Shown here: positions 1 to 64,000 of the stretch, piece after piece
Layout: each line of letters starts with the position of its first letter
Numbering within the stretch: the stretch's first letter is position 1
Assembly (NCBI GenBank): GCA_025463605.1
Contig: JAODAV010000022.1
Coordinates: forward strand, 62,001 to 126,000
Reading direction: 5' to 3'
From: Rhodoglobus sp.
GTDB taxonomy: Bacteria; Actinomycetota; Actinomycetes; Actinomycetales; Microbacteriaceae
DNA length: 64,000 bases
The notes under the pieces: generated by a model
Seen by the model: only the letters and a program-made list of their open reading frames with translations
Told to the model about the DNA's origin: nothing
Databases searched by the model: none
Translations under genes and position numbers: made by a program

Positions 1-2
1 GG

Positions 3-314
3 GTGTACCAGATGGCCGACTGGCCTCCGGTATCGCACAAGTCGGACGACCGGTGCAGGTTCCCGGGACCGCCTTCCGGAGAGCGTCCGGAAACCTTCCC
101 GGCTGGGGAGGAAGAGGGAGAGAGGGAGGGCCGCGAGGACGAGGGTCTCTCCGGAACGCTTCCGGGATACCCACCATCTCGCTACTGCCCGAAGCACCGT
201 CCGCACGGAACTTTCAACAGATGCGGACCATGCGCCACTGCCCGGGAACGTCACGAGAGGTGGCAGGACGAGCAACTCGATCAAGCCAACGGGGAATTCA
301 GGGAGGACCGATGA
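3..314 (+). CDS. Hypothetical phage protein with Cys/His cluster (YCPKHRPHGTFNRCGPC)
   Basis: ORF, start may lie elsewhere; Zn-binding-like motif; stop overlaps the next start. Confidence 0.5.
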   Translation: MYQMADWPPVSHKSDDRCRFPGPPSGERPETFPAGEEEGEREGREDEGLSGTLPGYPPSRYCPKHRPHGTFNRCGPCATARERHERWQDEQLDQANGEFREDR

Positions 315-682
315 CCAAGCATGTGACCGCAGAGGATCTCGAGCGCACCCGCCAGGTGCTGGCCGAACTCGCGCAGCGGCAGGAGGAACTGGGAGCGCAG
401 CTCGACGACACCGGGTTGGTGGCCTTCGTGGACCGTGCAGACTGGCTCCTCGCACACCGCACACCCGACGAGAGACTCGCTGCCGAACGTCGGTGGGAGA
501 GGTTGTGCCGCCGCTACGGAATTCCGTACGCCGAGCGGCCAAGGCGGGCGCTGGCCGTCCGCTTCACGAGCCTCTCGGTGCCCAAGGTCCACCACGGACC
601 GTTAGCCATCACCGAGGACAGGGCTCTGGCGATCGCCCTCGGTGCGAAACCGCAAGAGCATCCCGAACGGAGAACAGCCTGA
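311..682 (+). CDS. Hypothetical phage protein
   Basis: ATG at 311 within longer ORF 53-682; ATGA-type overlaps with both neighbours. Confidence 0.6.
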   Translation: MTKHVTAEDLERTRQVLAELAQRQEELGAQLDDTGLVAFVDRADWLLAHRTPDERLAAERRWERLCRRYGIPYAERPRRALAVRFTSLSVPKVHHGPLAITEDRALAIALGAKPQEHPERRTA

Positions 683-1158
683 TGGCCTACGCAGAGAACA
701 CCACCGTCGATAGCGCGAAGTCGCGTGCCGAGATCGAGCGCACGTTGGAGCGCTACGGCGCGACGGCGTTCATGTACGGGAGCCAGTCGGAGCGGGCGAT
801 CGTCGGCTTCGAGATGAAGGGCCGGAATGTGCGCTTCGTCATCCCGCTCCCGGCGCGTGACGATCCGAAGTTCACCGAGTACAGGCAGGGCAACTCGACG
901 TACCTCCGTGCGGAAAACGTGCAGCGCGACCTTTACGAGAAGGCGGTCAGACAGAAGTGGCGGGCGCTCGCGCTCGTCGTCAAGGCGAAGCTCGAAGCCG
1001 TCGAGTCGGGCATCTCCGTGTTCGAGGAAGAGTTCCTCGCCAACATCGTGCTTCCTGGCGGCCGGACCGTGTACGAGAACGTCGTCGGCTCGATCGAGCA
1101 GGCATACCAGTCGGGCAAGGTCACGGCCTTGCTCCAGATCGAAGGAAAGCAGTCATGA
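682..1158 (+). CDS. Hypothetical phage protein (MAYAENTTVDSAKSRAEIERTLERYGA...)
   Basis: ATG at 682 overlapping the preceding stop; conserved-looking phage small protein. Confidence 0.75.
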   Translation: MAYAENTTVDSAKSRAEIERTLERYGATAFMYGSQSERAIVGFEMKGRNVRFVIPLPARDDPKFTEYRQGNSTYLRAENVQRDLYEKAVRQKWRALALVVKAKLEAVESGISVFEEEFLANIVLPGGRTVYENVVGSIEQAYQSGKVTALLQIEGKQS

Positions 1159-1316
1159 CGTTCACTCTCACCGACCACCGCGGCAAGCCGAAGCTGATGC
1201 GCGACGGCACACCGTTCAAGTACTCGAGTCGCGCCACGGCGAAGGCGGCGAAGCTGCTGTTCGAGGCGGAGAAGGACTGCATGACCGTGTACCGGATCAC
1301 CGAGGTGGTCTCCTGA
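1155..1316 (+). CDS. Hypothetical small phage protein
   Basis: In-frame ATG at 1155 overlapping the preceding stop. Confidence 0.6.
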   Translation: MTFTLTDHRGKPKLMRDGTPFKYSSRATAKAAKLLFEAEKDCMTVYRITEVVS

Positions 1317-1579
1317 TGGCCGACCAGCGCACTTGCTACGCGGGCGACTTGACCTCGGATGCGATCGGGAAGACCGTCGTCGTCACCTACGGCCCGCCCA
1401 ATCGCCGCACCACGCTTACCGAGGTGCTCACCGCGGTCATGCACCGGAAGGTTGAGGCTGTCGTGTCGACGACGATGTTCTTCCGGGGCACCTCATTCGC
1501 GACGCAGAGCATCCTCGGTCCGTCCCTTGATCAGGGGCTGACTGTCGGGCACACCGAGCAGATAGAGGTGCGGCAGTGA
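1316..1579 (+). CDS. Hypothetical phage protein
   Basis: ATG at 1316 overlapping the preceding TGA. Confidence 0.55.
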   Translation: MADQRTCYAGDLTSDAIGKTVVVTYGPPNRRTTLTEVLTAVMHRKVEAVVSTTMFFRGTSFATQSILGPSLDQGLTVGHTEQIEVRQ

Positions 1580-1854
1580 TGCGCCTACTGGGTCGCTTCG
1601 TCGCGACGTTGGTCGGTGAGTTCGAGATGCGCATTGCTGAGATCAGGACGGGTGTCGCGCTCGTGGAGGCCGTTGCGGCTGACGAGTTCGAGACCGAGCT
1701 GCGGGTGCTAACGGTGTCGAGGGACGAACGTGAAGGCATCCGCCGGGGTGCGCTCGAACTGGCGAAGCTCGGCATCACCGCCGACGTGGCCGTGACAGCC
1801 GTCCGGCAGTTCCACCTGCGCGAGCACCCGGTCTGGTGGAGGCATGGAACTTGA
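1576..1854 (+). CDS. Hypothetical phage protein
   Basis: ORF, GTG 1576 or ATG 1579. Confidence 0.55.
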   Translation: MMRLLGRFVATLVGEFEMRIAEIRTGVALVEAVAADEFETELRVLTVSRDEREGIRRGALELAKLGITADVAVTAVRQFHLREHPVWWRHGT

Positions 1855-1970
1855 TCGCGGTGATGAAGCAGCGGGGGTCCACGCTCGGGGTCGTGATCGA
1901 GCCGACGATCGAGTACGAGGCGCAGGTCCAGGTGACGGGTGCGTGGCTGACGTGGACGGCTGCGGACTGA
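1851..1970 (+). CDS. Hypothetical 39-aa phage protein (LIAVMKQRGSTLGVVIEPTIEYEAQVQVTGAWLTWTAAD)
   Basis: TTG start overlapping the preceding stop; stop overlaps the next ATG at 1970. Confidence 0.4.
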   Translation: MIAVMKQRGSTLGVVIEPTIEYEAQVQVTGAWLTWTAAD

Positions 1971-2040
1971 TGAGCAACGTGTGGAATCACGTCGAAGAAA
2001 CAAAGCCATCTACAGCCGATACCGAGGGGCAGGAGCCGAA

Positions 2041-2457
2041 ATGATCACCGAAGACGTGCGAGCCGAGACGATGGCCAAGCTCGAGCAGGCGAAGGTCAAC
2101 TTCGCCTCGGAGCTGGCTTTGATCGCAGTGCTCGATTCCCACCGGATCATTCAGAACGACAACTTGGGCTACTACCGATCGGGGCTCCACTGCTCGTGTG
2201 CCGCCGAATGGTGGGCCGGAGAGCACGAGGGCGACCCGGGCTTCGGGGAGATGTGGGCGATGCACCGGGCCGAGGTCATCTCGGGGTTCTTGGCCGACCG
2301 CCAGCCGAGCGGAGGCCGCTTCGATGTCGAGCACATCCATGTTGCAGACGGTGACTACTGGGCAGGGTGTCGGCGCTGCTACTACGACCGCCTCGACGGT
2401 ATTGCGCCGCTGGGAAGCGAAACATCAGATTCCAGCAGCACAGGGAGCGAATTATGA
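2041..2457 (+). CDS. Hypothetical phage protein
   Basis: ATG at 2041 in ORF 1981-2457. Confidence 0.6.
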   Translation: MITEDVRAETMAKLEQAKVNFASELALIAVLDSHRIIQNDNLGYYRSGLHCSCAAEWWAGEHEGDPGFGEMWAMHRAEVISGFLADRQPSGGRFDVEHIHVADGDYWAGCRRCYYDRLDGIAPLGSETSDSSSTGSEL

Positions 2458-2693
2458 GCGACCTCAACACAGGCACCGCCCACGCGAAATGCATGACTGC
2501 GGGCGAGCACATCTGTCAGGACCCCTCGGGCCGACCCTGCATCGAGTGGCCCTGCCCGAACCCGGCAGGGACGTGGTGGGGTCCGCTCTGGTGCCCCGAG
2601 CATGACAAGGAACGGCTTGACCGGATCTCGGCAAGCTTCGACAGCATCCGCGCATCTTTCCGCCGCGCTTCGACTACAGGGAGCGAACAGTGA
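2454..2693 (+). CDS. Hypothetical Cys-rich phage protein
   Basis: ATGA overlap; multiple Cys/His (C..H.CQDPSGRPCIEWPC..WCPEH). Confidence 0.6.
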   Translation: MSDLNTGTAHAKCMTAGEHICQDPSGRPCIEWPCPNPAGTWWGPLWCPEHDKERLDRISASFDSIRASFRRASTTGSEQ

Positions 2694-2881
2694 GCGGCGC
2701 ACAGATCAGCTATGCAGAGGTGGGTGGGGTGCCGGTTTGCCTCGACGCGGCGGGCGGGTGGTGTGAGCGTGAAGCAGGTCACGCGGGCGCGCATGTCATT
2801 GCACCACTGATTCCGGCTGCCCAGTGGGACGCAGCTATCTCTGAATCCCGAGATTTACGCACAGAAGGAGACACGCCGTGA
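2690..2881 (+). CDS. Hypothetical small phage protein
   Basis: GTGA-type overlap with the previous gene. Confidence 0.5.
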   Translation: MSGAQISYAEVGGVPVCLDAAGGWCEREAGHAGAHVIAPLIPAAQWDAAISESRDLRTEGDTP

Positions 2882-3198
2882 GCCGCTTTGACCCTGACCC
2901 CGACAAGCCCTACGGAAACTGCATGGACTGTGAGGAGGTGTTCGCGGACAGGGCGGATATGTCGGCCCACTTGTCGGAGACGTACAAGGCGGGCAAGTCT
3001 CACCGGGGACGCGGGACCAACCCGACCCGTGCCGAGCGCATCGAGAGGGAGCTTGACCAGATCGCTGAGGACGTGCTCTACGACTTCGTAAGCAGGACAG
3101 AGGATCTGGTGGACCGCGATGAGGTGACCGAGGAGGAAATCACGGAGGCGGTCGGGCGCGTCACTGCCGACTTCGCAGACGCGTGGAGTGAGCGATGA
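2878..3198 (+). CDS. Hypothetical phage protein
   Basis: GTG start overlapping the preceding stop. Confidence 0.6.
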   Translation: MSRFDPDPDKPYGNCMDCEEVFADRADMSAHLSETYKAGKSHRGRGTNPTRAERIERELDQIAEDVLYDFVSRTEDLVDRDEVTEEEITEAVGRVTADFADAWSER

Positions 3199-3238
3199 AC
3201 CACCACCCCTCAGAATCACAGGATGCAGGTCAGGAGTG

Positions 3239-3364
3239 ATGAAACGCCTCTGGCAGTGGCCGTTGCAAGCGCTCGCCTTCGTCGGCCTCGTGCTCACCTG
3301 GCCCGTGTGGGTCGCGGCGCTCATCTGGTACGTCGGCTTTCGCAAACGGGATGTGACCCTGTGA
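3239..3364 (+). CDS. 41-aa predicted membrane peptide
   Basis: ATG 3239 after AGGAG; MKRLWQWPLQALAFVGLVLTWPVWVAALIWYVGFRKRDVTL. Confidence 0.5.
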   Translation: MKRLWQWPLQALAFVGLVLTWPVWVAALIWYVGFRKRDVTL

Positions 3365-3612
3365 GCCCGCGCCTCGATGTGTCGCACCGTGGTGTGCCGA
3401 AGCTGCGCGTCGCACCGAAGGTCGACGATCTTGTTGTGCCTGACGAGTTCCCGACCGGGTTCCCGCGGTGGCGAGTCGAGGCGGTGCCTGCTGCTGCGGG
3501 CATGTCCGACATCGTTCGCCTGACACCTGACGATCCGGCGTGCCCGGTGAAGCGCATCCAGCGCCGTATCGACCGGGTGCGAGTCGTCACCAACCCGAAG
3601 GAGAAGTCATGA
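3361..3612 (+). CDS. Hypothetical phage protein
   Basis: GTG 3361 in ORF 3223-3612. Confidence 0.5.
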   Translation: MSPRLDVSHRGVPKLRVAPKVDDLVVPDEFPTGFPRWRVEAVPAAAGMSDIVRLTPDDPACPVKRIQRRIDRVRVVTNPKEKS

Positions 3613-4067
3613 CCACCACCGCCGAGCGCATCGCCCACTTCTGGTCCGAGTGGACCGACGACGCCGCGCCACTGCACGAGCGCACCAGCTACCGGATGGC
3701 CGCCGACGACTTCGTAAAGAAGTTCCGCGTGACGCCGCACGTTCCCGAGGTCGTCGTGCTTTGCGGCTCGACCCGGTTCTACGACGAGTTCCAACAGGCA
3801 AACTACGAACTCACGATGGCAGGGAAGATCGTGCTTTCGGTCGGGTTCTACCCGCACGCGAAAGCGCTCCACGGCCACGGCGAGGGAGTCGGGCACGACT
3901 CGATCGAGAAGGTGGCCCTCGACGAGTTGCACAAGCGAAAGATCGACCTCGCCGACCGGGTGCTCGTGCTCAATGTGGGCGGGTACATCGGAGACAGCAC
4001 GCGCAGCGAACTCGCCTACGCCGAGTCGGTCGACAAGCCGATCGACTGGCTCGAGGCCCAGCAGTGA
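3609..4067 (+). CDS. Nucleoside 2-deoxyribosyltransferase-like phage protein
   Basis: Motifs VVLCGSTRFYDEFQQANYELTMAGKIVLSVG and DRVLVLNVGGYIGDSTRSELAYAESVDKPI. Confidence 0.65.
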   Translation: MTTTAERIAHFWSEWTDDAAPLHERTSYRMAADDFVKKFRVTPHVPEVVVLCGSTRFYDEFQQANYELTMAGKIVLSVGFYPHAKALHGHGEGVGHDSIEKVALDELHKRKIDLADRVLVLNVGGYIGDSTRSELAYAESVDKPIDWLEAQQ

Positions 4068-4339
4068 ACGGAGCGCTCGCCGCCAACTCGGTTGCGGTGG
4101 CCGAGGCTGCGCGCTTCGACGAGACCCTCGTACGGATCGCGGCCGCATATCGACTGACTGACGAGAAGCTCGAGGCGCTCGCAGCGTCGGCACGCAAGTT
4201 GGCCGAGTCGAGCGCCATGAGCGCCGTGGCGGCGCTCGAGCAGCTCATGAAGACGATGAACCACCCGATCCCGACGACGGTCCCGCCGCCGTTCATGAAC
4301 CGTGCCGCGCGCCGAGCGGCCGCGAGGAGGAAGCGATGA
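4064..4339 (+). CDS. Hypothetical phage protein
   Basis: GTG start overlapping the preceding stop. Confidence 0.45.
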   Translation: MNGALAANSVAVAEAARFDETLVRIAAAYRLTDEKLEALAASARKLAESSAMSAVAALEQLMKTMNHPIPTTVPPPFMNRAARRAAARRKR

Positions 4340-4460
4340 GCGGGTTCGCATTCGGGGTCGATCTCGCGCCGGACGGGTCGGAGACACTCGCGCAGGCTGA
4401 GCGAGTGGCCGACGGCACTGTGCACTACACGATCGTGCGGCTCGACGACGAGGGGGACCA

Positions 4461-5453
4461 GTGAAGACGCATGAGGAGAACTACCTGCTGACCGCGGTGG
4501 ACAAGCTGTCACAGAAGCACCTAACGCGGGTGATGCAGTCGAAGACCGTGGAGCATCGCGACGCTGAGGGCGAGCTGCTCGACACGATTGAGGTCGCATG
4601 CGTGTCGGTCATCGACCACGACCCGCTGCTCATCCAGCTCCGTGACGCGATTGGGAGCAGCACGGGTTCGAAGGGGGCGAGTTCGGATGGAGCCGCTCGC
4701 ATCCCGTTCAACCCGGCAGCGCAGGCGCTGTTCGACCCGATCGCTCGACAGATCAACGCGTGGTACATCGTGCTGCCGAACGCTCGGGAGGAGCGACACA
4801 TCCACGACCGCCTGCGCGACTGGTTCACGGACTTCGAGAACCGGCGTCGGGCAGGGAAGTTGCATGCCACGGAGGAGAACGACACCACGAGGATGGTGGA
4901 GGGTTGGGTGAGATCGATAGAGGCGATGTTCGACCCTCCCAACGTCTTCGAGGTCACCGACGACGAGGTGCCTGCGCCCTGCCCGCTGTGCGGCGGCCGG
5001 TACGCGATCGACGAGCGCACCGGGGATCGCATCACCGCGCTGATCATCGAGTACCGCAATCTAGGCGCAGAGACGATGGAGCACGCGACTGGCCTGTGCC
5101 GCTCGTGCTACACGGTGTGGGAGGGAAGCTCCGGGTTGCGGAATATGCGGTGGGCGATCGAGAACGAGCCCGCAGTGGGAGTCGCGACGATCGAAGGGCT
5201 CACCGCGCACCAGATCACGATGGGGATGGCGGCGGCGCTCAAGGAGCGCAACATGAAGTCGGTCAGTAGCCTCCTCGCACTCCTCGGGCAACTCAACCCG
5301 GCGAAGGCCGACGAGTTGCGGGACGTGGTGCGGCAGGTGCTCGCGGCCGACAAGGCCGCCCGCAAACGTGCGGAGGCGGCCAGGCGCGCCAAGGAAGCCG
5401 AGGAGCGACGACGACGACACGCCGAAGGCAAGACTGGCGACGCTTCGAGATAG
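4461..5453 (+). CDS. Hypothetical phage protein with zinc-ribbon-like CPLC...CRSC
   Basis: 330-aa ORF; CPLCGGRY/LCRSCYTVW Cys pairs. Confidence 0.65.
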   Translation: MKTHEENYLLTAVDKLSQKHLTRVMQSKTVEHRDAEGELLDTIEVACVSVIDHDPLLIQLRDAIGSSTGSKGASSDGAARIPFNPAAQALFDPIARQINAWYIVLPNAREERHIHDRLRDWFTDFENRRRAGKLHATEENDTTRMVEGWVRSIEAMFDPPNVFEVTDDEVPAPCPLCGGRYAIDERTGDRITALIIEYRNLGAETMEHATGLCRSCYTVWEGSSGLRNMRWAIENEPAVGVATIEGLTAHQITMGMAAALKERNMKSVSSLLALLGQLNPAKADELRDVVRQVLAADKAARKRAEAARRAKEAEERRRRHAEGKTGDASR

Positions 5454-5474
5454 TTCTGCTTATAGTGCACGCAC

Positions 5475-5519
5475 ATGCCCCGAACTCTGCCCACTGGCAG
5501 GTCGGGGCATTCGTGTTTT
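5475..5519 (+). terminator. Nested-hairpin rho-independent terminator
   Basis: ATGCCCCGA...TCGGGGCAT enclosing CTGCC-CACT-GGCAG, followed by TCGTGTTTT. Confidence 0.65.
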
Positions 5520-5618
5520 CCCACTGATTTCCGACCACACGGGCAACCCAATAGCCGCTGCGAGCGTGCACATCCGTCGATGAGTTCGGAATCCCCGTCA
5601 CGGCAAGGAGTAGTCATC

Positions 5619-5855
5619 ATGGCAGAGTCCACGACCCCGCTCGAGGAGCGGTTCATGACCGCCGTAGGCGGCAAGCCGCCGACGGACGACCAGAAGCACG
5701 CAGTCGCGAAGCTTCAAGAGGCGATAGTGCAGGTCGCCTCCCATATCCACGCATTCGTGCCGAGCGGCCGCAACCAGTCGCTCGCGCTGACGTCGCTCGA
5801 GGATGTGCAGATGCGGGCCAACCGCGGCATCTTCGCGGAGGGTCCGTCGAAATGA
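5619..5855 (+). CDS. Acb2/Tad1-hairpin-domain-family protein (candidate anti-CBASS cyclic nucleotide sponge)
   Basis: 78 aa; C-terminal signature HAFVPSGRNQSLALTSLEDVQMRANRGIF resembles the Acb2 family pattern vPxgreqsLALTxLEeaxmxAnxaIa; AAGGAG upstream. Confidence 0.7.
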   Translation: MAESTTPLEERFMTAVGGKPPTDDQKHAVAKLQEAIVQVASHIHAFVPSGRNQSLALTSLEDVQMRANRGIFAEGPSK

Positions 5856-5962
5856 TCGTCGGCCCGTTCGGGTTCGGGAGCGTGCGAAGCGGACCTTCCA
5901 AGAAGGCTCGGGGTCGCGCGCAGCAGACCAAGGCGCACCGCAGGGCGAAGACACGGCGATGA
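5852..5962 (+). CDS. 36-aa basic peptide
   Basis: ATGA overlap with the Acb2-like gene; MIVGPFGFGSVRSGPSKKARGRAQQTKAHRRAKTRR. Confidence 0.35.
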   Translation: MIVGPFGFGSVRSGPSKKARGRAQQTKAHRRAKTRR

Positions 5963-6072
5963 TCTTCGCCGTGGTGTTCTGCGTGATCACGTCCGCCTTC
6001 ATCCTCCGTGGATGCAGGGCGGGCGTCTTCCGGTGGCCGCAGCGTCGCACCTGGTTCGACATCGCACGCTGA
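5959..6072 (+). CDS. 37-aa predicted membrane peptide
   Basis: ATGA overlap; hydrophobic N-terminus MIFAVVFCVITSAFILRG. Confidence 0.4.
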   Translation: MIFAVVFCVITSAFILRGCRAGVFRWPQRRTWFDIAR

Positions 6073-6368
6073 TGCCCGCCAAGGGGCGCCCGTGGACGCG
6101 TGAGACCGCGCTGTTCAAAGAGGAGTGCCGCAAGCGGAATGCCCCGTGTTGGAACTGCCAGCTCGGTGGTATCCCGATCGACTACCTGTCGAAGTACGAC
6201 CCCGACAACTACCAGCCAGCCCGGTACACGACGGATCACAAGAACCCGACCTCGCTCGGCGGCGACAAGATGCAGCGCAGCAACTGGGCGCCGGCTCACG
6301 CGCACTGCAACAGCAGCAGGGGCAACGGGACACGTAGGGCTGAGCTGCCCACATCAAGGAAGTGGTGA
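6072..6368 (+). CDS. HNH endonuclease
   Basis: CWNCQLGG...YTTDHKNPTSLGGDKMQRSNWAPAHAHCNSSRGN; placed just before the terminase. Confidence 0.85.
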   Translation: MPAKGRPWTRETALFKEECRKRNAPCWNCQLGGIPIDYLSKYDPDNYQPARYTTDHKNPTSLGGDKMQRSNWAPAHAHCNSSRGNGTRRAELPTSRKW

Positions 6369-6370
6369 CC

Positions 6371-6718
6371 ATGAACGCAACGCTGAACGAGGCGCTGGAC
6401 CGCGCACGCGAGGGGCAAACGGTCGCATTCATGGGCCGCAACCAAGTGGACGCTCTTGATCTGTTCCGCGAGGCTCGCGCACTGGCCCCGGATGCACACC
6501 GTGTTATCTCCTCGGTAGGTGGGGAGAGAGTCGAGTTCATAGGGGGCGGGAGAGTCATCTTCACGAGCCACCGTTCGAGCGGGCGCGGGTACTCACTGGA
6601 TGCGGCGTACGTGCCCGCGACCGTGGTGGTGGAGCAGGGCGACCGGTTCCTGGCTGATCTGATGCCGTGCTTCAACACCTCGACGGTCCCCGGCGACCCG
6701 ATCGTGGCGTACAACTAG
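6371..6718 (+). CDS. Hypothetical phage protein (weak resemblance to P-loop ATPase/terminase segment)
   Basis: ATG 6371; FIGGGRVIFTSHRSSGRGYSLDAAYVPATVVV. Confidence 0.55.
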   Translation: MNATLNEALDRAREGQTVAFMGRNQVDALDLFREARALAPDAHRVISSVGGERVEFIGGGRVIFTSHRSSGRGYSLDAAYVPATVVVEQGDRFLADLMPCFNTSTVPGDPIVAYN

Positions 6719-6955
6719 CCACCTCCCGCGCACAACGCGATTGCCGGGTGGCAATCGGAGTAGCTCGCCGTGTGCGCCCGCCTAAGCGGACAACGTCAGA
6801 CGTGAACCTGAGCCTTGCGACCGGCCTCGCCGTGAACGGACGCGAGCGGCCAGATACCCCCACGGGGGTGCCCCTATAGGCGCATAGCCGGAGTACCCCC
6901 GGGGAGGCAATCCTTCTCTCCCCACTCGAAACGAGGCATTTCCGGGAGGCACCGC

Positions 6956-7507
6956 ATGGCCCCTCGCCAGCCGAAGTTCACCGAGCCACCCGAGCCGGCT
7001 CCAAAGGCGCGTCGCGCTCGAGTCGCGAAGCCCCCGATCGCCACACCGAAGCCGCCCGTTCGCCCCCGCCGACCACGGACTGCGACCGCGCAACCTACCC
7101 AGCTCGGGCCGCGCGGGTCCAAGCTCCAAAAGGCACTCGACTCGCTCAAGACGTTCAACCCGGCCGAGACGGTGATGGTCGAGGAGATGTGCCGGATGGC
7201 CGACCGGCTCGAGGCGATCAACGAGCTGGTCGTGGGCAAGGGGCTGGCGAACCTGCTGCACCTCCGGCGCATGGATGACTTCGGCGAGGAGGAGGGCGAA
7301 GTCGTCATCAAGGTCACCATCGACGCCGTGCTCGCGGAGGGTCGGCAACTGCAGCTCGCATTCCAGCGACTGGCGACCGCGCTGAATGTCGAGTCGGGCG
7401 AGGCGGCCAAGGGCGAGGGGGATGTCAGTGACGACCTCGCGGAAAAACGCAAGCGTGACCTCGCCGCCCGTGCTAGTAACCGGGCGGCAGACTCCACGGG
7501 TTCGTAG
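6956..7507 (+). CDS. Terminase small subunit (probable)
   Basis: Position immediately upstream of TerL; basic Pro-rich N-terminus. Confidence 0.7.
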   Translation: MAPRQPKFTEPPEPAPKARRARVAKPPIATPKPPVRPRRPRTATAQPTQLGPRGSKLQKALDSLKTFNPAETVMVEEMCRMADRLEAINELVVGKGLANLLHLRRMDDFGEEEGEVVIKVTIDAVLAEGRQLQLAFQRLATALNVESGEAAKGEGDVSDDLAEKRKRDLAARASNRAADSTGS

Positions 7508-8966
7508 CTGCCCCGACTACCGCTTCACGTCTGGCCCTGATGCCGTCGCGATCTACGAATCGACCGGTCGTGAACTCGACCTCTGGCAAAAGACATCTCT
7601 CGACGACCATTGCGCCGAGCGCGACGACGGTCGGTGGCTGACGCTCGAGTCGGCTGAGGAAGTGCCCCGCCAAAACGGCAAGGGCGAGATCATCAACGCC
7701 CTGATGCTGCTGCACCTGTTCGTGCTCGGCACGCAGACGACGATCTACTCGGCGCACGAGTTCAAGACGGCCAAAGAGTCGTACCTGAAAATCTATGCGC
7801 TGATCCGAAACACCCCGGCGCTGCACAAGAAGGTCGAGTACTACCACAACTCGAACGAGGACACCTCGATCAAGTTGAAGACGGGGCAGCGCCTCCGGTT
7901 CCTCACCAGGTCGAAGGATGGCGGCCGCGGGTTCACGGGCGACGTGATCATTTTCGACGAGGCGTTCAATCTCACGCAGTCGTCGCTCGCCGCGGTGCTG
8001 CCCACGCTCTCGTCGCGGCCCAATCCGCACATCTACTATTTCTCATCGACGGGCAAGGACACGTCGGAGTCGGATGTGTTCCGCGGGCTCAAGCAGCGCG
8101 GCGACCCGACCGAGGGCGCGCCCGATCGCTCGCTGATCTGGATCTCGTACTCGGCCGACCCGCGCACAGCGGACCCCGACTCGATCCTCTCAAGGGCCGA
8201 GGCGAACCCGGCGTACAACGTGCGCATCTTCGATTCGTTCATCGACGTTGAGCGAAAGACACTCAGCGAAGTCGACTTCATGCGCGAGCGACTCGGCGTC
8301 TGGGATGACAGCAAGGTCGCCGCCGTCATCAACATGGCGCAGTGGGAAGCGATCGGCGACTCAGAGTCCACGATCCCGCTGAACGCACGCGTCGCGATGG
8401 CGATCGACACGTCTCCGGGTGAGGCGTTCACCTCGATCTCGATCGCGGGTCGACGAGCCGACGGACTCACACACGTCGAAGTCATCGACCGTCGTCGCGG
8501 GACCGGCTGGGTGGTCGATCGCGTGCAAGAGCTGAACGACAAGTGGAACCCGGCACAGATCGTGCTCGACGCCATCGGCCCGGTCGGCGCTCTGCTGCCG
8601 GACTTCAAGGTCGCAGGCGTGGACATCACTGTCATCACGGCCGTCGAATACGCACAGGCGTGCATGGGGTTTGTTGCCGCGACCGAGCCGAAGGTGATCT
8701 TCGACGGTGACGGGTTGCCGGTACACGGACCCGACGGGAAGCCGAAGACGCTTCCCGCGCAACTCGTGCACATCAACCAGTCGCCGCTCACCAACGCAGC
8801 GGAGGTCGGCCGCAAGCGCGAGATTCGCGACGCGGGCGGCTGGGGTTGGCACCGCCGTGACTCGACCGACATCAGCGCTCTCGTCTCCGTGACGCTCGCG
8901 TTCTTCGCCCACACCCGCACCAACGTGGACGCCCCCACTAACTCGCTCATGTTCTTCGGACGTTAG
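7422..8966 (+). CDS. Terminase large subunit
   Basis: ORF with EEVPRQNGKGEIINALMLLHLFVLG, DVIIFDEAFNL Walker B, AIDTSPGEAF nuclease region; ATG 7422 with GGGCGAGGGGG upstream. Confidence 0.92.
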   Translation: MSVTTSRKNASVTSPPVLVTGRQTPRVRSCPDYRFTSGPDAVAIYESTGRELDLWQKTSLDDHCAERDDGRWLTLESAEEVPRQNGKGEIINALMLLHLFVLGTQTTIYSAHEFKTAKESYLKIYALIRNTPALHKKVEYYHNSNEDTSIKLKTGQRLRFLTRSKDGGRGFTGDVIIFDEAFNLTQSSLAAVLPTLSSRPNPHIYYFSSTGKDTSESDVFRGLKQRGDPTEGAPDRSLIWISYSADPRTADPDSILSRAEANPAYNVRIFDSFIDVERKTLSEVDFMRERLGVWDDSKVAAVINMAQWEAIGDSESTIPLNARVAMAIDTSPGEAFTSISIAGRRADGLTHVEVIDRRRGTGWVVDRVQELNDKWNPAQIVLDAIGPVGALLPDFKVAGVDITVITAVEYAQACMGFVAATEPKVIFDGDGLPVHGPDGKPKTLPAQLVHINQSPLTNAAEVGRKREIRDAGGWGWHRRDSTDISALVSVTLAFFAHTRTNVDAPTNSLMFFGR

Positions 8967-8975
8967 GAGCCCTTC

Positions 8976-10361
8976 ATGGCTGCATCTGCCCTGACTTTGC
9001 TCCGTCTCACCGACGACGAGCGCGCCGTGCTCGGCGAGCTGCAACGCAGGGTATTCGCGTCGCGGCCGAAGGACATCAAGCACGAGCGCTACTACCAAGG
9101 GCGCCAGCGTCTCGCGCTGCTCGGCATCGCGGTGCCGCCCGAGCTGGCGGGGTTCGAGACGGTCGTGAACTGGCCGCGCGTCGGTGTCGACGAGATCGAG
9201 CACCGCATGGACGTGCGCGCGTTCGTGCGTCCGGGCAACGACAAGGCCGACGAGGAACTGCGTGAGGCCGCCGAGGCGAACAACCTCGACTCTGAGTTCC
9301 CGCTGCTGCACCGCCAGACACTCAAGCTCGGCCGCGGATTCGCGTCGGTCTCGACGAATCCTGACGACAAGGACATGCCCCACATCACGGTCGAGTCCTC
9401 TCGCGAGATCGCCGTGACCGTCGACACGCGCACCCGCACCATCACGGCGGCGCTGCGGCTCTACAAGTCTGACGGCGCGTTCGTCATGTTCAACCGCGCC
9501 ACCCTGTACCTGCCGAACACCACTCTCTGGCTCGAGACCGGAGGCCCGGGCGGGTGGAAGGTCGTCGACCGCGACGACCACAACCTCGGCCGCGTCGCCA
9601 TCGTCATCTACCTCAACCGCCGCGAGATCGGCGACTGGCTCGGCGAGTCGGAGATGACGGATCTCATGCCGATCACCGACGCGGCTGCCCGTTCCCTGAC
9701 GAACCTCCAGCTCGCGCAGGAAACGCACGCTGTCCCGCCGCGGTATGTCCTCGGCATCACCAAGGGCGACTTCGTCGACAAGGACGGTAAGCAACTCCCC
9801 GCATGGGAGGCGTACTACGACCGGTTCATGGCGACCGCGAACAAGGATGCCAAGATCGGCCAGCTCGACCAGGCGGACCTCTCCAACTTCCACGACACCG
9901 TGATGTTTTACGGCAAGCTCGCGTCGAGCGTCTCTGGGCTTCCGACCCGTTACTTCGGCGACAACCCGGCCAACCCCGCGACCGAGGGCGCGATCCGCGC
10001 CGACGAGTCACGCCTGATCAAGAACACCGAGCGGAAGATGTCCGACGCCGGCTCGCAGCACGGCCTGCTCATGGCGCTGTGGTTGCGATTCAAGACGGGC
10101 GAGTGGGTCGACGGCAACCGTGTCTCGACGCTCTGGTACGACGCTGGAACCCCGACGTTCTCGCAGCGCGCGGACGCTCTGCAGAAGCTCGCGGGAGGCA
10201 AGCCGCTGATCTCTCGCGAGGGTGCGTGGGATGAACTCGGGTGGAGTGAAGCGCGCAAGGATCGCGAGCGCGGCTACTTCGAGGCCGAGGACCAGGACCC
10301 GCAGATTACGGCGGCGAACCGGAAGCTGGCGGAGCTTGCAGCCCCTCCGGTCGTCCCTTAG
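8976..10361 (+). CDS. Phage portal protein (SPP1 gp6-like)
   Basis: Long ORF after TerL; RYYQGRQRL.., NWPRVGVDEIEHRMDVRAFV, SGLPTRYFGDNPANPATEGAIRADESRLIKNTERK. Confidence 0.9.
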   Translation: MAASALTLLRLTDDERAVLGELQRRVFASRPKDIKHERYYQGRQRLALLGIAVPPELAGFETVVNWPRVGVDEIEHRMDVRAFVRPGNDKADEELREAAEANNLDSEFPLLHRQTLKLGRGFASVSTNPDDKDMPHITVESSREIAVTVDTRTRTITAALRLYKSDGAFVMFNRATLYLPNTTLWLETGGPGGWKVVDRDDHNLGRVAIVIYLNRREIGDWLGESEMTDLMPITDAAARSLTNLQLAQETHAVPPRYVLGITKGDFVDKDGKQLPAWEAYYDRFMATANKDAKIGQLDQADLSNFHDTVMFYGKLASSVSGLPTRYFGDNPANPATEGAIRADESRLIKNTERKMSDAGSQHGLLMALWLRFKTGEWVDGNRVSTLWYDAGTPTFSQRADALQKLAGGKPLISREGAWDELGWSEARKDRERGYFEAEDQDPQITAANRKLAELAAPPVVP

Positions 10362-12048
10362 CTACTACGAGGCGCAGCAGGCGATCGCAGTCTCGGCGGC
10401 GCTGACCGTCCGCAAGATGTTCGGGCGGATGTCCAACGAGTTCGATTCCTCCTGGGCGAAGGTCGCACCGACGATCCTCGAGACCGTGAATCTCGCCCGC
10501 GCGGCCGCCGTCACAACCTCGCTCGATCAGACCGCGGCCGTGCTCGCCGAGACAGGACAAGCCGCTGCCCCGTTCGGCACGTTGAACCCTCAACGGTTTC
10601 TCGTCGCGGCACCCAACGGACAGCCAGTCGCCGACGTGCTCGGCGGCGCGGTCACGCACGCGAAGGTCGCGGTGCGAGACGGCGCGAGTTCTGCAATCGC
10701 GCTCGAGAACTCGTCGAAGTGGCTCACGGGCGTCGTGCTCACGATGCTCGCCGACACGGGACGCTCAGTCGTTGGTGCGGACATCGCGCAGCGCAAGAGC
10801 ATCACCGGATACGTGCGCATGCTCAACGCGCCGTCGTGTCCCCGTTGTGTGATCCTCGCGGGCAAGTGGTTCCGATGGAACGAAGGCTTTCAGCGGCATC
10901 CGCGCTGCGACTGCCGACACATCCCGGGCTCCGAGGACGCGACGGGTGATCTTCGCACCGACCCGTACGAGTACTTCTTCTCTCAGTCGGAGGCCGAGCA
11001 GGACCGGGTGTGGGGGCGGGTGAATGCCCGGGCCGTCCGCGACGGCGGCGACATCTACCGCATCGTCAACCTTGAAGCGCGCGGCCTCGGCACCGCGAAG
11101 TCGGCGGCACGCTACGGCACCCCGTCGCGCACCACCCTCGACGACATCTACCGCACGGCGGGCAACCGCACGAACGCGATCCGCATGATGGAGCAGGAAG
11201 GCTTCATCACTGGCCCGCAGGTGCGCGGCGGAAACGTGATCGGCCAGCGGGAGGGCTTTGGCGCCCTCGGTCGCGGTGGTCGCGCGCGGGCGGCTTCGGA
11301 GGCGGTGCTCGAGGCCCGCGCAACTGGCATGCGTGACCCGCTCAACCGGTACACGATGACCGAGGGCGAGCGGCGACTGTTCGACGCGAAGTACCGCCTC
11401 GATGAGGCGCGGCGCACCGGCAACTTGCCGAGATCCATTGGCACGAACGCGGCCGACCTCTACACGCGGCCGCAGCCAATCACCGCGGCTGAGATGCGCA
11501 CGCTCGAGGACGCCCTGCGCAACGAAGTCGACAAGCTTGGGGATGCGCCTGATCAGGTGCGTCGCCTCGCCGAGGACCTCGGCCTGTTCGCTCGCAATGT
11601 GACACGCAAGCCGCTGCGGGATGCGGTGGCCGGCGTCGGCGGGTCGGGCGGCCGGATACCACCGGTGAATCGGGTCGGTGGCTCGGGGGAATTCGAACCC
11701 GACGAGAACACGTGGGTGCACATCCTCATGGGAGACGACAAGGGTGGCGGCCACCTCTCAGGGCGCGCCATGCCCGGCAAAACGGAGTTTCCGGCGAGTT
11801 GGACCAAGGCCACGATCGCCGACGCGATCCAGGCGGTGCAGCGCCCGTTCATTGCGCGCGGGGAAGCGATCACCGCGGGGGTGTACGAGGGGATCGTAAG
11901 CAACGTCGTCGTCCGGGTGGTCATCAAGGAAGCCCCGACAGGCATCCGCATCGATGCCGTGTACCCCCTGCGCGGCGACGGTGTGATCCGCAACACACCG
12001 ACTGGCGCTGACTCTGTACCGCTGTGGTCTAAAGACCGTCGAGAGTAG
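10336..12048 (+). CDS. MuF-type minor head protein with C-terminal EndoU-like nuclease toxin domain
   Basis: MuF-like PSCPRCVILAGKWFRWNEGFQRHPRCDCRHIP after portal; C-terminus TWVHILMGDDKGGGHLSGRAMPGKTEFPASWTKATIADAIQ...IRIDAVYPLRG matches EndoU pattern (His, His, Lys, Tyr). Exact start uncertain (TTG 10336 proposed). Confidence 0.85.
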   Translation: MQPLRSSLSYYEAQQAIAVSAALTVRKMFGRMSNEFDSSWAKVAPTILETVNLARAAAVTTSLDQTAAVLAETGQAAAPFGTLNPQRFLVAAPNGQPVADVLGGAVTHAKVAVRDGASSAIALENSSKWLTGVVLTMLADTGRSVVGADIAQRKSITGYVRMLNAPSCPRCVILAGKWFRWNEGFQRHPRCDCRHIPGSEDATGDLRTDPYEYFFSQSEAEQDRVWGRVNARAVRDGGDIYRIVNLEARGLGTAKSAARYGTPSRTTLDDIYRTAGNRTNAIRMMEQEGFITGPQVRGGNVIGQREGFGALGRGGRARAASEAVLEARATGMRDPLNRYTMTEGERRLFDAKYRLDEARRTGNLPRSIGTNAADLYTRPQPITAAEMRTLEDALRNEVDKLGDAPDQVRRLAEDLGLFARNVTRKPLRDAVAGVGGSGGRIPPVNRVGGSGEFEPDENTWVHILMGDDKGGGHLSGRAMPGKTEFPASWTKATIADAIQAVQRPFIARGEAITAGVYEGIVSNVVVRVVIKEAPTGIRIDAVYPLRGDGVIRNTPTGADSVPLWSKDRRE

Positions 12049-12049
12049 G

Positions 12050-12316
12050 ATGGTCGCCATGACCGATCACGTCGCACTTCACGACCTGGCACAGCGTCTC
12101 CGCGACGCCGCCGCGCCGTCGCTGGGTAGCGCCCTCGATATGGTCAACGAGTTCCTGTTCGTGGGTGAGGAAGGCGAAGCGATCGCCCTGTGCCTCGATC
12201 ACGCGGGCATCACCCTTCCGGCGAACCTCGTGGCCGACCTCGAGCGGTGGGCGGCGAGCTTGCCCGACCACTCCGGCGACCTGTACCTGCGGCAACTGGG
12301 CCGCGTCCCCGCCTAA
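12050..12316 (+). CDS. MafI-family-like immunity protein
   Basis: 88 aa acidic helical protein directly downstream of the EndoU toxin; FLFVGEEGEAIALCLDHAGITLPANLVADLERW. Confidence 0.75.
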   Translation: MVAMTDHVALHDLAQRLRDAAAPSLGSALDMVNEFLFVGEEGEAIALCLDHAGITLPANLVADLERWAASLPDHSGDLYLRQLGRVPA

Positions 12317-12334
12317 TCCCGCGCATATAGCCGA

Positions 12335-12364
12335 AAGCCCCGACCGAAACGTCGGGGCTTTTTT
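12335..12364 (+). terminator. Rho-independent terminator after the toxin/immunity pair
   Basis: AAGCCCCGAC-cgaaac-GTCGGGGCTT followed by TTTT. Confidence 0.88.
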
Positions 12365-12487
12365 CATGCCCATTTTGCGGGCCCAGTCTTCCTGACCCGC
12401 ACGGGTCATGGATCACCAGAAACACCAACGCCGAAGGCCGCACGGCCGCTACTCGGCATTCCCGCACGGGAGAGGAACAGCACACCC

Positions 12488-13057
12488 ATGTTCAACCTGA
12501 ACGATCACTACAAGCGTCTCGCACTCCGCGGATTCCGCTTTGATGTGGAGCCCGAGCCGGCCCCCGCCGCGCCTCCCGCTCCGACGCCGACGCCAACTCC
12601 CACGCCCGCCCCTCCTGCACCACCCGCTCCGACCGATCCTGCAGAGGACGACAAGACGGACTGGAAAGCCGAGGCGCGCAAGCACGAGGCACGCGCGAAG
12701 GAGCACAAGGCTGCGGCCGACGAGCTCGCAGCGCTCAAGCTGTCACAGCTCACGGCGCAAGAGCAGGCCGAGGCGAGAGCCAAGGCAGCCGAGAAGGACG
12801 CGGCCGACGCGAAGACTGACGCGTTGCGCGCCCGCGTTGCGCTCGACAAGGGGCTGACTCCTGCACAGGAGAAGCGCCTGGTCGGAAGCACTCGCGAGGA
12901 GCTGCTGGCCGACGCCGACCAGCTCCTGATCGATCTGGGCGCCACACCGCCCGCACCGCCCGCTGTTCCGAAACCTGATCCGTCCATCGGGCCGAAGGCG
13001 CCCGCAGCTCCCACCGGCCTCGCCGGTGCGATCGCGGCCACCTACGAGGCCCAGTAA
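12488..13057 (+). CDS. Capsid scaffold/assembly protein
   Basis: Pro-rich N-terminus and Ala/Lys/Glu coiled coil immediately before the capsid gene. Confidence 0.75.
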   Translation: MFNLNDHYKRLALRGFRFDVEPEPAPAAPPAPTPTPTPTPAPPAPPAPTDPAEDDKTDWKAEARKHEARAKEHKAAADELAALKLSQLTAQEQAEARAKAAEKDAADAKTDALRARVALDKGLTPAQEKRLVGSTREELLADADQLLIDLGATPPAPPAVPKPDPSIGPKAPAAPTGLAGAIAATYEAQ

Positions 13058-13077
13058 CGAACAAGGAGTAAAACCAC

Positions 13078-14085
13078 ATGGCAGCAATCACTCTGGCCGA
13101 GGCGAAGAACAACACCTCGGCTGATCTCGACCTGGCGGTGATCGACGAGTTCCGCAAGGAGTCCGTGATCCTCGACAGCCTCGTGTTCGACGCATCGGTC
13201 AACCCGACCGGTGGCGGCGACACGCTGACGTACGGCTACCGTCGCCAGATCACCCAGCCGACCGCCGCGACTCGCGCGATCAACAGCGAGTACGCCGACC
13301 AGAACGTCACGACCCAGAAGTACACCACCGACCTCGCGGTCATGGGTGGTTCGTTCTCGGTCGACCGCGTTTCGGCGGCACTCGGAGCGGCAGGCTCGGG
13401 CGCGATCGCGCTCAACATGAGCCAGAAGATCAAGGCCGCGCGCACGAAGTTTCAGGATCTCGTCATCAACGGCGACACGGCGGTCGATGCCAACGGCTTC
13501 GACGGTCTCGACAAGGCACTCATCGGCTCCACCACGGAGTACAACGCAGCGGTGGTGTCGAACTGGTCGGATCTCGACACCGACCAGTCGGTCAAGTTCA
13601 AGGCGCTCGACGCGCTCGACGAGTTCCTGTCGTTCCTCGATGGCACGCCGACGCTGATCCTCGGCAACAAGAGCGCGCTCGCCAAGGTGCGCGCGATCGT
13701 CCGCCGCACGGGGATGTACACCCGTGACCCGATCGAGGGTCTCGTCGGTCAGGACGGACGCCCGATCACGCGGGAGTCGTACGGCGGAATCGTCTTCGCG
13801 GACCCGGGCGACATCGCCGGTGCCTCGACGCCGATCATCCCCGTGGCGACCCGCACGGTGGCGACGGTCTCGACGACGTTCCTGACCGACATCTACGCCA
13901 TCCGCATCGGCATGGATGGTTTCCACGGCGTCTCTGCCGAGGGCGGAACGATCGTCAAGGCGTTCCTGCCGAAGTTCGAGGAGGCCGGCGCTGTGAAGCG
14001 CGGCGAAGTCGAGCTGGGCCCGGTCTCCGTCGCCCTCCGCGCAACCAAGGCGGCCGCCGTGTTCCGCAACATCAAGATCAAGTAA
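13078..14085 (+). CDS. Major capsid protein
   Basis: 335 aa HK97-type capsid-like ORF; position. Confidence 0.88.
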   Translation: MAAITLAEAKNNTSADLDLAVIDEFRKESVILDSLVFDASVNPTGGGDTLTYGYRRQITQPTAATRAINSEYADQNVTTQKYTTDLAVMGGSFSVDRVSAALGAAGSGAIALNMSQKIKAARTKFQDLVINGDTAVDANGFDGLDKALIGSTTEYNAAVVSNWSDLDTDQSVKFKALDALDEFLSFLDGTPTLILGNKSALAKVRAIVRRTGMYTRDPIEGLVGQDGRPITRESYGGIVFADPGDIAGASTPIIPVATRTVATVSTTFLTDIYAIRIGMDGFHGVSAEGGTIVKAFLPKFEEAGAVKRGEVELGPVSVALRATKAAAVFRNIKIK

Positions 14086-14099
14086 GGACGGTCGACAGC

Positions 14100-14486
14100 A
14101 TGGCAAAAATCACCGCCCCCGTCGAGGGCTTCAACGGTATCTCGGCGGGCACGCAGTTCACCGATGGCGTCGGCGAGACCGACGACGAGAACGCGATCGC
14201 GTACTTCGAGCGCCAGGGCTACACGGTGGGAGAGGTTGCGGCTCCGGCCGTGACCGAGCCGCCCGTGCCCGCGGCATCGAAGACACCCGAGGAGGAGGAG
14301 GCCGAGAAGGTCGCCGCCGCCGCCAAGGTCGCCGCAGAGGAGGCCGCCGCTCTGGCGGCGTTCGAGAAGCTGGGCAAGGACGAGCTGATCACCCTCGCGG
14401 GCAACGAGGGCGTCGACATCGCATCGGCGAAAAACAACGACGAGCGTCGCGCAGCTATCACGGCCGCGCGCGCCGCCAAGCCGTAA
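14100..14486 (+). CDS. Hypothetical head protein
   Basis: Position after capsid; Ala/Glu-rich helical linker and C-terminal helical domain. Confidence 0.6.
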   Translation: MAKITAPVEGFNGISAGTQFTDGVGETDDENAIAYFERQGYTVGEVAAPAVTEPPVPAASKTPEEEEAEKVAAAAKVAAEEAAALAAFEKLGKDELITLAGNEGVDIASAKNNDERRAAITAARAAKP

Positions 14487-14502
14487 CAGGAGAGGGTGCG
14501 CA

Positions 14503-14985
14503 ATGGCTACCAACCCGGCAACGGTCGATGACCTGAACGCCAACGCGTTGCGCACCCTCACCGCTCAAGAGCAGACGGTCGGGACGCGCAAGCTCCGCAA
14601 AGCGTGGGGCATCATCCTGCAGTTCGTCCCGTCCATCTCCTCGCGCCTCGACGAGCCCCGCCCCGAGGATCTCCCCGAGGAGGAGCAGTCGCCCGCCGAG
14701 ATCCTCCGCGACCTCGTGATCGACACTCAGTGCGACATGGTGCTGCGGTTCCTCAACAACCCCGACGGGTTGCTCGAGGAGAAGGGCGACGACTACGAGT
14801 ACCGCCGCGACTCGGCCACTTCGACGGGCGCCGTGTACATCACTGAGGGCGAGATTGCGCTGCTCGGCGCGGGTGACTCGGTGTCGGAGACGGCGTTCAG
14901 CATCAAGCCGGACTATGCCGGCCCGACGATCACGGAGCCTGAGTTCCGCGATGTCCAGACTTTCGATCCGGGGTCGGGCTGGTGA
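14503..14985 (+). CDS. Head-tail adaptor protein
   Basis: Position and size; LRKAWGIILQFVPSISSRLDEPRPEDLPEE. Confidence 0.6.
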   Translation: MATNPATVDDLNANALRTLTAQEQTVGTRKLRKAWGIILQFVPSISSRLDEPRPEDLPEEEQSPAEILRDLVIDTQCDMVLRFLNNPDGLLEEKGDDYEYRRDSATSTGAVYITEGEIALLGAGDSVSETAFSIKPDYAGPTITEPEFRDVQTFDPGSGW

Positions 14986-15368
14986 GTCGCGAGTCGCTCA
15001 TCGCTCGCGGCCGGGCGTTCCAAGAGAAGTCGTTCACGGAACAGATCGAGGCCGGAACGTGGACCGAGAGCGTCGACCCCGAGACGCTCGAGACAATCAC
15101 GACGTTCGCCGGAGGCTACGCAGGTCCGGCGCTCGTGAAGTACCCCGACCTCTCGGTCGACGAGCGGACCGCGGTGGGCCAGCAGTACAGCTCCACCGAC
15201 CTGATCGTGAAGGTGCCCGTCGCTGAGGCGATCATTCCCGAGGGCACGATCATCCTCGTGACGGCATCTACCTCCGACGCTTCGCTCGTCGGCCGGAAGT
15301 ACCGGGTGAAGGCCGCCCCGCAGTCAGGCAATGTCACCTCGCACCGCTATCCCGTTGTGGAGGAATGA
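14982..15368 (+). CDS. Head-tail connector/stopper-like protein (DUF6093-like)
   Basis: Position; overlapping start. Confidence 0.6.
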   Translation: MSRESLIARGRAFQEKSFTEQIEAGTWTESVDPETLETITTFAGGYAGPALVKYPDLSVDERTAVGQQYSSTDLIVKVPVAEAIIPEGTIILVTASTSDASLVGRKYRVKAAPQSGNVTSHRYPVVEE

Positions 15369-15760
15369 TGACCTTAGACATCAGTCAGCTCACGAGCCTC
15401 ACCGCCGATCTCGGCCAGGCGAGCACCAAGGTGATTCCGTTCGCACGCAAGGCCGTCGAGGTCACCGCGCACGGCATCAAGGACGACTGGCAGAGGTACT
15501 CCCGCGAGCACAACATCGACGGGTCGCTCGCGCTCTACTCGCGCTCGATCGATTACGACATGAAGCTCGACACTGACGGCGTGATCGGCGCAGAGATCGG
15601 CCCGAACCTCGGCAAGAGCCAGGGCAGCTTCGGCATCGTCGAGGATGCGAGCGGCGGCGTCGGCGGGTACGCCCGTCACGATGACGAGGCAGCGGTCGCC
15701 GCGAACGTCAAGGACTTCATCAAGGGCGCCGAGCAGGCCGGCGTGGATGCGCTCAAATGA
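15365..15760 (+). CDS. HK97-gp10-like tail component
   Basis: Position and size; overlapping start. Confidence 0.6.
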   Translation: MMTLDISQLTSLTADLGQASTKVIPFARKAVEVTAHGIKDDWQRYSREHNIDGSLALYSRSIDYDMKLDTDGVIGAEIGPNLGKSQGSFGIVEDASGGVGGYARHDDEAAVAANVKDFIKGAEQAGVDALK

Positions 15761-16182
15761 TCGCCGAGTATGACGCTGTGAAGGCGCGCCTCGAGGCACA
15801 AGCTGCGCTCGCGGGCAAGGTGTCGGAGTCGGCACGCCGGAACCCGACGACGGGCGCGTTGCTGCGTGAGCAGTACGTGATCCTGTTCGGTGGCCCACCC
15901 GACGAACTGGGCGACGAGCGACTCGCGTCCCCGCAGGCGGCCACCTCGGATGCGGTTTACATCTACCCCACCCGGACGGTCTCTGTTACGGCCGAGGGCG
16001 CCCGCCTGACGTTCCAGAAGGTCATGGGCCAACTCGTCGGGTGCGTGCTCGTGGTCGCGGGTCGCCGCTGCTACCCCATGCACATGGTCGAGAAGACGCC
16101 GAGCGTCGAGGTCGACCTCACGGTCACTCCACCCCTGTACTTCATCAACGCGAGCTTCGTCCTCAAGTCCGACCGCGCCTAG
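15757..16182 (+). CDS. Tail terminator-like protein
   Basis: Position and size; overlapping start. Confidence 0.55.
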   Translation: MIAEYDAVKARLEAQAALAGKVSESARRNPTTGALLREQYVILFGGPPDELGDERLASPQAATSDAVYIYPTRTVSVTAEGARLTFQKVMGQLVGCVLVVAGRRCYPMHMVEKTPSVEVDLTVTPPLYFINASFVLKSDRA

Positions 16183-16280
16183 AGCGCGCTCCTCGACCTT
16201 CACCGGCATCCCGTCGGTGAATCCGGCACGCCCGGAACTCAACCCCTCGGCCACCGGGGGAAACGAATAGGAGTACTCCA

Positions 16281-16793
16281 ATGGCTGATGTAGCCGAATC
16301 CTTCGGCGGGCCCCCCGCCGTCGACCAGAGCGGAAACCTCACCATCTGGTGGGTTCCGACAATCGTGAACCCGAACGCCCCGACGGTCGCCGAGATCGGG
16401 CACGCCACGGCGTTCCGACTCACCTACAGCTTCACGCCGGGCGGGTGGGCTCTCACCATTCCGCAGGAGAAGCTCCCCGACCTGCGACTGACTTCCCCGC
16501 AGGACCGTCAGTCGCTGGGCAAGACCACTCCGAGCCTCGCCGACCTCGGCTACGTCGACTCGGTGGCGGCGGGTTCCGCTGCGGTGGTTCTCGCGTCGGG
16601 AGGTGCGGGGCACTTCGTTGAGCGCCGCAACCTCTCGCAAGACACCCTCATCGCCGCCGCGCAGAAGGTGCGCGTGATCAAGTGCACCCTCGGCGTTCAG
16701 GTGCCCGGACCGACCGACGGCAGCGGCAAGTTCACGCTGTTGCAGGCCGCAGCCGTGGAGAGCGTCAGCGCTCTGGTCGCGGTAGCCGCGTAA
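16281..16793 (+). CDS. Major tail tube protein
   Basis: Position before the frameshifted chaperone. Confidence 0.75.
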   Translation: MADVAESFGGPPAVDQSGNLTIWWVPTIVNPNAPTVAEIGHATAFRLTYSFTPGGWALTIPQEKLPDLRLTSPQDRQSLGKTTPSLADLGYVDSVAAGSAAVVLASGGAGHFVERRNLSQDTLIAAAQKVRVIKCTLGVQVPGPTDGSGKFTLLQAAAVESVSALVAVAA

Positions 16794-16867
16794 CCGATCC
16801 CTGCCGCCGCGTCTCCACCGGGCGCGGCGGCAGGTCACTCATACCGGTGGATGAACGGTGGACAATC

Positions 16868-17458
16868 ATGAGCACATTTTCGGAACGACTCGCGGCCGCC
16901 AAGGTCGCACCCCGCAAGACCAAGGATGTCTCGATCCTCCTCGACACCGATCTTGCCGAGCAGCGTGAAGCGCTCCGCGACCAGATCGGGCGAGTGCGCG
17001 CGATCGCGGACGCCGACCAGCGCCTTTCGGGCGGCACGCATCCCGCCGAGGTGTTGCTGCAGGAGCAGCTCGACAAGCTCCTCGCGGACTCGGCAGAGTC
17101 GCTGATCACGCTCCGCTTCGCCCGCCTGTCGGGTGATGCCTGGTCGGAGATCACAGCGCGCTGCCCGGTGCGTCCCGATGCGCCGATCGATCGACAGTAC
17201 GGCTACAACATGCATGCCGTCTGCAAGCTCGCGGCACCCATCTCCGGTGCCCGCGTGGACGGCGAGGACCTCGTGCCTCTCCTCGTCACTCCAGCGAGCG
17301 AAGGCGTGCCCGCGGTCGATGAGTGGAGCGACCTGTTCAACACGATCTCGGGTCACGAGATGGTGTTGATCATCGACGCGATCTACGACCTCAACGCGTG
17401 GGACCCGGCCATGCAGGTGTCGTCGCTGAAAAAAGAATTGGCGACTCGCCCCGCCTAA
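16868..17458 (+). CDS. Tail assembly chaperone, short form
   Basis: ATG 16868; ends ...SSLKKELATRPA; precedes tape measure. Confidence 0.85.
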   Translation: MSTFSERLAAAKVAPRKTKDVSILLDTDLAEQREALRDQIGRVRAIADADQRLSGGTHPAEVLLQEQLDKLLADSAESLITLRFARLSGDAWSEITARCPVRPDAPIDRQYGYNMHAVCKLAAPISGARVDGEDLVPLLVTPASEGVPAVDEWSDLFNTISGHEMVLIIDAIYDLNAWDPAMQVSSLKKELATRPA

Positions 17459-17895
17459 GAGACGAGCTGGCTCTCGCGGCCGAGCGCGGCATCGCGCCGC
17501 GGCGGCTGTGGGGCTGGGAACCATCGACCATCTTGACTCCGGTGTACGCGGATGTCGTGTGGTGGAAGCCGTGGACGTGGCGGCGGGTCTTGCGCACGAT
17601 CTCGACACCCGAGGCGGAGTTCGACGAGGAGCAGGTCGACCTCATGCTCGCCGCGGTCGCCCTCCGCAACGACACTGGCGGACACGGGCACCTCCTCTCG
17701 GAGACGACGTCGGAGCATGCCAACCCGAACTACTACGGGCCGGGGTGGATGCGCTTCGGTGCTCGAGGTCCGTTCACCGATTGGGCTGAGAAGGCTCGCC
17801 TCGACGCGGTGGATGCGTACCGGGCGCAGTTCCCGAAAGACGCCCCGCCGAATCTGAACGGCATGTATTGGGTCATCGATCGCACTGAGGACTGA
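16868..17895 (+). CDS. Tail assembly chaperone, -1 frameshift long form
   Basis: Slip region CTG AAA AAA GAA (17426-17437); -1 frame open to 17895. Confidence 0.78.
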
Positions 17896-17948
17896 CCGGC
17901 GTAAGAGCAGCAGCCACAACTCCACATCGAACGAAGCGAGGTTGCGCC

Positions 17949-20858
17949 ATGAACGATCGCGTCGTAGCCGTAAGTCTCACCATGCAGGTGGCGAACTACA
18001 TCGCAGGTGCCGAGCAAGTACGTCGCTCGAACCTCACCATGATGTCGTCCGCCGAGCGGGCTCGCGCGAAGTTCGAGGAGCAGAACCAGGCGATGACCCG
18101 GGTGGGTACCGGGCTGGTCGCGGTCGGCGCGCTCGCGGCGGTCGGAGTCGGACTGGCGATCAAGACGTTCGCGGATTTCGACGCGGCGATCTCCAAGGTG
18201 GAGGCCGCGACGCACGGAAGCGCCAACGAGATGGATCGCCTGCGTGCCGCGGCGCTCGAGGCCGGCGCCCGCACCGTGTTCTCCGCCATCGAGTCAGCGA
18301 ACGCGATCGAGGAACTTGCGAAGGCTGGGCTGACCGCAACCGAAATCCTCGCGGGCGGGCTCGATGCGGCCCTCGATCTGGCGGCCGCATCCGGCATCGG
18401 CGTGGCCGAGGCTGCGGGGATCGCGGCGACGGCGCTCAAGGTGTTCAAGCTCGAGGGCAAGGACATGTCCCATGTCGCCGACCTGATGGCTGCGGCCGCG
18501 GGGAAGGCGATGGGCGGCGTCACCGAAATGGGGCAGGCGCTCTCCCAGGCCGCGCAGGTCGCGAAGAGCACCGGGCTGACGATCGACGAGACAACGACCG
18601 CGCTTGCTGCGTTCGCCTCACAGGGGTTGCTCGGCTCGGATGCGGGTACGTCATTCAAGTCGATGCTGCAGCGCCTGACCCCGCAGTCGACGGAGGCCGC
18701 TGCCCGGATGAAGGATCTGGGTATCTCTGCGTACGACCAACAGGGCAAATTCGTGGGGCTTGAGAAGTTCGCGGGCATCCTCCGCGCAGGGCTCGAGGAC
18801 CTCACGGCCGAGCAGCGGAACTCGGCCCTCGCGACGATCTTCGGCTCCGATGCCGTGCGCGCCGCCACCGTCCTCTACTCCGAGGGCTCCGATGGTATCC
18901 GTGATTGGAGCGAGAAGGTCAACGACGCTGGCTATGCAGCCGAGACCGCCCGCATCCGGCTTGACAACCTGAACGGTGACGTCGAGAAGCTATCCGGATC
19001 GTTCGACACCGCCCTGATCAAGTCAGGTTCGGCGGCCGACGGGACCCTGCGGCTGCTTGTTCAGACTGCGACCGAACTCGTCGACATCTTCAACGGTGCG
19101 CCGCCGATCGTGCAGCAGGCCACTCTTGCTCTTGGTGCGCTGGTGGCCGTCGGCGGTCTCACCGCGGGCACGTTCCTGCTCGCGGTTCCGCGCATCGCTG
19201 AGTTCACCACGGCGCTCATAACGCTCTCGACATCACCTATCCCTGCCGTGCGCACAGCGGCCCTGCGGGCGGGTGCAGCCATCACCGTGATGAGCGGCGC
19301 GATGAGCAAGTCCGCCGCGTTCCTCAGTGGACCGTGGGGTCTCGCACTCGCTGCCGCGTCCATCGGGGTCGCCCTACTTAGCAAGTACTTGGACGACCTG
19401 CAGGCATCTAGCGCCGAGATCACCAACTCCCTGACGACCGCAACCTCCGCCGCGGACCTGTTCCACGTCGCTCTCAAGGGCAAGGACGTGAAGTGGTGGG
19501 CGAACACGGAGAACGCGCTCGCCAACCTCGACAAGCACCTGCAGCTCTCGGCCGAAGAGGCCGGAAACCTGTGGGCGCGGTTCAACAACGACACCGAGCA
19601 AAACGCCACCATCGAGGCACTCGCCGACATCGGCACCGAGCTTGGTGCGCTCGCGGGCTCTGATCTTCCCGCTGCTCAAAGATCGTTCCGGTTGCTCGCC
19701 GACGAGACGGACGGAACCGACCGTCGGCTGTGGCAGTTGCTCTCCACGATGCCGGGGTACAAGGATGCGCTGATCGAGCAGGCAGGCGCTCTGGGTATCA
19801 ACGTCACATCGACGAACGAGGCCGCGAACAAGGCCGCGCTGCTCAAGCTCGCGTTTGGAAACGCAACGCCGACAGCGCTCGATGCGGCAGATGCCTACCT
19901 CGCGGCAGCCGATGAAGCCAGCGGCCTCAACGACCAGATGCGTTCACTCATGGACGCGATCAATGAAGCGAATGGCATCGGGCAGGATGCAGTGTCACAG
20001 AACGCCGCCTACCAAGAATCGCTAGCCGGGATTTCGGCGGAAGTGCAGAGCCAAAAGGACGCCTTCATTCAGTTGCAGAAGGACGGCTACGAGGCTGCCA
20101 ACGGCACACTCGAGGGGTTCGTCGGAACCCTCGACGGCTTCTCCCTGTCGCTCGACGAGAGCACCGCCGCGGGGTCGGCGAATGCGGCGATGCTGTCGCA
20201 GGTCGCGGCGGATGCGCAGTCCGCGGCCCTCGCCCAGTACGAGGTCGACAAGACGACGATGAGCGCGAAGGACGCAACGGACAAGTACATCCTGACGCTC
20301 GGCACGAGCCGTCAGTCGCTCATCGACCAGGCCCTCGCGAACGGGTACAGCGCCGAGGAAGTACAGAAGCTCATCGACAAGGTGTACGCGATGCCGACTC
20401 AGCGCGAGACGAAGCTCCTCGTGGACAAGGCGAACGCTCAGCAGCAAATCGACAGCTTCGTGAATGACAACACCGGGCGCACCATCGCCATCAACGTGGC
20501 GAACTCTCGCAACTTCGCCGACGGGGGCCCGATAACCGGAATAGGCGGTCCCCGTCAGGACAACATTCCGATCATGGCCTCGGCGGGCGAGCACATGTGG
20601 TCGGCGAGGGATGTGCAGGCCGCAGGTGGCCACGACGCCGTCTTCGCGATCCGCAGGTCGCTGTACCAGGGTCTCGCCGACGGCGGCCCGGTGAAGCCGA
20701 TGTATGCGCACCACACGTTCTCAGCTCCGCCGCAGTACGCAACGGAGTCGAGAGGGAGAGGCGATGTGAACGTGAGCCTGACCACCCACAACCCGGTGCG
20801 TAAGTCCGAGTCGGAGACCATCCGCGAGGCCGGGCAGATCGTGTCGGTGTTCCTGTGA
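17949..20858 (+). CDS. Tail tape measure protein
   Basis: 969 aa, longest tail-module ORF, helical with central hydrophobic segments. Confidence 0.92.
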   Translation: MNDRVVAVSLTMQVANYIAGAEQVRRSNLTMMSSAERARAKFEEQNQAMTRVGTGLVAVGALAAVGVGLAIKTFADFDAAISKVEAATHGSANEMDRLRAAALEAGARTVFSAIESANAIEELAKAGLTATEILAGGLDAALDLAAASGIGVAEAAGIAATALKVFKLEGKDMSHVADLMAAAAGKAMGGVTEMGQALSQAAQVAKSTGLTIDETTTALAAFASQGLLGSDAGTSFKSMLQRLTPQSTEAAARMKDLGISAYDQQGKFVGLEKFAGILRAGLEDLTAEQRNSALATIFGSDAVRAATVLYSEGSDGIRDWSEKVNDAGYAAETARIRLDNLNGDVEKLSGSFDTALIKSGSAADGTLRLLVQTATELVDIFNGAPPIVQQATLALGALVAVGGLTAGTFLLAVPRIAEFTTALITLSTSPIPAVRTAALRAGAAITVMSGAMSKSAAFLSGPWGLALAAASIGVALLSKYLDDLQASSAEITNSLTTATSAADLFHVALKGKDVKWWANTENALANLDKHLQLSAEEAGNLWARFNNDTEQNATIEALADIGTELGALAGSDLPAAQRSFRLLADETDGTDRRLWQLLSTMPGYKDALIEQAGALGINVTSTNEAANKAALLKLAFGNATPTALDAADAYLAAADEASGLNDQMRSLMDAINEANGIGQDAVSQNAAYQESLAGISAEVQSQKDAFIQLQKDGYEAANGTLEGFVGTLDGFSLSLDESTAAGSANAAMLSQVAADAQSAALAQYEVDKTTMSAKDATDKYILTLGTSRQSLIDQALANGYSAEEVQKLIDKVYAMPTQRETKLLVDKANAQQQIDSFVNDNTGRTIAINVANSRNFADGGPITGIGGPRQDNIPIMASAGEHMWSARDVQAAGGHDAVFAIRRSLYQGLADGGPVKPMYAHHTFSAPPQYATESRGRGDVNVSLTTHNPVRKSESETIREAGQIVSVFL

Positions 20859-21637
20859 TCTCGACCTACATCCTCAACGGTGTCGACCTCGACGACAACG
20901 CGTACGGCTGGTCGATCCAGTCGTCGTCCGAACCGCACCCGGGGATCAAGAAACGGTCCCTCGGCCAGCGTGGCGGGCAGCGTGACGGCAACACCCCGCT
21001 GCCGGCCTCCGAGGACTCGCCCATCGTGCGGCTGACGGTTCGAGTGCCGGACTCGGGCGTACAGATGTTCGAGGCGTTCATCGACGCCGAGGTGCTGATC
21101 CTCGGCCACGACTCGCAGGAGGCCGTCGTGGAGCTGATCGACGCGAGCCCGGCGCACGGGTTCGACTTCACCGAGTTCTCCTGCCTGTTCCGGTTCAACG
21201 AGATGTTCTGGCGCGACCCTGCGGTCGCAACATCGGTCGCGGCCGCACTCGCGGCGGACTCCGTGGTCGTGTCGGTCATGGCTGGCCTCACCGCTCCGGT
21301 GCGCGATGCCATCGTGCGGGTGAAGGGCGGCTTCACCGACCTCAAGGTCATCGACTCGCGCGGGAGCTTCTTCCACGCAGGGCTCGCGCTGCCGAACACG
21401 TCGTGGCTGCGGTTCGAGTCCGACACGGGGCGCGCGTTCACGACTGCGACGGACGTGTGGGCGGGCGGCACCGAAGTCACCGGCTCGATCGACAACGGAG
21501 CCGGCGCCTACTACCTGCAGCTCTCCCCGTACTTCACGGACCTCGCCGTACGCACCGCGCGGCTGACCGTCGAGACCGCGGGGCGCTCGGGCTCGCCGAC
21601 GATCGAAGTGAGGGGCAAACGTGCTCACCGGGTTTGA
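20855..21637 (+). CDS. Distal tail protein
   Basis: Position after tape measure; overlapping start. Confidence 0.75.
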   Translation: MISTYILNGVDLDDNAYGWSIQSSSEPHPGIKKRSLGQRGGQRDGNTPLPASEDSPIVRLTVRVPDSGVQMFEAFIDAEVLILGHDSQEAVVELIDASPAHGFDFTEFSCLFRFNEMFWRDPAVATSVAAALAADSVVVSVMAGLTAPVRDAIVRVKGGFTDLKVIDSRGSFFHAGLALPNTSWLRFESDTGRAFTTATDVWAGGTEVTGSIDNGAGAYYLQLSPYFTDLAVRTARLTVETAGRSGSPTIEVRGKRAHRV

Positions 21638-23849
21638 TCTGCGGCTGCGCCGCTACGTCGCTGCGGGCGACCGTGCCGACGTGCTCGCCACGCAGGATCT
21701 CGAGATCACCCTGCCCATCGACGACCCCTCCACGGTGCGGTGCAGCGTCTCCACCGCCGTCTACGGTGAGCTGCCGGATATCGTCGAGGCCGCCGTCGAA
21801 TTCTGGAACGGCAGCGCGTGGGTCGAGTTCCTCGGCGGTCGGATGCTCCTCAAGGGCGACGACGACGACGCTCGCGACGTGGCAGGCATCCACAGTCTCG
21901 TCGGGATCGAGCTGTGGTCCTGGCTGATGCGCAAGGCGATTGTCGAAGACCCGCCTGACCTCGACGACCTCGTGGATGGCCACCGCCCGTTCAACTCTGC
22001 AACCCCCGGCGCGATCGTCAAGACGGTCATCGACGAGGAACAGGCGCTCGGGTGGGCGCCGTACCTGTCGTACGACTTCACGGCCACGCACGACTCGGAT
22101 GGTGTCCCGTGGGCGAGTGAACTGACGATCGCATACCAGCCGGGAACGACTCTGCTCACGATCGTGTCGAACCTGCTAGCGCAGGGCGTCGTTGAGAAGG
22201 TGACCGAGGGCCGCACCCTCCACCTCTACAACCCCGAGCACGGCGTCGACCTCTCGACCGGGGGCGCACCGGTTCGCGTCGGTCATGAGTCCGACACGAT
22301 GCCGGTGAAGCGCTCGATCGATGACTTGATCACCGACGTTGCCTTGTTCGGAGAAGGCGACTTCCGCCTCGCCGTGAACAACCCGTCCGCCGTCGCTACC
22401 CTCGGTCGGCTCGTTGCCGCGATTCAGCAGGGCGGCGTCTCCGATCCCGGTACTGGCACGCTGCTGGCGCAGGCAGAACTCGACAAGGGCGAGAGCATCC
22501 GAGAGCAGGTGACCGCGACGGAGTTCGCGGCCGTGGCCGCCGCGTTGCCCGGCATCGACTACCAGGTCGGCGACAAGGTGCAGGCGTGGTTCCGTGGCGA
22601 GTGGGCGCCGTTGCGCGTCGCCGAGCTTGTGCTCGCGAAGGATCAGAGCGGTGTGGTCGCCGTGTCTCCGGTGTTGAACGATCGGTTCCTCGACCTCCTT
22701 GCCAAGCTCGCCAAGCGCACGATTGGGATCGTCGGCGGGGCTCTCGCCGGGGGCACTGGGGCCATGCCCTCAAGCGAGGATCGCCGCCGCCCGAAGGCGC
22801 CTGTGGGTCTGGTTGTGGCGTCGGAGGGTTACTGGTCCGAGGGGGTGCCGCTCTCGCAGGTAGCTGCTGAGTGGAGCCCCGTCACGCAGGGCGAGAACGA
22901 CGTTGCGATCGACATCACGCTGTACGAGCTGTGGGGTCGGCCTGATGATGGCGCGACCGAAGCAAACGTGATCACCGCCAGCGACACGGCATTCGCGGCG
23001 TGGTCGCCGTTCGAGCCGGGAACCGACTGGCTGCTCAAGGTCCGGGCGCAGTCGAAGGACGGTGTCTGGGGCGAGTTCTCCGCCGAAGAGCCCGTCACCA
23101 TGGCGCAGCCCGACTTCGAACTTGAGGCACCCACCCCGCCACTCCTGCTGACGAGCAACGGTGCTGTGCAGGACATTTGGGATGGGCTGTTCGACACTGA
23201 TCCGCCGTCCGCGCCGCCCGCGAACTTCCGGCAGATAGATGTGGAGTACGACCCCAGCGAGGACGGCGAGTATTCGATCGTCGGGACTCTGTTCACCGCC
23301 GAGGCGCGTCTGAACCTGACGTTGCAGACCGGGTCTACTTGGTGGTTCCGGCACGTGGCGGTCGACCGCCTCGGTCGCCGTTCCGCTCCCAGCACTCCGA
23401 CGATGGTCGTTGTCGAGGGAATCGACGGCGGGGACATCCTCGTTGACTCACTCGAGGGCAACCGGGTGAAGGTGGGCACGCTCACCGTGGATCGTCTCGA
23501 GCCGAACATTGGCGAGCTGATCGTGCTCGACGGCAACGTGAGGATCATCGGACTCGGCTCCGACATCGACGGGGTAGCCACCGACCTGACCGACACGAAT
23601 GCGGCTCTCGCCGAACAGCGTCAGCACTACGACTGGGACGCCGTCGAGATGCGGATCAGTCAGCCGGGGAGCGACAAGACTCTCGCGCTGGATAACGACA
23701 GCATCCAGTTTCGCGATGGCTTGAGCGTCGTCATGGAGTTGACCAACGGGATCGCGACGATTCCGCGGGTGGTCGTTGATGAGCTGATTATTGGTGACGC
23801 GTTCAAAGTTGAGGCGGGCGTGACCGGAGTCGTTTGGAGGCATGTCTAG
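21621..23849 (+). CDS. Tail tip / minor tail protein
   Basis: 742 aa in tail module; fibronectin-like segments. Confidence 0.75.
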   Translation: MLTGFDLRLRRYVAAGDRADVLATQDLEITLPIDDPSTVRCSVSTAVYGELPDIVEAAVEFWNGSAWVEFLGGRMLLKGDDDDARDVAGIHSLVGIELWSWLMRKAIVEDPPDLDDLVDGHRPFNSATPGAIVKTVIDEEQALGWAPYLSYDFTATHDSDGVPWASELTIAYQPGTTLLTIVSNLLAQGVVEKVTEGRTLHLYNPEHGVDLSTGGAPVRVGHESDTMPVKRSIDDLITDVALFGEGDFRLAVNNPSAVATLGRLVAAIQQGGVSDPGTGTLLAQAELDKGESIREQVTATEFAAVAAALPGIDYQVGDKVQAWFRGEWAPLRVAELVLAKDQSGVVAVSPVLNDRFLDLLAKLAKRTIGIVGGALAGGTGAMPSSEDRRRPKAPVGLVVASEGYWSEGVPLSQVAAEWSPVTQGENDVAIDITLYELWGRPDDGATEANVITASDTAFAAWSPFEPGTDWLLKVRAQSKDGVWGEFSAEEPVTMAQPDFELEAPTPPLLLTSNGAVQDIWDGLFDTDPPSAPPANFRQIDVEYDPSEDGEYSIVGTLFTAEARLNLTLQTGSTWWFRHVAVDRLGRRSAPSTPTMVVVEGIDGGDILVDSLEGNRVKVGTLTVDRLEPNIGELIVLDGNVRIIGLGSDIDGVATDLTDTNAALAEQRQHYDWDAVEMRISQPGSDKTLALDNDSIQFRDGLSVVMELTNGIATIPRVVVDELIIGDAFKVEAGVTGVVWRHV

Positions 23850-26272
23850 TGCCTACCTTCTTCGCTGCGCTGTCGGCGAACTACCGGCTTGAGTGGACCG
23901 TCGACCAGATCAGCCAGAACATCGGCGCGAACCAGTCGACGGTCTCCTACTCGGAGCAGATCCGCCAGCTCTCGGGCTCAGGGTACGCGTCGGGGGACCC
24001 GGGCGACTGGGCGATCAACATCGACGGGCAGCCGAACAACGGGTCGATCGCAGGGTACGACTTCACGGTGATCGACGTGTTGCCGCTTACCTCCGGTACG
24101 ACGGTCATCAACCACAACGCGGATGGCACCAAGACCATCTCGGTTTCGGCTTCGTTCTCCGAGTCTCCTGGCGGCATCGGCTCGGGCACCGCCTCAGGAT
24201 CATTCGCGCTGACGACGATCCCGCGCGCGTCGACTGCGACCTTCGAGATCAGTAGCGTGCCGCAGTCATCGGTTGACGCCGGCACGGCCCTGACGTTGGA
24301 CATGAACCGGGCAAGCTCGGGGTTCACCCACACCCTCAGTTACGACTTCGGACCGGCGAGCAACCCGACGGCGCTCACGAACCAGACGAGTGGGCTTGGG
24401 GCATCGAGTGGAGTCGGCGCGTCGACGACGTTCACCCCGCCGTTGGCGCTGCTGAACTCGATCCCGAACAACCTCTCCGGGGTACTCACGCTGCGGACGA
24501 CGACCTACAGTGGCGCGACCCTGATCGGCACGACTACCAGCACGTTGGCGATCACCGTCCCGACCGGCTCGAGCTACGAACCCGACTTCGGGACGATCAC
24601 GAACAGCGAGGGTACTGCGGGTGTCGCGGCCGCGATCGGCGCGTATGTGCAGAGCATCAGCAAGCTGGCGCTGGCGATCACCAGCGCAACCGCGCCGTAC
24701 GGGGCGACGGTCGTCAGCTCGACGGTTACTGTCGGCGGCGTGCTCGTCCTCAGCGGGGCTGGCGCTGTATCGGGCACCATGCCCGCCCCGATCGTCGGAA
24801 GCGGCACGGTCGCGGTGGTGGGCACGGTCACAGACTCCCGCAACCGAACGCACTCGGAGACGGTCAACGTCACCGTCCTGCCATACAGCCAGCCAGTGAT
24901 CATCGCTGCGCAGGTTCGCCGTGCGCTGTCGGGTGGCACGGTCGACGACGACGGTACCTACATTCGCGCGGATATCAACGCGGCCGTCCAGTCGCTGACC
25001 GTCGCTGCTGTGCAGAAGAACCAGATCACTACGAAGATCAGCACACGCCTGCGGGGCACGTCGACGTGGACGTTAAAGACGACGATCGGGCCGACTGGGA
25101 CGGTCATCACCTACAACTCGCATGCTGAGGTTGGCACCTACCCGGTGAACCAAGCGCACGAGGTTCTCATCGAGGTGCTCGACAAGCTTGGGGTGGCTGC
25201 TGCGCCGCTCGTGCTCACGGTCGGAACATCCGGGATTCCGTTCCATCTGGGTGGGCCGACCGAGGGTGCCGGATTCGGCATGTACTCTCAGCACGGGCCG
25301 GGGACGGTCGACGCGTTCGATCAGATGTACCAGAACAACGGCGAACCGGTGCAGTCGGCTGTTGCCGCGACGACATCGGCGATGGGCCCGGTCGAGTTGG
25401 CCACGGTGGCCGAGAGCGCCGCGATGGCGGACATCACCCGAGCGGCAACTCCCGGTGGGTTGGCGTTCCTGGGGTTGGCCGCACGCGTCCGCAACAAGGT
25501 CCGCAATGGGGCGTTCGCGATCAACCAGCGCGGGTACGCATCAGGCGGGTCGCTGGCGTCGGGCGCGTTCGGTCACGACGGGTGGAAGGCGAACGCCGCG
25601 ACGACCAGCTACACCTTCACGGCAGCCCCGCAGGGCCAGCTGGTCACGCTTGCCAGCGGGAAGGGGTTGCAGGAGATCATCGAACGCGCCGACGTTCCCG
25701 CGGGCTCCTACGTGCTCTCGTGGTCGGGAACGGCGACCGGGCGGGTTTACAACGTAGGCGCCTCCGTCCCGGCCTATGCGGCAAGTCCCGTCCTCGTCAC
25801 GCTCGACGGCACCGCGGACGTGACCGTGGAGTTCACGGCGGTGGGCGCGACGAAGACTCTGGGCCTCGTGCAACTCGAAGCAGGCAGCATCGCGACCCGG
25901 TTCGAGGAGACTCCGATCGCTCTCGAGCTGCTCCGGTGTCAGCGGTACTACGCGCGGTTCGAGCCGGATGTGACCGACAGCATTCTGGGCTTGGGCGCGC
26001 AGCAGAACACGGTTCTGGCGTGGTGTCTCGTCGACCTGCCCGTACCGTTGCGCGCCAAGCCGACCGTGGGATTCTCGGGACTGGTGTGGTCCGACTTCCT
26101 CGGGTTCAACGCCGCAATCAGCGCGTTTGCGACGACGTTCGCTGCCCTGGGCGGCACGAGCAAGGTCTCGTTGACCGCGACATTCGCCGCGAACGGGGCG
26201 GCCAACCGCCCCGGTGGGATCAAGACGGCGAACAGCACGACCTCATACCTCGACTTTTCAGCGGATCTGTAG
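23849..26272 (+). CDS. Minor structural/tail fibre-like protein (DUF859-like N-terminus)
   Basis: GTG 23849 after TTGGAGG; Ser/Thr/Gly-rich beta-structured protein in tail module. Confidence 0.7.
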   Translation: MPTFFAALSANYRLEWTVDQISQNIGANQSTVSYSEQIRQLSGSGYASGDPGDWAINIDGQPNNGSIAGYDFTVIDVLPLTSGTTVINHNADGTKTISVSASFSESPGGIGSGTASGSFALTTIPRASTATFEISSVPQSSVDAGTALTLDMNRASSGFTHTLSYDFGPASNPTALTNQTSGLGASSGVGASTTFTPPLALLNSIPNNLSGVLTLRTTTYSGATLIGTTTSTLAITVPTGSSYEPDFGTITNSEGTAGVAAAIGAYVQSISKLALAITSATAPYGATVVSSTVTVGGVLVLSGAGAVSGTMPAPIVGSGTVAVVGTVTDSRNRTHSETVNVTVLPYSQPVIIAAQVRRALSGGTVDDDGTYIRADINAAVQSLTVAAVQKNQITTKISTRLRGTSTWTLKTTIGPTGTVITYNSHAEVGTYPVNQAHEVLIEVLDKLGVAAAPLVLTVGTSGIPFHLGGPTEGAGFGMYSQHGPGTVDAFDQMYQNNGEPVQSAVAATTSAMGPVELATVAESAAMADITRAATPGGLAFLGLAARVRNKVRNGAFAINQRGYASGGSLASGAFGHDGWKANAATTSYTFTAAPQGQLVTLASGKGLQEIIERADVPAGSYVLSWSGTATGRVYNVGASVPAYAASPVLVTLDGTADVTVEFTAVGATKTLGLVQLEAGSIATRFEETPIALELLRCQRYYARFEPDVTDSILGLGAQQNTVLAWCLVDLPVPLRAKPTVGFSGLVWSDFLGFNAAISAFATTFAALGGTSKVSLTATFAANGAANRPGGIKTANSTTSYLDFSADL

Positions 26273-26280
26273 GAGACGTC

Positions 26281-26514
26281 ATGCAATGGCTCGTGGTCAC
26301 CACAGACGAGAACAACACCGTAGAGGCCGACGACCTCGCGGCGGCAGCTCAAGCCGCGGCGGAGTGGGCCGGTCCGCACGGCTACGACATCCTCTCGGTG
26401 TCGCTCATCGAGGAGGAGACGGCAGACCCTCTCGAGTCGGGCATCACCAAGCTGATCGAGCGCGCGGGCTTGACCGAGGAAGAGGCGCGAGCGATCGCGG
26501 GCTTACCGACCTAA
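26281..26514 (+). CDS. Hypothetical phage protein
   Basis: ATG 26281, between tail and lysis genes. Confidence 0.5.
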   Translation: MQWLVVTTDENNTVEADDLAAAAQAAAEWAGPHGYDILSVSLIEEETADPLESGITKLIERAGLTEEEARAIAGLPT

Positions 26515-26546
26515 CCAGGCACGTCGACCGAAGGGCACAGCGACAG

Positions 26547-26798
26547 ATGTTCGATTTTCGAGTTCTCTACCAGTACCTCGACAACGAGGGTAACCCTCGC
26601 TTCGAGTTCACGACCGTCCTCGCGCCGACCGCGGCCGACGCGCAACGTCAGCTCGAGCGGATGCACGAGAGCGACTTCGGTCTCGTTGTCGTGCAAGTCG
26701 TCGAGTCGAACGGGGCGAGCACCGGGTACCTGCCCGCCGACTCGGCCGAGGCGATCGCGCACGCCGCGCAGCTCCGCGCCTCACACGAGCGGGACTGA
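26547..26798 (+). CDS. Hypothetical phage protein
   Basis: ATG 26547, between tail and lysis genes. Confidence 0.5.
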   Translation: MFDFRVLYQYLDNEGNPRFEFTTVLAPTAADAQRQLERMHESDFGLVVVQVVESNGASTGYLPADSAEAIAHAAQLRASHERD

Positions 26799-26801
26799 CG
26801 C

Positions 26802-27728
26802 GTGTACCGGATACCGGGTGAAAGCTTCGTCGTCACCCAGAGCTTCGCTGAGCATGTGGCCGCGACCGGGTTGGGTGCGATCGACTTCCGCGACAACCGC
26901 GGCACGATGATGCGCGCGCAGGAAGCCGGCGTCGTCACGGCGGTCGACAACAACCCATCTGGGGCCGAGGGCCGTCAGGTGTACATCCGCTATGACGGAC
27001 GCGGCGATGAGATCACGCAGGCGCACGCGCTGCTCATCACGGCCGTGCGCGGCCAGCGCGTCGCGAAAGGCGACCAGATAGGGATCTCAGCCGGGTCCGG
27101 GTTCGGCGAGGACTTCTACTACGGCCCGCACATCCACAACGCGGCATTCGACTCTGCCGGGCGCCGCTTCGATCACGCATCACTCATCGACTGGGCATCC
27201 GCTGCAGGCGGCGGCTCGACACCGCTCCTAGAACCGAAAGAAGAGACCATGTCACAGATTCTGCGCTCACAAAGCCGCTCCGACGACTGGGTGATCCCTG
27301 CCCCCGGCATGAGCTTCATGCTGCCCGACAACGGCCCCGTCCGGCCGCTCTCCCAAAAGGAGTACGACTCGTACGTGTTCTGGTCGACCCGCGGCTTCCC
27401 CGTGCGGTTCACCGACTGGCCTGGCAACGACATCCGCGATCTCACCCGCTCGATCGGGCTCGCCGAGTGGGAGGGCTTCCCAGTGCTCCCCGCAGACAAC
27501 ATCCCCAGACTCACCGGGCGCCTCATCTTCGAAGACTGGATGAACCCACGTACACCGGGCGGGGGCAGTGCCACCTCCGGCACGGGCGGCGACACGGCCG
27601 CGATCCTCGCGAAGCTGGCTGCGCTCGACGAGCAGGCAGACGACTACCAGGAGCGTATCGAAGCCCTGATTGGCAAGGTCCCCGATGCAGTGGTCGACGA
27701 GCAGGCCGACCGCCTCACCGGCAAGTAG
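26802..27728 (+). CDS. Endolysin with M23-like peptidase domain
   Basis: AEHVAATGLGAIDFRD and YGPHIHNAAFD (HxH); Pro/Gly linker and distinct C-terminal domain. Confidence 0.75.
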   Translation: MYRIPGESFVVTQSFAEHVAATGLGAIDFRDNRGTMMRAQEAGVVTAVDNNPSGAEGRQVYIRYDGRGDEITQAHALLITAVRGQRVAKGDQIGISAGSGFGEDFYYGPHIHNAAFDSAGRRFDHASLIDWASAAGGGSTPLLEPKEETMSQILRSQSRSDDWVIPAPGMSFMLPDNGPVRPLSQKEYDSYVFWSTRGFPVRFTDWPGNDIRDLTRSIGLAEWEGFPVLPADNIPRLTGRLIFEDWMNPRTPGGGSATSGTGGDTAAILAKLAALDEQADDYQERIEALIGKVPDAVVDEQADRLTGK

Positions 27729-27758
27729 ACCGCTCCGATACCCCGGAAATGGGACACC

Positions 27759-28166
27759 ATGCCTGACTGGCTGACCGCGATTCTCGCCGACACTACCGCC
27801 CTGCAACTCGTGTTCTGGGTTGTTGCTCTCGCTGCGCTCATCGGAGCGATCATCAAGGTCTGGCCGATCCTCAGCAAGGCCGTGACGATCGTCAACGCGG
27901 TGTCGGGTCTTCCGGCGTTTATCAAGCGCACCGACGAGACCCTCACTGCGCAGGACGCGAAGATCGCGGACATCCATCACGAGGTCCACTACAACAACGG
28001 ATCGAGCGTGAAAGACGCCATCGGCCGGGTCGAGGAAGGCGTGAAGGGCATCTATACCCGACTCGACACCGCAGACCAGGACCGGCGCGAACTCCGCGAA
28101 GACCTCGAAGAGACACGCCCGCACGCACCCGCCCGTAAACGCCCCACCAAACCGAAGGAGAACTGA
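27759..28166 (+). CDS. Holin-like/DUF2746-like membrane protein
   Basis: N-terminal TM segment plus coiled coil, next to lysin. Confidence 0.6.
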   Translation: MPDWLTAILADTTALQLVFWVVALAALIGAIIKVWPILSKAVTIVNAVSGLPAFIKRTDETLTAQDAKIADIHHEVHYNNGSSVKDAIGRVEEGVKGIYTRLDTADQDRRELREDLEETRPHAPARKRPTKPKEN

Positions 28167-28432
28167 TGTCCGACCCCACCATCCCGCCCAGCGTCTTGAA
28201 GGCCGCCAAGCGTGGATTCATCCGCACCACCGCTCAGTCGTACTCAACCGCTCTCGCAGGCGGCATCTCGGCTGCCGTCATCATCACCACGATTCAGGGT
28301 GGTCAGCCGGACTGGGTTGCGCTCGCCGTGACCGCTGGTGTCGCCGTGGTGTCGCCGCTGCTCGCAGGGAGTGCCTCGTTCCTGAGCATCCTCGCCAAGG
28401 GCGTCCCCGCTGACTACTTGGCTGCGGAGTGA
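28166..28432 (+). CDS. Holin-like membrane protein
   Basis: Two hydrophobic segments; adjacent to lysin. Confidence 0.6.
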   Translation: MSDPTIPPSVLKAAKRGFIRTTAQSYSTALAGGISAAVIITTIQGGQPDWVALAVTAGVAVVSPLLAGSASFLSILAKGVPADYLAAE

Positions 28433-28457
28433 CCCCGCAATAGCAAACCTGATTCCC

Positions 28458-28491
28458 GCGCCGCCCCTGTCCTCACGGATGGGGGCGGCGC
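28458..28491. terminator. GC-rich hairpin after the lysis module
   Basis: GCGCCGCCCC ... GGGGCGGCGC. Confidence 0.5.
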
Positions 28492-28503
28492 TATTCTGCG
28501 TTC

Positions 28504-28725
28504 ATGGACGTTCCCGAAGAGTACGAATCCAACGGCCGCACCTACCAACTCAGGCAGGAGTCCGACACTGAGTGGGCGATCCTTGAGGATCGGGAGCACC
28601 ACGGAACCCTCACCCACAATGCTGCCGGATGGCTGGCCTACGCACCCGGCGATGAACCAGCCGACGAGTACCGCACTGAGGATTGGCAGTCCACCCTCGA
28701 CAGCCTTCTCGATTACCTCCGCTAG
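28504..28725 (+). CDS. Hypothetical protein
   Basis: ORF after lysis module, convergent with 28722-29033. Confidence 0.5.
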   Translation: MDVPEEYESNGRTYQLRQESDTEWAILEDREHHGTLTHNAAGWLAYAPGDEPADEYRTEDWQSTLDSLLDYLR

Positions 28726-29033
28726 TCCCGTTCCGTCCTAGCAGGTGTGTTCGCCTTCGCTGGTGCCTTCATGTACGCATCTGTCGGGTGCCCGTGCGGG
28801 ACGCCCTCATTGTTCTTCGCGAGGTTGACGGCGGCACACGCGGCCCGGAGGGTGCGGTAGTAGCCGATCAGTGCCCCGTCACCGTCTTGAGCCCACCGGG
28901 TGGCGCGGTAGCCAAGCTCGGGACCTCGGCGCACGAAATCGACCAACGCGTACGGTCGCTCGCGGACATCGAAGATGACCCATCGCCCGGGCTCGTACTC
29001 CTGGGCATCCATGATGGGATGCCAATCGGCCAA
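28722..29033 (-). CDS. Hypothetical protein
   Basis: 103-aa ORF. Confidence 0.5.
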   Translation of the reverse strand: MADWHPIMDAQEYEPGRWVIFDVRERPYALVDFVRRGPELGYRATRWAQDGDGALIGYYRTLRAACAAVNLAKNNEGVPHGHPTDAYMKAPAKANTPARTERD

Positions 29034-29106
29034 TGTGCTTCCTTCCGTGAAGCATCCGGCCCATGCAGAGCATCATTCTAACGAGAGAGCACCGTCAAGG
29101 CGATGG

Positions 29107-29289
29107 CTAGCGGCGTGCGAGTGTAAACAGCGACCCGCCACCGAATGCGAGCAGAATGACACCCACAATGAGCACCGCAGGGCCGCCTGAGTCCAGCAGG
29201 AACATGCCCGCGATTGTCACTACGCCCCCGATCACCAAACCTGCGACGGTGAGCAACCAGAGGCCGTCTGACTTCGTTGTATCCATCAT
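29107..29289 (-). CDS. Predicted two-TM membrane protein
   Basis: 60 aa, hydrophobic; upstream of tRNA-Lys. Confidence 0.5.
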   Translation of the reverse strand: MMDTTKSDGLWLLTVAGLVIGGVVTIAGMFLLDSGGPAVLIVGVILLAFGGGSLFTLARR

Positions 29290-29313
29290 TGTGGCTAGAT
29301 CATAGTTGCGAAG

Positions 29314-29386
29314 TGGGCCCGGCGGGGCTCGAACCCGCGACCCGCTGATTAAAAGTCAGATGCTCTACCGACTGAGCTACAGGCCC
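29314..29386 (-). tRNA. tRNA-Lys (anticodon TTT)
   Basis: GGGCCTGTAGCTCAGTCGGTAGAGCATCTGACTTTTAATCAGCGGGTCGCGGGTTCGAGCCCCGCCGGGCCCA folds as a canonical cloverleaf. Confidence 0.93.
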
Positions 29387-30336
29387 TATGCAGCTATCTT
29401 CCCACGCCGGCCGGAGTGCTTGCGAAGCGCGATCGGTGGGACGACGTTGATGCCCTCGCTCATCTCTTCCTCCGTGACTCCGGTGTAGAGCTGGGTGGTC
29501 GCCAGCGAGGCGTGACCTAGTGTCTCCTGCACGACTCGGAGGGATGCGCCATTACGAAGCATGGTGGTGGCGAGGTAGTGCCGCAACGAGTGGGCCGTGA
29601 GATTGCGGTCTGTGATGCCCGCGCGCCGCATTGCTTTCGATACAGCGTCGCTAGCGGACGTCATGAGGATGTGGCCGCCGCCGTTCGGGAACAGCTTGCT
29701 TATGTACGGCGATGGGAACCACCACCCGCGGGTGGGGTACTTGTCGAGGATCGGGAGCAGGCCTTCGGGAATCGCCCCACGCCAGAGGAGGTTGCCTTTG
29801 CGCACTGCACTGATCATCATGCCCTCGCGGTCGATGTCTTCGCCTCTGATCCTGACTACTTCTCCGATTCGCAGGCCGGTGAGCGCGGCGATTGTGATGA
29901 TGTCGCGGGTGCGCGAGTAGGCGCCGGTGTCCAGCATCGCGTCGATCTGTTCGGCGCGTAGTGGCCGCGGCAGCCGACGGGTCATCTTGATCTTCCTAAG
30001 GCGCTTCGACGGGTTCTTCATGCCGCGCATGTAGCCCTCGTCTTTGAGCCAGCCGTAGAAGGTCTGGAAGTAGGAGCGCTCAGACTGCATGGTGCCTTGC
30101 GCGAGATGTTTCCCGGTGCGTGGGTGGGGGCGGGAGAGTTGGGCCTGCAGGTCTTCTAGGGTGATGTCGAGTGGCTGCTTTCCGCTGCTGCGCGCGAGTA
30201 GGAGGAGGCATTCCTCACGGTTGAGGATGGTCTTCGCTGACAGGTTCCCCGAGACCTGGTAGTTCTTGAATGCGTGCAGTGCCTGTTCCCAGTCGAGTCC
30301 CTTACCGACTAGGTACAGGGCCATCGTTTGCCCCAT
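29386..30336 (-). CDS. int: Tyrosine recombinase / integrase
   Basis: AALTGLRIGEVVRIRGEDID, HSLRHYLATTMLRNGASLRVVQETLGHASLATTQLYT (R...HxxR...H...Y). Confidence 0.95.
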   Translation of the reverse strand: MGQTMALYLVGKGLDWEQALHAFKNYQVSGNLSAKTILNREECLLLLARSSGKQPLDITLEDLQAQLSRPHPRTGKHLAQGTMQSERSYFQTFYGWLKDEGYMRGMKNPSKRLRKIKMTRRLPRPLRAEQIDAMLDTGAYSRTRDIITIAALTGLRIGEVVRIRGEDIDREGMMISAVRKGNLLWRGAIPEGLLPILDKYPTRGWWFPSPYISKLFPNGGGHILMTSASDAVSKAMRRAGITDRNLTAHSLRHYLATTMLRNGASLRVVQETLGHASLATTQLYTGVTEEEMSEGINVVPPIALRKHSGRRGKIAA

Positions 30337-30489
30337 GATGATGAATCCCCCAGATTCGACGGCGTGGTTGATGCCGTAGACGAAGGGTTCTGCACTTGGA
30401 GTGTGTGAGTCAACTCTGGCTCCGGGAGTTTGTGGGATTACGGAAGGTGAGCGGCGTGCCGAAGGTGGGAAAACTTCGGAAGGCGCGGG

Positions 30490-30684
30490 TTAGGCGGCTT
30501 GGGGGTCGGCGACGAGGATCACGATGACGTCGCGGGGGCGGCGCTTCGGGTGCTGGATGGCGCGTACTTGGACCGCGGTGACCTCGCGTTCCCGGCCGTC
30601 ACAGATGACGAGCACTGGCACCTTGGTTCCGCGTCCGTTGGTCGCGATCGGGGCGATGATTGCGTGGAGTTCGACGGCGTTCAC
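30490..30684 (-). CDS. Hypothetical protein (micro-operon gene 3)
   Basis: GTG 30684; GTGA overlap with upstream gene stop. Confidence 0.5.
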   Translation of the reverse strand: MNAVELHAIIAPIATNGRGTKVPVLVICDGREREVTAVQVRAIQHPKRRPRDVIVILVADPQAA

Positions 30685-30932
30685 GATGTGCTCGCCTCCT
30701 CTGCGGGCCGCAGCGCCTCGATCTGCTCGCGCACGAAGTAGTCGGCCACGCTGAGCCCCGCCTTTGCGCGGTAGTACACGGACGAGAGTGTCTTCGCATC
30801 GTCCGAATGGATCTCCGGGTGTTCCAGAAAGTACGCCGCGTTCGCGAGGTGGTTGGATGCCGCATGCAGCGACTTGATGAGTTCCGCGTGGTCTGTGGTG
30901 AGGCACGCTGTGGCCGTCTCGCTCGTCGCCAT
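30681..30932 (-). CDS. Hypothetical helical protein (micro-operon gene 2)
   Basis: 83 aa; TAATG overlap with upstream peptide gene. Confidence 0.6.
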   Translation of the reverse strand: MATSETATACLTTDHAELIKSLHAASNHLANAAYFLEHPEIHSDDAKTLSSVYYRAKAGLSVADYFVREQIEALRPAEEASTS

Positions 30933-31012
30933 TACTCGGCCCTCCTGGCTCGCTCGACCCGCTCGAACAGGAGTGCGACGGCTATGCCGATGAGGATGCT
31001 GAACTCGATCAT
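30932..31012 (-). CDS. 26-aa predicted membrane peptide (micro-operon gene 1)
   Basis: MIEFSILIGIAVALLFERVERARRAE; stop overlaps next ATG. Confidence 0.4.
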   Translation of the reverse strand: MIEFSILIGIAVALLFERVERARRAE

Positions 31013-31069
31013 CGGGTGCCCGCAGTCTTACGCGCGCGGGCGTCAGAGAGCAGAGTCACGCGTGAACCG

Positions 31070-31117
31070 TCGGACCCATAATCCGCGGGTCGCGGGTTCG
31101 AGCCCCGCCGGGCCCAC
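31070..31117 (+). repeat. tRNA 3'-half fragment (CAT anticodon loop to acceptor), candidate attR
   Basis: TCGGACCCATAATCCGCGGGTCGCGGGTTCGAGCCCCGCCGGGCCCAC with no matching 5' half upstream. Confidence 0.75.
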
Positions 31118-31270
31118 GATGGTGATTCGATCACCTTGCCGCCACGCCCTCCCGACACCGATCCCGATCGAGTCACGATCGTGGGCCGGGCATCCACGTC
31201 GTCGACGGCGATCGTGGAATTGCGCGCCACGGCGTCGGCGACGGACTGAGGAAGCCCCGAACAACACAGT

Positions 31271-31301
31271 GAGCGCCGCAATCCCTTGCGGGGCGGCGCT
31301 C
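31271..31301. terminator. Hairpin terminator-like element
   Basis: GAGCGCCGC ... GCGGCGCTC. Confidence 0.45.
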
Positions 31302-31329
31302 AGATGCCTTGGTGTTGACGGGCCGGAGC

Positions 31330-31638
31330 TTATCCCTCAAACTCCACGTTGCCGCGGCAGGCTTCGCCCGGGCTTGGCACTACATCCTTGAAGCCGTGGC
31401 TCACGAACCGTCCGTAACTCTGCACGTGCCCGTCCGTGACGAAGTCGTCGTTGAACTCGGGCGGCTGGATCTCCTCGGCGTCGGGGAGGTCCTGACCGGA
31501 GAAGGCGCAAGCCGAAGTGGCGTTCTCTGCGCCGGGAATCGGCTCCCCGTTACCGTTGGTCTCGCCAGCCTGAGCTGAAGTGGCTCCGGCGAAGACGAGC
31601 CCGAGTGCGACGATGCACCCGATTGTCATGTGTTTCAT
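31330..31638 (-). CDS. Secreted hypothetical protein
   Basis: Signal peptide MKHMTIGCIVALGLVFAGATSAQA. Confidence 0.6.
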   Translation of the reverse strand: MKHMTIGCIVALGLVFAGATSAQAGETNGNGEPIPGAENATSACAFSGQDLPDAEEIQPPEFNDDFVTDGHVQSYGRFVSHGFKDVVPSPGEACRGNVEFEG

Positions 31639-31780
31639 GTGTCCTCCTGTCATCAAGGACGGCCCGTGTGGCGTCGGCTGAAGCCAGCGGCCCGCCCCAC
31701 CTTCGCGAAAGCTACTCCTCGCGGGCTATTGGGGCAACGGGCTAGACACGAAGAAGTTTCAATGCGCGACACCTAAGGGG

Positions 31781-32839
31781 TCATGCGCTCAGGTCCACAG
31801 GCTCCGCGCGTAGCAGTTCCCGCACCATGGGGATGACCTCGCGGCCGTACAGCTCGATGGTCGCCAGCCGCTGCTCGAATGGCACCCGCCCGGTCGCGTA
31901 GGCGAGGTCGAAGCGCTGCAGCTTGAGAAGGCGGATGTAGGTAGCGAGCTTTGTCGCTACCGTCTCAGGCGAGCCGACGAAGTGCGCACCGTGATCCGCC
32001 TCGTTCTCGAAGAAGCTCATCGACGGCGTAGGACGGCGTTCGTCGCTCGCCCACATCTCCCGGCTGTAGGGGAACTGGATCGCCTTGGCCTCCTCGTCGG
32101 TGCGTGCGATGTACCCGTGCGAGTGCATCCCGACCGGCTGCAGATCGTGCCCGAACTCCTGCAAAGCCCGGTGGTACAGCTCGACGTAGGGCACGAATCG
32201 CGCGGGGTCACCCGCGATGACTGCGAGAATGAGCGGCAGCCCGAAGCGGGCGGCGCGCACAACCGACTGAGGGCTCCCGCCCACGGCGACCCAGGTAGGT
32301 AGGTGTCCGGCCGGGAGCGGGGGGTAGACGCGCTGATCCTGCAACGGACACCGCACCGTGCCCTGCCAGGTGACCGGCTGCTCCCGGATGAGCTTCGTGA
32401 ACAAGTCGAGCTTCTCGTCGAACAGTCGTTCGTAGTCGGTCAGGTCGTAGCCGAACAGCGGGAACGATTCGGTGAGAGAGCCGCGTCCCACGGCGATCTG
32501 GGCGCGTCCGTTCGAGATCGCGTCGAGTGTGGAGAATTCGGTGAACAGGCGCACCGGGTCCTGCGTGCTCAGCACGGTGACCGCCGTGCCGAGACGGATT
32601 CGCTGAGTACGCGAGGCGATGCCAGCGAGAACGACGGCTCCGGCGGAATCCATGAACTTCTCGCGGTAGTGCTCACTGACGTTGAAGGAGTCCACGCCCA
32701 CCTGCTCGGCGAGCACGGCCTCCTCGATCGCGTTGCGGATCACCTGGTCCCCGGGAAGGTCGTTCCCGTCTTCGTCGGCAGTCAGATAAAGCGGGGTGTC
32801 GAGTCCAAACTCGAATTCGTCAGGATCATGGTTACTCAT
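31781..32839 (-). CDS. LLM-class flavin-dependent oxidoreductase
   Basis: Luciferase-like motifs (ASRTQRIRLGTAVTVLSTQDPVRLFTEFSTLDAISNGRAQIAVGRGS). Confidence 0.9.
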   Translation of the reverse strand: MSNHDPDEFEFGLDTPLYLTADEDGNDLPGDQVIRNAIEEAVLAEQVGVDSFNVSEHYREKFMDSAGAVVLAGIASRTQRIRLGTAVTVLSTQDPVRLFTEFSTLDAISNGRAQIAVGRGSLTESFPLFGYDLTDYERLFDEKLDLFTKLIREQPVTWQGTVRCPLQDQRVYPPLPAGHLPTWVAVGGSPQSVVRAARFGLPLILAVIAGDPARFVPYVELYHRALQEFGHDLQPVGMHSHGYIARTDEEAKAIQFPYSREMWASDERRPTPSMSFFENEADHGAHFVGSPETVATKLATYIRLLKLQRFDLAYATGRVPFEQRLATIELYGREVIPMVRELLRAEPVDLSA

Positions 32840-32847
32840 AGTTACTG

Positions 32848-32855
32848 GTGTACAC
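32848..32855. promoter_or_regulatory. Candidate TetR half-site palindrome GTGTACAC upstream of LLM oxidoreductase
   Basis: Same GTGTAC/GTACAC arms as at 34119-34165. Confidence 0.4.
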
Positions 32856-32992
32856 TTTGATAACCGGTCACTTCAAACGCGCCCCGGTCACCGTGCGGTT
32901 ACCGACCAACCGGAGCCCTTATCGCGCGCCTCGAGGAGCAGTCGGCTTCCAGTGGGAGAGTGCTTCGGCCTGAGCCGAGCGAGGGACGCGGC

Positions 32993-33370
32993 TCAGCCCC
33001 GTGCGAGCAGTCGAATGGTGACCTCGTGCGCGTGCGGGCCCACAACGGTGCCGACGATCCTCGCACCGTAGCGATCGTACTTGGCGTGGTAGGCGGCGTC
33101 GATGGCATCATCGGCGGTGGGGTTCGCCGGAGCGAATGTGACGTCACGCTCGATGCCCCCCGCCCGGATACGACCGACGCCACTTGCCAGTGCCCGCAGA
33201 TACCAAGGGTTGTCCTTGCCGTACGCCGAACGCACGTACACGTCATGGCCCGCCCGAACGACCCACATCCTCACGTATGGCCGTAGCGTTCCGTCGGAGC
33301 GCTGAGACGCGAGCTGCAACTCCTCTGCGCCGCCGACCCGGTCGAGTTCGTCGGCGGTCCACGCCGTCAT
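32993..33370 (-). CDS. DUF2255-like protein
   Basis: MTAWTADELDRVGGAEELQLASQRSDGTLRPYVRMWVVRAGHDVYVRSAYG. Confidence 0.75.
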   Translation of the reverse strand: MTAWTADELDRVGGAEELQLASQRSDGTLRPYVRMWVVRAGHDVYVRSAYGKDNPWYLRALASGVGRIRAGGIERDVTFAPANPTADDAIDAAYHAKYDRYGARIVGTVVGPHAHEVTIRLLARG

Positions 33371-34077
33371 CGGCTGCTCCATCCCCGTTCATGGAGCCGC
33401 TCGAACCCGTCGAGGAGGAGGTCGAGAGCGAACTCGAATTCGAACTCGTCGTCGCAGCCGTGGCCGACGACGGAACCGTCGTCGTGGTTGCGCGAGGTGG
33501 CAATCGCGACGATATTCGGATACCGCTGCTGCATCTGCTGCACCGTGGCGGCCCGCACCTCAGCCGGGACCTCGACGGGCGCCTCGCCCTTCACTGGGGC
33601 CGCGTCGTCGAACAGCTCCTGCGTGAACCCCCACATGCGACCACCGATGGCGTGCATGACGTGATGAGTGAGATCGACGGAGAAGCCGCCGGCGAGCAAC
33701 ATGCCGGCGAACGAATCCATGAAGCCGAGCACGGCTGGGGTTTTGTTGGTGCGCGACTCGATGGCCTGGCGAGCCCACGGATGACGCTGGAGCGCGCGTC
33801 TCGCCGAGAGCACTCTCTGCCGCACCGCGCTCTTCCAGTCGGTATCGCGTATCGGCGGGTCGATCTCTTCGACGATGACCTCGACCATGCCGTCGAGTAG
33901 TTCCTCTTTGTTCTCGACGTGCTTGTAGAGGGCCATCGGCACCACGTCGAGTTCCTGCGCGAGCCTTCGCATACTGAGCGCCTCGATTCCCACCTCGTCG
34001 GCGAGGGATACGGCCGCCTGCAGCACGCGATCCCGGTTCAGGCGCACTCGCCGTTCGACTTCGACCTGTGGAGTCAT
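33367..34077 (-). CDS. TetR/AcrR family transcriptional regulator
   Basis: RDRVLQAAVSLADEVGIEALSMRRLAQELDVVPMALYKHVENKEELLDGM helix-turn-helix. Confidence 0.92.
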   Translation of the reverse strand: MTPQVEVERRVRLNRDRVLQAAVSLADEVGIEALSMRRLAQELDVVPMALYKHVENKEELLDGMVEVIVEEIDPPIRDTDWKSAVRQRVLSARRALQRHPWARQAIESRTNKTPAVLGFMDSFAGMLLAGGFSVDLTHHVMHAIGGRMWGFTQELFDDAAPVKGEAPVEVPAEVRAATVQQMQQRYPNIVAIATSRNHDDGSVVGHGCDDEFEFEFALDLLLDGFERLHERGWSSR

Positions 34078-34118
34078 CCGATACCTCCCGCTTCTTGCGC
34101 CCCGTGATGTGGACAGGA

Positions 34119-34165
34119 GTACACCGTACACATTACTCGCGGGGAGAACGGTGTACGCAGTACAC
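34119..34165. promoter_or_regulatory. Candidate TetR operator region
   Basis: GTACACCGTACAC followed by perfect palindrome GTGTAC-GCA-GTACAC (34151-34165). Confidence 0.55.
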
Positions 34166-34226
34166 TTACCCATCGCCGGCGCTCGATCGGCCTGCGCAAG
34201 CCCGAACGGGTGTAGTCGCGGCCGCC

Positions 34227-35156
34227 TCAGCCGCGATACCAGTTCAGCACCCGCATGGCTCGAAGGGTGTTCCACCGGCTCGGCTCACCGTCACCATCTT
34301 CCATGTCGAAGTGCACGTCGCCGAGGTGCGTGTTCTCGAGCGCCCACCGGCCGTCTTCCCCGCGCTTGCTCTCGACGAGCTGGATGGCCTCCGCCATGCG
34401 GTCGTCGGGTGTTACACGCGCCGCCCGCAGGTAGTCGAGCGCCCGGAGCACGTCGTAGTGCCACCGGGTCGGAAAGGAGAACTGCAGCCAGTGGTTGTTG
34501 GCAATATCGCCGTCGGAAAGCCTGCGCATGAGGTGCCGTTCGAGCAGGTACTCGTGTGCACGCTCGCGTACGGCAGTGACCTCGGGCACCGCGCCGACCG
34601 CCCGCTCGTACTCGAGCAGACCCTCCAGCACGGCGATCGTGCTGTTGAACGATCCGCGAGTCGACCCGTTCTCGGCCTCGCAGTTCCATCCGCCGTCCTC
34701 GAGTTGCTCGGTCAGTAGGCGATCGACGATGCCGCGAACGTCTTCGCCGAAGTAGGCGCCGATCGCGACGGCCATTCCGTTGATGCACGGCTCGACCTCG
34801 CCATCGAAGAAGTCCTGTCCGTCGTGCTCCCACTTGCTGTTCTCGCGGACGAGCGCAATCGCTCCCCGCACCCGTTCATCGGAGGGGAGCACCCCGAGTT
34901 GGCGCAGCAGCATGAGGCTGAACGACGTAGCCGTCCACGGCTGATAACCCTTCAGAACGGTTACAGCAGGAAAGTGCGTACCGCCCGCCCATTGGCCGTC
35001 GCCGCCCTGCAGTGCGAGAAGGCGGGCGCCCCACCCCTCGTGGGCGACTCTCGCCCGTTCGGCGGCAATTTCGGCATCCGGTTCGCCCGTGAGGTCCCGC
35101 ATCACCTGCCAGCGGATCGCGGGTTCGGAGTCGAGCAGCCAGTCCGTGACGGTCAT
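34227..35156 (-). CDS. Squalene-cyclase/prenyltransferase-like repeat protein
   Basis: QGGDGQWAGG, LEDGGWNCEAENGSTRGSFNSTIAVLEGL repeats. Confidence 0.65.
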   Translation of the reverse strand: MTVTDWLLDSEPAIRWQVMRDLTGEPDAEIAAERARVAHEGWGARLLALQGGDGQWAGGTHFPAVTVLKGYQPWTATSFSLMLLRQLGVLPSDERVRGAIALVRENSKWEHDGQDFFDGEVEPCINGMAVAIGAYFGEDVRGIVDRLLTEQLEDGGWNCEAENGSTRGSFNSTIAVLEGLLEYERAVGAVPEVTAVRERAHEYLLERHLMRRLSDGDIANNHWLQFSFPTRWHYDVLRALDYLRAARVTPDDRMAEAIQLVESKRGEDGRWALENTHLGDVHFDMEDGDGEPSRWNTLRAMRVLNWYRG

Positions 35157-35226
35157 CCCTCGACGGTACTTCACGGGGCCGTCACCCCGGAAGACGCCCA
35201 AATGACGCTGCCCACCAGGCGCCGCG

Positions 35227-35385
35227 GTGATGCGGGCCGCGGTCCACGAGTGTTTCGGCCCCCCGGAGGTCATCCACCTCGAAGAGGTTCCCCAGCCCGC
35301 CCTTGGCCCCGACGACGTGCTCATCCGAGTTCACGCGAGCACGGTCAGCGCGGCGGACTACCGAGCCCGCTGTACGTCGTCGTAC
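35227..35385 (+). pseudogene. Truncated zinc-type alcohol dehydrogenase/quinone oxidoreductase N-terminus
   Basis: MRAAVHECFGPPEVIHLEEVPQPALGPDDVLIRVHASTVSAADYRAR then loss of family similarity. Confidence 0.65.
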
Positions 35386-35522
35386 GCATCGCTGCGGCGA
35401 GCACTCGCTGACGGAGGCGCCCATGCCGCACCTGCAACTCGCCGAACGGTCGCAAAGACACCTATAGGGCACCCCGCGGGCTGCGTTTGCGCCCATTGGG
35501 ACGTTTCACAGAGATGGGGCGA

Positions 35523-36980
35523 CTAGTGCGGCGGTTCGGGGCCGAGGTTCGCGAGCGAGGCCCGGATGCCGAAGTGCCGTTCGAGCGCGAGCCTCGCCGC
35601 GAACCATCCGTTCATGCCGTGCACCGCCGGGCCGGGCGGGGTCGACGCCGAGCACAAGTAGAGGCCTTCGACCGGCGTCTGCCACGGTTTCGTCGAGACG
35701 ACCGGCCGCTTCAGCAGCTGTCGCACGGTGACGGCCCCGCCCAGGATGTCTCCCCCGATGTCGTTGGGGTTGTACTGACCGAGTTCCGCGGCCGTGCGCG
35801 AGGCGCTCGCGAGGATGGTGTCGCCGAAGCCGGGCGCGAACCGCTCGATCTGCCGGGTGATCACCTCGGTCTGGTCGAGCGTGGACCCGCGCGGAACGTG
35901 GGAGTACGCCCACAGCGTGTGCTTGCCCGCGGGAGCACGGCTCGGGTCGAGGATGCTCAACTGGGTCGTCAGCACGAACGGCGCGTCGGGGTGGCGGCCC
36001 CGCGCGACGTCACGCTCGGCCGCCGCGATCTCCTCGCGGCCGCCGCCGAGGTGCACGGTGGGGGCTTCGGCGACTGCCGGGTTGGCCCACGGAACGGGAG
36101 CCGAGAGCGCGAAGTCCACCTTTGCGACGCCGTCGCCGTGTCGGAATCGCCGCAGTGCACGGAGGTATCCCGCGGGCAGGGCGTCCCCCGCGAAGTCGGC
36201 GAGGAACTCCGGCGACGTGTCGAGCAGCGTGACCCGAGAGGATTCGAGGTCGGCCGGGCTCCGGACATCCTGATCGAGCACGATCTCGCCCCCGTGGGCA
36301 CGAAAGTCGTCCGCGAGCGCATCCGCGATGGATTGCGAGCCACCGACGGGAAACCCCCACCCGGCCGCGTGAGCGTGGGCGCCGAGAACCAGCGCGGTTC
36401 CCGCGGTCGCCAGTGACGGCGGGGTGCCGATCGAGTGGGATGCAACTCCCGTGAGCAGAGCCGGAGCGACGTGGTCGCGGAACCGCGCGTTCCAGGCCGG
36501 GGTGCCCTGCTCGAGCACTCGAAGCGCGAAGGACAGCGCAACGCCGGGGTCCGAGGGAAACTGCAGCAGTTGCGACCCCGTCACCGAGGTCAGTCCCGCG
36601 ATGTGCTCGGCGAGCGGCGCGAAGAGCGTCAGCCAGGCGTGGCCGTCCCGGCCGAGGGCCGCCGCGGTGCGGTGCAGGTTGCGGTACGCCAGACCGGCCA
36701 GACCTCCATCGAGCGGATGCGCATACGAGACCTCGGGGATGACGAACGGCACCCGCTCCGTGAGTGCGAACGCGCGGAAGAATGGTGAGGCGAGTGCGGC
36801 CGGATGCACGGCCGAACACACGTCGTGCCGGAATCCGGGCAGGGTCAGCTCGGCCGTGCGCAGGCCACCACCGACGGTCGAGGCGCGTTCGATGAGTCGC
36901 ACCCCGAGGCCGGCGCGAGCGAGCGTGACCGCGGCGGCGAGGCCGTTCGGTCCGCTGCCCACAACGGTTGCGTCGATCAC
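35523..36980 (-). CDS. FAD-dependent oxidoreductase (phytoene desaturase-like)
   Basis: VIDATVVGSGPNGLAAAVTLARAGLGVRLIERASTVGGGLRT dinucleotide-binding motif. Confidence 0.9.
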   Translation of the reverse strand: MIDATVVGSGPNGLAAAVTLARAGLGVRLIERASTVGGGLRTAELTLPGFRHDVCSAVHPAALASPFFRAFALTERVPFVIPEVSYAHPLDGGLAGLAYRNLHRTAAALGRDGHAWLTLFAPLAEHIAGLTSVTGSQLLQFPSDPGVALSFALRVLEQGTPAWNARFRDHVAPALLTGVASHSIGTPPSLATAGTALVLGAHAHAAGWGFPVGGSQSIADALADDFRAHGGEIVLDQDVRSPADLESSRVTLLDTSPEFLADFAGDALPAGYLRALRRFRHGDGVAKVDFALSAPVPWANPAVAEAPTVHLGGGREEIAAAERDVARGRHPDAPFVLTTQLSILDPSRAPAGKHTLWAYSHVPRGSTLDQTEVITRQIERFAPGFGDTILASASRTAAELGQYNPNDIGGDILGGAVTVRQLLKRPVVSTKPWQTPVEGLYLCSASTPPGPAVHGMNGWFAARLALERHFGIRASLANLGPEPPH

Positions 36981-38428
36981 GGGCGTTCGCTTGCCGGTGC
37001 TCTGCCCGAGCCGGACACTGGCGGTACGAGCATCCCGACCTCTTCTCGCATCCACCATAGGTGGTTACTTCGACGCTCCCGGCGGGTCGCGAAACGATAG
37101 AGGAACACCCGGGCTCGAACCCAGCGGGGCGGCGTTCCGGAGAATGGGTCTCTACGCAGCAGCTTCAGCGTTCCGGCATCGGCTTCGAGCAGCCGCACGA
37201 GGAACACCCTGAACCAGAGAGTGTCACGGAATCCGAGCGCGAGGAACCACATCAGCCAGTCGAGCCGCAAGTGGTACGGGGCATATTGGCGCGGGATGCG
37301 CGCGGGATCACCCGGTTTGCCCTTGAACTCGTAGGCGAGCCACTCGGCGTCGTCGTCGGGACTCTCGGCTTGGGTGCCCTCGACGATCACCTCGTACCGC
37401 TCCTTCGTGACGCTGCCGAATGCCCCGTACGCGTTCACCAGGTGCCAGCGGTTGAAGCTCGCGTTCATGAGCTGATGGCGGGAGAACAGGTTGCGAAGCG
37501 GCCACCAGCTCAGCACCGCGATGAATGCCGTCACCGCGAGCACGATCACGCCGAACCACAGCGGCACCTCGGTCGTGCCCCCGTCCGCGGAAATCGCGGG
37601 AATGAGGCGATGGATGACCGGGTCGCTGACCGCCGAGAACGCGAGAACGATCGTGAGGACGTTCAACCACGCGAAATTGCCGGTAACCACGAGCCACAAC
37701 TGGGTGAGCACCACGACGGCCGCGGCGATGCTCGCCACGGGCTGCGGCGCGAACAAGTAGAACGGCACGATCAGTTGCGCGAAATGGTTGCCCAGCACCT
37801 CGATGCGATGGAACCACCGTGGCATGAGGTGAGCGAACCGGCTCAGAGGGTTCGGCATCGGCTGGGTCTCGTGGTGGTAGTTGAGCGCGGTGAGATCGCG
37901 CCACGACTTGTCGCCGCGCATCTTGATCATTCCGGCGCCGAACTCCAGCCGGAACACCAACCACCTCGTGAGCCAGATGATCGTCACCGGCGGCGCCACC
38001 TGGCTCGAACCGAGCAGGGCGACCATGAATCCGGCCTCGAGCAGGAGGCTCTCCCAGCCGAATCCATAGAACGTCTGGCCTACGGTGACGATGGAGAGGT
38101 AGGCGGCCCAGATGAGCAGGAAGAGCACCATGGGCACCCAGGCGGGGCCCAGCTGCGGCAGGCCCGCGACGAGGGATGCCGAGACGAGTGCCCCGCCCCA
38201 GGCGATGAGGCGAAGCATCCGGTCGGAATATCGCCAGCGGAAGATCGTGGGCTGGCGGCGGCCGTACGGCGAGCGAAGAAAATGCGTCACCGGCAGCAGG
38301 CCGCGCTCGCCGAGCAGCGCCGGAAACTGGGCCGCCGTGGACAGGAACGCGATCAGGTAGATCGCAGCCGTGCCGCGCTGCAGGATCTCGCGTGCGAACT
38401 CGTAGTCGTTGTCGCCGAGCCAGTCCAT
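36977..38428 (-). CDS. Lipase maturation factor family protein
   Basis: Multi-TM; GWESLLLEAGF, WLTRWLVFRLEFGAGMIKMRGDKSWRDLTAL, HYETQPMP-like region. Confidence 0.88.
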   Translation of the reverse strand: MDWLGDNDYEFAREILQRGTAAIYLIAFLSTAAQFPALLGERGLLPVTHFLRSPYGRRQPTIFRWRYSDRMLRLIAWGGALVSASLVAGLPQLGPAWVPMVLFLLIWAAYLSIVTVGQTFYGFGWESLLLEAGFMVALLGSSQVAPPVTIIWLTRWLVFRLEFGAGMIKMRGDKSWRDLTALNYHHETQPMPNPLSRFAHLMPRWFHRIEVLGNHFAQLIVPFYLFAPQPVASIAAAVVVLTQLWLVVTGNFAWLNVLTIVLAFSAVSDPVIHRLIPAISADGGTTEVPLWFGVIVLAVTAFIAVLSWWPLRNLFSRHQLMNASFNRWHLVNAYGAFGSVTKERYEVIVEGTQAESPDDDAEWLAYEFKGKPGDPARIPRQYAPYHLRLDWLMWFLALGFRDTLWFRVFLVRLLEADAGTLKLLRRDPFSGTPPRWVRARVFLYRFATRRERRSNHLWWMREEVGMLVPPVSGSGRAPASERP

Positions 38429-38505
38429 GGTGTTCTGCCTACGCTCCCCGTACGCGCGGCGCAAGGCCCTTGGCCGCCGTGGGTTTCGGGCGTAGTTTCA
38501 CAGCC

Positions 38506-38820
38506 GTGGCCGACGATCAGACCAGGATCACCAACCAGCCCGCGCTCACCACCTCGACGGGCCGGAGCTGGCTGATCATCGGCGCGCTGTTCACCGGGAT
38601 CTCGCTCGGAGTCCTGGTACCGATGACGGCGTTGCCCCCGGCTGGTGTCGCGCTCGTTGCGGCCGTCGCCGTGGCTGTGCTCTACATCGGGATGCTCGTC
38701 GTCAGAGCCACTGTGCCGCCGGGCCGACGACGGTTGGGCCTGATGGCCGCCGGGTTGCTCGCGATCGCCGCGATCTCCCTCGTCGCGACGGGAGTTGTCG
38801 CTTTCACTGCAGCTGCGTGA
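38506..38820 (+). CDS. Hypothetical membrane protein
   Basis: GTG 38506; three hydrophobic segments. Confidence 0.6.
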   Translation: MADDQTRITNQPALTTSTGRSWLIIGALFTGISLGVLVPMTALPPAGVALVAAVAVAVLYIGMLVVRATVPPGRRRLGLMAAGLLAIAAISLVATGVVAFTAAA

Positions 38821-39646
38821 CGTACGGCTCCACGAGATCGGCATACCGCGTGGCGGCGGTGGCAGCGACGGTCGCGTAGTCGGTGTCCCAGATCTGCTGG
38901 TTGAAGATCTCGCACTCGATGTCTCCGGCGTAGCCGGTGGCCGCGACCGCGCGCGCGAGCGACTCGAAGTCGATGTACCCGTCGCCCGGGTAGCCGCGGC
39001 TCAGCAGCGGGTCCGCCGCGATCGGCATGTTCCAGTCGCAGACCTGGTAGGTCGCGATGCGGCCCCCGGCGCCGGCACGTGCGATCTGCTCGAGCACGGC
39101 AGGGTCCCAGAAGATGTGGAACGTATCGACGACCACTCCCACCGCGCGCGCATCGAACTGCTCCGCCAGGTCGAGCGCCTGCCCGAGCGTCGACACGACC
39201 GCCCGGTCGGTCACGTACATGGGATGCAGCGGCTCGATCGCGAGGGACACCCCTGCCGCGAGCGCGTCGCCCTCGAGTTCACCGATCGCATCACGCACGC
39301 GTTCGCGCGCGCCGACGAGATCCCGGGAGCCGACGGGCAGTCCGCCCGCGACAAGCACGAGCGTGGGAGCGCCGAGGGCCGCCGTCTCCTCGATCGCGCG
39401 GCGGTTGTCGTCGATCGTCGCGCGCCGTGCGGGCCCCTCCTGCGCGGTGAAGAACCCCCCGCGGCACAGGCTCGAGACCCGCAGGCCCGCGTCGCGCACG
39501 AGAGCGGCACTCGCGGCGAGGCCGAACTCGGCCACAGGCTCGCGCCAGAGTCCGATCGACGGGATGCCGGCATCCACCGTCGCCGCCACGGCCTCCGTCA
39601 TAGTCGCGTACTTGATCGACGCCTGGTTGAGTGAGAACCGGTTCAT
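38804..39646 (-). CDS. Sugar phosphate isomerase/epimerase (TIM barrel)
   Basis: Motifs GIPSIGLWREPV, LAIEPLHPMYV, VVDTFHIFWDP. Confidence 0.88.
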   Translation of the reverse strand: MNRFSLNQASIKYATMTEAVAATVDAGIPSIGLWREPVAEFGLAASAALVRDAGLRVSSLCRGGFFTAQEGPARRATIDDNRRAIEETAALGAPTLVLVAGGLPVGSRDLVGARERVRDAIGELEGDALAAGVSLAIEPLHPMYVTDRAVVSTLGQALDLAEQFDARAVGVVVDTFHIFWDPAVLEQIARAGAGGRIATYQVCDWNMPIAADPLLSRGYPGDGYIDFESLARAVAATGYAGDIECEIFNQQIWDTDYATVAATAATRYADLVEPYVTQLQ

Positions 39647-39670
39647 CGGGTCGCCTCCGTCCCGCGCCTA

Positions 39671-39770
39671 CTGCGCATAACTCCTGCAAATTTCTGGATC
39701 GAAGGTGCCGAAGCCCGCGGTTGCGCCACCCTCGCTGCGCGACCCCAGGAATTGCAGGAGTTATGCGCAG
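39671..39770. repeat. Long inverted repeat, intergenic
   Basis: CTGCGCATAACTCCTGCAAATTTCTGG (39671-39697) versus CCAGGAATTGCAGGAGTTATGCGCAG (39745-39770). Confidence 0.9.
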
Positions 39771-39803
39771 GGAGGCGGCGGGCCGGGTTGAGTATGGGCG
39801 ACG

Positions 39804-40949
39804 TCACAGCCCGTTCACCGCCAGAAGCGTGTTCCACCGGGCGGCGGCGAGTTCGGGGCGCTCGAGCGCGTTGGCGTCGCTTGCGAGCCGCACGATCTCC
39901 GCCAGGTGCGGCAGGCTGCGCGCCGAATGCAGGCCGCCGACCATCGCGAACGAGGGCTGGTGCCCGTTGAGCCAGGACAGGAACGCGATTCCCGTCTTGT
40001 AGTACTGGGTCGGCGCCGCGAAGACCTGCCGTGCGAGGGCCTCCGTCGGGCCGAGGATTGCCCGGTAGCCCTCCGTGTCACCCAGGTCGAGGGCCTGGAT
40101 CGCCGCGGAGGCGTTGGGCGCGACCGCGGCGAAGGCGCCCAGCAGCGCGTCGGAGTGGCCGACCTCGTCGCCCTCGATGAGCGAGACGTAGCTGAAGTCG
40201 TCGCCTGTGAACAGGGTTGCGCCGTCGGGCCGGCTCCGGCGCACGTCGATCTCGGACTGCGCGTTCAGCAGCGACATCTTGATTCCGCGCACCTGGGGCA
40301 GGTTCTCTTCGATGATGCGGATGACCGTGTCGCTCGCCGCCGCCACGTCGCGTGAACCGAAATACCCGGCCAGGTTCGCGTCGAACGCCTCTCCGAGCCA
40401 GTGCAGCACGACGGGAGCTCCCGCCCGCGACAGCACCGCGCGGTACACGCGCTCGTAGTCGGCGGCGGAGGTGGCGGCCCGCGCGAGATGCCGCGAGGCC
40501 ATCATGACCACGCCGGCGCCGGCATCCTCTGCTACTTCGAGCTGTTCGAGGTAGGCGGCGATGACCTCGTCGAGCGTGATCGATTCGTCGACGACTTGGT
40601 CGGTATTCACGCCCACAACGAGCGCGCCCCCCACCGACGCGGCCTCGGCTGCGCTGCGGCGGATGAGCTCGGTGCAGGCCGCCCAGTCCAGGCCCATGTT
40701 GCGCTGGGCGGTGTCCATCGCGTCCGCGACTCCCAGGCCCCACGACCAGATGTGGTGCCGGAACTTCAGCGTCGCATCCCAGTCGATGTCGGCAGCGGCA
40801 CCCGGCACGTTCTCGGCGACGGTCTTCGGCACGACGTGCGCGGCCGCGTAGGCGACGCGTGACTTCAGCGGCGAGGTCGGCCTCGCGAAGTAGGGCGCCG
40901 GCCCCGGCTCGAGGCGGAACAGAGCGTCGGGCATCAGAGCGTCGGACAT
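39804..40949 (-). CDS. Dihydrodipicolinate synthase-like protein (DUF993-like)
   Basis: MSDALMPDALFRLEPGPAPYFARPTSPLKSRVAYAAAHVVP; TIM barrel. Confidence 0.8.
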   Translation of the reverse strand: MSDALMPDALFRLEPGPAPYFARPTSPLKSRVAYAAAHVVPKTVAENVPGAAADIDWDATLKFRHHIWSWGLGVADAMDTAQRNMGLDWAACTELIRRSAAEAASVGGALVVGVNTDQVVDESITLDEVIAAYLEQLEVAEDAGAGVVMMASRHLARAATSAADYERVYRAVLSRAGAPVVLHWLGEAFDANLAGYFGSRDVAAASDTVIRIIEENLPQVRGIKMSLLNAQSEIDVRRSRPDGATLFTGDDFSYVSLIEGDEVGHSDALLGAFAAVAPNASAAIQALDLGDTEGYRAILGPTEALARQVFAAPTQYYKTGIAFLSWLNGHQPSFAMVGGLHSARSLPHLAEIVRLASDANALERPELAAARWNTLLAVNGL

Positions 40950-42100
40950 TAGAGGGTCACTGGCGGCAGGTCGATGCGGCGGCCCTCGGCGGAGCTGCGC
41001 AGGCCCGCCTCGCTCAAGCGCACACCGCGCGCGCCGGCGAGCAGGTCGAACTCGTACGGGGCGTCTTCGAGAACGTGCCGGAGGAACTGCTCCCACTGCA
41101 CCTTGAAGCCGTTCTCGAATACGTCGTTGTCGGGCACTTCGATCCAGTCGGCGAAGTAGTCGTGCGTCTGCCTCAGGTCGGGGTTCCACACGGGTTTGGG
41201 CGTCGCGTTGCGGGGCTGGATGCGCGCGCCGAACAGACCAACGACGGCAGAGCCGAGCGTGCCGTCCACCTGGAATTCGACGAGTTCCTTGCGGTTGACT
41301 CGCACCGCCCAACTTGAGTTGAGCTGCACGAGCACGCCGTTCTCGACCTCGAAGATGCCGTAGGCCGCGTCATCCGCGGTCGCTTCATAGCGATTGCCGC
41401 TCTCATCGACGCGCTCCGGGATGTGCGTGACCGCGCGCGCATACACGCTCTCGATTCGCCCGAAGAGGTTCTCGATCACGTAGTTCCAGTGCGCGAACAT
41501 GTCACCCACGATGCCGCCGCCGTCTTCGCTGCGGTAGTTCCAGCTCGGGCGCTGGGCAGCCTGCCAGTCGCCTTCGAACACCCAGTAGCCGAACTCGCCG
41601 CGCACGGAGAGGATGCGCCCGAAGAAGCCGGAGTCGATGAGGCGGCGCAGTTTCTGGAAACCGGGGAGGTAGAGCTTGTCGTGTACGACTCCGTTCTTGA
41701 CTCCCGCGGCGGTGGCGAGACGGGCCAGGTCGAGCGCGTCTTCGAAGCTCTCGGCCGTGGGCTTCTCGGTGTAGATGTGCTTGCCCGCCGCGATGGCCTT
41801 GCGGATCGCCTCGACCCGGGCGGTTGTCACGAGGAAGTCGGCGTAGATCGGAAAGTCCGGGTTCGCGAGTGCCTCGTCGAGGCTGTCGGTGTAATGCTCG
41901 ATGCCGTGCTTGGTGGCGAGCTCCGCGAGCTTCGCCCTCGACCGGCCCACGAGCATCGGCTCGAGCTGCACCCGGCTGCCGTCGGAGAGCAGCAGTCCGC
42001 CCTCGTCGCGGATCGCGAGAATCGACCGCAGGAGGTGCTGCCGGTAGCCCATCCGTCCGGAGACGCCGTTCATGATGATTCCGATGCTCTGCTGGGCCAC
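40949..42100 (-). CDS. Gfo/Idh/MocA family oxidoreductase
   Basis: AGKHIYTEKPTAESFEDALDLARLA motif; GTG 42100. Confidence 0.9.
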   Translation of the reverse strand: MAQQSIGIIMNGVSGRMGYRQHLLRSILAIRDEGGLLLSDGSRVQLEPMLVGRSRAKLAELATKHGIEHYTDSLDEALANPDFPIYADFLVTTARVEAIRKAIAAGKHIYTEKPTAESFEDALDLARLATAAGVKNGVVHDKLYLPGFQKLRRLIDSGFFGRILSVRGEFGYWVFEGDWQAAQRPSWNYRSEDGGGIVGDMFAHWNYVIENLFGRIESVYARAVTHIPERVDESGNRYEATADDAAYGIFEVENGVLVQLNSSWAVRVNRKELVEFQVDGTLGSAVVGLFGARIQPRNATPKPVWNPDLRQTHDYFADWIEVPDNDVFENGFKVQWEQFLRHVLEDAPYEFDLLAGARGVRLSEAGLRSSAEGRRIDLPPVTL

Positions 42101-42130
42101 GATGCTCCTTGTTCGCCTGTCACTCCGCGC

Positions 42131-42150
42131 GGGAAAGCGCTTACCATACA
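42131..42150. promoter_or_regulatory. Candidate LacI-family operator
   Basis: GGGAAAGCGCTTACC with AAGCGCTT core between operon and regulator gene. Confidence 0.5.
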
Positions 42151-42185
42151 CCGGCGACTGTACGACATTTCGCGAAAGGTCGCAA

Positions 42186-43220
42186 TCAGTGCGAGAGGCG
42201 GGGAGTGCTGTCTCGCAGCACGACGGCCGCCGGGGCGAGCTGCCGGTGCGGTCCGCCGATCGCGAGGGCGACCGCTGCCTCGCCGGCGTCCTCGAGTTCG
42301 AGGCGCACGGTGGTGAGCGCCGGAGTGACATCCCGAGCCGTCGACACGTCGTCGTAGCCGGCAACCGCCACGCGACCGGGAACGTCGATACCGCGGTCAC
42401 GCAGTGCCGCCATGGCGCCGACGGCCATGACATCGTTGACCGCGAACACGAGCTCGATCCCCTCCAGGCCCGCATCGATGAGCGCGCTCATCGCCTCGTA
42501 CCCGGCAGCTCGTGAGAAGTCCCCGTACACGACAGCGACCGGATGCTGCGGCAGTGCGCCCACGAAGGCTTCGGTTCGATCACGCGCTGTGATGAGGTCG
42601 GCCGGTCCGGCCAGCACGGCGAAGCCCCGGTATCCCAGTTCGACGAGCGCTTGGGCGAGCAACCGTGAGCCTCCCGAGTTGTCGATCGGCACGGTGTCGA
42701 AGGGCAGCTCGTCCTGTCCGATGAGAGCGACCCGGCCACCGGTGCCCACGAACGCGTCGAGCTCGGCGACGAGCGTGGCTCGGTCGGAATCATCCGTGAA
42801 TCGGCTGCCGGCGAGCACGATCGCCCGGGGACGCTGACCGCGCAGCAGCTTGACCAGCTGGATCTCGCGCGCGGCCTTGCGGTCCGTCACGGCAATGGTC
42901 ACGACGAGACCTTCGCGTTCGGCCGCACGGATGACCCCGGCTGCTATCGAGGAGAAGTACGGGTCCGCGATGTCGCTGACGAGAAGCGCGACGTTCGATG
43001 ACGCTCCGCGGGCGACAGCCTGGGCGGACAGGTTGGGTGTGTAACCGAGCTGGGAGGCGGCGGCGTGCACACGCTCTGCGAACTCCTCGTTGACCGTGCG
43101 AGTGCTGCCGTTGAGCACTCTCGACGCTGTCGCGAGAGACACGCCGGCCTCGCGCGCGACGTCATACAGGGTCGGCGGATTCTCGATCACGAGCTTGAGC
43201 CTACTTTTGAGAACTCTCAT
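42186..43220 (-). CDS. LacI family transcriptional regulator
   Basis: PTLYDVAREAGVSLATASRVLNGS helix-turn-helix. Confidence 0.93.
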   Translation of the reverse strand: MRVLKSRLKLVIENPPTLYDVAREAGVSLATASRVLNGSTRTVNEEFAERVHAAASQLGYTPNLSAQAVARGASSNVALLVSDIADPYFSSIAAGVIRAAEREGLVVTIAVTDRKAAREIQLVKLLRGQRPRAIVLAGSRFTDDSDRATLVAELDAFVGTGGRVALIGQDELPFDTVPIDNSGGSRLLAQALVELGYRGFAVLAGPADLITARDRTEAFVGALPQHPVAVVYGDFSRAAGYEAMSALIDAGLEGIELVFAVNDVMAVGAMAALRDRGIDVPGRVAVAGYDDVSTARDVTPALTTVRLELEDAGEAAVALAIGGPHRQLAPAAVVLRDSTPRLSH

Positions 43221-43275
43221 CGTGCGGTCTCCTTTCTCATAGCAAACTCAAATCCAGCGAATCCAGAGTGGGGGC

Positions 43276-44697
43276 ATGACCACCCAGCTGCAGTCGCGTC
43301 CGGCGATGCCGCAGCAGTTCACGCCGGCACCGCGAGCGCAATTGCGGCGCAATTTCGCCCGGCGGGCACGAAGAGCCGACCTGCTGGTCATGACATTGTG
43401 GACCTCCGGCGCTGCCGCGGCCGCGCTCTTCCTCGCGTCGGGCGGAGCGGGGCAATTCGCTTCCCCGGCCGAGGTCGTCACGAGCCTCGGTATCATCGCG
43501 GGGCTCATCGGAACCGACTTCATCCTCGTCATGCTCGTGCTCGCCGCGCGAGTGCCCCTGATCGACCGCACGATCGGGCACGACCGTGCGGTCGGTGTGC
43601 ATCGCTCGCTCGGAAAGCCCGCCCTCTATCTACTGCTGGGTCATGGCGCGCTGCTACTCATCGGCTACGGCATGAGCTCGGGGCTCGACCCGATAGCGGA
43701 ACTGGGTCCCATGCTGTCCCTCCCCGACATGCCCCTCGCCTTCGTGGCCATGGGGCTCATGATCGCCGTGGTCGCGACTTCCCTCGTCGCCGTGCGTCGC
43801 CGGTTCAGTTACGAAGCCTGGCACCTCATACACGTGCTGAGCTACGTAGCCGTGGCATTCGCGATTCCCCATCAGCTCACTGTCGGGGGCGTTCTCGCCA
43901 ACGGCACGGCGCAGAGGGTCTACTGGGTCGCTCTGTATGTGCTCGCGTTCGGCGCGATCATCACATTTCGCTTCGTCGAGCCGATCGTCTCCAGTCTGCG
44001 GCACCGCATCACCGTCGCCGGCGTGCGCACCGTCGCTCCGGGTGTCACCTCCATCCAGCTCACCGGCCGCAACCTTCGCACGCTCGGTGCCTCCGGCGGC
44101 CAGTTCTTCATCTGGCGGTTCTGGACCGGCGCGACCTGGTGGCACTCACACCCCATCTCGCTCTCGTCCATGCCCACGGGCTCCTCAGCCCGCATCACGG
44201 TGCGAGATCTCGGCACCGGCAGCGCCCGCATCAGCTCGGTGCCGGTTGGCACCCGCGTGTCGTTCGAGGGCCCGTATGGTCTCTTCTCGGATGCCGCACG
44301 CACCTCCCCGAAGCTCGCCATCATCGCGGCGGGCATCGGCATCACTCCCGTGCGAGCCCTGCTCGAGCACGCACAGGTCGCGCCCGGTGATGCGACGATC
44401 CTCATCCGCGCGAGCACCCCGCAAGAGGCTTACCTCTGGGACGAGATCGGCGAACTCGCGGCGGCGAAAGGCGCGCAGTGCTACGTGATGTTCGGGCCGC
44501 GCGCCAGGTCCGGTCCGGGATGGATGTCCGACCAGGATGCCCGCCGCGGAGTGACACTGAAAGCCACGTTCCCCGACCTCGCCGACTCCGATCTCTACAT
44601 CTGCGGGCCCAGTGCATGGCTCGACCTTGTGGTAGCGGACGCGCGCGCTGCGGGCATCCATCCGCATCAGATTCACGCAGAAAGGTTCGACTGGTGA
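43276..44697 (+). CDS. Ferric reductase-like transmembrane/ferredoxin-reductase fusion
   Basis: N-terminal TM helices with His; HPISLSS FAD motif; GIGITPVRALLE NAD motif; C-terminal CGP. Confidence 0.9.
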   Translation: MTTQLQSRPAMPQQFTPAPRAQLRRNFARRARRADLLVMTLWTSGAAAAALFLASGGAGQFASPAEVVTSLGIIAGLIGTDFILVMLVLAARVPLIDRTIGHDRAVGVHRSLGKPALYLLLGHGALLLIGYGMSSGLDPIAELGPMLSLPDMPLAFVAMGLMIAVVATSLVAVRRRFSYEAWHLIHVLSYVAVAFAIPHQLTVGGVLANGTAQRVYWVALYVLAFGAIITFRFVEPIVSSLRHRITVAGVRTVAPGVTSIQLTGRNLRTLGASGGQFFIWRFWTGATWWHSHPISLSSMPTGSSARITVRDLGTGSARISSVPVGTRVSFEGPYGLFSDAARTSPKLAIIAAGIGITPVRALLEHAQVAPGDATILIRASTPQEAYLWDEIGELAAAKGAQCYVMFGPRARSGPGWMSDQDARRGVTLKATFPDLADSDLYICGPSAWLDLVVADARAAGIHPHQIHAERFDW

Positions 44698-45200
44698 GAA
44701 CGAGAGCTCTACTGGGCAGCATCTTCGGGTCGGTGGCCGTACTCGTCATCGGATGGCAGGCGGGCGAGGCCGTGCTGGCGTCGAGTTCCACGACCATCTC
44801 AGAGCCGCAGGCCAGCGGCACGACTGGGGACACGACTGGCGGCACGGCTGGTGGCACAGGCACGACGTCGCCCACCAGTCCCGACGCGACCCCCACCGAA
44901 ACGCCGGTCGCGAGCGGCCCCAGCGACGGCACATACACGGGCTCGAGCGTCGCGACGCGATTCGGTGACGTGCAGGTCGCCGTAACGGTGGCGAACGGAA
45001 CCATCACCGACGTGACGGCCGTCCAGCTCACCGATGCCGACGGCAGATCGGTGCAGATCAGCAACCGAGCTGCCCCGATGCTGCGCGACGAGGTGCTGGC
45101 CTCGCAGTCGGCGCGCGTCGCGAACGTGAGTGGCGCAACCTATACGACGCAGGCGTACTTGTCTTCGGTTCAGTCGGCGCTCGACGCAGCGGGGTTCTGA
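44694..45200 (+). CDS. FMN-binding domain protein, flavinylation substrate
   Basis: Secretion/anchor N-terminus; NVSGATYTTQAYLSSVQSALDAA flavinylation motif. Confidence 0.88.
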   Translation: MRTRALLGSIFGSVAVLVIGWQAGEAVLASSSTTISEPQASGTTGDTTGGTAGGTGTTSPTSPDATPTETPVASGPSDGTYTGSSVATRFGDVQVAVTVANGTITDVTAVQLTDADGRSVQISNRAAPMLRDEVLASQSARVANVSGATYTTQAYLSSVQSALDAAGF

Positions 45201-46063
45201 TGCGTCACGTCTTCGAGACAATGGGAACGGTGGCGTCGATCGACGTTCCCCGAGCGCATGTCGACGAGCTTGCGCGGATCGAGTCGATCTTCCGCACGCT
45301 GGAGGCGCGATTCAGCCTGTACAGCGCCACATCCGAACTGAGCCGAGTCGCCAACGGCAGCCTGAGTCTCGTCGACGCGACCTCGACCCTGCGCGGAACG
45401 TACGCGCGAGCAACGGAGTGGCGCATCGCGACCGGCGGGATCTTCTCCCCCCATCGCCCCGACGGCGCCATCGACCTCAACGGCATCGTGAAAGCGGAAG
45501 CCATCGAAGAAGCGGGCGCGCTGCTCCGCGACGCCGGATGCGACGACTGGTCCATCAACGTCGGCGGCGACCTCCTCACCGCCGGCCGCAACCGCTTCCT
45601 GCCTTGGGTGACGGGCATCGCCGACCCCATGGATGAATCGTCGCTCCTGTGTTCGGTCGCGCTCGGGGGATCCCGGCGCGCGATCGCCACCTCGGGCAGC
45701 GCGCAACGCGGGGATCACATCTGGCTGGGCGGCTCGCGCAGGCCCAGCCAGTTCCGCCAGGCTTCGGTGATCGCGGATGACATCGTCACGGCAGACGTGC
45801 TCGCGACTGCCGTGATCGCGGGCGGCCCGGATGCCCTCGACGATTTGACGGAGCGCTGGGATGTCGACGTGCTCACGGTCGACCGCGACTGGCAGCTCGC
45901 CGCCACACCCGGCTTCCGCGCAGCCATTGCCGCAAGCATGCCCGTCCCGCACTCAGCCGACACCCAGCCGGTCGCCGCAAGCTCGAAAAAAGTCGAGCGA
46001 TCGGATGGGGGGCGGCAATGCTCTCAGTCCCATCTGCCGCCGGCGATGACCTCGGCGGGTTAG
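45200..46063 (+). CDS. apbE: FAD:protein FMN transferase
   Basis: METMGT-like start, DLNGIVKAEAIEEA, INVGGDL, ATSGSA motifs. Confidence 0.9.
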   Translation: MRHVFETMGTVASIDVPRAHVDELARIESIFRTLEARFSLYSATSELSRVANGSLSLVDATSTLRGTYARATEWRIATGGIFSPHRPDGAIDLNGIVKAEAIEEAGALLRDAGCDDWSINVGGDLLTAGRNRFLPWVTGIADPMDESSLLCSVALGGSRRAIATSGSAQRGDHIWLGGSRRPSQFRQASVIADDIVTADVLATAVIAGGPDALDDLTERWDVDVLTVDRDWQLAATPGFRAAIAASMPVPHSADTQPVAASSKKVERSDGGRQCSQSHLPPAMTSAG

Positions 46064-46677
46064 TCGGCTGGGCCGCGAGCCTCATGACCGCCTTCGGCGA
46101 GTGGGGCGTCGGATTGTTCACCCTCCTGGAGACGGTCTTCCCGCCCATCCCGAGCGAGGTCATCCTGCCGCTCGCCGGCTTCCTGTCCCAGCAGGGCGAG
46201 CTCAATATCGCTCTCGTGATCGTCGCGAGCACCCTCGGCGCGTACATCGGCGCGCTTGCGCTCTACGCGCTGGGCGCGGTGCTCGGCCAGGAGCGAGCCA
46301 TCCGGTGGCTGTCGAAGCTGCCGCTCGTCGACCGGAAGGATTTCGAGAGGGGGGCCGACTGGTTCGTGCGCCACGGTAAGGCCGCGCTGTTCTTCGGCCG
46401 GCTCATCCCCGGCGTTCGCAGCGTGATCTCGCTTCCGGCCGGTGCCTCCCGCATTCCGCTCGTCGTGTTCAGCGTGTTCACGATCGCGGGAAGCGCCATC
46501 TGGAACAGCGTGCTCGTGGGCCTCGGGGCGGCGCTCGGCACGCAGTACGCGCTCATCGAGAGGTACTCGGTGTACCTGAACTACGCCGTGTACGCGGCGA
46601 TCGGCGGCGTGTTCGTCTGGCTCCTGATTCGCCACGCCCGCCGACGCGGTCGAGATGCCGAGGCGACACCGCGATAG
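46018..46677 (+). CDS. DedA family membrane protein
   Basis: ETVFPPIPSEVILPLAGFL, FGRLIPGVRSVISLPAGASRI. Confidence 0.92.
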   Translation: MLSVPSAAGDDLGGLVGWAASLMTAFGEWGVGLFTLLETVFPPIPSEVILPLAGFLSQQGELNIALVIVASTLGAYIGALALYALGAVLGQERAIRWLSKLPLVDRKDFERGADWFVRHGKAALFFGRLIPGVRSVISLPAGASRIPLVVFSVFTIAGSAIWNSVLVGLGAALGTQYALIERYSVYLNYAVYAAIGGVFVWLLIRHARRRGRDAEATPR

Positions 46678-46718
46678 CTGCGCACCGGCGCGACACCGGA
46701 AGGGCATATCCTGCCCCC

Positions 46719-47975
46719 GTGTCCAGTACTCCTCGACTTCAGCGACGTCTCGGCACGGTGGATGCCGTGTTCATAGGGCTGGGGTCGATGATCGGCGCCG
46801 GAGTCTTCGCCGCCTTCACGCCCGCAGCGCAGGCAGCGGGCAACGGCCTCCTGATCGGCCTCGTCGTAGCCGCCGCCGTCGCCCTGTGCAACGCGCTCGC
46901 GTCCGCGCAGCTCGCGGCGGCCTTCCCCACATCGGGCGGCACCTACGTCTACGGGCGGGAGCAGCTCGGGCCATGGTGGGGCTTTCTCGCGGGGTGGAGT
47001 TTCGTCATCGGAAAGACGGCCAGTTGTGCGGCCATGGCGCTCACGTTCGCGAGCTACGCCGCCCCGGCAGGATGGGAGCGGCCCGTCGCGGTCGTCGCCG
47101 TGATCGGGCTCGCCGCCGTGAACTACCGAGGCGTCACCCGCACGGCGCAACTCACCCGCATCATCGTCGTGCTCGTGCTGGCTGCGCTCGCCATCGCGGT
47201 CGCGAGCGCGGGTGCATCCGGCCTCCCCCAGCTCGCCGACTTCGACGCATCGTCGCTCCTCGCGAAGGGTCCGTACGGCGTGCTGCAGTCCGCCGGGCTG
47301 CTGTTCTTCGCCTTCGCCGGGTACGCGCGAATCGCGACCATGGGCGAAGAGGTCAGAGAGCCCGCGCGCGTCGTCCCTCGCGCGATCGTGATCGCCCTCG
47401 CCATCACCATCGCCGTTTACGCGCTCGTCGGTGTTTCCCTGCTCGGCGCCCTCGGACCGGAGGGGCTCGCGAGTTCCGCGGCGCCGGTGCGGGATGCGGC
47501 TGCCGCGAGCGACTGGGCGTGGACAGCTCCCGTCGTCACGATCGGCGCGGCGCTCGCATCCCTCGGTGCGCTGCTCGCCCTCATCGCGGGAATCGGTCGT
47601 ACGAGTCTTGCCATGGCTCGAGAGGCGGATCTCCCCCGGTGGCTCAGCGCCGTGCATCCGCGCTATCACGTTCCGCACCGCGCCGAAGTGGCGCTCGCCG
47701 CGATCGTGAGTGTCGTCGTTCTGACCGTCGACCTTCGGGGGGCCATCGGCTTCTCATCGTTCGGCGTGCTGCTCTACTACTTCGTGGCAAACCTGTCGGC
47801 ATTCACGCAGAAGTCCGACAGGCGCCGCTTTCCCCGAGCGCTCTTCGTCGTCGGCGGGCTCGGATGCCTCGTGCTCGTGGCCACCCTCCCGCTGCTGTCG
47901 ATCGGGGTCGGGTTGGGTGTGCTCGCGGTGGGAATCGCCTACCGTGCGATCCGGTTGAGGGTCGGCAGGGGCTAG
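46719..47975 (+). CDS. APC family amino acid permease
   Basis: GLGSMIGAGVFAAF, multi-TM. Confidence 0.9.
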   Translation: MSSTPRLQRRLGTVDAVFIGLGSMIGAGVFAAFTPAAQAAGNGLLIGLVVAAAVALCNALASAQLAAAFPTSGGTYVYGREQLGPWWGFLAGWSFVIGKTASCAAMALTFASYAAPAGWERPVAVVAVIGLAAVNYRGVTRTAQLTRIIVVLVLAALAIAVASAGASGLPQLADFDASSLLAKGPYGVLQSAGLLFFAFAGYARIATMGEEVREPARVVPRAIVIALAITIAVYALVGVSLLGALGPEGLASSAAPVRDAAAASDWAWTAPVVTIGAALASLGALLALIAGIGRTSLAMAREADLPRWLSAVHPRYHVPHRAEVALAAIVSVVVLTVDLRGAIGFSSFGVLLYYFVANLSAFTQKSDRRRFPRALFVVGGLGCLVLVATLPLLSIGVGLGVLAVGIAYRAIRLRVGRG

Positions 47976-48061
47976 CTGCGCAGGTGGCGGCCGGAGCTCC
48001 GCGCGCTTCATACTTCGTCATTCGCGGGCGTCCTCCCCGTCACCATGCCTAGCCTTGCGGG

Positions 48062-48664
48062 ATGACCACACCCCGACCGTTTCGCATCGTCGCGGTGTCT
48101 GGCAGCCTCACAGACCCTTCGCGCACGACCGCCCTCGTCGAGGCGATCGTCGAGGCCTTCAGCCGCGTCATTCCGGCTGAGGCGCACATCATCGCGCTGC
48201 ACTCCGTGGGTCCGCACCTCGCAGGTGCCCTGACCCGCAAGGACCTGCCCGCCGAGGCCGACGTGGAATTGGAGCGCATCGAGACCGCGGACCTGCTCAT
48301 CGTCGCGACACCCGTGTACCGGGCATCCTTCACCGGCCTGTTCAAGCACCTCTTCGACTTCGTCGACCAGTACGCCCTCGTCGATACGCCTGTGCTTCTC
48401 GCGGCCACCGGCGGAAGCGAGCGTCACGCCCTCATCATCGAACACCAGTTGCGACCGCTGTTCGGCTTCTTCCAGTCGCTCGCGCTGCCGGTGGGCGTGT
48501 ACGCGCACGACTCCGACTTCACCGACTACCGCATCTCCGACCAGCAGCTCACCGATCGCATCGACAAGGCGATCACCCGCGCGCTGCCCCTCGTGCGCTC
48601 GAGCTTCGCGGAGCGGTTGAGCATCGAACGCACTCTGGACGGCGAAGAGCCCGTAACGCGATGA
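48062..48664 (+). CDS. NAD(P)H-dependent FMN reductase
   Basis: VAVSGSLTDPSRT...ADLLIVATPVYRASFTGLFKHLFDFVD. Confidence 0.88.
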   Translation: MTTPRPFRIVAVSGSLTDPSRTTALVEAIVEAFSRVIPAEAHIIALHSVGPHLAGALTRKDLPAEADVELERIETADLLIVATPVYRASFTGLFKHLFDFVDQYALVDTPVLLAATGGSERHALIIEHQLRPLFGFFQSLALPVGVYAHDSDFTDYRISDQQLTDRIDKAITRALPLVRSSFAERLSIERTLDGEEPVTR

Positions 48665-48666
48665 GG

Positions 48667-48693
48667 CCCCGCGGCTCCCAGTCAGCCGCGGGG
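48667..48693. terminator. Bidirectional hairpin between convergent genes
   Basis: CCCCGCGGCT-cccagtc-AGCCGCGGGG. Confidence 0.6.
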
Positions 48694-48712
48694 CGACAAG
48701 TACTACCGAGAC

Positions 48713-48970
48713 TCAGAGAACCGGGTCGTCCGTCTCGGTAACGGTGCGCGAAACACGCTCACCACTCACGGGATCCGCGGCGACGTGACGCGAGGTCACG
48801 GCCGTGCGATTGCGCGTGAGCATGATGAGCCCGATCACGAACACGACCACACCTGCTCCCATCAGGATGTAGCCGATGAGGTCGAGGTTGACCCAGCCGG
48901 TCTCGAAATTGAGCGCGAATGTCAGGATGGCTCCAATTACGAACAGCACGATGCCTGTTGCGATGCTCAT
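48713..48970 (-). CDS. DUF6458-like membrane protein
   Basis: MSIATGIVLFVIGAILTFALNFETGWVNLDLIGYILMGAGVVVFVIGLI. Confidence 0.8.
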   Translation of the reverse strand: MSIATGIVLFVIGAILTFALNFETGWVNLDLIGYILMGAGVVVFVIGLIMLTRNRTAVTSRHVAADPVSGERVSRTVTETDDPVL

Positions 48971-49044
48971 CTTGCTTTTCCTCTCAATAGTGGGACCGCC
49001 CCAGTAGCGCTCCCGGTTGTGGCGCGAGCCATGTGCGGCCCGCG

Positions 49045-49182
49045 TCAACTCCGTCCCGTGCGCTTCAGGTAGCGTTCTTCGCGCCGCCTGGCCACGGCGT
49101 CCGATAGCCCCATGATCGTCGCCGCGACGACGCCGAGGATTGCGAGCCCGAAGGCCACGCTTCCAAACAGTGTCATGTCCAT
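49045..49182 (-). CDS. Small membrane protein (45 aa)
   Basis: MDMTLFGSVAFGLAILGVVAATIMGLSDAVARRREERYLKRTGRS. Confidence 0.5.
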   Translation of the reverse strand: MDMTLFGSVAFGLAILGVVAATIMGLSDAVARRREERYLKRTGRS

Positions 49183-49204
49183 TTCGCTGTGCTCCTGTCG
49201 AGGT

Positions 49205-49729
49205 TCAGGGTGTGGGTTCAGGCGTTGGAGTCGGCTCGGCGGTCGGCTCCGTCGTCGGCTCAGGGGTCGGCTCGGGCGTCGTCGGGGGCGCTGGAGCGGG
49301 CGCGGGGGCGGGGGCGACGGGGTCCGTCGTCGGCTCATCCCCGGTTTCCGTTTCTCCGCTGTCCGGTGGCACTACCGCTACCGGCGTGCTGCTCGGCGTC
49401 GGCGTGCTCGACGGCGACATCACGGGCTCGACGGTGCGGGGCAGGAAGGTCACCGCAAGAACTGCCAGTGCGAGGCCCACCGCACCGACGACGAGCCAGG
49501 GAACCAGTCCCGACCGGCGAGGGGGCGGCTCGGTGGCTCCGGTCGTCGCGACGGGCACGGGGAGTGGTTCAGTGGAGCCCACGAGCGGCTCCGGGGCGTC
49601 GACGAAGGGAACGTGAGAGGCGACGACGGGCTCCGCGGGCTGCGCAACATCCCCCACCGCCATAGGTTGGGTCGGCTCATCCGCGGAGGCCACGCGTGGC
49701 GCCTCGTCGGGATCGATCACGTCGGGCAT
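49205..49729 (-). CDS. Hypothetical membrane protein with Pro/Thr/Glu-rich C-terminal repeats
   Basis: Single TM then PTPEPTPEPTTEPTAEPTPTPEPTP. Confidence 0.65.
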   Translation of the reverse strand: MPDVIDPDEAPRVASADEPTQPMAVGDVAQPAEPVVASHVPFVDAPEPLVGSTEPLPVPVATTGATEPPPRRSGLVPWLVVGAVGLALAVLAVTFLPRTVEPVMSPSSTPTPSSTPVAVVPPDSGETETGDEPTTDPVAPAPAPAPAPPTTPEPTPEPTTEPTAEPTPTPEPTP

Positions 49730-50065
49730 CGGGTACCTCCTGCCTCATGCCTAACGCCTCGCCCGAAGCCGGAACAAGGGTGTTCGAGCGGGCCCCGTGT
49801 TGTGGTAAGACGAGCCTTCTCCCCCGGAATTCCGCGGAAGTTCGCGATTCAACGGTTCTGGGCAGCGCCCCTCGAATCGCAGTGAGAAATTTCTCATTCT
49901 GGTCCCATGAAGGTTTCATCCCCGCGAGGAGCGCCTTTTCGATGCCGCACGACGACAAATGTGCTGCTGCCCGAAGCGCTTCGCGCTGTCAACCCGTAGC
50001 CGCAATTGACGATCGCCGCATAGCGTCGGAAGCGGTCATCCGACCCGAAGTCAAGGAGACCGAAG

Positions 50066-50650
50066 ATGGACACGCTTACCCTTTATGCCTTCGTGCTGCT
50101 CGCCCTTACGATCCTGCTCGTCGGCCTCACCGGATACCTCATGGGGTCGTCGCGGTCGGCCAGGCGCCAACTCTCCGAGCGCGCCCGCCGGGAGGAGATC
50201 GCGCACGAGCTGACACACGACGAGCCCGCATACGATCCGCAGCTGGACGCGACCGCGGTCGAGTTCGAGGTCGTCGACCTGCCGCCCGTGACTGCACCCC
50301 TGGCAATCATCGCGCCTCCGACGTTCACGGCGCTGCCGGAGCTCGAGGTCGAGCCTGACCCCGTTGAGGTGTCGGCCGCGCAATCGCTGGCCGACGAGCG
50401 CGAAGCGCTCTTACGCGAGATCGAGGAGCTCCGTACGGAGCTCGCCCACAAGGAGGCACTGCGATTGCGCTACCTGCGGCAGGCTCGCGCCCAGACCGAG
50501 CGCGTGAACTTCATGCTGCGACTGTTCGCCGATGCGAGACGTCCACCGAGCAAGCAGGCCCTCAGCTCCGTGAAGATCGCCCTACCGAGGGGCAAGCAGC
50601 TCGCCCTCGTGCCTCCCTCGATCGCGAGCGAGTGGTCCGAACTGAGCTAG
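50066..50650 (+). CDS. Hypothetical membrane-anchored coiled-coil protein
   Basis: N-terminal TM, C-terminal coiled coil. Confidence 0.65.
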   Translation: MDTLTLYAFVLLALTILLVGLTGYLMGSSRSARRQLSERARREEIAHELTHDEPAYDPQLDATAVEFEVVDLPPVTAPLAIIAPPTFTALPELEVEPDPVEVSAAQSLADEREALLREIEELRTELAHKEALRLRYLRQARAQTERVNFMLRLFADARRPPSKQALSSVKIALPRGKQLALVPPSIASEWSELS

Positions 50651-51120
50651 TGCTCGTCGAGCACGGCCAGCGCCTGCTCGACTGCCGCGCGAGCGGTCTC
50701 GCGCAGCACGTCATCCGGTTCGCCCGCGAAATGCCACTCGCGCACGTCCACGTGCTCACCGAGCGCGACCGCCGTGTACACCGTGCCCTGCGGTTTGCCT
50801 TCCTCCGAGCCCGGCCCGCCGACCCCCGTTGCCGAGAGGGCGAGATCCGCTCCGAGCAGGCGCCGCGCGCCCGCGGCGAGCTCGCGCGCGCAGCGCTCGC
50901 TGATCACCGGTCCCGGGGTGACGCCGAGCACCCCGAACTTCACCTCGTTCGAGTACGCGACCACACCGCCGCGGAACCACTCCGAGGCCTCCCCCGCTGC
51001 GCCGAGCGTGGAGGAGAGTTTGCCGCACGTGAGCGACTCCGCGACGGCGACGGTGAGCCCGCGCGACGTGACGCGACGGGCGAGCTCCTCGACCGCGTCA
51101 TCCGTCGTCTCGCGCGTCAC
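50647..51120 (-). CDS. CinA-family nicotinamide-nucleotide amidohydrolase
   Basis: VAVAESLTCGKLSSTLGAAGEASEWFRGGVVAYSNEVK...SATGVGGPGSEEGKPQGTVYTAV. Confidence 0.92.
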   Translation of the reverse strand: MTRETTDDAVEELARRVTSRGLTVAVAESLTCGKLSSTLGAAGEASEWFRGGVVAYSNEVKFGVLGVTPGPVISERCARELAAGARRLLGADLALSATGVGGPGSEEGKPQGTVYTAVALGEHVDVREWHFAGEPDDVLRETARAAVEQALAVLDEH

Positions 51121-52001
51121 AGGGCTTTGCCTCCCGTGACGGGCACGATGGCGCCGGACATGTAGCTCGCTTCCGGCGAAGCGAGCAGCACGTAGGCGTA
51201 GGCGAGTTCGGCGGGCTGCCCGGCCCGGCCGAGCGGGGTGTCCTGTCCGAAGGTCGGCAGCTTGTCCGGCCAGCTCGTCGCCGGAATCAGCGGAGTCCAG
51301 ATCGGTCCTGGAGCGACAGCGTTCACCCGGATGCCCTTCGGCCCGAGCTCTTCGGCGAGCGCCTTCGTGAACGCCACCTGAGCGGCCTTCGTCATCGCGT
51401 AGTCGATGAGCCCCGGCGAGGGGTTGTACGCCTGGATCGACGTGGTCGAGATGATCGACGATCCGGGCTGCAGGTGCTTCAGCGACTCCGCCGTGAACCA
51501 CATCATCGAGTAGAGGTTGGTGCGGAAGACGCGGTCGAACTCCTCGGTCGGAATCGCGTCGATGCCGTCGCGGTTCTCCTGGTACGCAGCGTTGAGCACG
51601 AGGATGTCCAGCCCGCCAAGCTCGTCGGAGGTGCGCGTGACGGCGGCGCGGCAGAACTCCTCGTCGCGAACGTCGCCCGAGACCAGGAGCGCCTGCCGGC
51701 CGGCATCGCGGATGAGCTGCGCCGTGTCATCCGCGTCGGCCTGCTCTTCGGGCAGGTGCACGATCGCGACGTCAGCGCCTTCACGCGAGAAGGCGATCGC
51801 GACCGCGCGGCCGATTCCCGAGTCGCCCCCCGTGATGAGCGCTCGCTTGCCCTCGAGTCGGCCGGAGCCGACATAGGTGTCTTCGCCGTGGTCGGGAGTC
51901 GGTGTGGTTTCGCCGGTCAAGCCGGGCTGTTTCTGGTGCTGCTTCGGAAACCCCTCCGTGGAGTAGCGCTTGCGGGGGTCGTCGGGCAGCTTCTTCGTCA
52001 T
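51117..52001 (-). CDS. SDR family oxidoreductase
   Basis: ALITGGDSGIGRAVAIAF; IDYAMTKAAQVAFTKALA. Confidence 0.92.
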   Translation of the reverse strand: MTKKLPDDPRKRYSTEGFPKQHQKQPGLTGETTPTPDHGEDTYVGSGRLEGKRALITGGDSGIGRAVAIAFSREGADVAIVHLPEEQADADDTAQLIRDAGRQALLVSGDVRDEEFCRAAVTRTSDELGGLDILVLNAAYQENRDGIDAIPTEEFDRVFRTNLYSMMWFTAESLKHLQPGSSIISTTSIQAYNPSPGLIDYAMTKAAQVAFTKALAEELGPKGIRVNAVAPGPIWTPLIPATSWPDKLPTFGQDTPLGRAGQPAELAYAYVLLASPEASYMSGAIVPVTGGKAL

Positions 52002-52093
52002 GCTTTCCACGCTGGCACGGCCCTGATTCGAGGAGCAAGCCACTTGATTTCTGTCAGAATCACGATAAAGCGAACCGTTTCGGGAGGCAGCAC

Positions 52094-52801
52094 GTGGGAA
52101 TCTTCGACATGTTCAGGCCGGCGGACAAGCCGATCGAGAACGGCGTGCCCGGTTCTGCGCAAGTGGTCTCGGTGTCGAACTACAACGGGCGCGGCGTCTA
52201 CCAGCAGTGCCACATGAACCTCGTCATCAGCGCGCCGAACGTCACCCCGACGGCCGTCGAGTTCACCGGGCTCGTGCACAGTCAGCTCTGGCCGCGGCCG
52301 GGCAGCATGCTGCCGATCACCGTCGACCCGACGAATCCCAGCCGCTACTCCATCCTGTGGCGCGACATCCCCGACAACCGCACGGTTGCGCGCACCGATG
52401 CGGAGGGTATCGCGGCGGCGCTCCAGGGCGACCCGAGTTCGCTCGGCAAGCTCGTCGGCGGCGGACTGCTCGGCGGTGCGAACGTGCAGGTCGTCGGCGA
52501 CGTGAGCCACCTCACCGAGGACCAGAAAGCCAAGCTCAGGATGTTCGGAATCGACCCGGATGCGCTCATCGCCGCGGCGAAGAACGGCTCGAACGTCGAT
52601 GCGAATTTCACCACCATCGACGCGACCGGCACAGACCTCGGCGCGACGATCGCGAACGCCTTCGGAGCTGCTGCCGCCGCCTCCTCAGCCTCCGCCTCGG
52701 ACGACTCCGTGTCGAAGCTCGAGCGACTCGCCGCCCTCAAAGACCGCGGCGTGATCACCGACGCCGAGTTCGCGCAGGAGAAGAAGAAGATCCTGGGCTA
52801 G
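52094..52801 (+). CDS. SHOCT-domain-containing hypothetical protein
   Basis: C-terminus VSKLERLAALKDRGVITDAEFAQEKKKILG. Confidence 0.8.
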   Translation: MGIFDMFRPADKPIENGVPGSAQVVSVSNYNGRGVYQQCHMNLVISAPNVTPTAVEFTGLVHSQLWPRPGSMLPITVDPTNPSRYSILWRDIPDNRTVARTDAEGIAAALQGDPSSLGKLVGGGLLGGANVQVVGDVSHLTEDQKAKLRMFGIDPDALIAAAKNGSNVDANFTTIDATGTDLGATIANAFGAAAAASSASASDDSVSKLERLAALKDRGVITDAEFAQEKKKILG

Positions 52802-53217
52802 GGCTCCTCGATGGCCGGCTCGACGGCGAACGAGTCGAGCAGTCGCAGCAGCGCACGCCCGTAGGCATTGGCGGGCGCATCCGACTCGAATCGTTCCGTC
52901 ACCCCGTCGATCACCGCCTCGACGGCGTATCCCGCCTCGAGCGAGCGGAAGGCGGGACCGAGCAGTTCGCGCAACTGGTGCTCGTGAGGCAGCCAGAGGG
53001 TGTCCTCCTTGGCGACGGAGTCGAGTGCCCACTCGGTCGTGCCGTTGAAGCCGATCACAGTGCCCGTCGTGAAGTCGTGGGCTTCCACCGTCATGTCACT
53101 GAGGATGAAGACCTCCTCGTCGGCCTCGACGCGATCGATGCGGAAGGCGTCGCCCGTGCTCGGGTTCCACTTGAGACCCGAGTCACGGAGGGCCCGCGCG
53201 AGTTCGGTCGAGATCAT
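52798..53217 (-). CDS. Hypothetical protein
   Basis: ORF MISTELARALRDSGLKWNPSTGDAFRI; acidic. Confidence 0.75.
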   Translation of the reverse strand: MISTELARALRDSGLKWNPSTGDAFRIDRVEADEEVFILSDMTVEAHDFTTGTVIGFNGTTEWALDSVAKEDTLWLPHEHQLRELLGPAFRSLEAGYAVEAVIDGVTERFESDAPANAYGRALLRLLDSFAVEPAIEEP

Positions 53218-53234
53218 GCGCACATTATGCGCGC

Positions 53235-54290
53235 TCAGGCTGTGCTGACCCCGAACAGGAGCCCGAGAAGATACGTCGCGCCCGCTGCACCGAAACCGAT
53301 CGCGAGCTGGCGCATGGCACGTTTGAGCGGCGACGCACCCGAGAGCAGGCCCACGACCGAGCCGGTGCCGACGAGGGCGAGACCGACGAGCACCGATGCG
53401 ATGATGACGGCCGTGAGACCCTGCGCGCCTAACAGGTAGGGCAGCACCGGGATGATCGCCCCGGAAGCGAAGAAGCAGAAGCTCGACACGGCGGCGCCGA
53501 GGGCGGAGCCGATCGTGTCGTGGCCCTCGTCCTTGGAGGGCGCACTCGATCCGCGACCGGCGAGCACCTCGTCGGCGTGGGCCTGGGCGTCGGCCGGTGA
53601 CAAGCCTCGGGCGCGGTAGACGAGGGCGAGCTCGTTCGCATCCACGTCGAGGTCGGGCACGGATGCCGCGGCCGCCGGGTCGGGCGTCGATGCCTCGTGC
53701 AGCTCTCGCTGCGAGCGCACCGACACGTACTCGCCAGCACCCATCGACAGCGCACCCGCGAGCAGGCCCGCGACCCCGCTCAACAGCACGACGTGGTTGG
53801 GCACCCCCGCTGCGCTGATGCCGAGCACGAGCGCGAGGTTGGAGACGAGGCCGTCATTGGCGCCGAATACGGCGGCGCGGAACGTGCCCGAGAGCCGCTG
53901 GCGGCCGCGAGTGGCGAGGGCGCGCACCACTTCCTCGTGGATGCGCTCGTCGGCGGCCATGGCATCCGTCGCGTCGTCGTCGCCCTCGTAGGGCGAGCGG
54001 GCCTCGGCGCGCTGCGCGAGGGCAAGCACGAACACGGAACCGAACCGACGCGCCAGCCAGCCCAGCAGCCGCGTGCGGATGTCACCGCGCAGCGATCTGC
54101 CCGCCTGGTCGCCGAGCAGACCGATCCAGTGCTGCTCGTGACGACCCTCCGCCTCAGCGAGCGCGAGCAGGATCTCCCGCTCCTCACCCGTTCGGCGGGA
54201 CGCGAGATCACGGTAGACCGCGGCCTCCGCGCGTTCGGCGGCGAGGTACCGGCGCCAGCGGCGCACCTGCGGTTTCGTGGGCGCGCTCAT
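53235..54290 (-). CDS. VIT1/CCC1-family transporter with ferritin-like N-terminus
   Basis: FRAAVFGANDGLVSNLALVLGISAAG; SMGAGEYVSVRSQREL. Confidence 0.9.
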   Translation of the reverse strand: MSAPTKPQVRRWRRYLAAERAEAAVYRDLASRRTGEEREILLALAEAEGRHEQHWIGLLGDQAGRSLRGDIRTRLLGWLARRFGSVFVLALAQRAEARSPYEGDDDATDAMAADERIHEEVVRALATRGRQRLSGTFRAAVFGANDGLVSNLALVLGISAAGVPNHVVLLSGVAGLLAGALSMGAGEYVSVRSQRELHEASTPDPAAAASVPDLDVDANELALVYRARGLSPADAQAHADEVLAGRGSSAPSKDEGHDTIGSALGAAVSSFCFFASGAIIPVLPYLLGAQGLTAVIIASVLVGLALVGTGSVVGLLSGASPLKRAMRQLAIGFGAAGATYLLGLLFGVSTA

Positions 54291-55198
54291 GCGGCGTACT
54301 GGATGCCCCAGGCGACGCTCCACTGCTCGCTCGGCTCGAGCCATTTCACTCCCAGTCCTGAGTTGAAGGCATTCGCGGGCGCGGTCATGGGCTCGATCGC
54401 CACGGCAATGTCCGCGCCGGGGAACTCGCGGGTCGTGAAGACCTGCACGTAGGGGTGGTTCTCGTCCTGGCGCAGTCGCACTTCGCGCCCATCCGGTGCC
54501 GTGAGGCGCGCCGCGACCCCGTCGACCGTTTGCACGCCGCCGAAGGCGTCGTCGAGCTCCAGCTCGGCGAGGGGGCGGCCGCCGCGGAAGTCGTACTCCG
54601 TGCCGTCGACGGGCGACTCGCGCACCGGGTTGAGCCGCGCATCCACCTCGAATCGGGTGGAGGCGTGCACGGTGAGCACGAGCTGCTCGGCGGGTACATC
54701 GCCGATCGTGAGGAACGGATGCGTGCCGACCGCGACGGGCGCCCTCGTCGACCCGATGTTGCGGATGACGTGCGTCACCTCGAGACCGTCGTCGACGAGC
54801 GCGTATCGCACGCTGGTCTCGAGGTGGAACGGATACCCGTGCTGCGGGAACACCGTCGCACCGAGGGTGACCGCATCGGGAGCCTGCTCCACGAGGTCAT
54901 AGGGCGTGTTGCGCAGAAGTCCGTGGATCGCGTTGTTGCGCGCCGGCTCGGTGAGATCGAGCTGCTGCTGCGTGCCGTCGAGCGTCCAGAGTCCATCTTC
55001 GATGCGGTTGGGCCAGGGCACCAGCACGATGCCGCACGCGAACGGCGCGACCGAATCCTCGGCGTAGGGCTGCGTGAGATTCACGCCCCCGATGCTGAAC
55101 TCGCGCAGGGAGGCGGCCACCTGCACGATCGTCGCGCGAGCCTCTCCGAGCGGGGTCGGTCGGGACAACGAGTACTGGGTGCCGGTTGGTGCGATCAC
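54287..55198 (-). CDS. Aldose 1-epimerase family protein
   Basis: PWPNRIEDGLWTLDG; NNAIHGLLRNTPY; GTHPFLTIG. Confidence 0.9.
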   Translation of the reverse strand: MIAPTGTQYSLSRPTPLGEARATIVQVAASLREFSIGGVNLTQPYAEDSVAPFACGIVLVPWPNRIEDGLWTLDGTQQQLDLTEPARNNAIHGLLRNTPYDLVEQAPDAVTLGATVFPQHGYPFHLETSVRYALVDDGLEVTHVIRNIGSTRAPVAVGTHPFLTIGDVPAEQLVLTVHASTRFEVDARLNPVRESPVDGTEYDFRGGRPLAELELDDAFGGVQTVDGVAARLTAPDGREVRLRQDENHPYVQVFTTREFPGADIAVAIEPMTAPANAFNSGLGVKWLEPSEQWSVAWGIQYAA

Positions 55199-55208
55199 GG
55201 CCACAAGC

Positions 55209-56012
55209 CTAGCCACGGATGATGCCCAGGCCCGCCGCCGTGAGCTCGGCGAGGATGCCCGGCTCCGCGTCGCCCGCCGTGACGAGCGTCTCGAACTCGA
55301 CGATGGGGGCGATGACAGCGAGGTCGGCGCGGCCGAGCTTCGTGGCATCCGCGATGAGCACCCGTCGTCGGGACCGCGCGAGCACCCGCGTCTTGATCTC
55401 GGCTTCGGGCAGGTTGACGTTCGTCACCCCCCGTTGTGCATGGATGCCGTTGCAGCCGATGAAGGCCCAGTCCAGGTTGAGCGAGTCGACCATGGGCATC
55501 GCGAAGGGATTCACGAGGGAGTGCTGCAGCGGTCGCAGTGTGCCTCCCGTCACGATGACGGTGAAGCGGGGAAGTGCGGCCTCGAGGGCGAGGGCGATCG
55601 TGAGGCCGGGCGTGACGACGACCACGTCGTGCAGCTCGCGGCGATCGACGAGGGCGCGCGCGAGGGCCATCGCGGTGCTGCCGGCGTCGACGTAGACACT
55701 CTCACCCGAAGAGACGAGCGCCGCCGCTTCGCGCCCGATCGCGAGTTTCGCCGCGGCATCCCGGTCGACTGATGCCTCGAGCGGGCTCTCCGGGTCGACC
55801 ATCGCGCTCGTGGGCATGGCGCCGCCGTGCACGCGCACGACGGAACCGGTGAGCTCGAGGGCGCTGAGGTCAGCGCGGATCGTCACCTCACTTACGCCGA
55901 GCTCGAGGCTCGCGTCGGCGACCCGCAGGAATCCGCGGGTCACGACGAGGCGCGCGAGCTGCTGCCTGCGGGGACCCGCGCTTGCGAATTCTTTCGTATT
56001 CGAAACCCTCAC
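55209..56012 (-). CDS. DeoR/GlpR family regulator
   Basis: RRQQLARLVVTRGFLRVADASLELGVSEVTIRADLSALE; VHGGAMP; start uncertain. Confidence 0.88.
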   Translation of the reverse strand: MRVSNTKEFASAGPRRQQLARLVVTRGFLRVADASLELGVSEVTIRADLSALELTGSVVRVHGGAMPTSAMVDPESPLEASVDRDAAAKLAIGREAAALVSSGESVYVDAGSTAMALARALVDRRELHDVVVVTPGLTIALALEAALPRFTVIVTGGTLRPLQHSLVNPFAMPMVDSLNLDWAFIGCNGIHAQRGVTNVNLPEAEIKTRVLARSRRRVLIADATKLGRADLAVIAPIVEFETLVTAGDAEPGILAELTAAGLGIIRG

Positions 56013-56030
56013 TTTCGATATCGTAATGGA

Positions 56031-57115
56031 ATGCTCATGGCCGGTGTGACAAAACACGAGACCACGCTCGCCGACGGGCGCGACCTCACCTATTACGACG
56101 ACGCGAACACGACCCTGCCGCGCGAGCGCGCAGCCGATGCCCGCCACCTCGACCCGCGACCCGTCACGGCGACCATGCGACAGGACCCGCTCACGGGCGA
56201 ATGGATCTCGATCGCCGCATCCCGCCAGAACCGGGCGTTCCTTCCTCCCGCCGAGCAGGATCCTCTTGCGCCGGCGACACCGCACAACCCCTCCGAGGTG
56301 CCGAGCAACTACGACGTCGCGGTGTTCGAGAACCGATCGCCGTCGTTCGGGCCCGACCTCGGCGTCGCCGAACTCGACGGCCTCGCGCTCGGTCGCACCT
56401 CCGCGTCATTCGGGCGGTGCGAAGTCGTGTGCTTCAGCCCCGAGCACGAGGGGTCGTTCGGCACGCTCAGCGAGACGCGAGCGCGCACCGTCATCGAGGC
56501 GTGGGCCGATCGCACCGAGTTGCTCTCCGCGCTGCCGGGCGTGCAGCAGGTTTTCCCGTTCGAGAACCGTGGCGAGGCCATCGGCGTGACTCTGCGTCAT
56601 CCGCACGGGCAGATCTACGCCTACCCCTACGTGACGCCGCGCACTCAGCGGCTCATCGCATCCATCGCCGAATTCGGACCGGGGCTGTTCGAGTCGATTC
56701 TCGCTTTCGAGCAGAGCTCGGAACGGGTGGTGCTGTCGGGCGAGCACTGGACCGCCTTCGTGCCCTTCGCGGCGCGGTGGCCCCTCGAAGTGCACATGCT
56801 GCCCCACCGGCAGATTCCCGACCTCTCGGCGACAACGGATGCCGAGCGTACCGAGCTCGCGCCCCTGTACTTGCGACTGCTGCGCGGGCTCGACGCGCTC
56901 TACGACACTCCCACGCCCTACATTGCCGCGTGGCACCAGGCGCCCGTCGCCGTCGCGCGCGACGACATCCGGCTCATGCTTCAGGTCACGTCACCGCGAC
57001 GCGCGGAGTCTAAACTCAAATACCTCGCGGGCTCGGAGAGCGCCATGGGCGCGTGGATCGGCGACATCCCGCCCGAACGAGCAGCCGACTTCATTCGACA
57101 GGGGATCGCGAAGGC

Positions 57116-57119
<4 letters not shown>
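56031..57119 (+). CDS. galT: Galactose-1-phosphate uridylyltransferase
   Basis: FENRGEAIGVTLRHPHGQIYAYPYVTPR; PLEVHMLPHRQIPDL. Confidence 0.95.
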
Positions 57120-58269
<1,150 letters not shown>

Positions 58270-58273
<4 letters not shown>

Positions 58274-58374
58274 AGCCAGTTCTTGAGTACGAACCAGACG
58301 CCTAGGCCGATGGCGACGAGCGTGGCGATTCCCACGTAGAGCTTGGCCCAGGGGAACCGTCTGCGCGCACTCAT
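58270..58374 (-). CDS. 34-aa predicted membrane microprotein
   Basis: MSARRRFPWAKLYVGIATLVAIGLGVWFVLKNWL. Confidence 0.5.
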
Positions 58375-58413
58375 AAGCAACAGGGTAGGGCCAGCTCACG
58401 GTATCTTCGTGCC

Positions 58414-59175
58414 ATGACGCCCAAGACGCGAATCGTTGCCGCAGTGCTCGTCGGGAGCGCCCTCGTGCTCACCGCGTGCGGACAGGTACCTTTCCCCGTT
58501 CCGTCCGCGAGCCCGACGTCGACGGCCTCACCGACGCCCACGGTGAGCGCGCCGTCTCCGACCCCCACCCCGCTACCGACCGCGGACGGCGAGGTGCTCT
58601 TCACCATCTCCGCAAAGCTCACCTCCCCTGTCGGCGCGACCGCGCACGTGGAGCAGGTCGTCTACAAGCCCGAGTCCGACCTCGACGACCTCGACGCGAT
58701 CACCACGCAGCTCGACGACGAGTGCACCGGCTGGCGTGAGTCGATCGGCCCGGCGGACTACGTCGTCGGCATGATCACCGCGGAAGACACCTCGACCGGC
58801 GGCAAGAAGTGGCCGCCGAGCGGCCAGGTCGTCGTGACCATGGCCGGCACTCCCGTCTTCGCCGGCGATTGGCAGACGTTCCAGTCGTTCTGTACGAGCG
58901 TGCAGGTGCTCGTGCCGGGCGAGGTGCGTGGCGTCACACCCGTCCCGGCGGGCGGCGACGCGGACTCGCCCGGCGGATGGGCGACCCTCACTTACGGATT
59001 CGGCATCGCCACCGAGGCGGGAACCGATGCGACCGACCGCCGGTACACGCAGCTCAGCGACTGCCGCATCACCCTCACAGCGGCGGCTCGCGCGGAAAGC
59101 GACATCGTCGAGGCATGGCTCGCCGCGCCGCAGGCCAGTCCCGGCCTGTGCGAGGTGAATACGCCGGGGGTTTAG
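58414..59175 (+). CDS. Lipoprotein, hypothetical
   Basis: Lipobox VLTACGQ. Confidence 0.8.
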   Translation: MTPKTRIVAAVLVGSALVLTACGQVPFPVPSASPTSTASPTPTVSAPSPTPTPLPTADGEVLFTISAKLTSPVGATAHVEQVVYKPESDLDDLDAITTQLDDECTGWRESIGPADYVVGMITAEDTSTGGKKWPPSGQVVVTMAGTPVFAGDWQTFQSFCTSVQVLVPGEVRGVTPVPAGGDADSPGGWATLTYGFGIATEAGTDATDRRYTQLSDCRITLTAAARAESDIVEAWLAAPQASPGLCEVNTPGV

Positions 59176-59183
59176 GGCCGGGA

Positions 59184-60062
59184 CTAAGCCAGGCGCTCGG
59201 CGGCGTCCACGACGTTCTTGAGCAGCATGGCGCGCGTCATCGGTCCGACACCGCCCGGCACGGGCGACAGGTGCCCCGCGACCTCGGCGACGCCCGGATC
59301 GACGTCTCCTACTAGCCGCGCCTTGCCGGTCTCGGGGTTGACGACTCGTGTGATGCCGACGTCGAGCACGGCCGCGCCCGGCTTGACCCACTCCGGCTTG
59401 ACGAGCCCGGCGACGCCCACGGCGGCGACGAGGATGTCCGCACGCCGCACGTAGCTCTCGAGGTCCTGGGTGCGGGAGTGGGTGAGCGTCACCGTCGCGT
59501 CGAGCCCCTTGCGCGTGAGCAGCAGCCCGAGCGGTCGACCGACCGTGAGGCCGCGACCCACCACCACGACGTGCTTGCCCGAGATGGGCACGTCGTAACG
59601 CTGAAGCATCTCGACGATTCCGGCGGGCGTGCACGGCAGCGGGGAGTCGATCTGCCCGCCCACCCCCAGCACGAGGCGCCCGAGGTTCGTAGGATGCAGG
59701 CCGTCCGCATCCTTGTCCGGATCCATGAGCTCGAGCATCGCGTTCTCGTCGATCCCGGTCGGCAACGGCAACTGGATGATGTACCCCGTCACCGCCGGAT
59801 TCGTGTTGAGCGCGATAATCGCGGCCATGACATCCTCCTCGGATGCCTCGGCCGGCAGGTCGACGCGGATCGATTCGATCCCCACCTCGGCGCAGTCCCG
59901 GTGCTTGCCGGCCACGTAGGAACGGGACCCGGGGTCGTCACCCACGAGCAGCGTGCCGAGCCCGGGCACGATGCCGCGCGACTTGAGCGCGGCAATACGG
60001 CCGGCGAGCTCGTTCTTGACGGCGGTCGCCGTCGCGACCCCGTCGAGCACTACCGCCGTCAC
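59184..60062 (-). CDS. folD: Bifunctional methylene-THF dehydrogenase/cyclohydrolase
   Basis: [40 protein letters not shown] 60062. Confidence 0.95.
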
Positions 60063-61360
60063 GCCCAGCTGCCGGGGGAGGTGAGACCCGGGTAGAGCGG
60101 GTAGCCGTCGGTGAGCTTCTGCACGCGCGAGCGGAGGGACGCGACATCCGGGCCGGGCTTGAGGGCGGTCGCGATGATGTCGGCCACCTCCGTGAACTCG
60201 GCGTCGCCGAAACCGCGGGTCGCGAGCGCCGGGGTGCCGATGCGCACGCCGGACGGGGTCATCGGGGGGCGCGGGTCGAAGGGCACGGCGTTGCGGTTGA
60301 CGGTGATGCCGACGGAGTGCAGCACGTCTTCGGCATCCTGACCGTGGATGGCCGAGTTGCGCAGGTCGACGAGCACGAGGTGCACGTCGGTTCCGCCCGT
60401 GAGCACGTCGATGCCTGCGCCCTTCGCGTCGGGCGAGGTCAGGCGCTCGGCGAGAATCTGGGCGCCGCGCACCGTGCGCTCCTGGCGGTCCTTGAATTCG
60501 GGCTCGGCCGCGAGCTTGAACGCCGTGGCCTTTGCGGCGATGACGTGCATGAGCGGTCCGCCCTGCTGGCCGGGGAACACGTTCGAGTTGAGTTTCTTCT
60601 GCAGCTCGAGGTCGTTGGTCAGGATGAAGCCCGACCGCGGTCCGCCGATCGTCTTGTGAACGGTGGATGACGTGACGTGCGCGTGCGGCACGGGTGACGG
60701 GTGCAGGCCCGCGGCCACGAGCCCCGCGAAGTGGGCCATGTCGACCCACAGCATCGCGCCGACCTCATCGGCGATGGCGCGGAAGGCGGCGAAGTCGAGC
60801 TGGCGCGGGTACGCCGACCAGCCGGCGATGAGCACCTGCGGACGCACCTCGAGCGCTTTCTCGCGCACGACATCCATGTCGACGAGGAAGGTGTCTGGGT
60901 CGACGCCATAGGCGTGCGCCTCGTAGAGCTTGCCGGAGAAGTTGAGCTTCATGCCATGCGTGAGGTGGCCGCCGTGGGCGAGTTCGAGGCCGAGGATGCG
61001 GTCGCCTGGCGTCGCTATCGCAGACAGCACCGCCGCATTGGCCGAAGCACCGGAGTGCGGCTGCACGTTCGCGTAGGCGGCGCCGAACAGCGACTTGGCA
61101 CGCGAGATGGCGAGGGACTCGGCGATGTCGACGAACTCGCATCCGCCGTAGTAGCGACGGCCGGGGTAGCCCTCGGCGTACTTGTTGGTGAGCACTGAGC
61201 CCTGTGCTTCGAGCACGGCGCGGGGCACGAAGTTCTCACTCGCGATCATCTCGAGGGTCTCGCGCTGGCGGCCGAGCTCTTGAGCGAGAACGGCGGCGAT
61301 CTCGGGATCGACTTCTGCGAGGGGGGCGTTGAAGGTTGCAGACACTGGCACTCCTGACAT
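60059..61360 (-). CDS. glyA: Serine hydroxymethyltransferase
   Basis: [39 protein letters not shown]. Confidence 0.98.
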
Positions 61361-61387
61361 TCGACGGATATAACAAAGGTATCCGGC

Positions 61388-61520
61388 GGGCCCAGGCGTA
61401 CGGCCAATCGTTGGGGCCCCCGCCGCGCCGGTTCCGGACGATCCGCAGGATCGGCCGGCCGTGCCGGGTGGGGACGGTCGCTCCCCGATGGTTGCCCATC
61501 TCAACGCCAGTCGCGACGGG
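61388..61520 (-). ncRNA. ZTP (pfl) riboswitch upstream of glyA
   Basis: Minus strand: CGTCGCGACTGGCG ... AACCATCGGGGAGCGACC ... CCGTACGCCTGGGC, matching pfl-motif conserved segments, 5' of glyA. Confidence 0.88.
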
Positions 61521-61602
61521 TCAAGTGTAGCGGCGTCGGGCGCATCTCTGCGAGAATTGCCGCGGGAGTTAGTTAGGACTCCTGACAAACCCTCGGAGAG
61601 CC

Positions 61603-63174
61603 ATGCGGCGAGCGGCAGTGGTGCTACTCGCGCTGCTCGGCGCCCTCACCGCGTGCGCTCCCGTCGAGAATGGAACCGCCATGACCACCACCGTGATCCC
61701 CGCCCCCGTCTCCCGGGCCGACGGCGAGGGCGCATTCACCCTCGGGCACGACACCGTCATCGGCGGCGAGGGCGAGGCCGCTGCGGTGGCCGAGTACCTT
61801 GCGCAGTCCCTGCGACCCGCGACCGGCTACCAACTCCCGGTCGGCGCGCTCGGTCAGATCCAGCTTGTGATCGGGGCCAGCCCCGCGCCCGGCGGCTACA
61901 CCCTCGATGTCGAGCCGGGCGGCATCCGGATCGAAGCGGATGCCCCCGCGGGCCTTTTCGCGGGCGTGCAGACCCTGCGCCAGCTGCTGCCGCCAGCAGC
62001 CTTCGGTCGCGAACCGGCGCAAGCCGACTGGTCGGTGGCCTCGACCAGCATCGAGGACTACCCGCGCTTCGAGTACCGCGGGGCGATGCTCGACGTCGCC
62101 CGCCACTTTTTCGCGGTCGCCGACGTGAAGAAGTACATCGACGACATTGCGATGCTCAAGCTCAACCACCTGCATTTGCATCTGACCGACGACCAGGGCT
62201 GGCGGCTGCAGATCCTATCCCGGCCCGCGTTGACCGAGATCGGCGCGAGCACGCAAGTCGACGGCAACGGGGGCGGCCACACGGCGCCTCTCTACTACAC
62301 GCAGGACGAGTACCGCGAGCTCGTCGAGTATGCGGCATCCCGGTTCATCACGATCGTGCCGGAGATCGACCTGCCGGGACATACCAACGCGGCCCTGAGC
62401 GCCTACCCCGAGCTCAACTGCGACGGCATCGCCCCGCAGCCATATGAAGGAATCGAAGTCGGCTTCAGTTCGCTGTGCATCGGCAAAGCCGAGACCTACG
62501 CCTTTCTCGAGGACGTCATCGGCGAGGTCGCCGCCCTCACACCCGGTCCGTTCCTTCATTTGGGCGGTGACGAGTCGCTCGCGACGAGCGACGAGGACTT
62601 CCTCACCTTCATCGCCCGGGTCACAGCGATCGGCGCCGCGACGGGCAAGACGATCATCGGGTGGCACGAGATGGGTCGCAGCGCGGAACTGCCGGCAGGC
62701 ACGATCGGCCAGTACTGGAGCTTCGTGCGCCCGCAGAGCGGCGCGGCCGAGCACACGCTGTCGTTCGTGGAGCAGGGCGGTCGCGTGATCCTGTCTCCCG
62801 CCGACGTCGCATACCTCGACATGAAGTACGACCCCACCACCGACCAGGGTCTCGTGTGGGCGAACGGGCCCACCTCGGTGACGGAGTCGTACCTGTGGGA
62901 GCCGACGGAGGTCATCCCGGGTCTGAGCGAGCAGCAGATCCTCGGGATCGAGGCACCCATCTGGACGGAGACGCTGCGCACCATCGGGGAGCTCGAGTAC
63001 TTCGCGTTCCCGCGCATCGTGTCCATCGCCGAGCTCGCCTGGTCGCCGCAGAACTCGGGCACGGCTGGAGCGCGCTTCGACGACTTCGGCGACCGCCTCG
63101 CGGGCCTGCAGCCTCGGCTCGAGGCCGCGGGCATCACCTATTACAAGGCGCCGGACGTGCCCTGGCGCGACTAG
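61603..63174 (+). CDS. Beta-N-acetylhexosaminidase (GH20), secreted/lipoprotein
   Basis: LTACAPVE lipobox; [24 protein letters not shown]. Confidence 0.93.
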
Positions 63175-64000
63175 TGCATGCGGTGGGCGGCGTCGTGGCG
63201 GCGCAACCACGCGTCACCGATGATCGCGACCACGATGGCGAGCACGAGGACCGCGACGTCGACGAACGGCAGCACGGTGATGTCGGAGCGGTCGAGCAGG
63301 ATGCCGCCGATGAGCGCTCCGCCCCCGATGCCGACGTTGAACGAGGTGGTCAGGTAGGCCGAGGCCGTGTCTCTCATCCGCGGTGACGCGGTGTGCAGCA
63401 TGCGACTCTGCAGCATGGCCGGAGCACCGCCGAAAGCGGCACCCCACAGCACGAACATCACGACGACGACCCACGGTGTGGCGGGGAACAGTCCGATCAC
63501 GAGCACGGCGAGCGCTACCCCGCCTACGGCGACGATGAGCGCCGACCGCGGGAACCGGTCGGTCAGCATGCCCGCGAGCACGAGGCCGAAGGCACCCGCG
63601 CCGCCGTAGACCAGGAGCATGACGGCGACCGCTCCGGCGTCGAACCCGACCGGTGAGATGAGGAACGACGCAATGTAGGTGTAGAAGATGTTGTGCCCGA
63701 CGATCACGAGCAGCACGACGACGCACACGACGACGATCCCGGGAATGGAGCGGTCTTTGCGCAGCGGAATCGCGATCTCCCCGGTCGCGAGCACCTCGAT
63801 GTGCTGCACCGCCGGCAGGAAGCGCGCTGCGACGACCATCAGCACGACGATGATGCCGCCGATGACCGCGAAGGCCAAGCGCCAGCCGAGGGCGTGGCCG
63901 AGCGCCGTGCCGAGCGGCACGCCGAGCACGAAGGCAGCGGTGGCCCCACTACTCGTGATGGCCACGGCCCTGCCGATGCGATCGGCCGGAACGAGGTGCG
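63171..64000 (-). CDS. MFS transporter (N-terminus beyond window)
   Basis: Multi-TM ORF with GVPLGTALGHALGWRLAFAVIGG; open to the window end. Confidence 0.88.
   Translation of the reverse strand, partial: HLVPADRIGRAVAITSSGATAAFVLGVPLGTALGHALGWRLAFAVIGGIIVVLMVVAARFLPAVQHIEVLATGEIAIPLRKDRSIPGIVVVCVVVLLVIVGHNIFYTYIASFLISPVGFDAGAVAVMLLVYGGAGAFGLVLAGMLTDRFPRSALIVAVGGVALAVLVIGLFPATPWVVVVMFVLWGAAFGGAPAMLQSRMLHTASPRMRDTASAYLTTSFNVGIGGGALIGGILLDRSDITVLPFVDVAVLVLAIVVAIIGDAWLRRHDAAHRMH

Follow-up and report, generated by a model that had tools for sequence, protein, structure and literature searches.

The Acb2 hexamer has three CDN and two CTN pockets, 3'cADPR is a Thoeris signal, and mutation of Y8 in T4 Acb2 disrupts the binding of cyclic dinucleotides. 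Published Acb2 protomers consist of one short N-terminal helix and two long antiparallel helices and do not have the beta-sheet of Tad1, whose own ligands include both gcADPR and cyclic di- and trinucleotides (PMC12043709). Residue F82 of T4 Acb2 stacks on the cyclic dinucleotides that the protein binds, and the F82C variant fails to activate Panoptes (PMC12657218); the T68M change has been described as reducing the affinity of binding (PMC12657230). According to a 2026 paper, Microbacterium phage Statler encodes a putative Acb2, as do other phages of cluster EG (PMC13348362). We found that 40 Microbacterium phage records encode a homologue of the protein described here (34-47% identity), and one of these, Wolfstar gp30, is already annotated as a "cyclic oligonucleotide sequestering protein".

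This kind of sponge is already known and annotated in related phages, and the gene at 5619-5855 of our window (the whole 64,000-nucleotide stretch of DNA analyzed, positions 62001-126000 of its contig) is a further example. Based on the evidence below, the gene very probably encodes a phage sponge with the Acb2/Tad1 hairpin that holds a nucleotide alarm, either a CBASS cyclic di- or trinucleotide or a cADPR-type Thoeris signal. From its relatives we infer that the protein may oligomerize, bind a ligand, and act in counter-defense. The small helical-hairpin protomers would most likely form an Acb2-like hexamer, the hexamer would bind and hold the nucleotide alarm signal, and with the signal held, the host suicide effector would stay off during phage multiplication.

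Reading frame and family of the 78-aa protein

Translation of the forward strand gives exactly the 78 aa quoted in the original prediction, followed by a stop. The same frame extends upstream, where a mechanical ORF from the ATG at 5475 would be 126 aa long, whereas the alignments of close homologues begin at the methionine at 5619 (MAEST...). The features at the gene itself are:

5605..5610, + strand: AAGGAG, Shine-Dalgarno-like by sequence, 8 nt upstream of the sponge ATG
5619..5855, + strand: gene for the proposed sponge, a 78-aa protein with the Acb2/Tad1 hairpin (helices predicted at 8-16, 23-46, and 51-72)
5852..5962, + strand: candidate 36-aa, very basic ORF (MIVGPFGFGSVRSGPSKKARGRAQQTKAHRRAKTRR), with its ATG overlapping the stop codon of the sponge ORF (ATGA)

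GC content by codon position in the sponge ORF is 0.67/0.45/0.86, which is typical of coding sequence here, and the substitutions that separate it from its closest homologue (82% identical, from metagenomic viral contigs) are mainly at third positions (12/7/34 by codon position). The dN/dS ratio (NG86) is 0.133/0.97 = 0.14 against this homologue and 0.24 against the next one, indicating that the protein is under purifying selection. With its exact translation, Shine-Dalgarno sequence, coding-like composition, and low dN/dS, the predicted 78-aa ORF is a real gene whose protein is kept by selection. No counterpart of the 36-aa ORF was seen after the sponge homologues that we inspected.

The original prediction assigned the protein to the Acb2/Tad1 hairpin family and proposed an HMM search as a check. 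When this was run, the corresponding Pfam family (PF24729) matched the protein with 52.1 bits (E = 7.8e-14, profile positions 3-57 of 58), well above the curated cutoff of 27 bits. The same search returned 0 matches both in 14 control genomes and in 26 genomes congeneric with the host, which argues that the match in the window is not due to chance. PHROG family phrog_1454 (function unknown) also matches the protein, and PADLOC, which covers defense genes, not counter-defense, gave no match.

Profiles were needed to reach the PDB, because single-sequence phmmer searches with either the window protein or Wolfstar gp30 found no match there even at E 10. With a 27-sequence family profile, the top match among 177,635 PDB sequences was Acb2 homolog 43 (9ptq, E 0.0028), followed by Tad1 chains (E 0.7-0.8) and T4 Vs.4 (E 1.9), and the only other matches under E 10 were two designed coiled coils; an earlier 13-sequence profile had matched only 9ptq and 7uq2. 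These E-values are individually weak, yet the ranking over so many sequences is telling and appears to favor Acb2/Tad1.

The AlphaFold model, a monomer for which 27 sequences from the window and from contigs were aligned, is all-helical, with the three helices at the positions listed above, an overall pLDDT of 83, and values of 91-98 in the blocks covering residues 21-70. The predicted fold matches the anatomy of the Acb2 protomer, which we take as support, not proof. In the PDB, Foldseek ranked T4 Vs.4 with cGAMP first (prob 0.99) and 9ptq fourth (prob 0.92), with E-values above 0.1. A protein of 78 aa with two helices can be expected to give weak E-values against solved structures, by sequence as well as by fold. 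In the BFVD viral library, Acb2/Tad1 hairpin proteins make up most of the named leading matches.

Across the 27-member family, R51, A56, E61, and R66 are invariant and F72 is nearly so. Both hmmsearch and hhalign (hhalign E 4e-4 against T4-type Acb2s) pair T68 of T4 Acb2 with T58 of the window protein and F82 with F72, and by these alignments the two ligand-linked residues are kept. For Y8, the KPxTDD register gives the non-aromatic G18, at an N-terminus that falls outside the profile alignments, and the other candidate equivalent is F12 in the short helix. Taken together, the profile, the predicted fold, and the conserved residues support membership in the Acb2/Tad1 hairpin family, as originally proposed.

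The prophage and the gene neighborhoods of homologues

The placement of the sponge gene in a prophage, which was also part of the original prediction, is supported by the phage gene set, the chromosomal flanks, and the tRNA-Lys junctions. The main features are:

contig 49370-49409 (window -12630..-12591), + strand: left prophage end, 5' half of host tRNA-Lys(UUU)
4461..5453, + strand: upstream prophage gene, weak DUF7341 match below the Pfam cutoff
6012..6368, + strand: HNH endonuclease downstream of the sponge gene (PF01844, just over cutoff)
6956..7507, + strand: terminase small subunit (phrog_1496)
7386..8966, + strand: terminase large subunit (phrog_9), true start probably later in frame
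8976..10361, + strand: portal protein (phrog_104)
13078..14085, + strand: major head protein (phrog_212)
17949..20858, + strand: tail tape measure protein (phrog_1533)
26802..27728, + strand: M23-peptidase protein, probable endolysin (PF01551)
29313-29386, - strand: complete phage tRNA-Lys(UUU) next to the integrase
29386..30336, - strand: tyrosine integrase (PF00589, 89 bits)
31079..31117, + strand: attR, right prophage junction, 3' half of host tRNA-Lys(UUU)

The left tRNA-Lys half is 12.6 kb before the start of the window, and the prophage is ~43.7 kb long. It also encodes a repressor, a RecE-like exonuclease, two DNA methylases, and a helicase, and it is flanked by chromosomal genes such as those for polyphosphate kinase, ABC transport, a luciferase-like monooxygenase, and GH20.

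The prophage splits the host tRNA-Lys(UUU) inside the anticodon loop (core TAATCC). The host assembly has no full-length close match to this tRNA other than the phage copy, and the congeneric genomes (26/26) have one such match each; the reading of AAA codons in the lysogen may thus depend on the phage tRNA-Lys. Two relatives (G007 and G024) also have an extra 3' half.

Closer homologues of the sponge (46-82% identity) occur in viral contigs and in Microbacterium and Leifsonia genomes, and a plasmid search gave no match. Judged by the bacteria in which the homologues are found, the host of the window prophage is probably a member of Microbacteriaceae. The neighbor genes of the window sponge are mostly missing at the loci of the homologues. 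In several otherwise different prophages (e.g. L016 and L018), the homologue is inside the head/packaging block, in one case flanked by the genes for the minor and the major head protein; the window gene is just upstream of the HNH and terminase genes, and in other phages the homologue adjoins SSB, near RuvC. The families of the head genes around the homologues vary from prophage to prophage, and most of these genes have no homology to those in the window. We infer that the sponge gene moves alone between unlike prophages and lytic phages, which fits counter-defense cargo. Some homologues (L020, L026/L050, L037, L040/L041, L043, and L045) have an N-terminal hairpin and an extra C-terminal part, for a total of 135-238 aa. 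The extra parts matched no Pfam family over cutoff, and these proteins might combine a sponge with a second, fused function.

Target signal and alternative roles

The closest solved relative by sequence, 9ptq, is titled "Acb2 homolog 43 in complex with 3'cADPR", indicating that a hairpin of the Acb2 type can hold 3'cADPR. In the host assembly (2.88 Mb, 65 contigs, 87% complete), profile models found no match to a SMODS CD-NTase, ThsB, TIR_2, or Cas10 palm domain. The original prediction of a "CBASS or related signalling inhibitor" had the right breadth, while its title, "anti-CBASS", is too narrow because 9ptq holds 3'cADPR, Tad1 binds both classes of signal, and the host has no matched cyclase, TIR, or Cas10 gene. 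A broader label is warranted: "CBASS or Thoeris signal sponge". SMODS cyclases are present in 6/150 genomes of the same bacterial family, so CBASS may be locally available as a target, and the prophage may have its targets in other hosts. One genome of that family (G118) combines a SMODS cyclase of the CBASS type with a hairpin match that is weak and below cutoff; the two are on different contigs (C29 and C22) and could be a natural sponge/CBASS pair.

A sponge directed at Thoeris, with a cADPR isomer (e.g. 3'cADPR) as its main ligand and CBASS nucleotides bound weakly or not at all, is possible, although we find it doubtful. The 3'cADPR complex of 9ptq points in this direction, as do the hinge and third-helix sequence of the window protein (GRNQSLALTSLEDVQMRANR), which also resembles Tad1, and the aromatic Y8 that T4 Acb2 uses for cyclic dinucleotides, which is not evident here. 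However, T4 Vs.4 with cGAMP is the closest match by structure, the dinucleotide-stacking F82 is kept as F72, the N-terminal beta domain of Tad1 is absent, and two models found no TIR gene in the host. It is unlikely, though worth stating, that the actinobacterial hairpin sponges (GRNxSLALTxLEDVQMRANR type) have shifted to another ligand relative to the Acb2s of T4 and Pseudomonas, for example a Thoeris-type or an undescribed signal. If true, such a ligand-shifted clade would point to a signaling defense in Microbacteriaceae that current models miss.

Cyclic dinucleotides are among the ligands of the hairpin family (PMC12043709), and with the enzymes known to make alarm signals not found in the host assembly, the protein could instead titrate a housekeeping signal (e.g. 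c-di-AMP or c-di-GMP) and so alter physiology during the lytic cycle without blocking a defense. Against this, part of the host genome is missing from the assembly, and SMODS cyclases are present in some genomes of the same bacterial family, as noted above. We also know of no precedent in the Acb2/Tad1 family for titrating housekeeping signals, and we consider this role very unlikely. We considered a small protein of the head/packaging module, sharing its hairpin with Acb2 and playing no part in immunity, because homologues are inside the head modules of several prophages and the window gene immediately precedes the HNH and terminase genes. A structural protein should track its partners, but the neighboring head genes differ in family between prophages and elsewhere the gene adjoins SSB/RuvC, and both the profile and the residues match Acb2/Tad1 specifically. 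The structural role was rejected since the neighbors differ between phages, and it is the least credible of these readings. A sponge for CBASS or Thoeris signals is the interpretation that we prefer.

Comparison with known sponges

The protein shares the short helix plus hairpin with T4 Vs.4/Acb2 (PDB 7uq2), which is the top PDB fold match and has the equivalents of its T58 and F72 in T68 and F82. In contrast, the T4 protein has about 89 aa and more residues between its helices, and the two are ~20% identical. Acb2 homolog 43 (9ptq), the best PDB match by sequence, is ~19% identical in the fold alignment and shares a hinge motif with the window protein (LPEGREKS / VPSGRNQS). Tad1 (PDB 7uav, 8smd, and 8kbe-8kbh) has a similar hairpin helix motif (R...ALTxxEexxMxxNR) but is about 125-140 aa long, with an N-terminal antiparallel beta-sheet domain that is absent from the AlphaFold model of the 78-aa window protein.

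Among phages of related hosts, Wolfstar gp30 and ISF9_033 of Microbacterium phages have the same hairpin and are 38-42% identical to the window protein, and Statler gp57, published as a putative Acb2 (PMC13348362), is grouped with them on that description. The gene adds a well-supported temperate-phage member to the family of immune-signal sponges, and together with its relatives at 46-82% identity it could be used to test which signals must be silenced by phages of actinobacteria. The Wolfstar, Statler, and ISF9_033 sponges are from cultured phages, whereas the window sponge is from an integrated temperate phage, and its nearer relatives (46-82%) are copies from other prophages and from metagenomes, not the sponges of the cultured phages.
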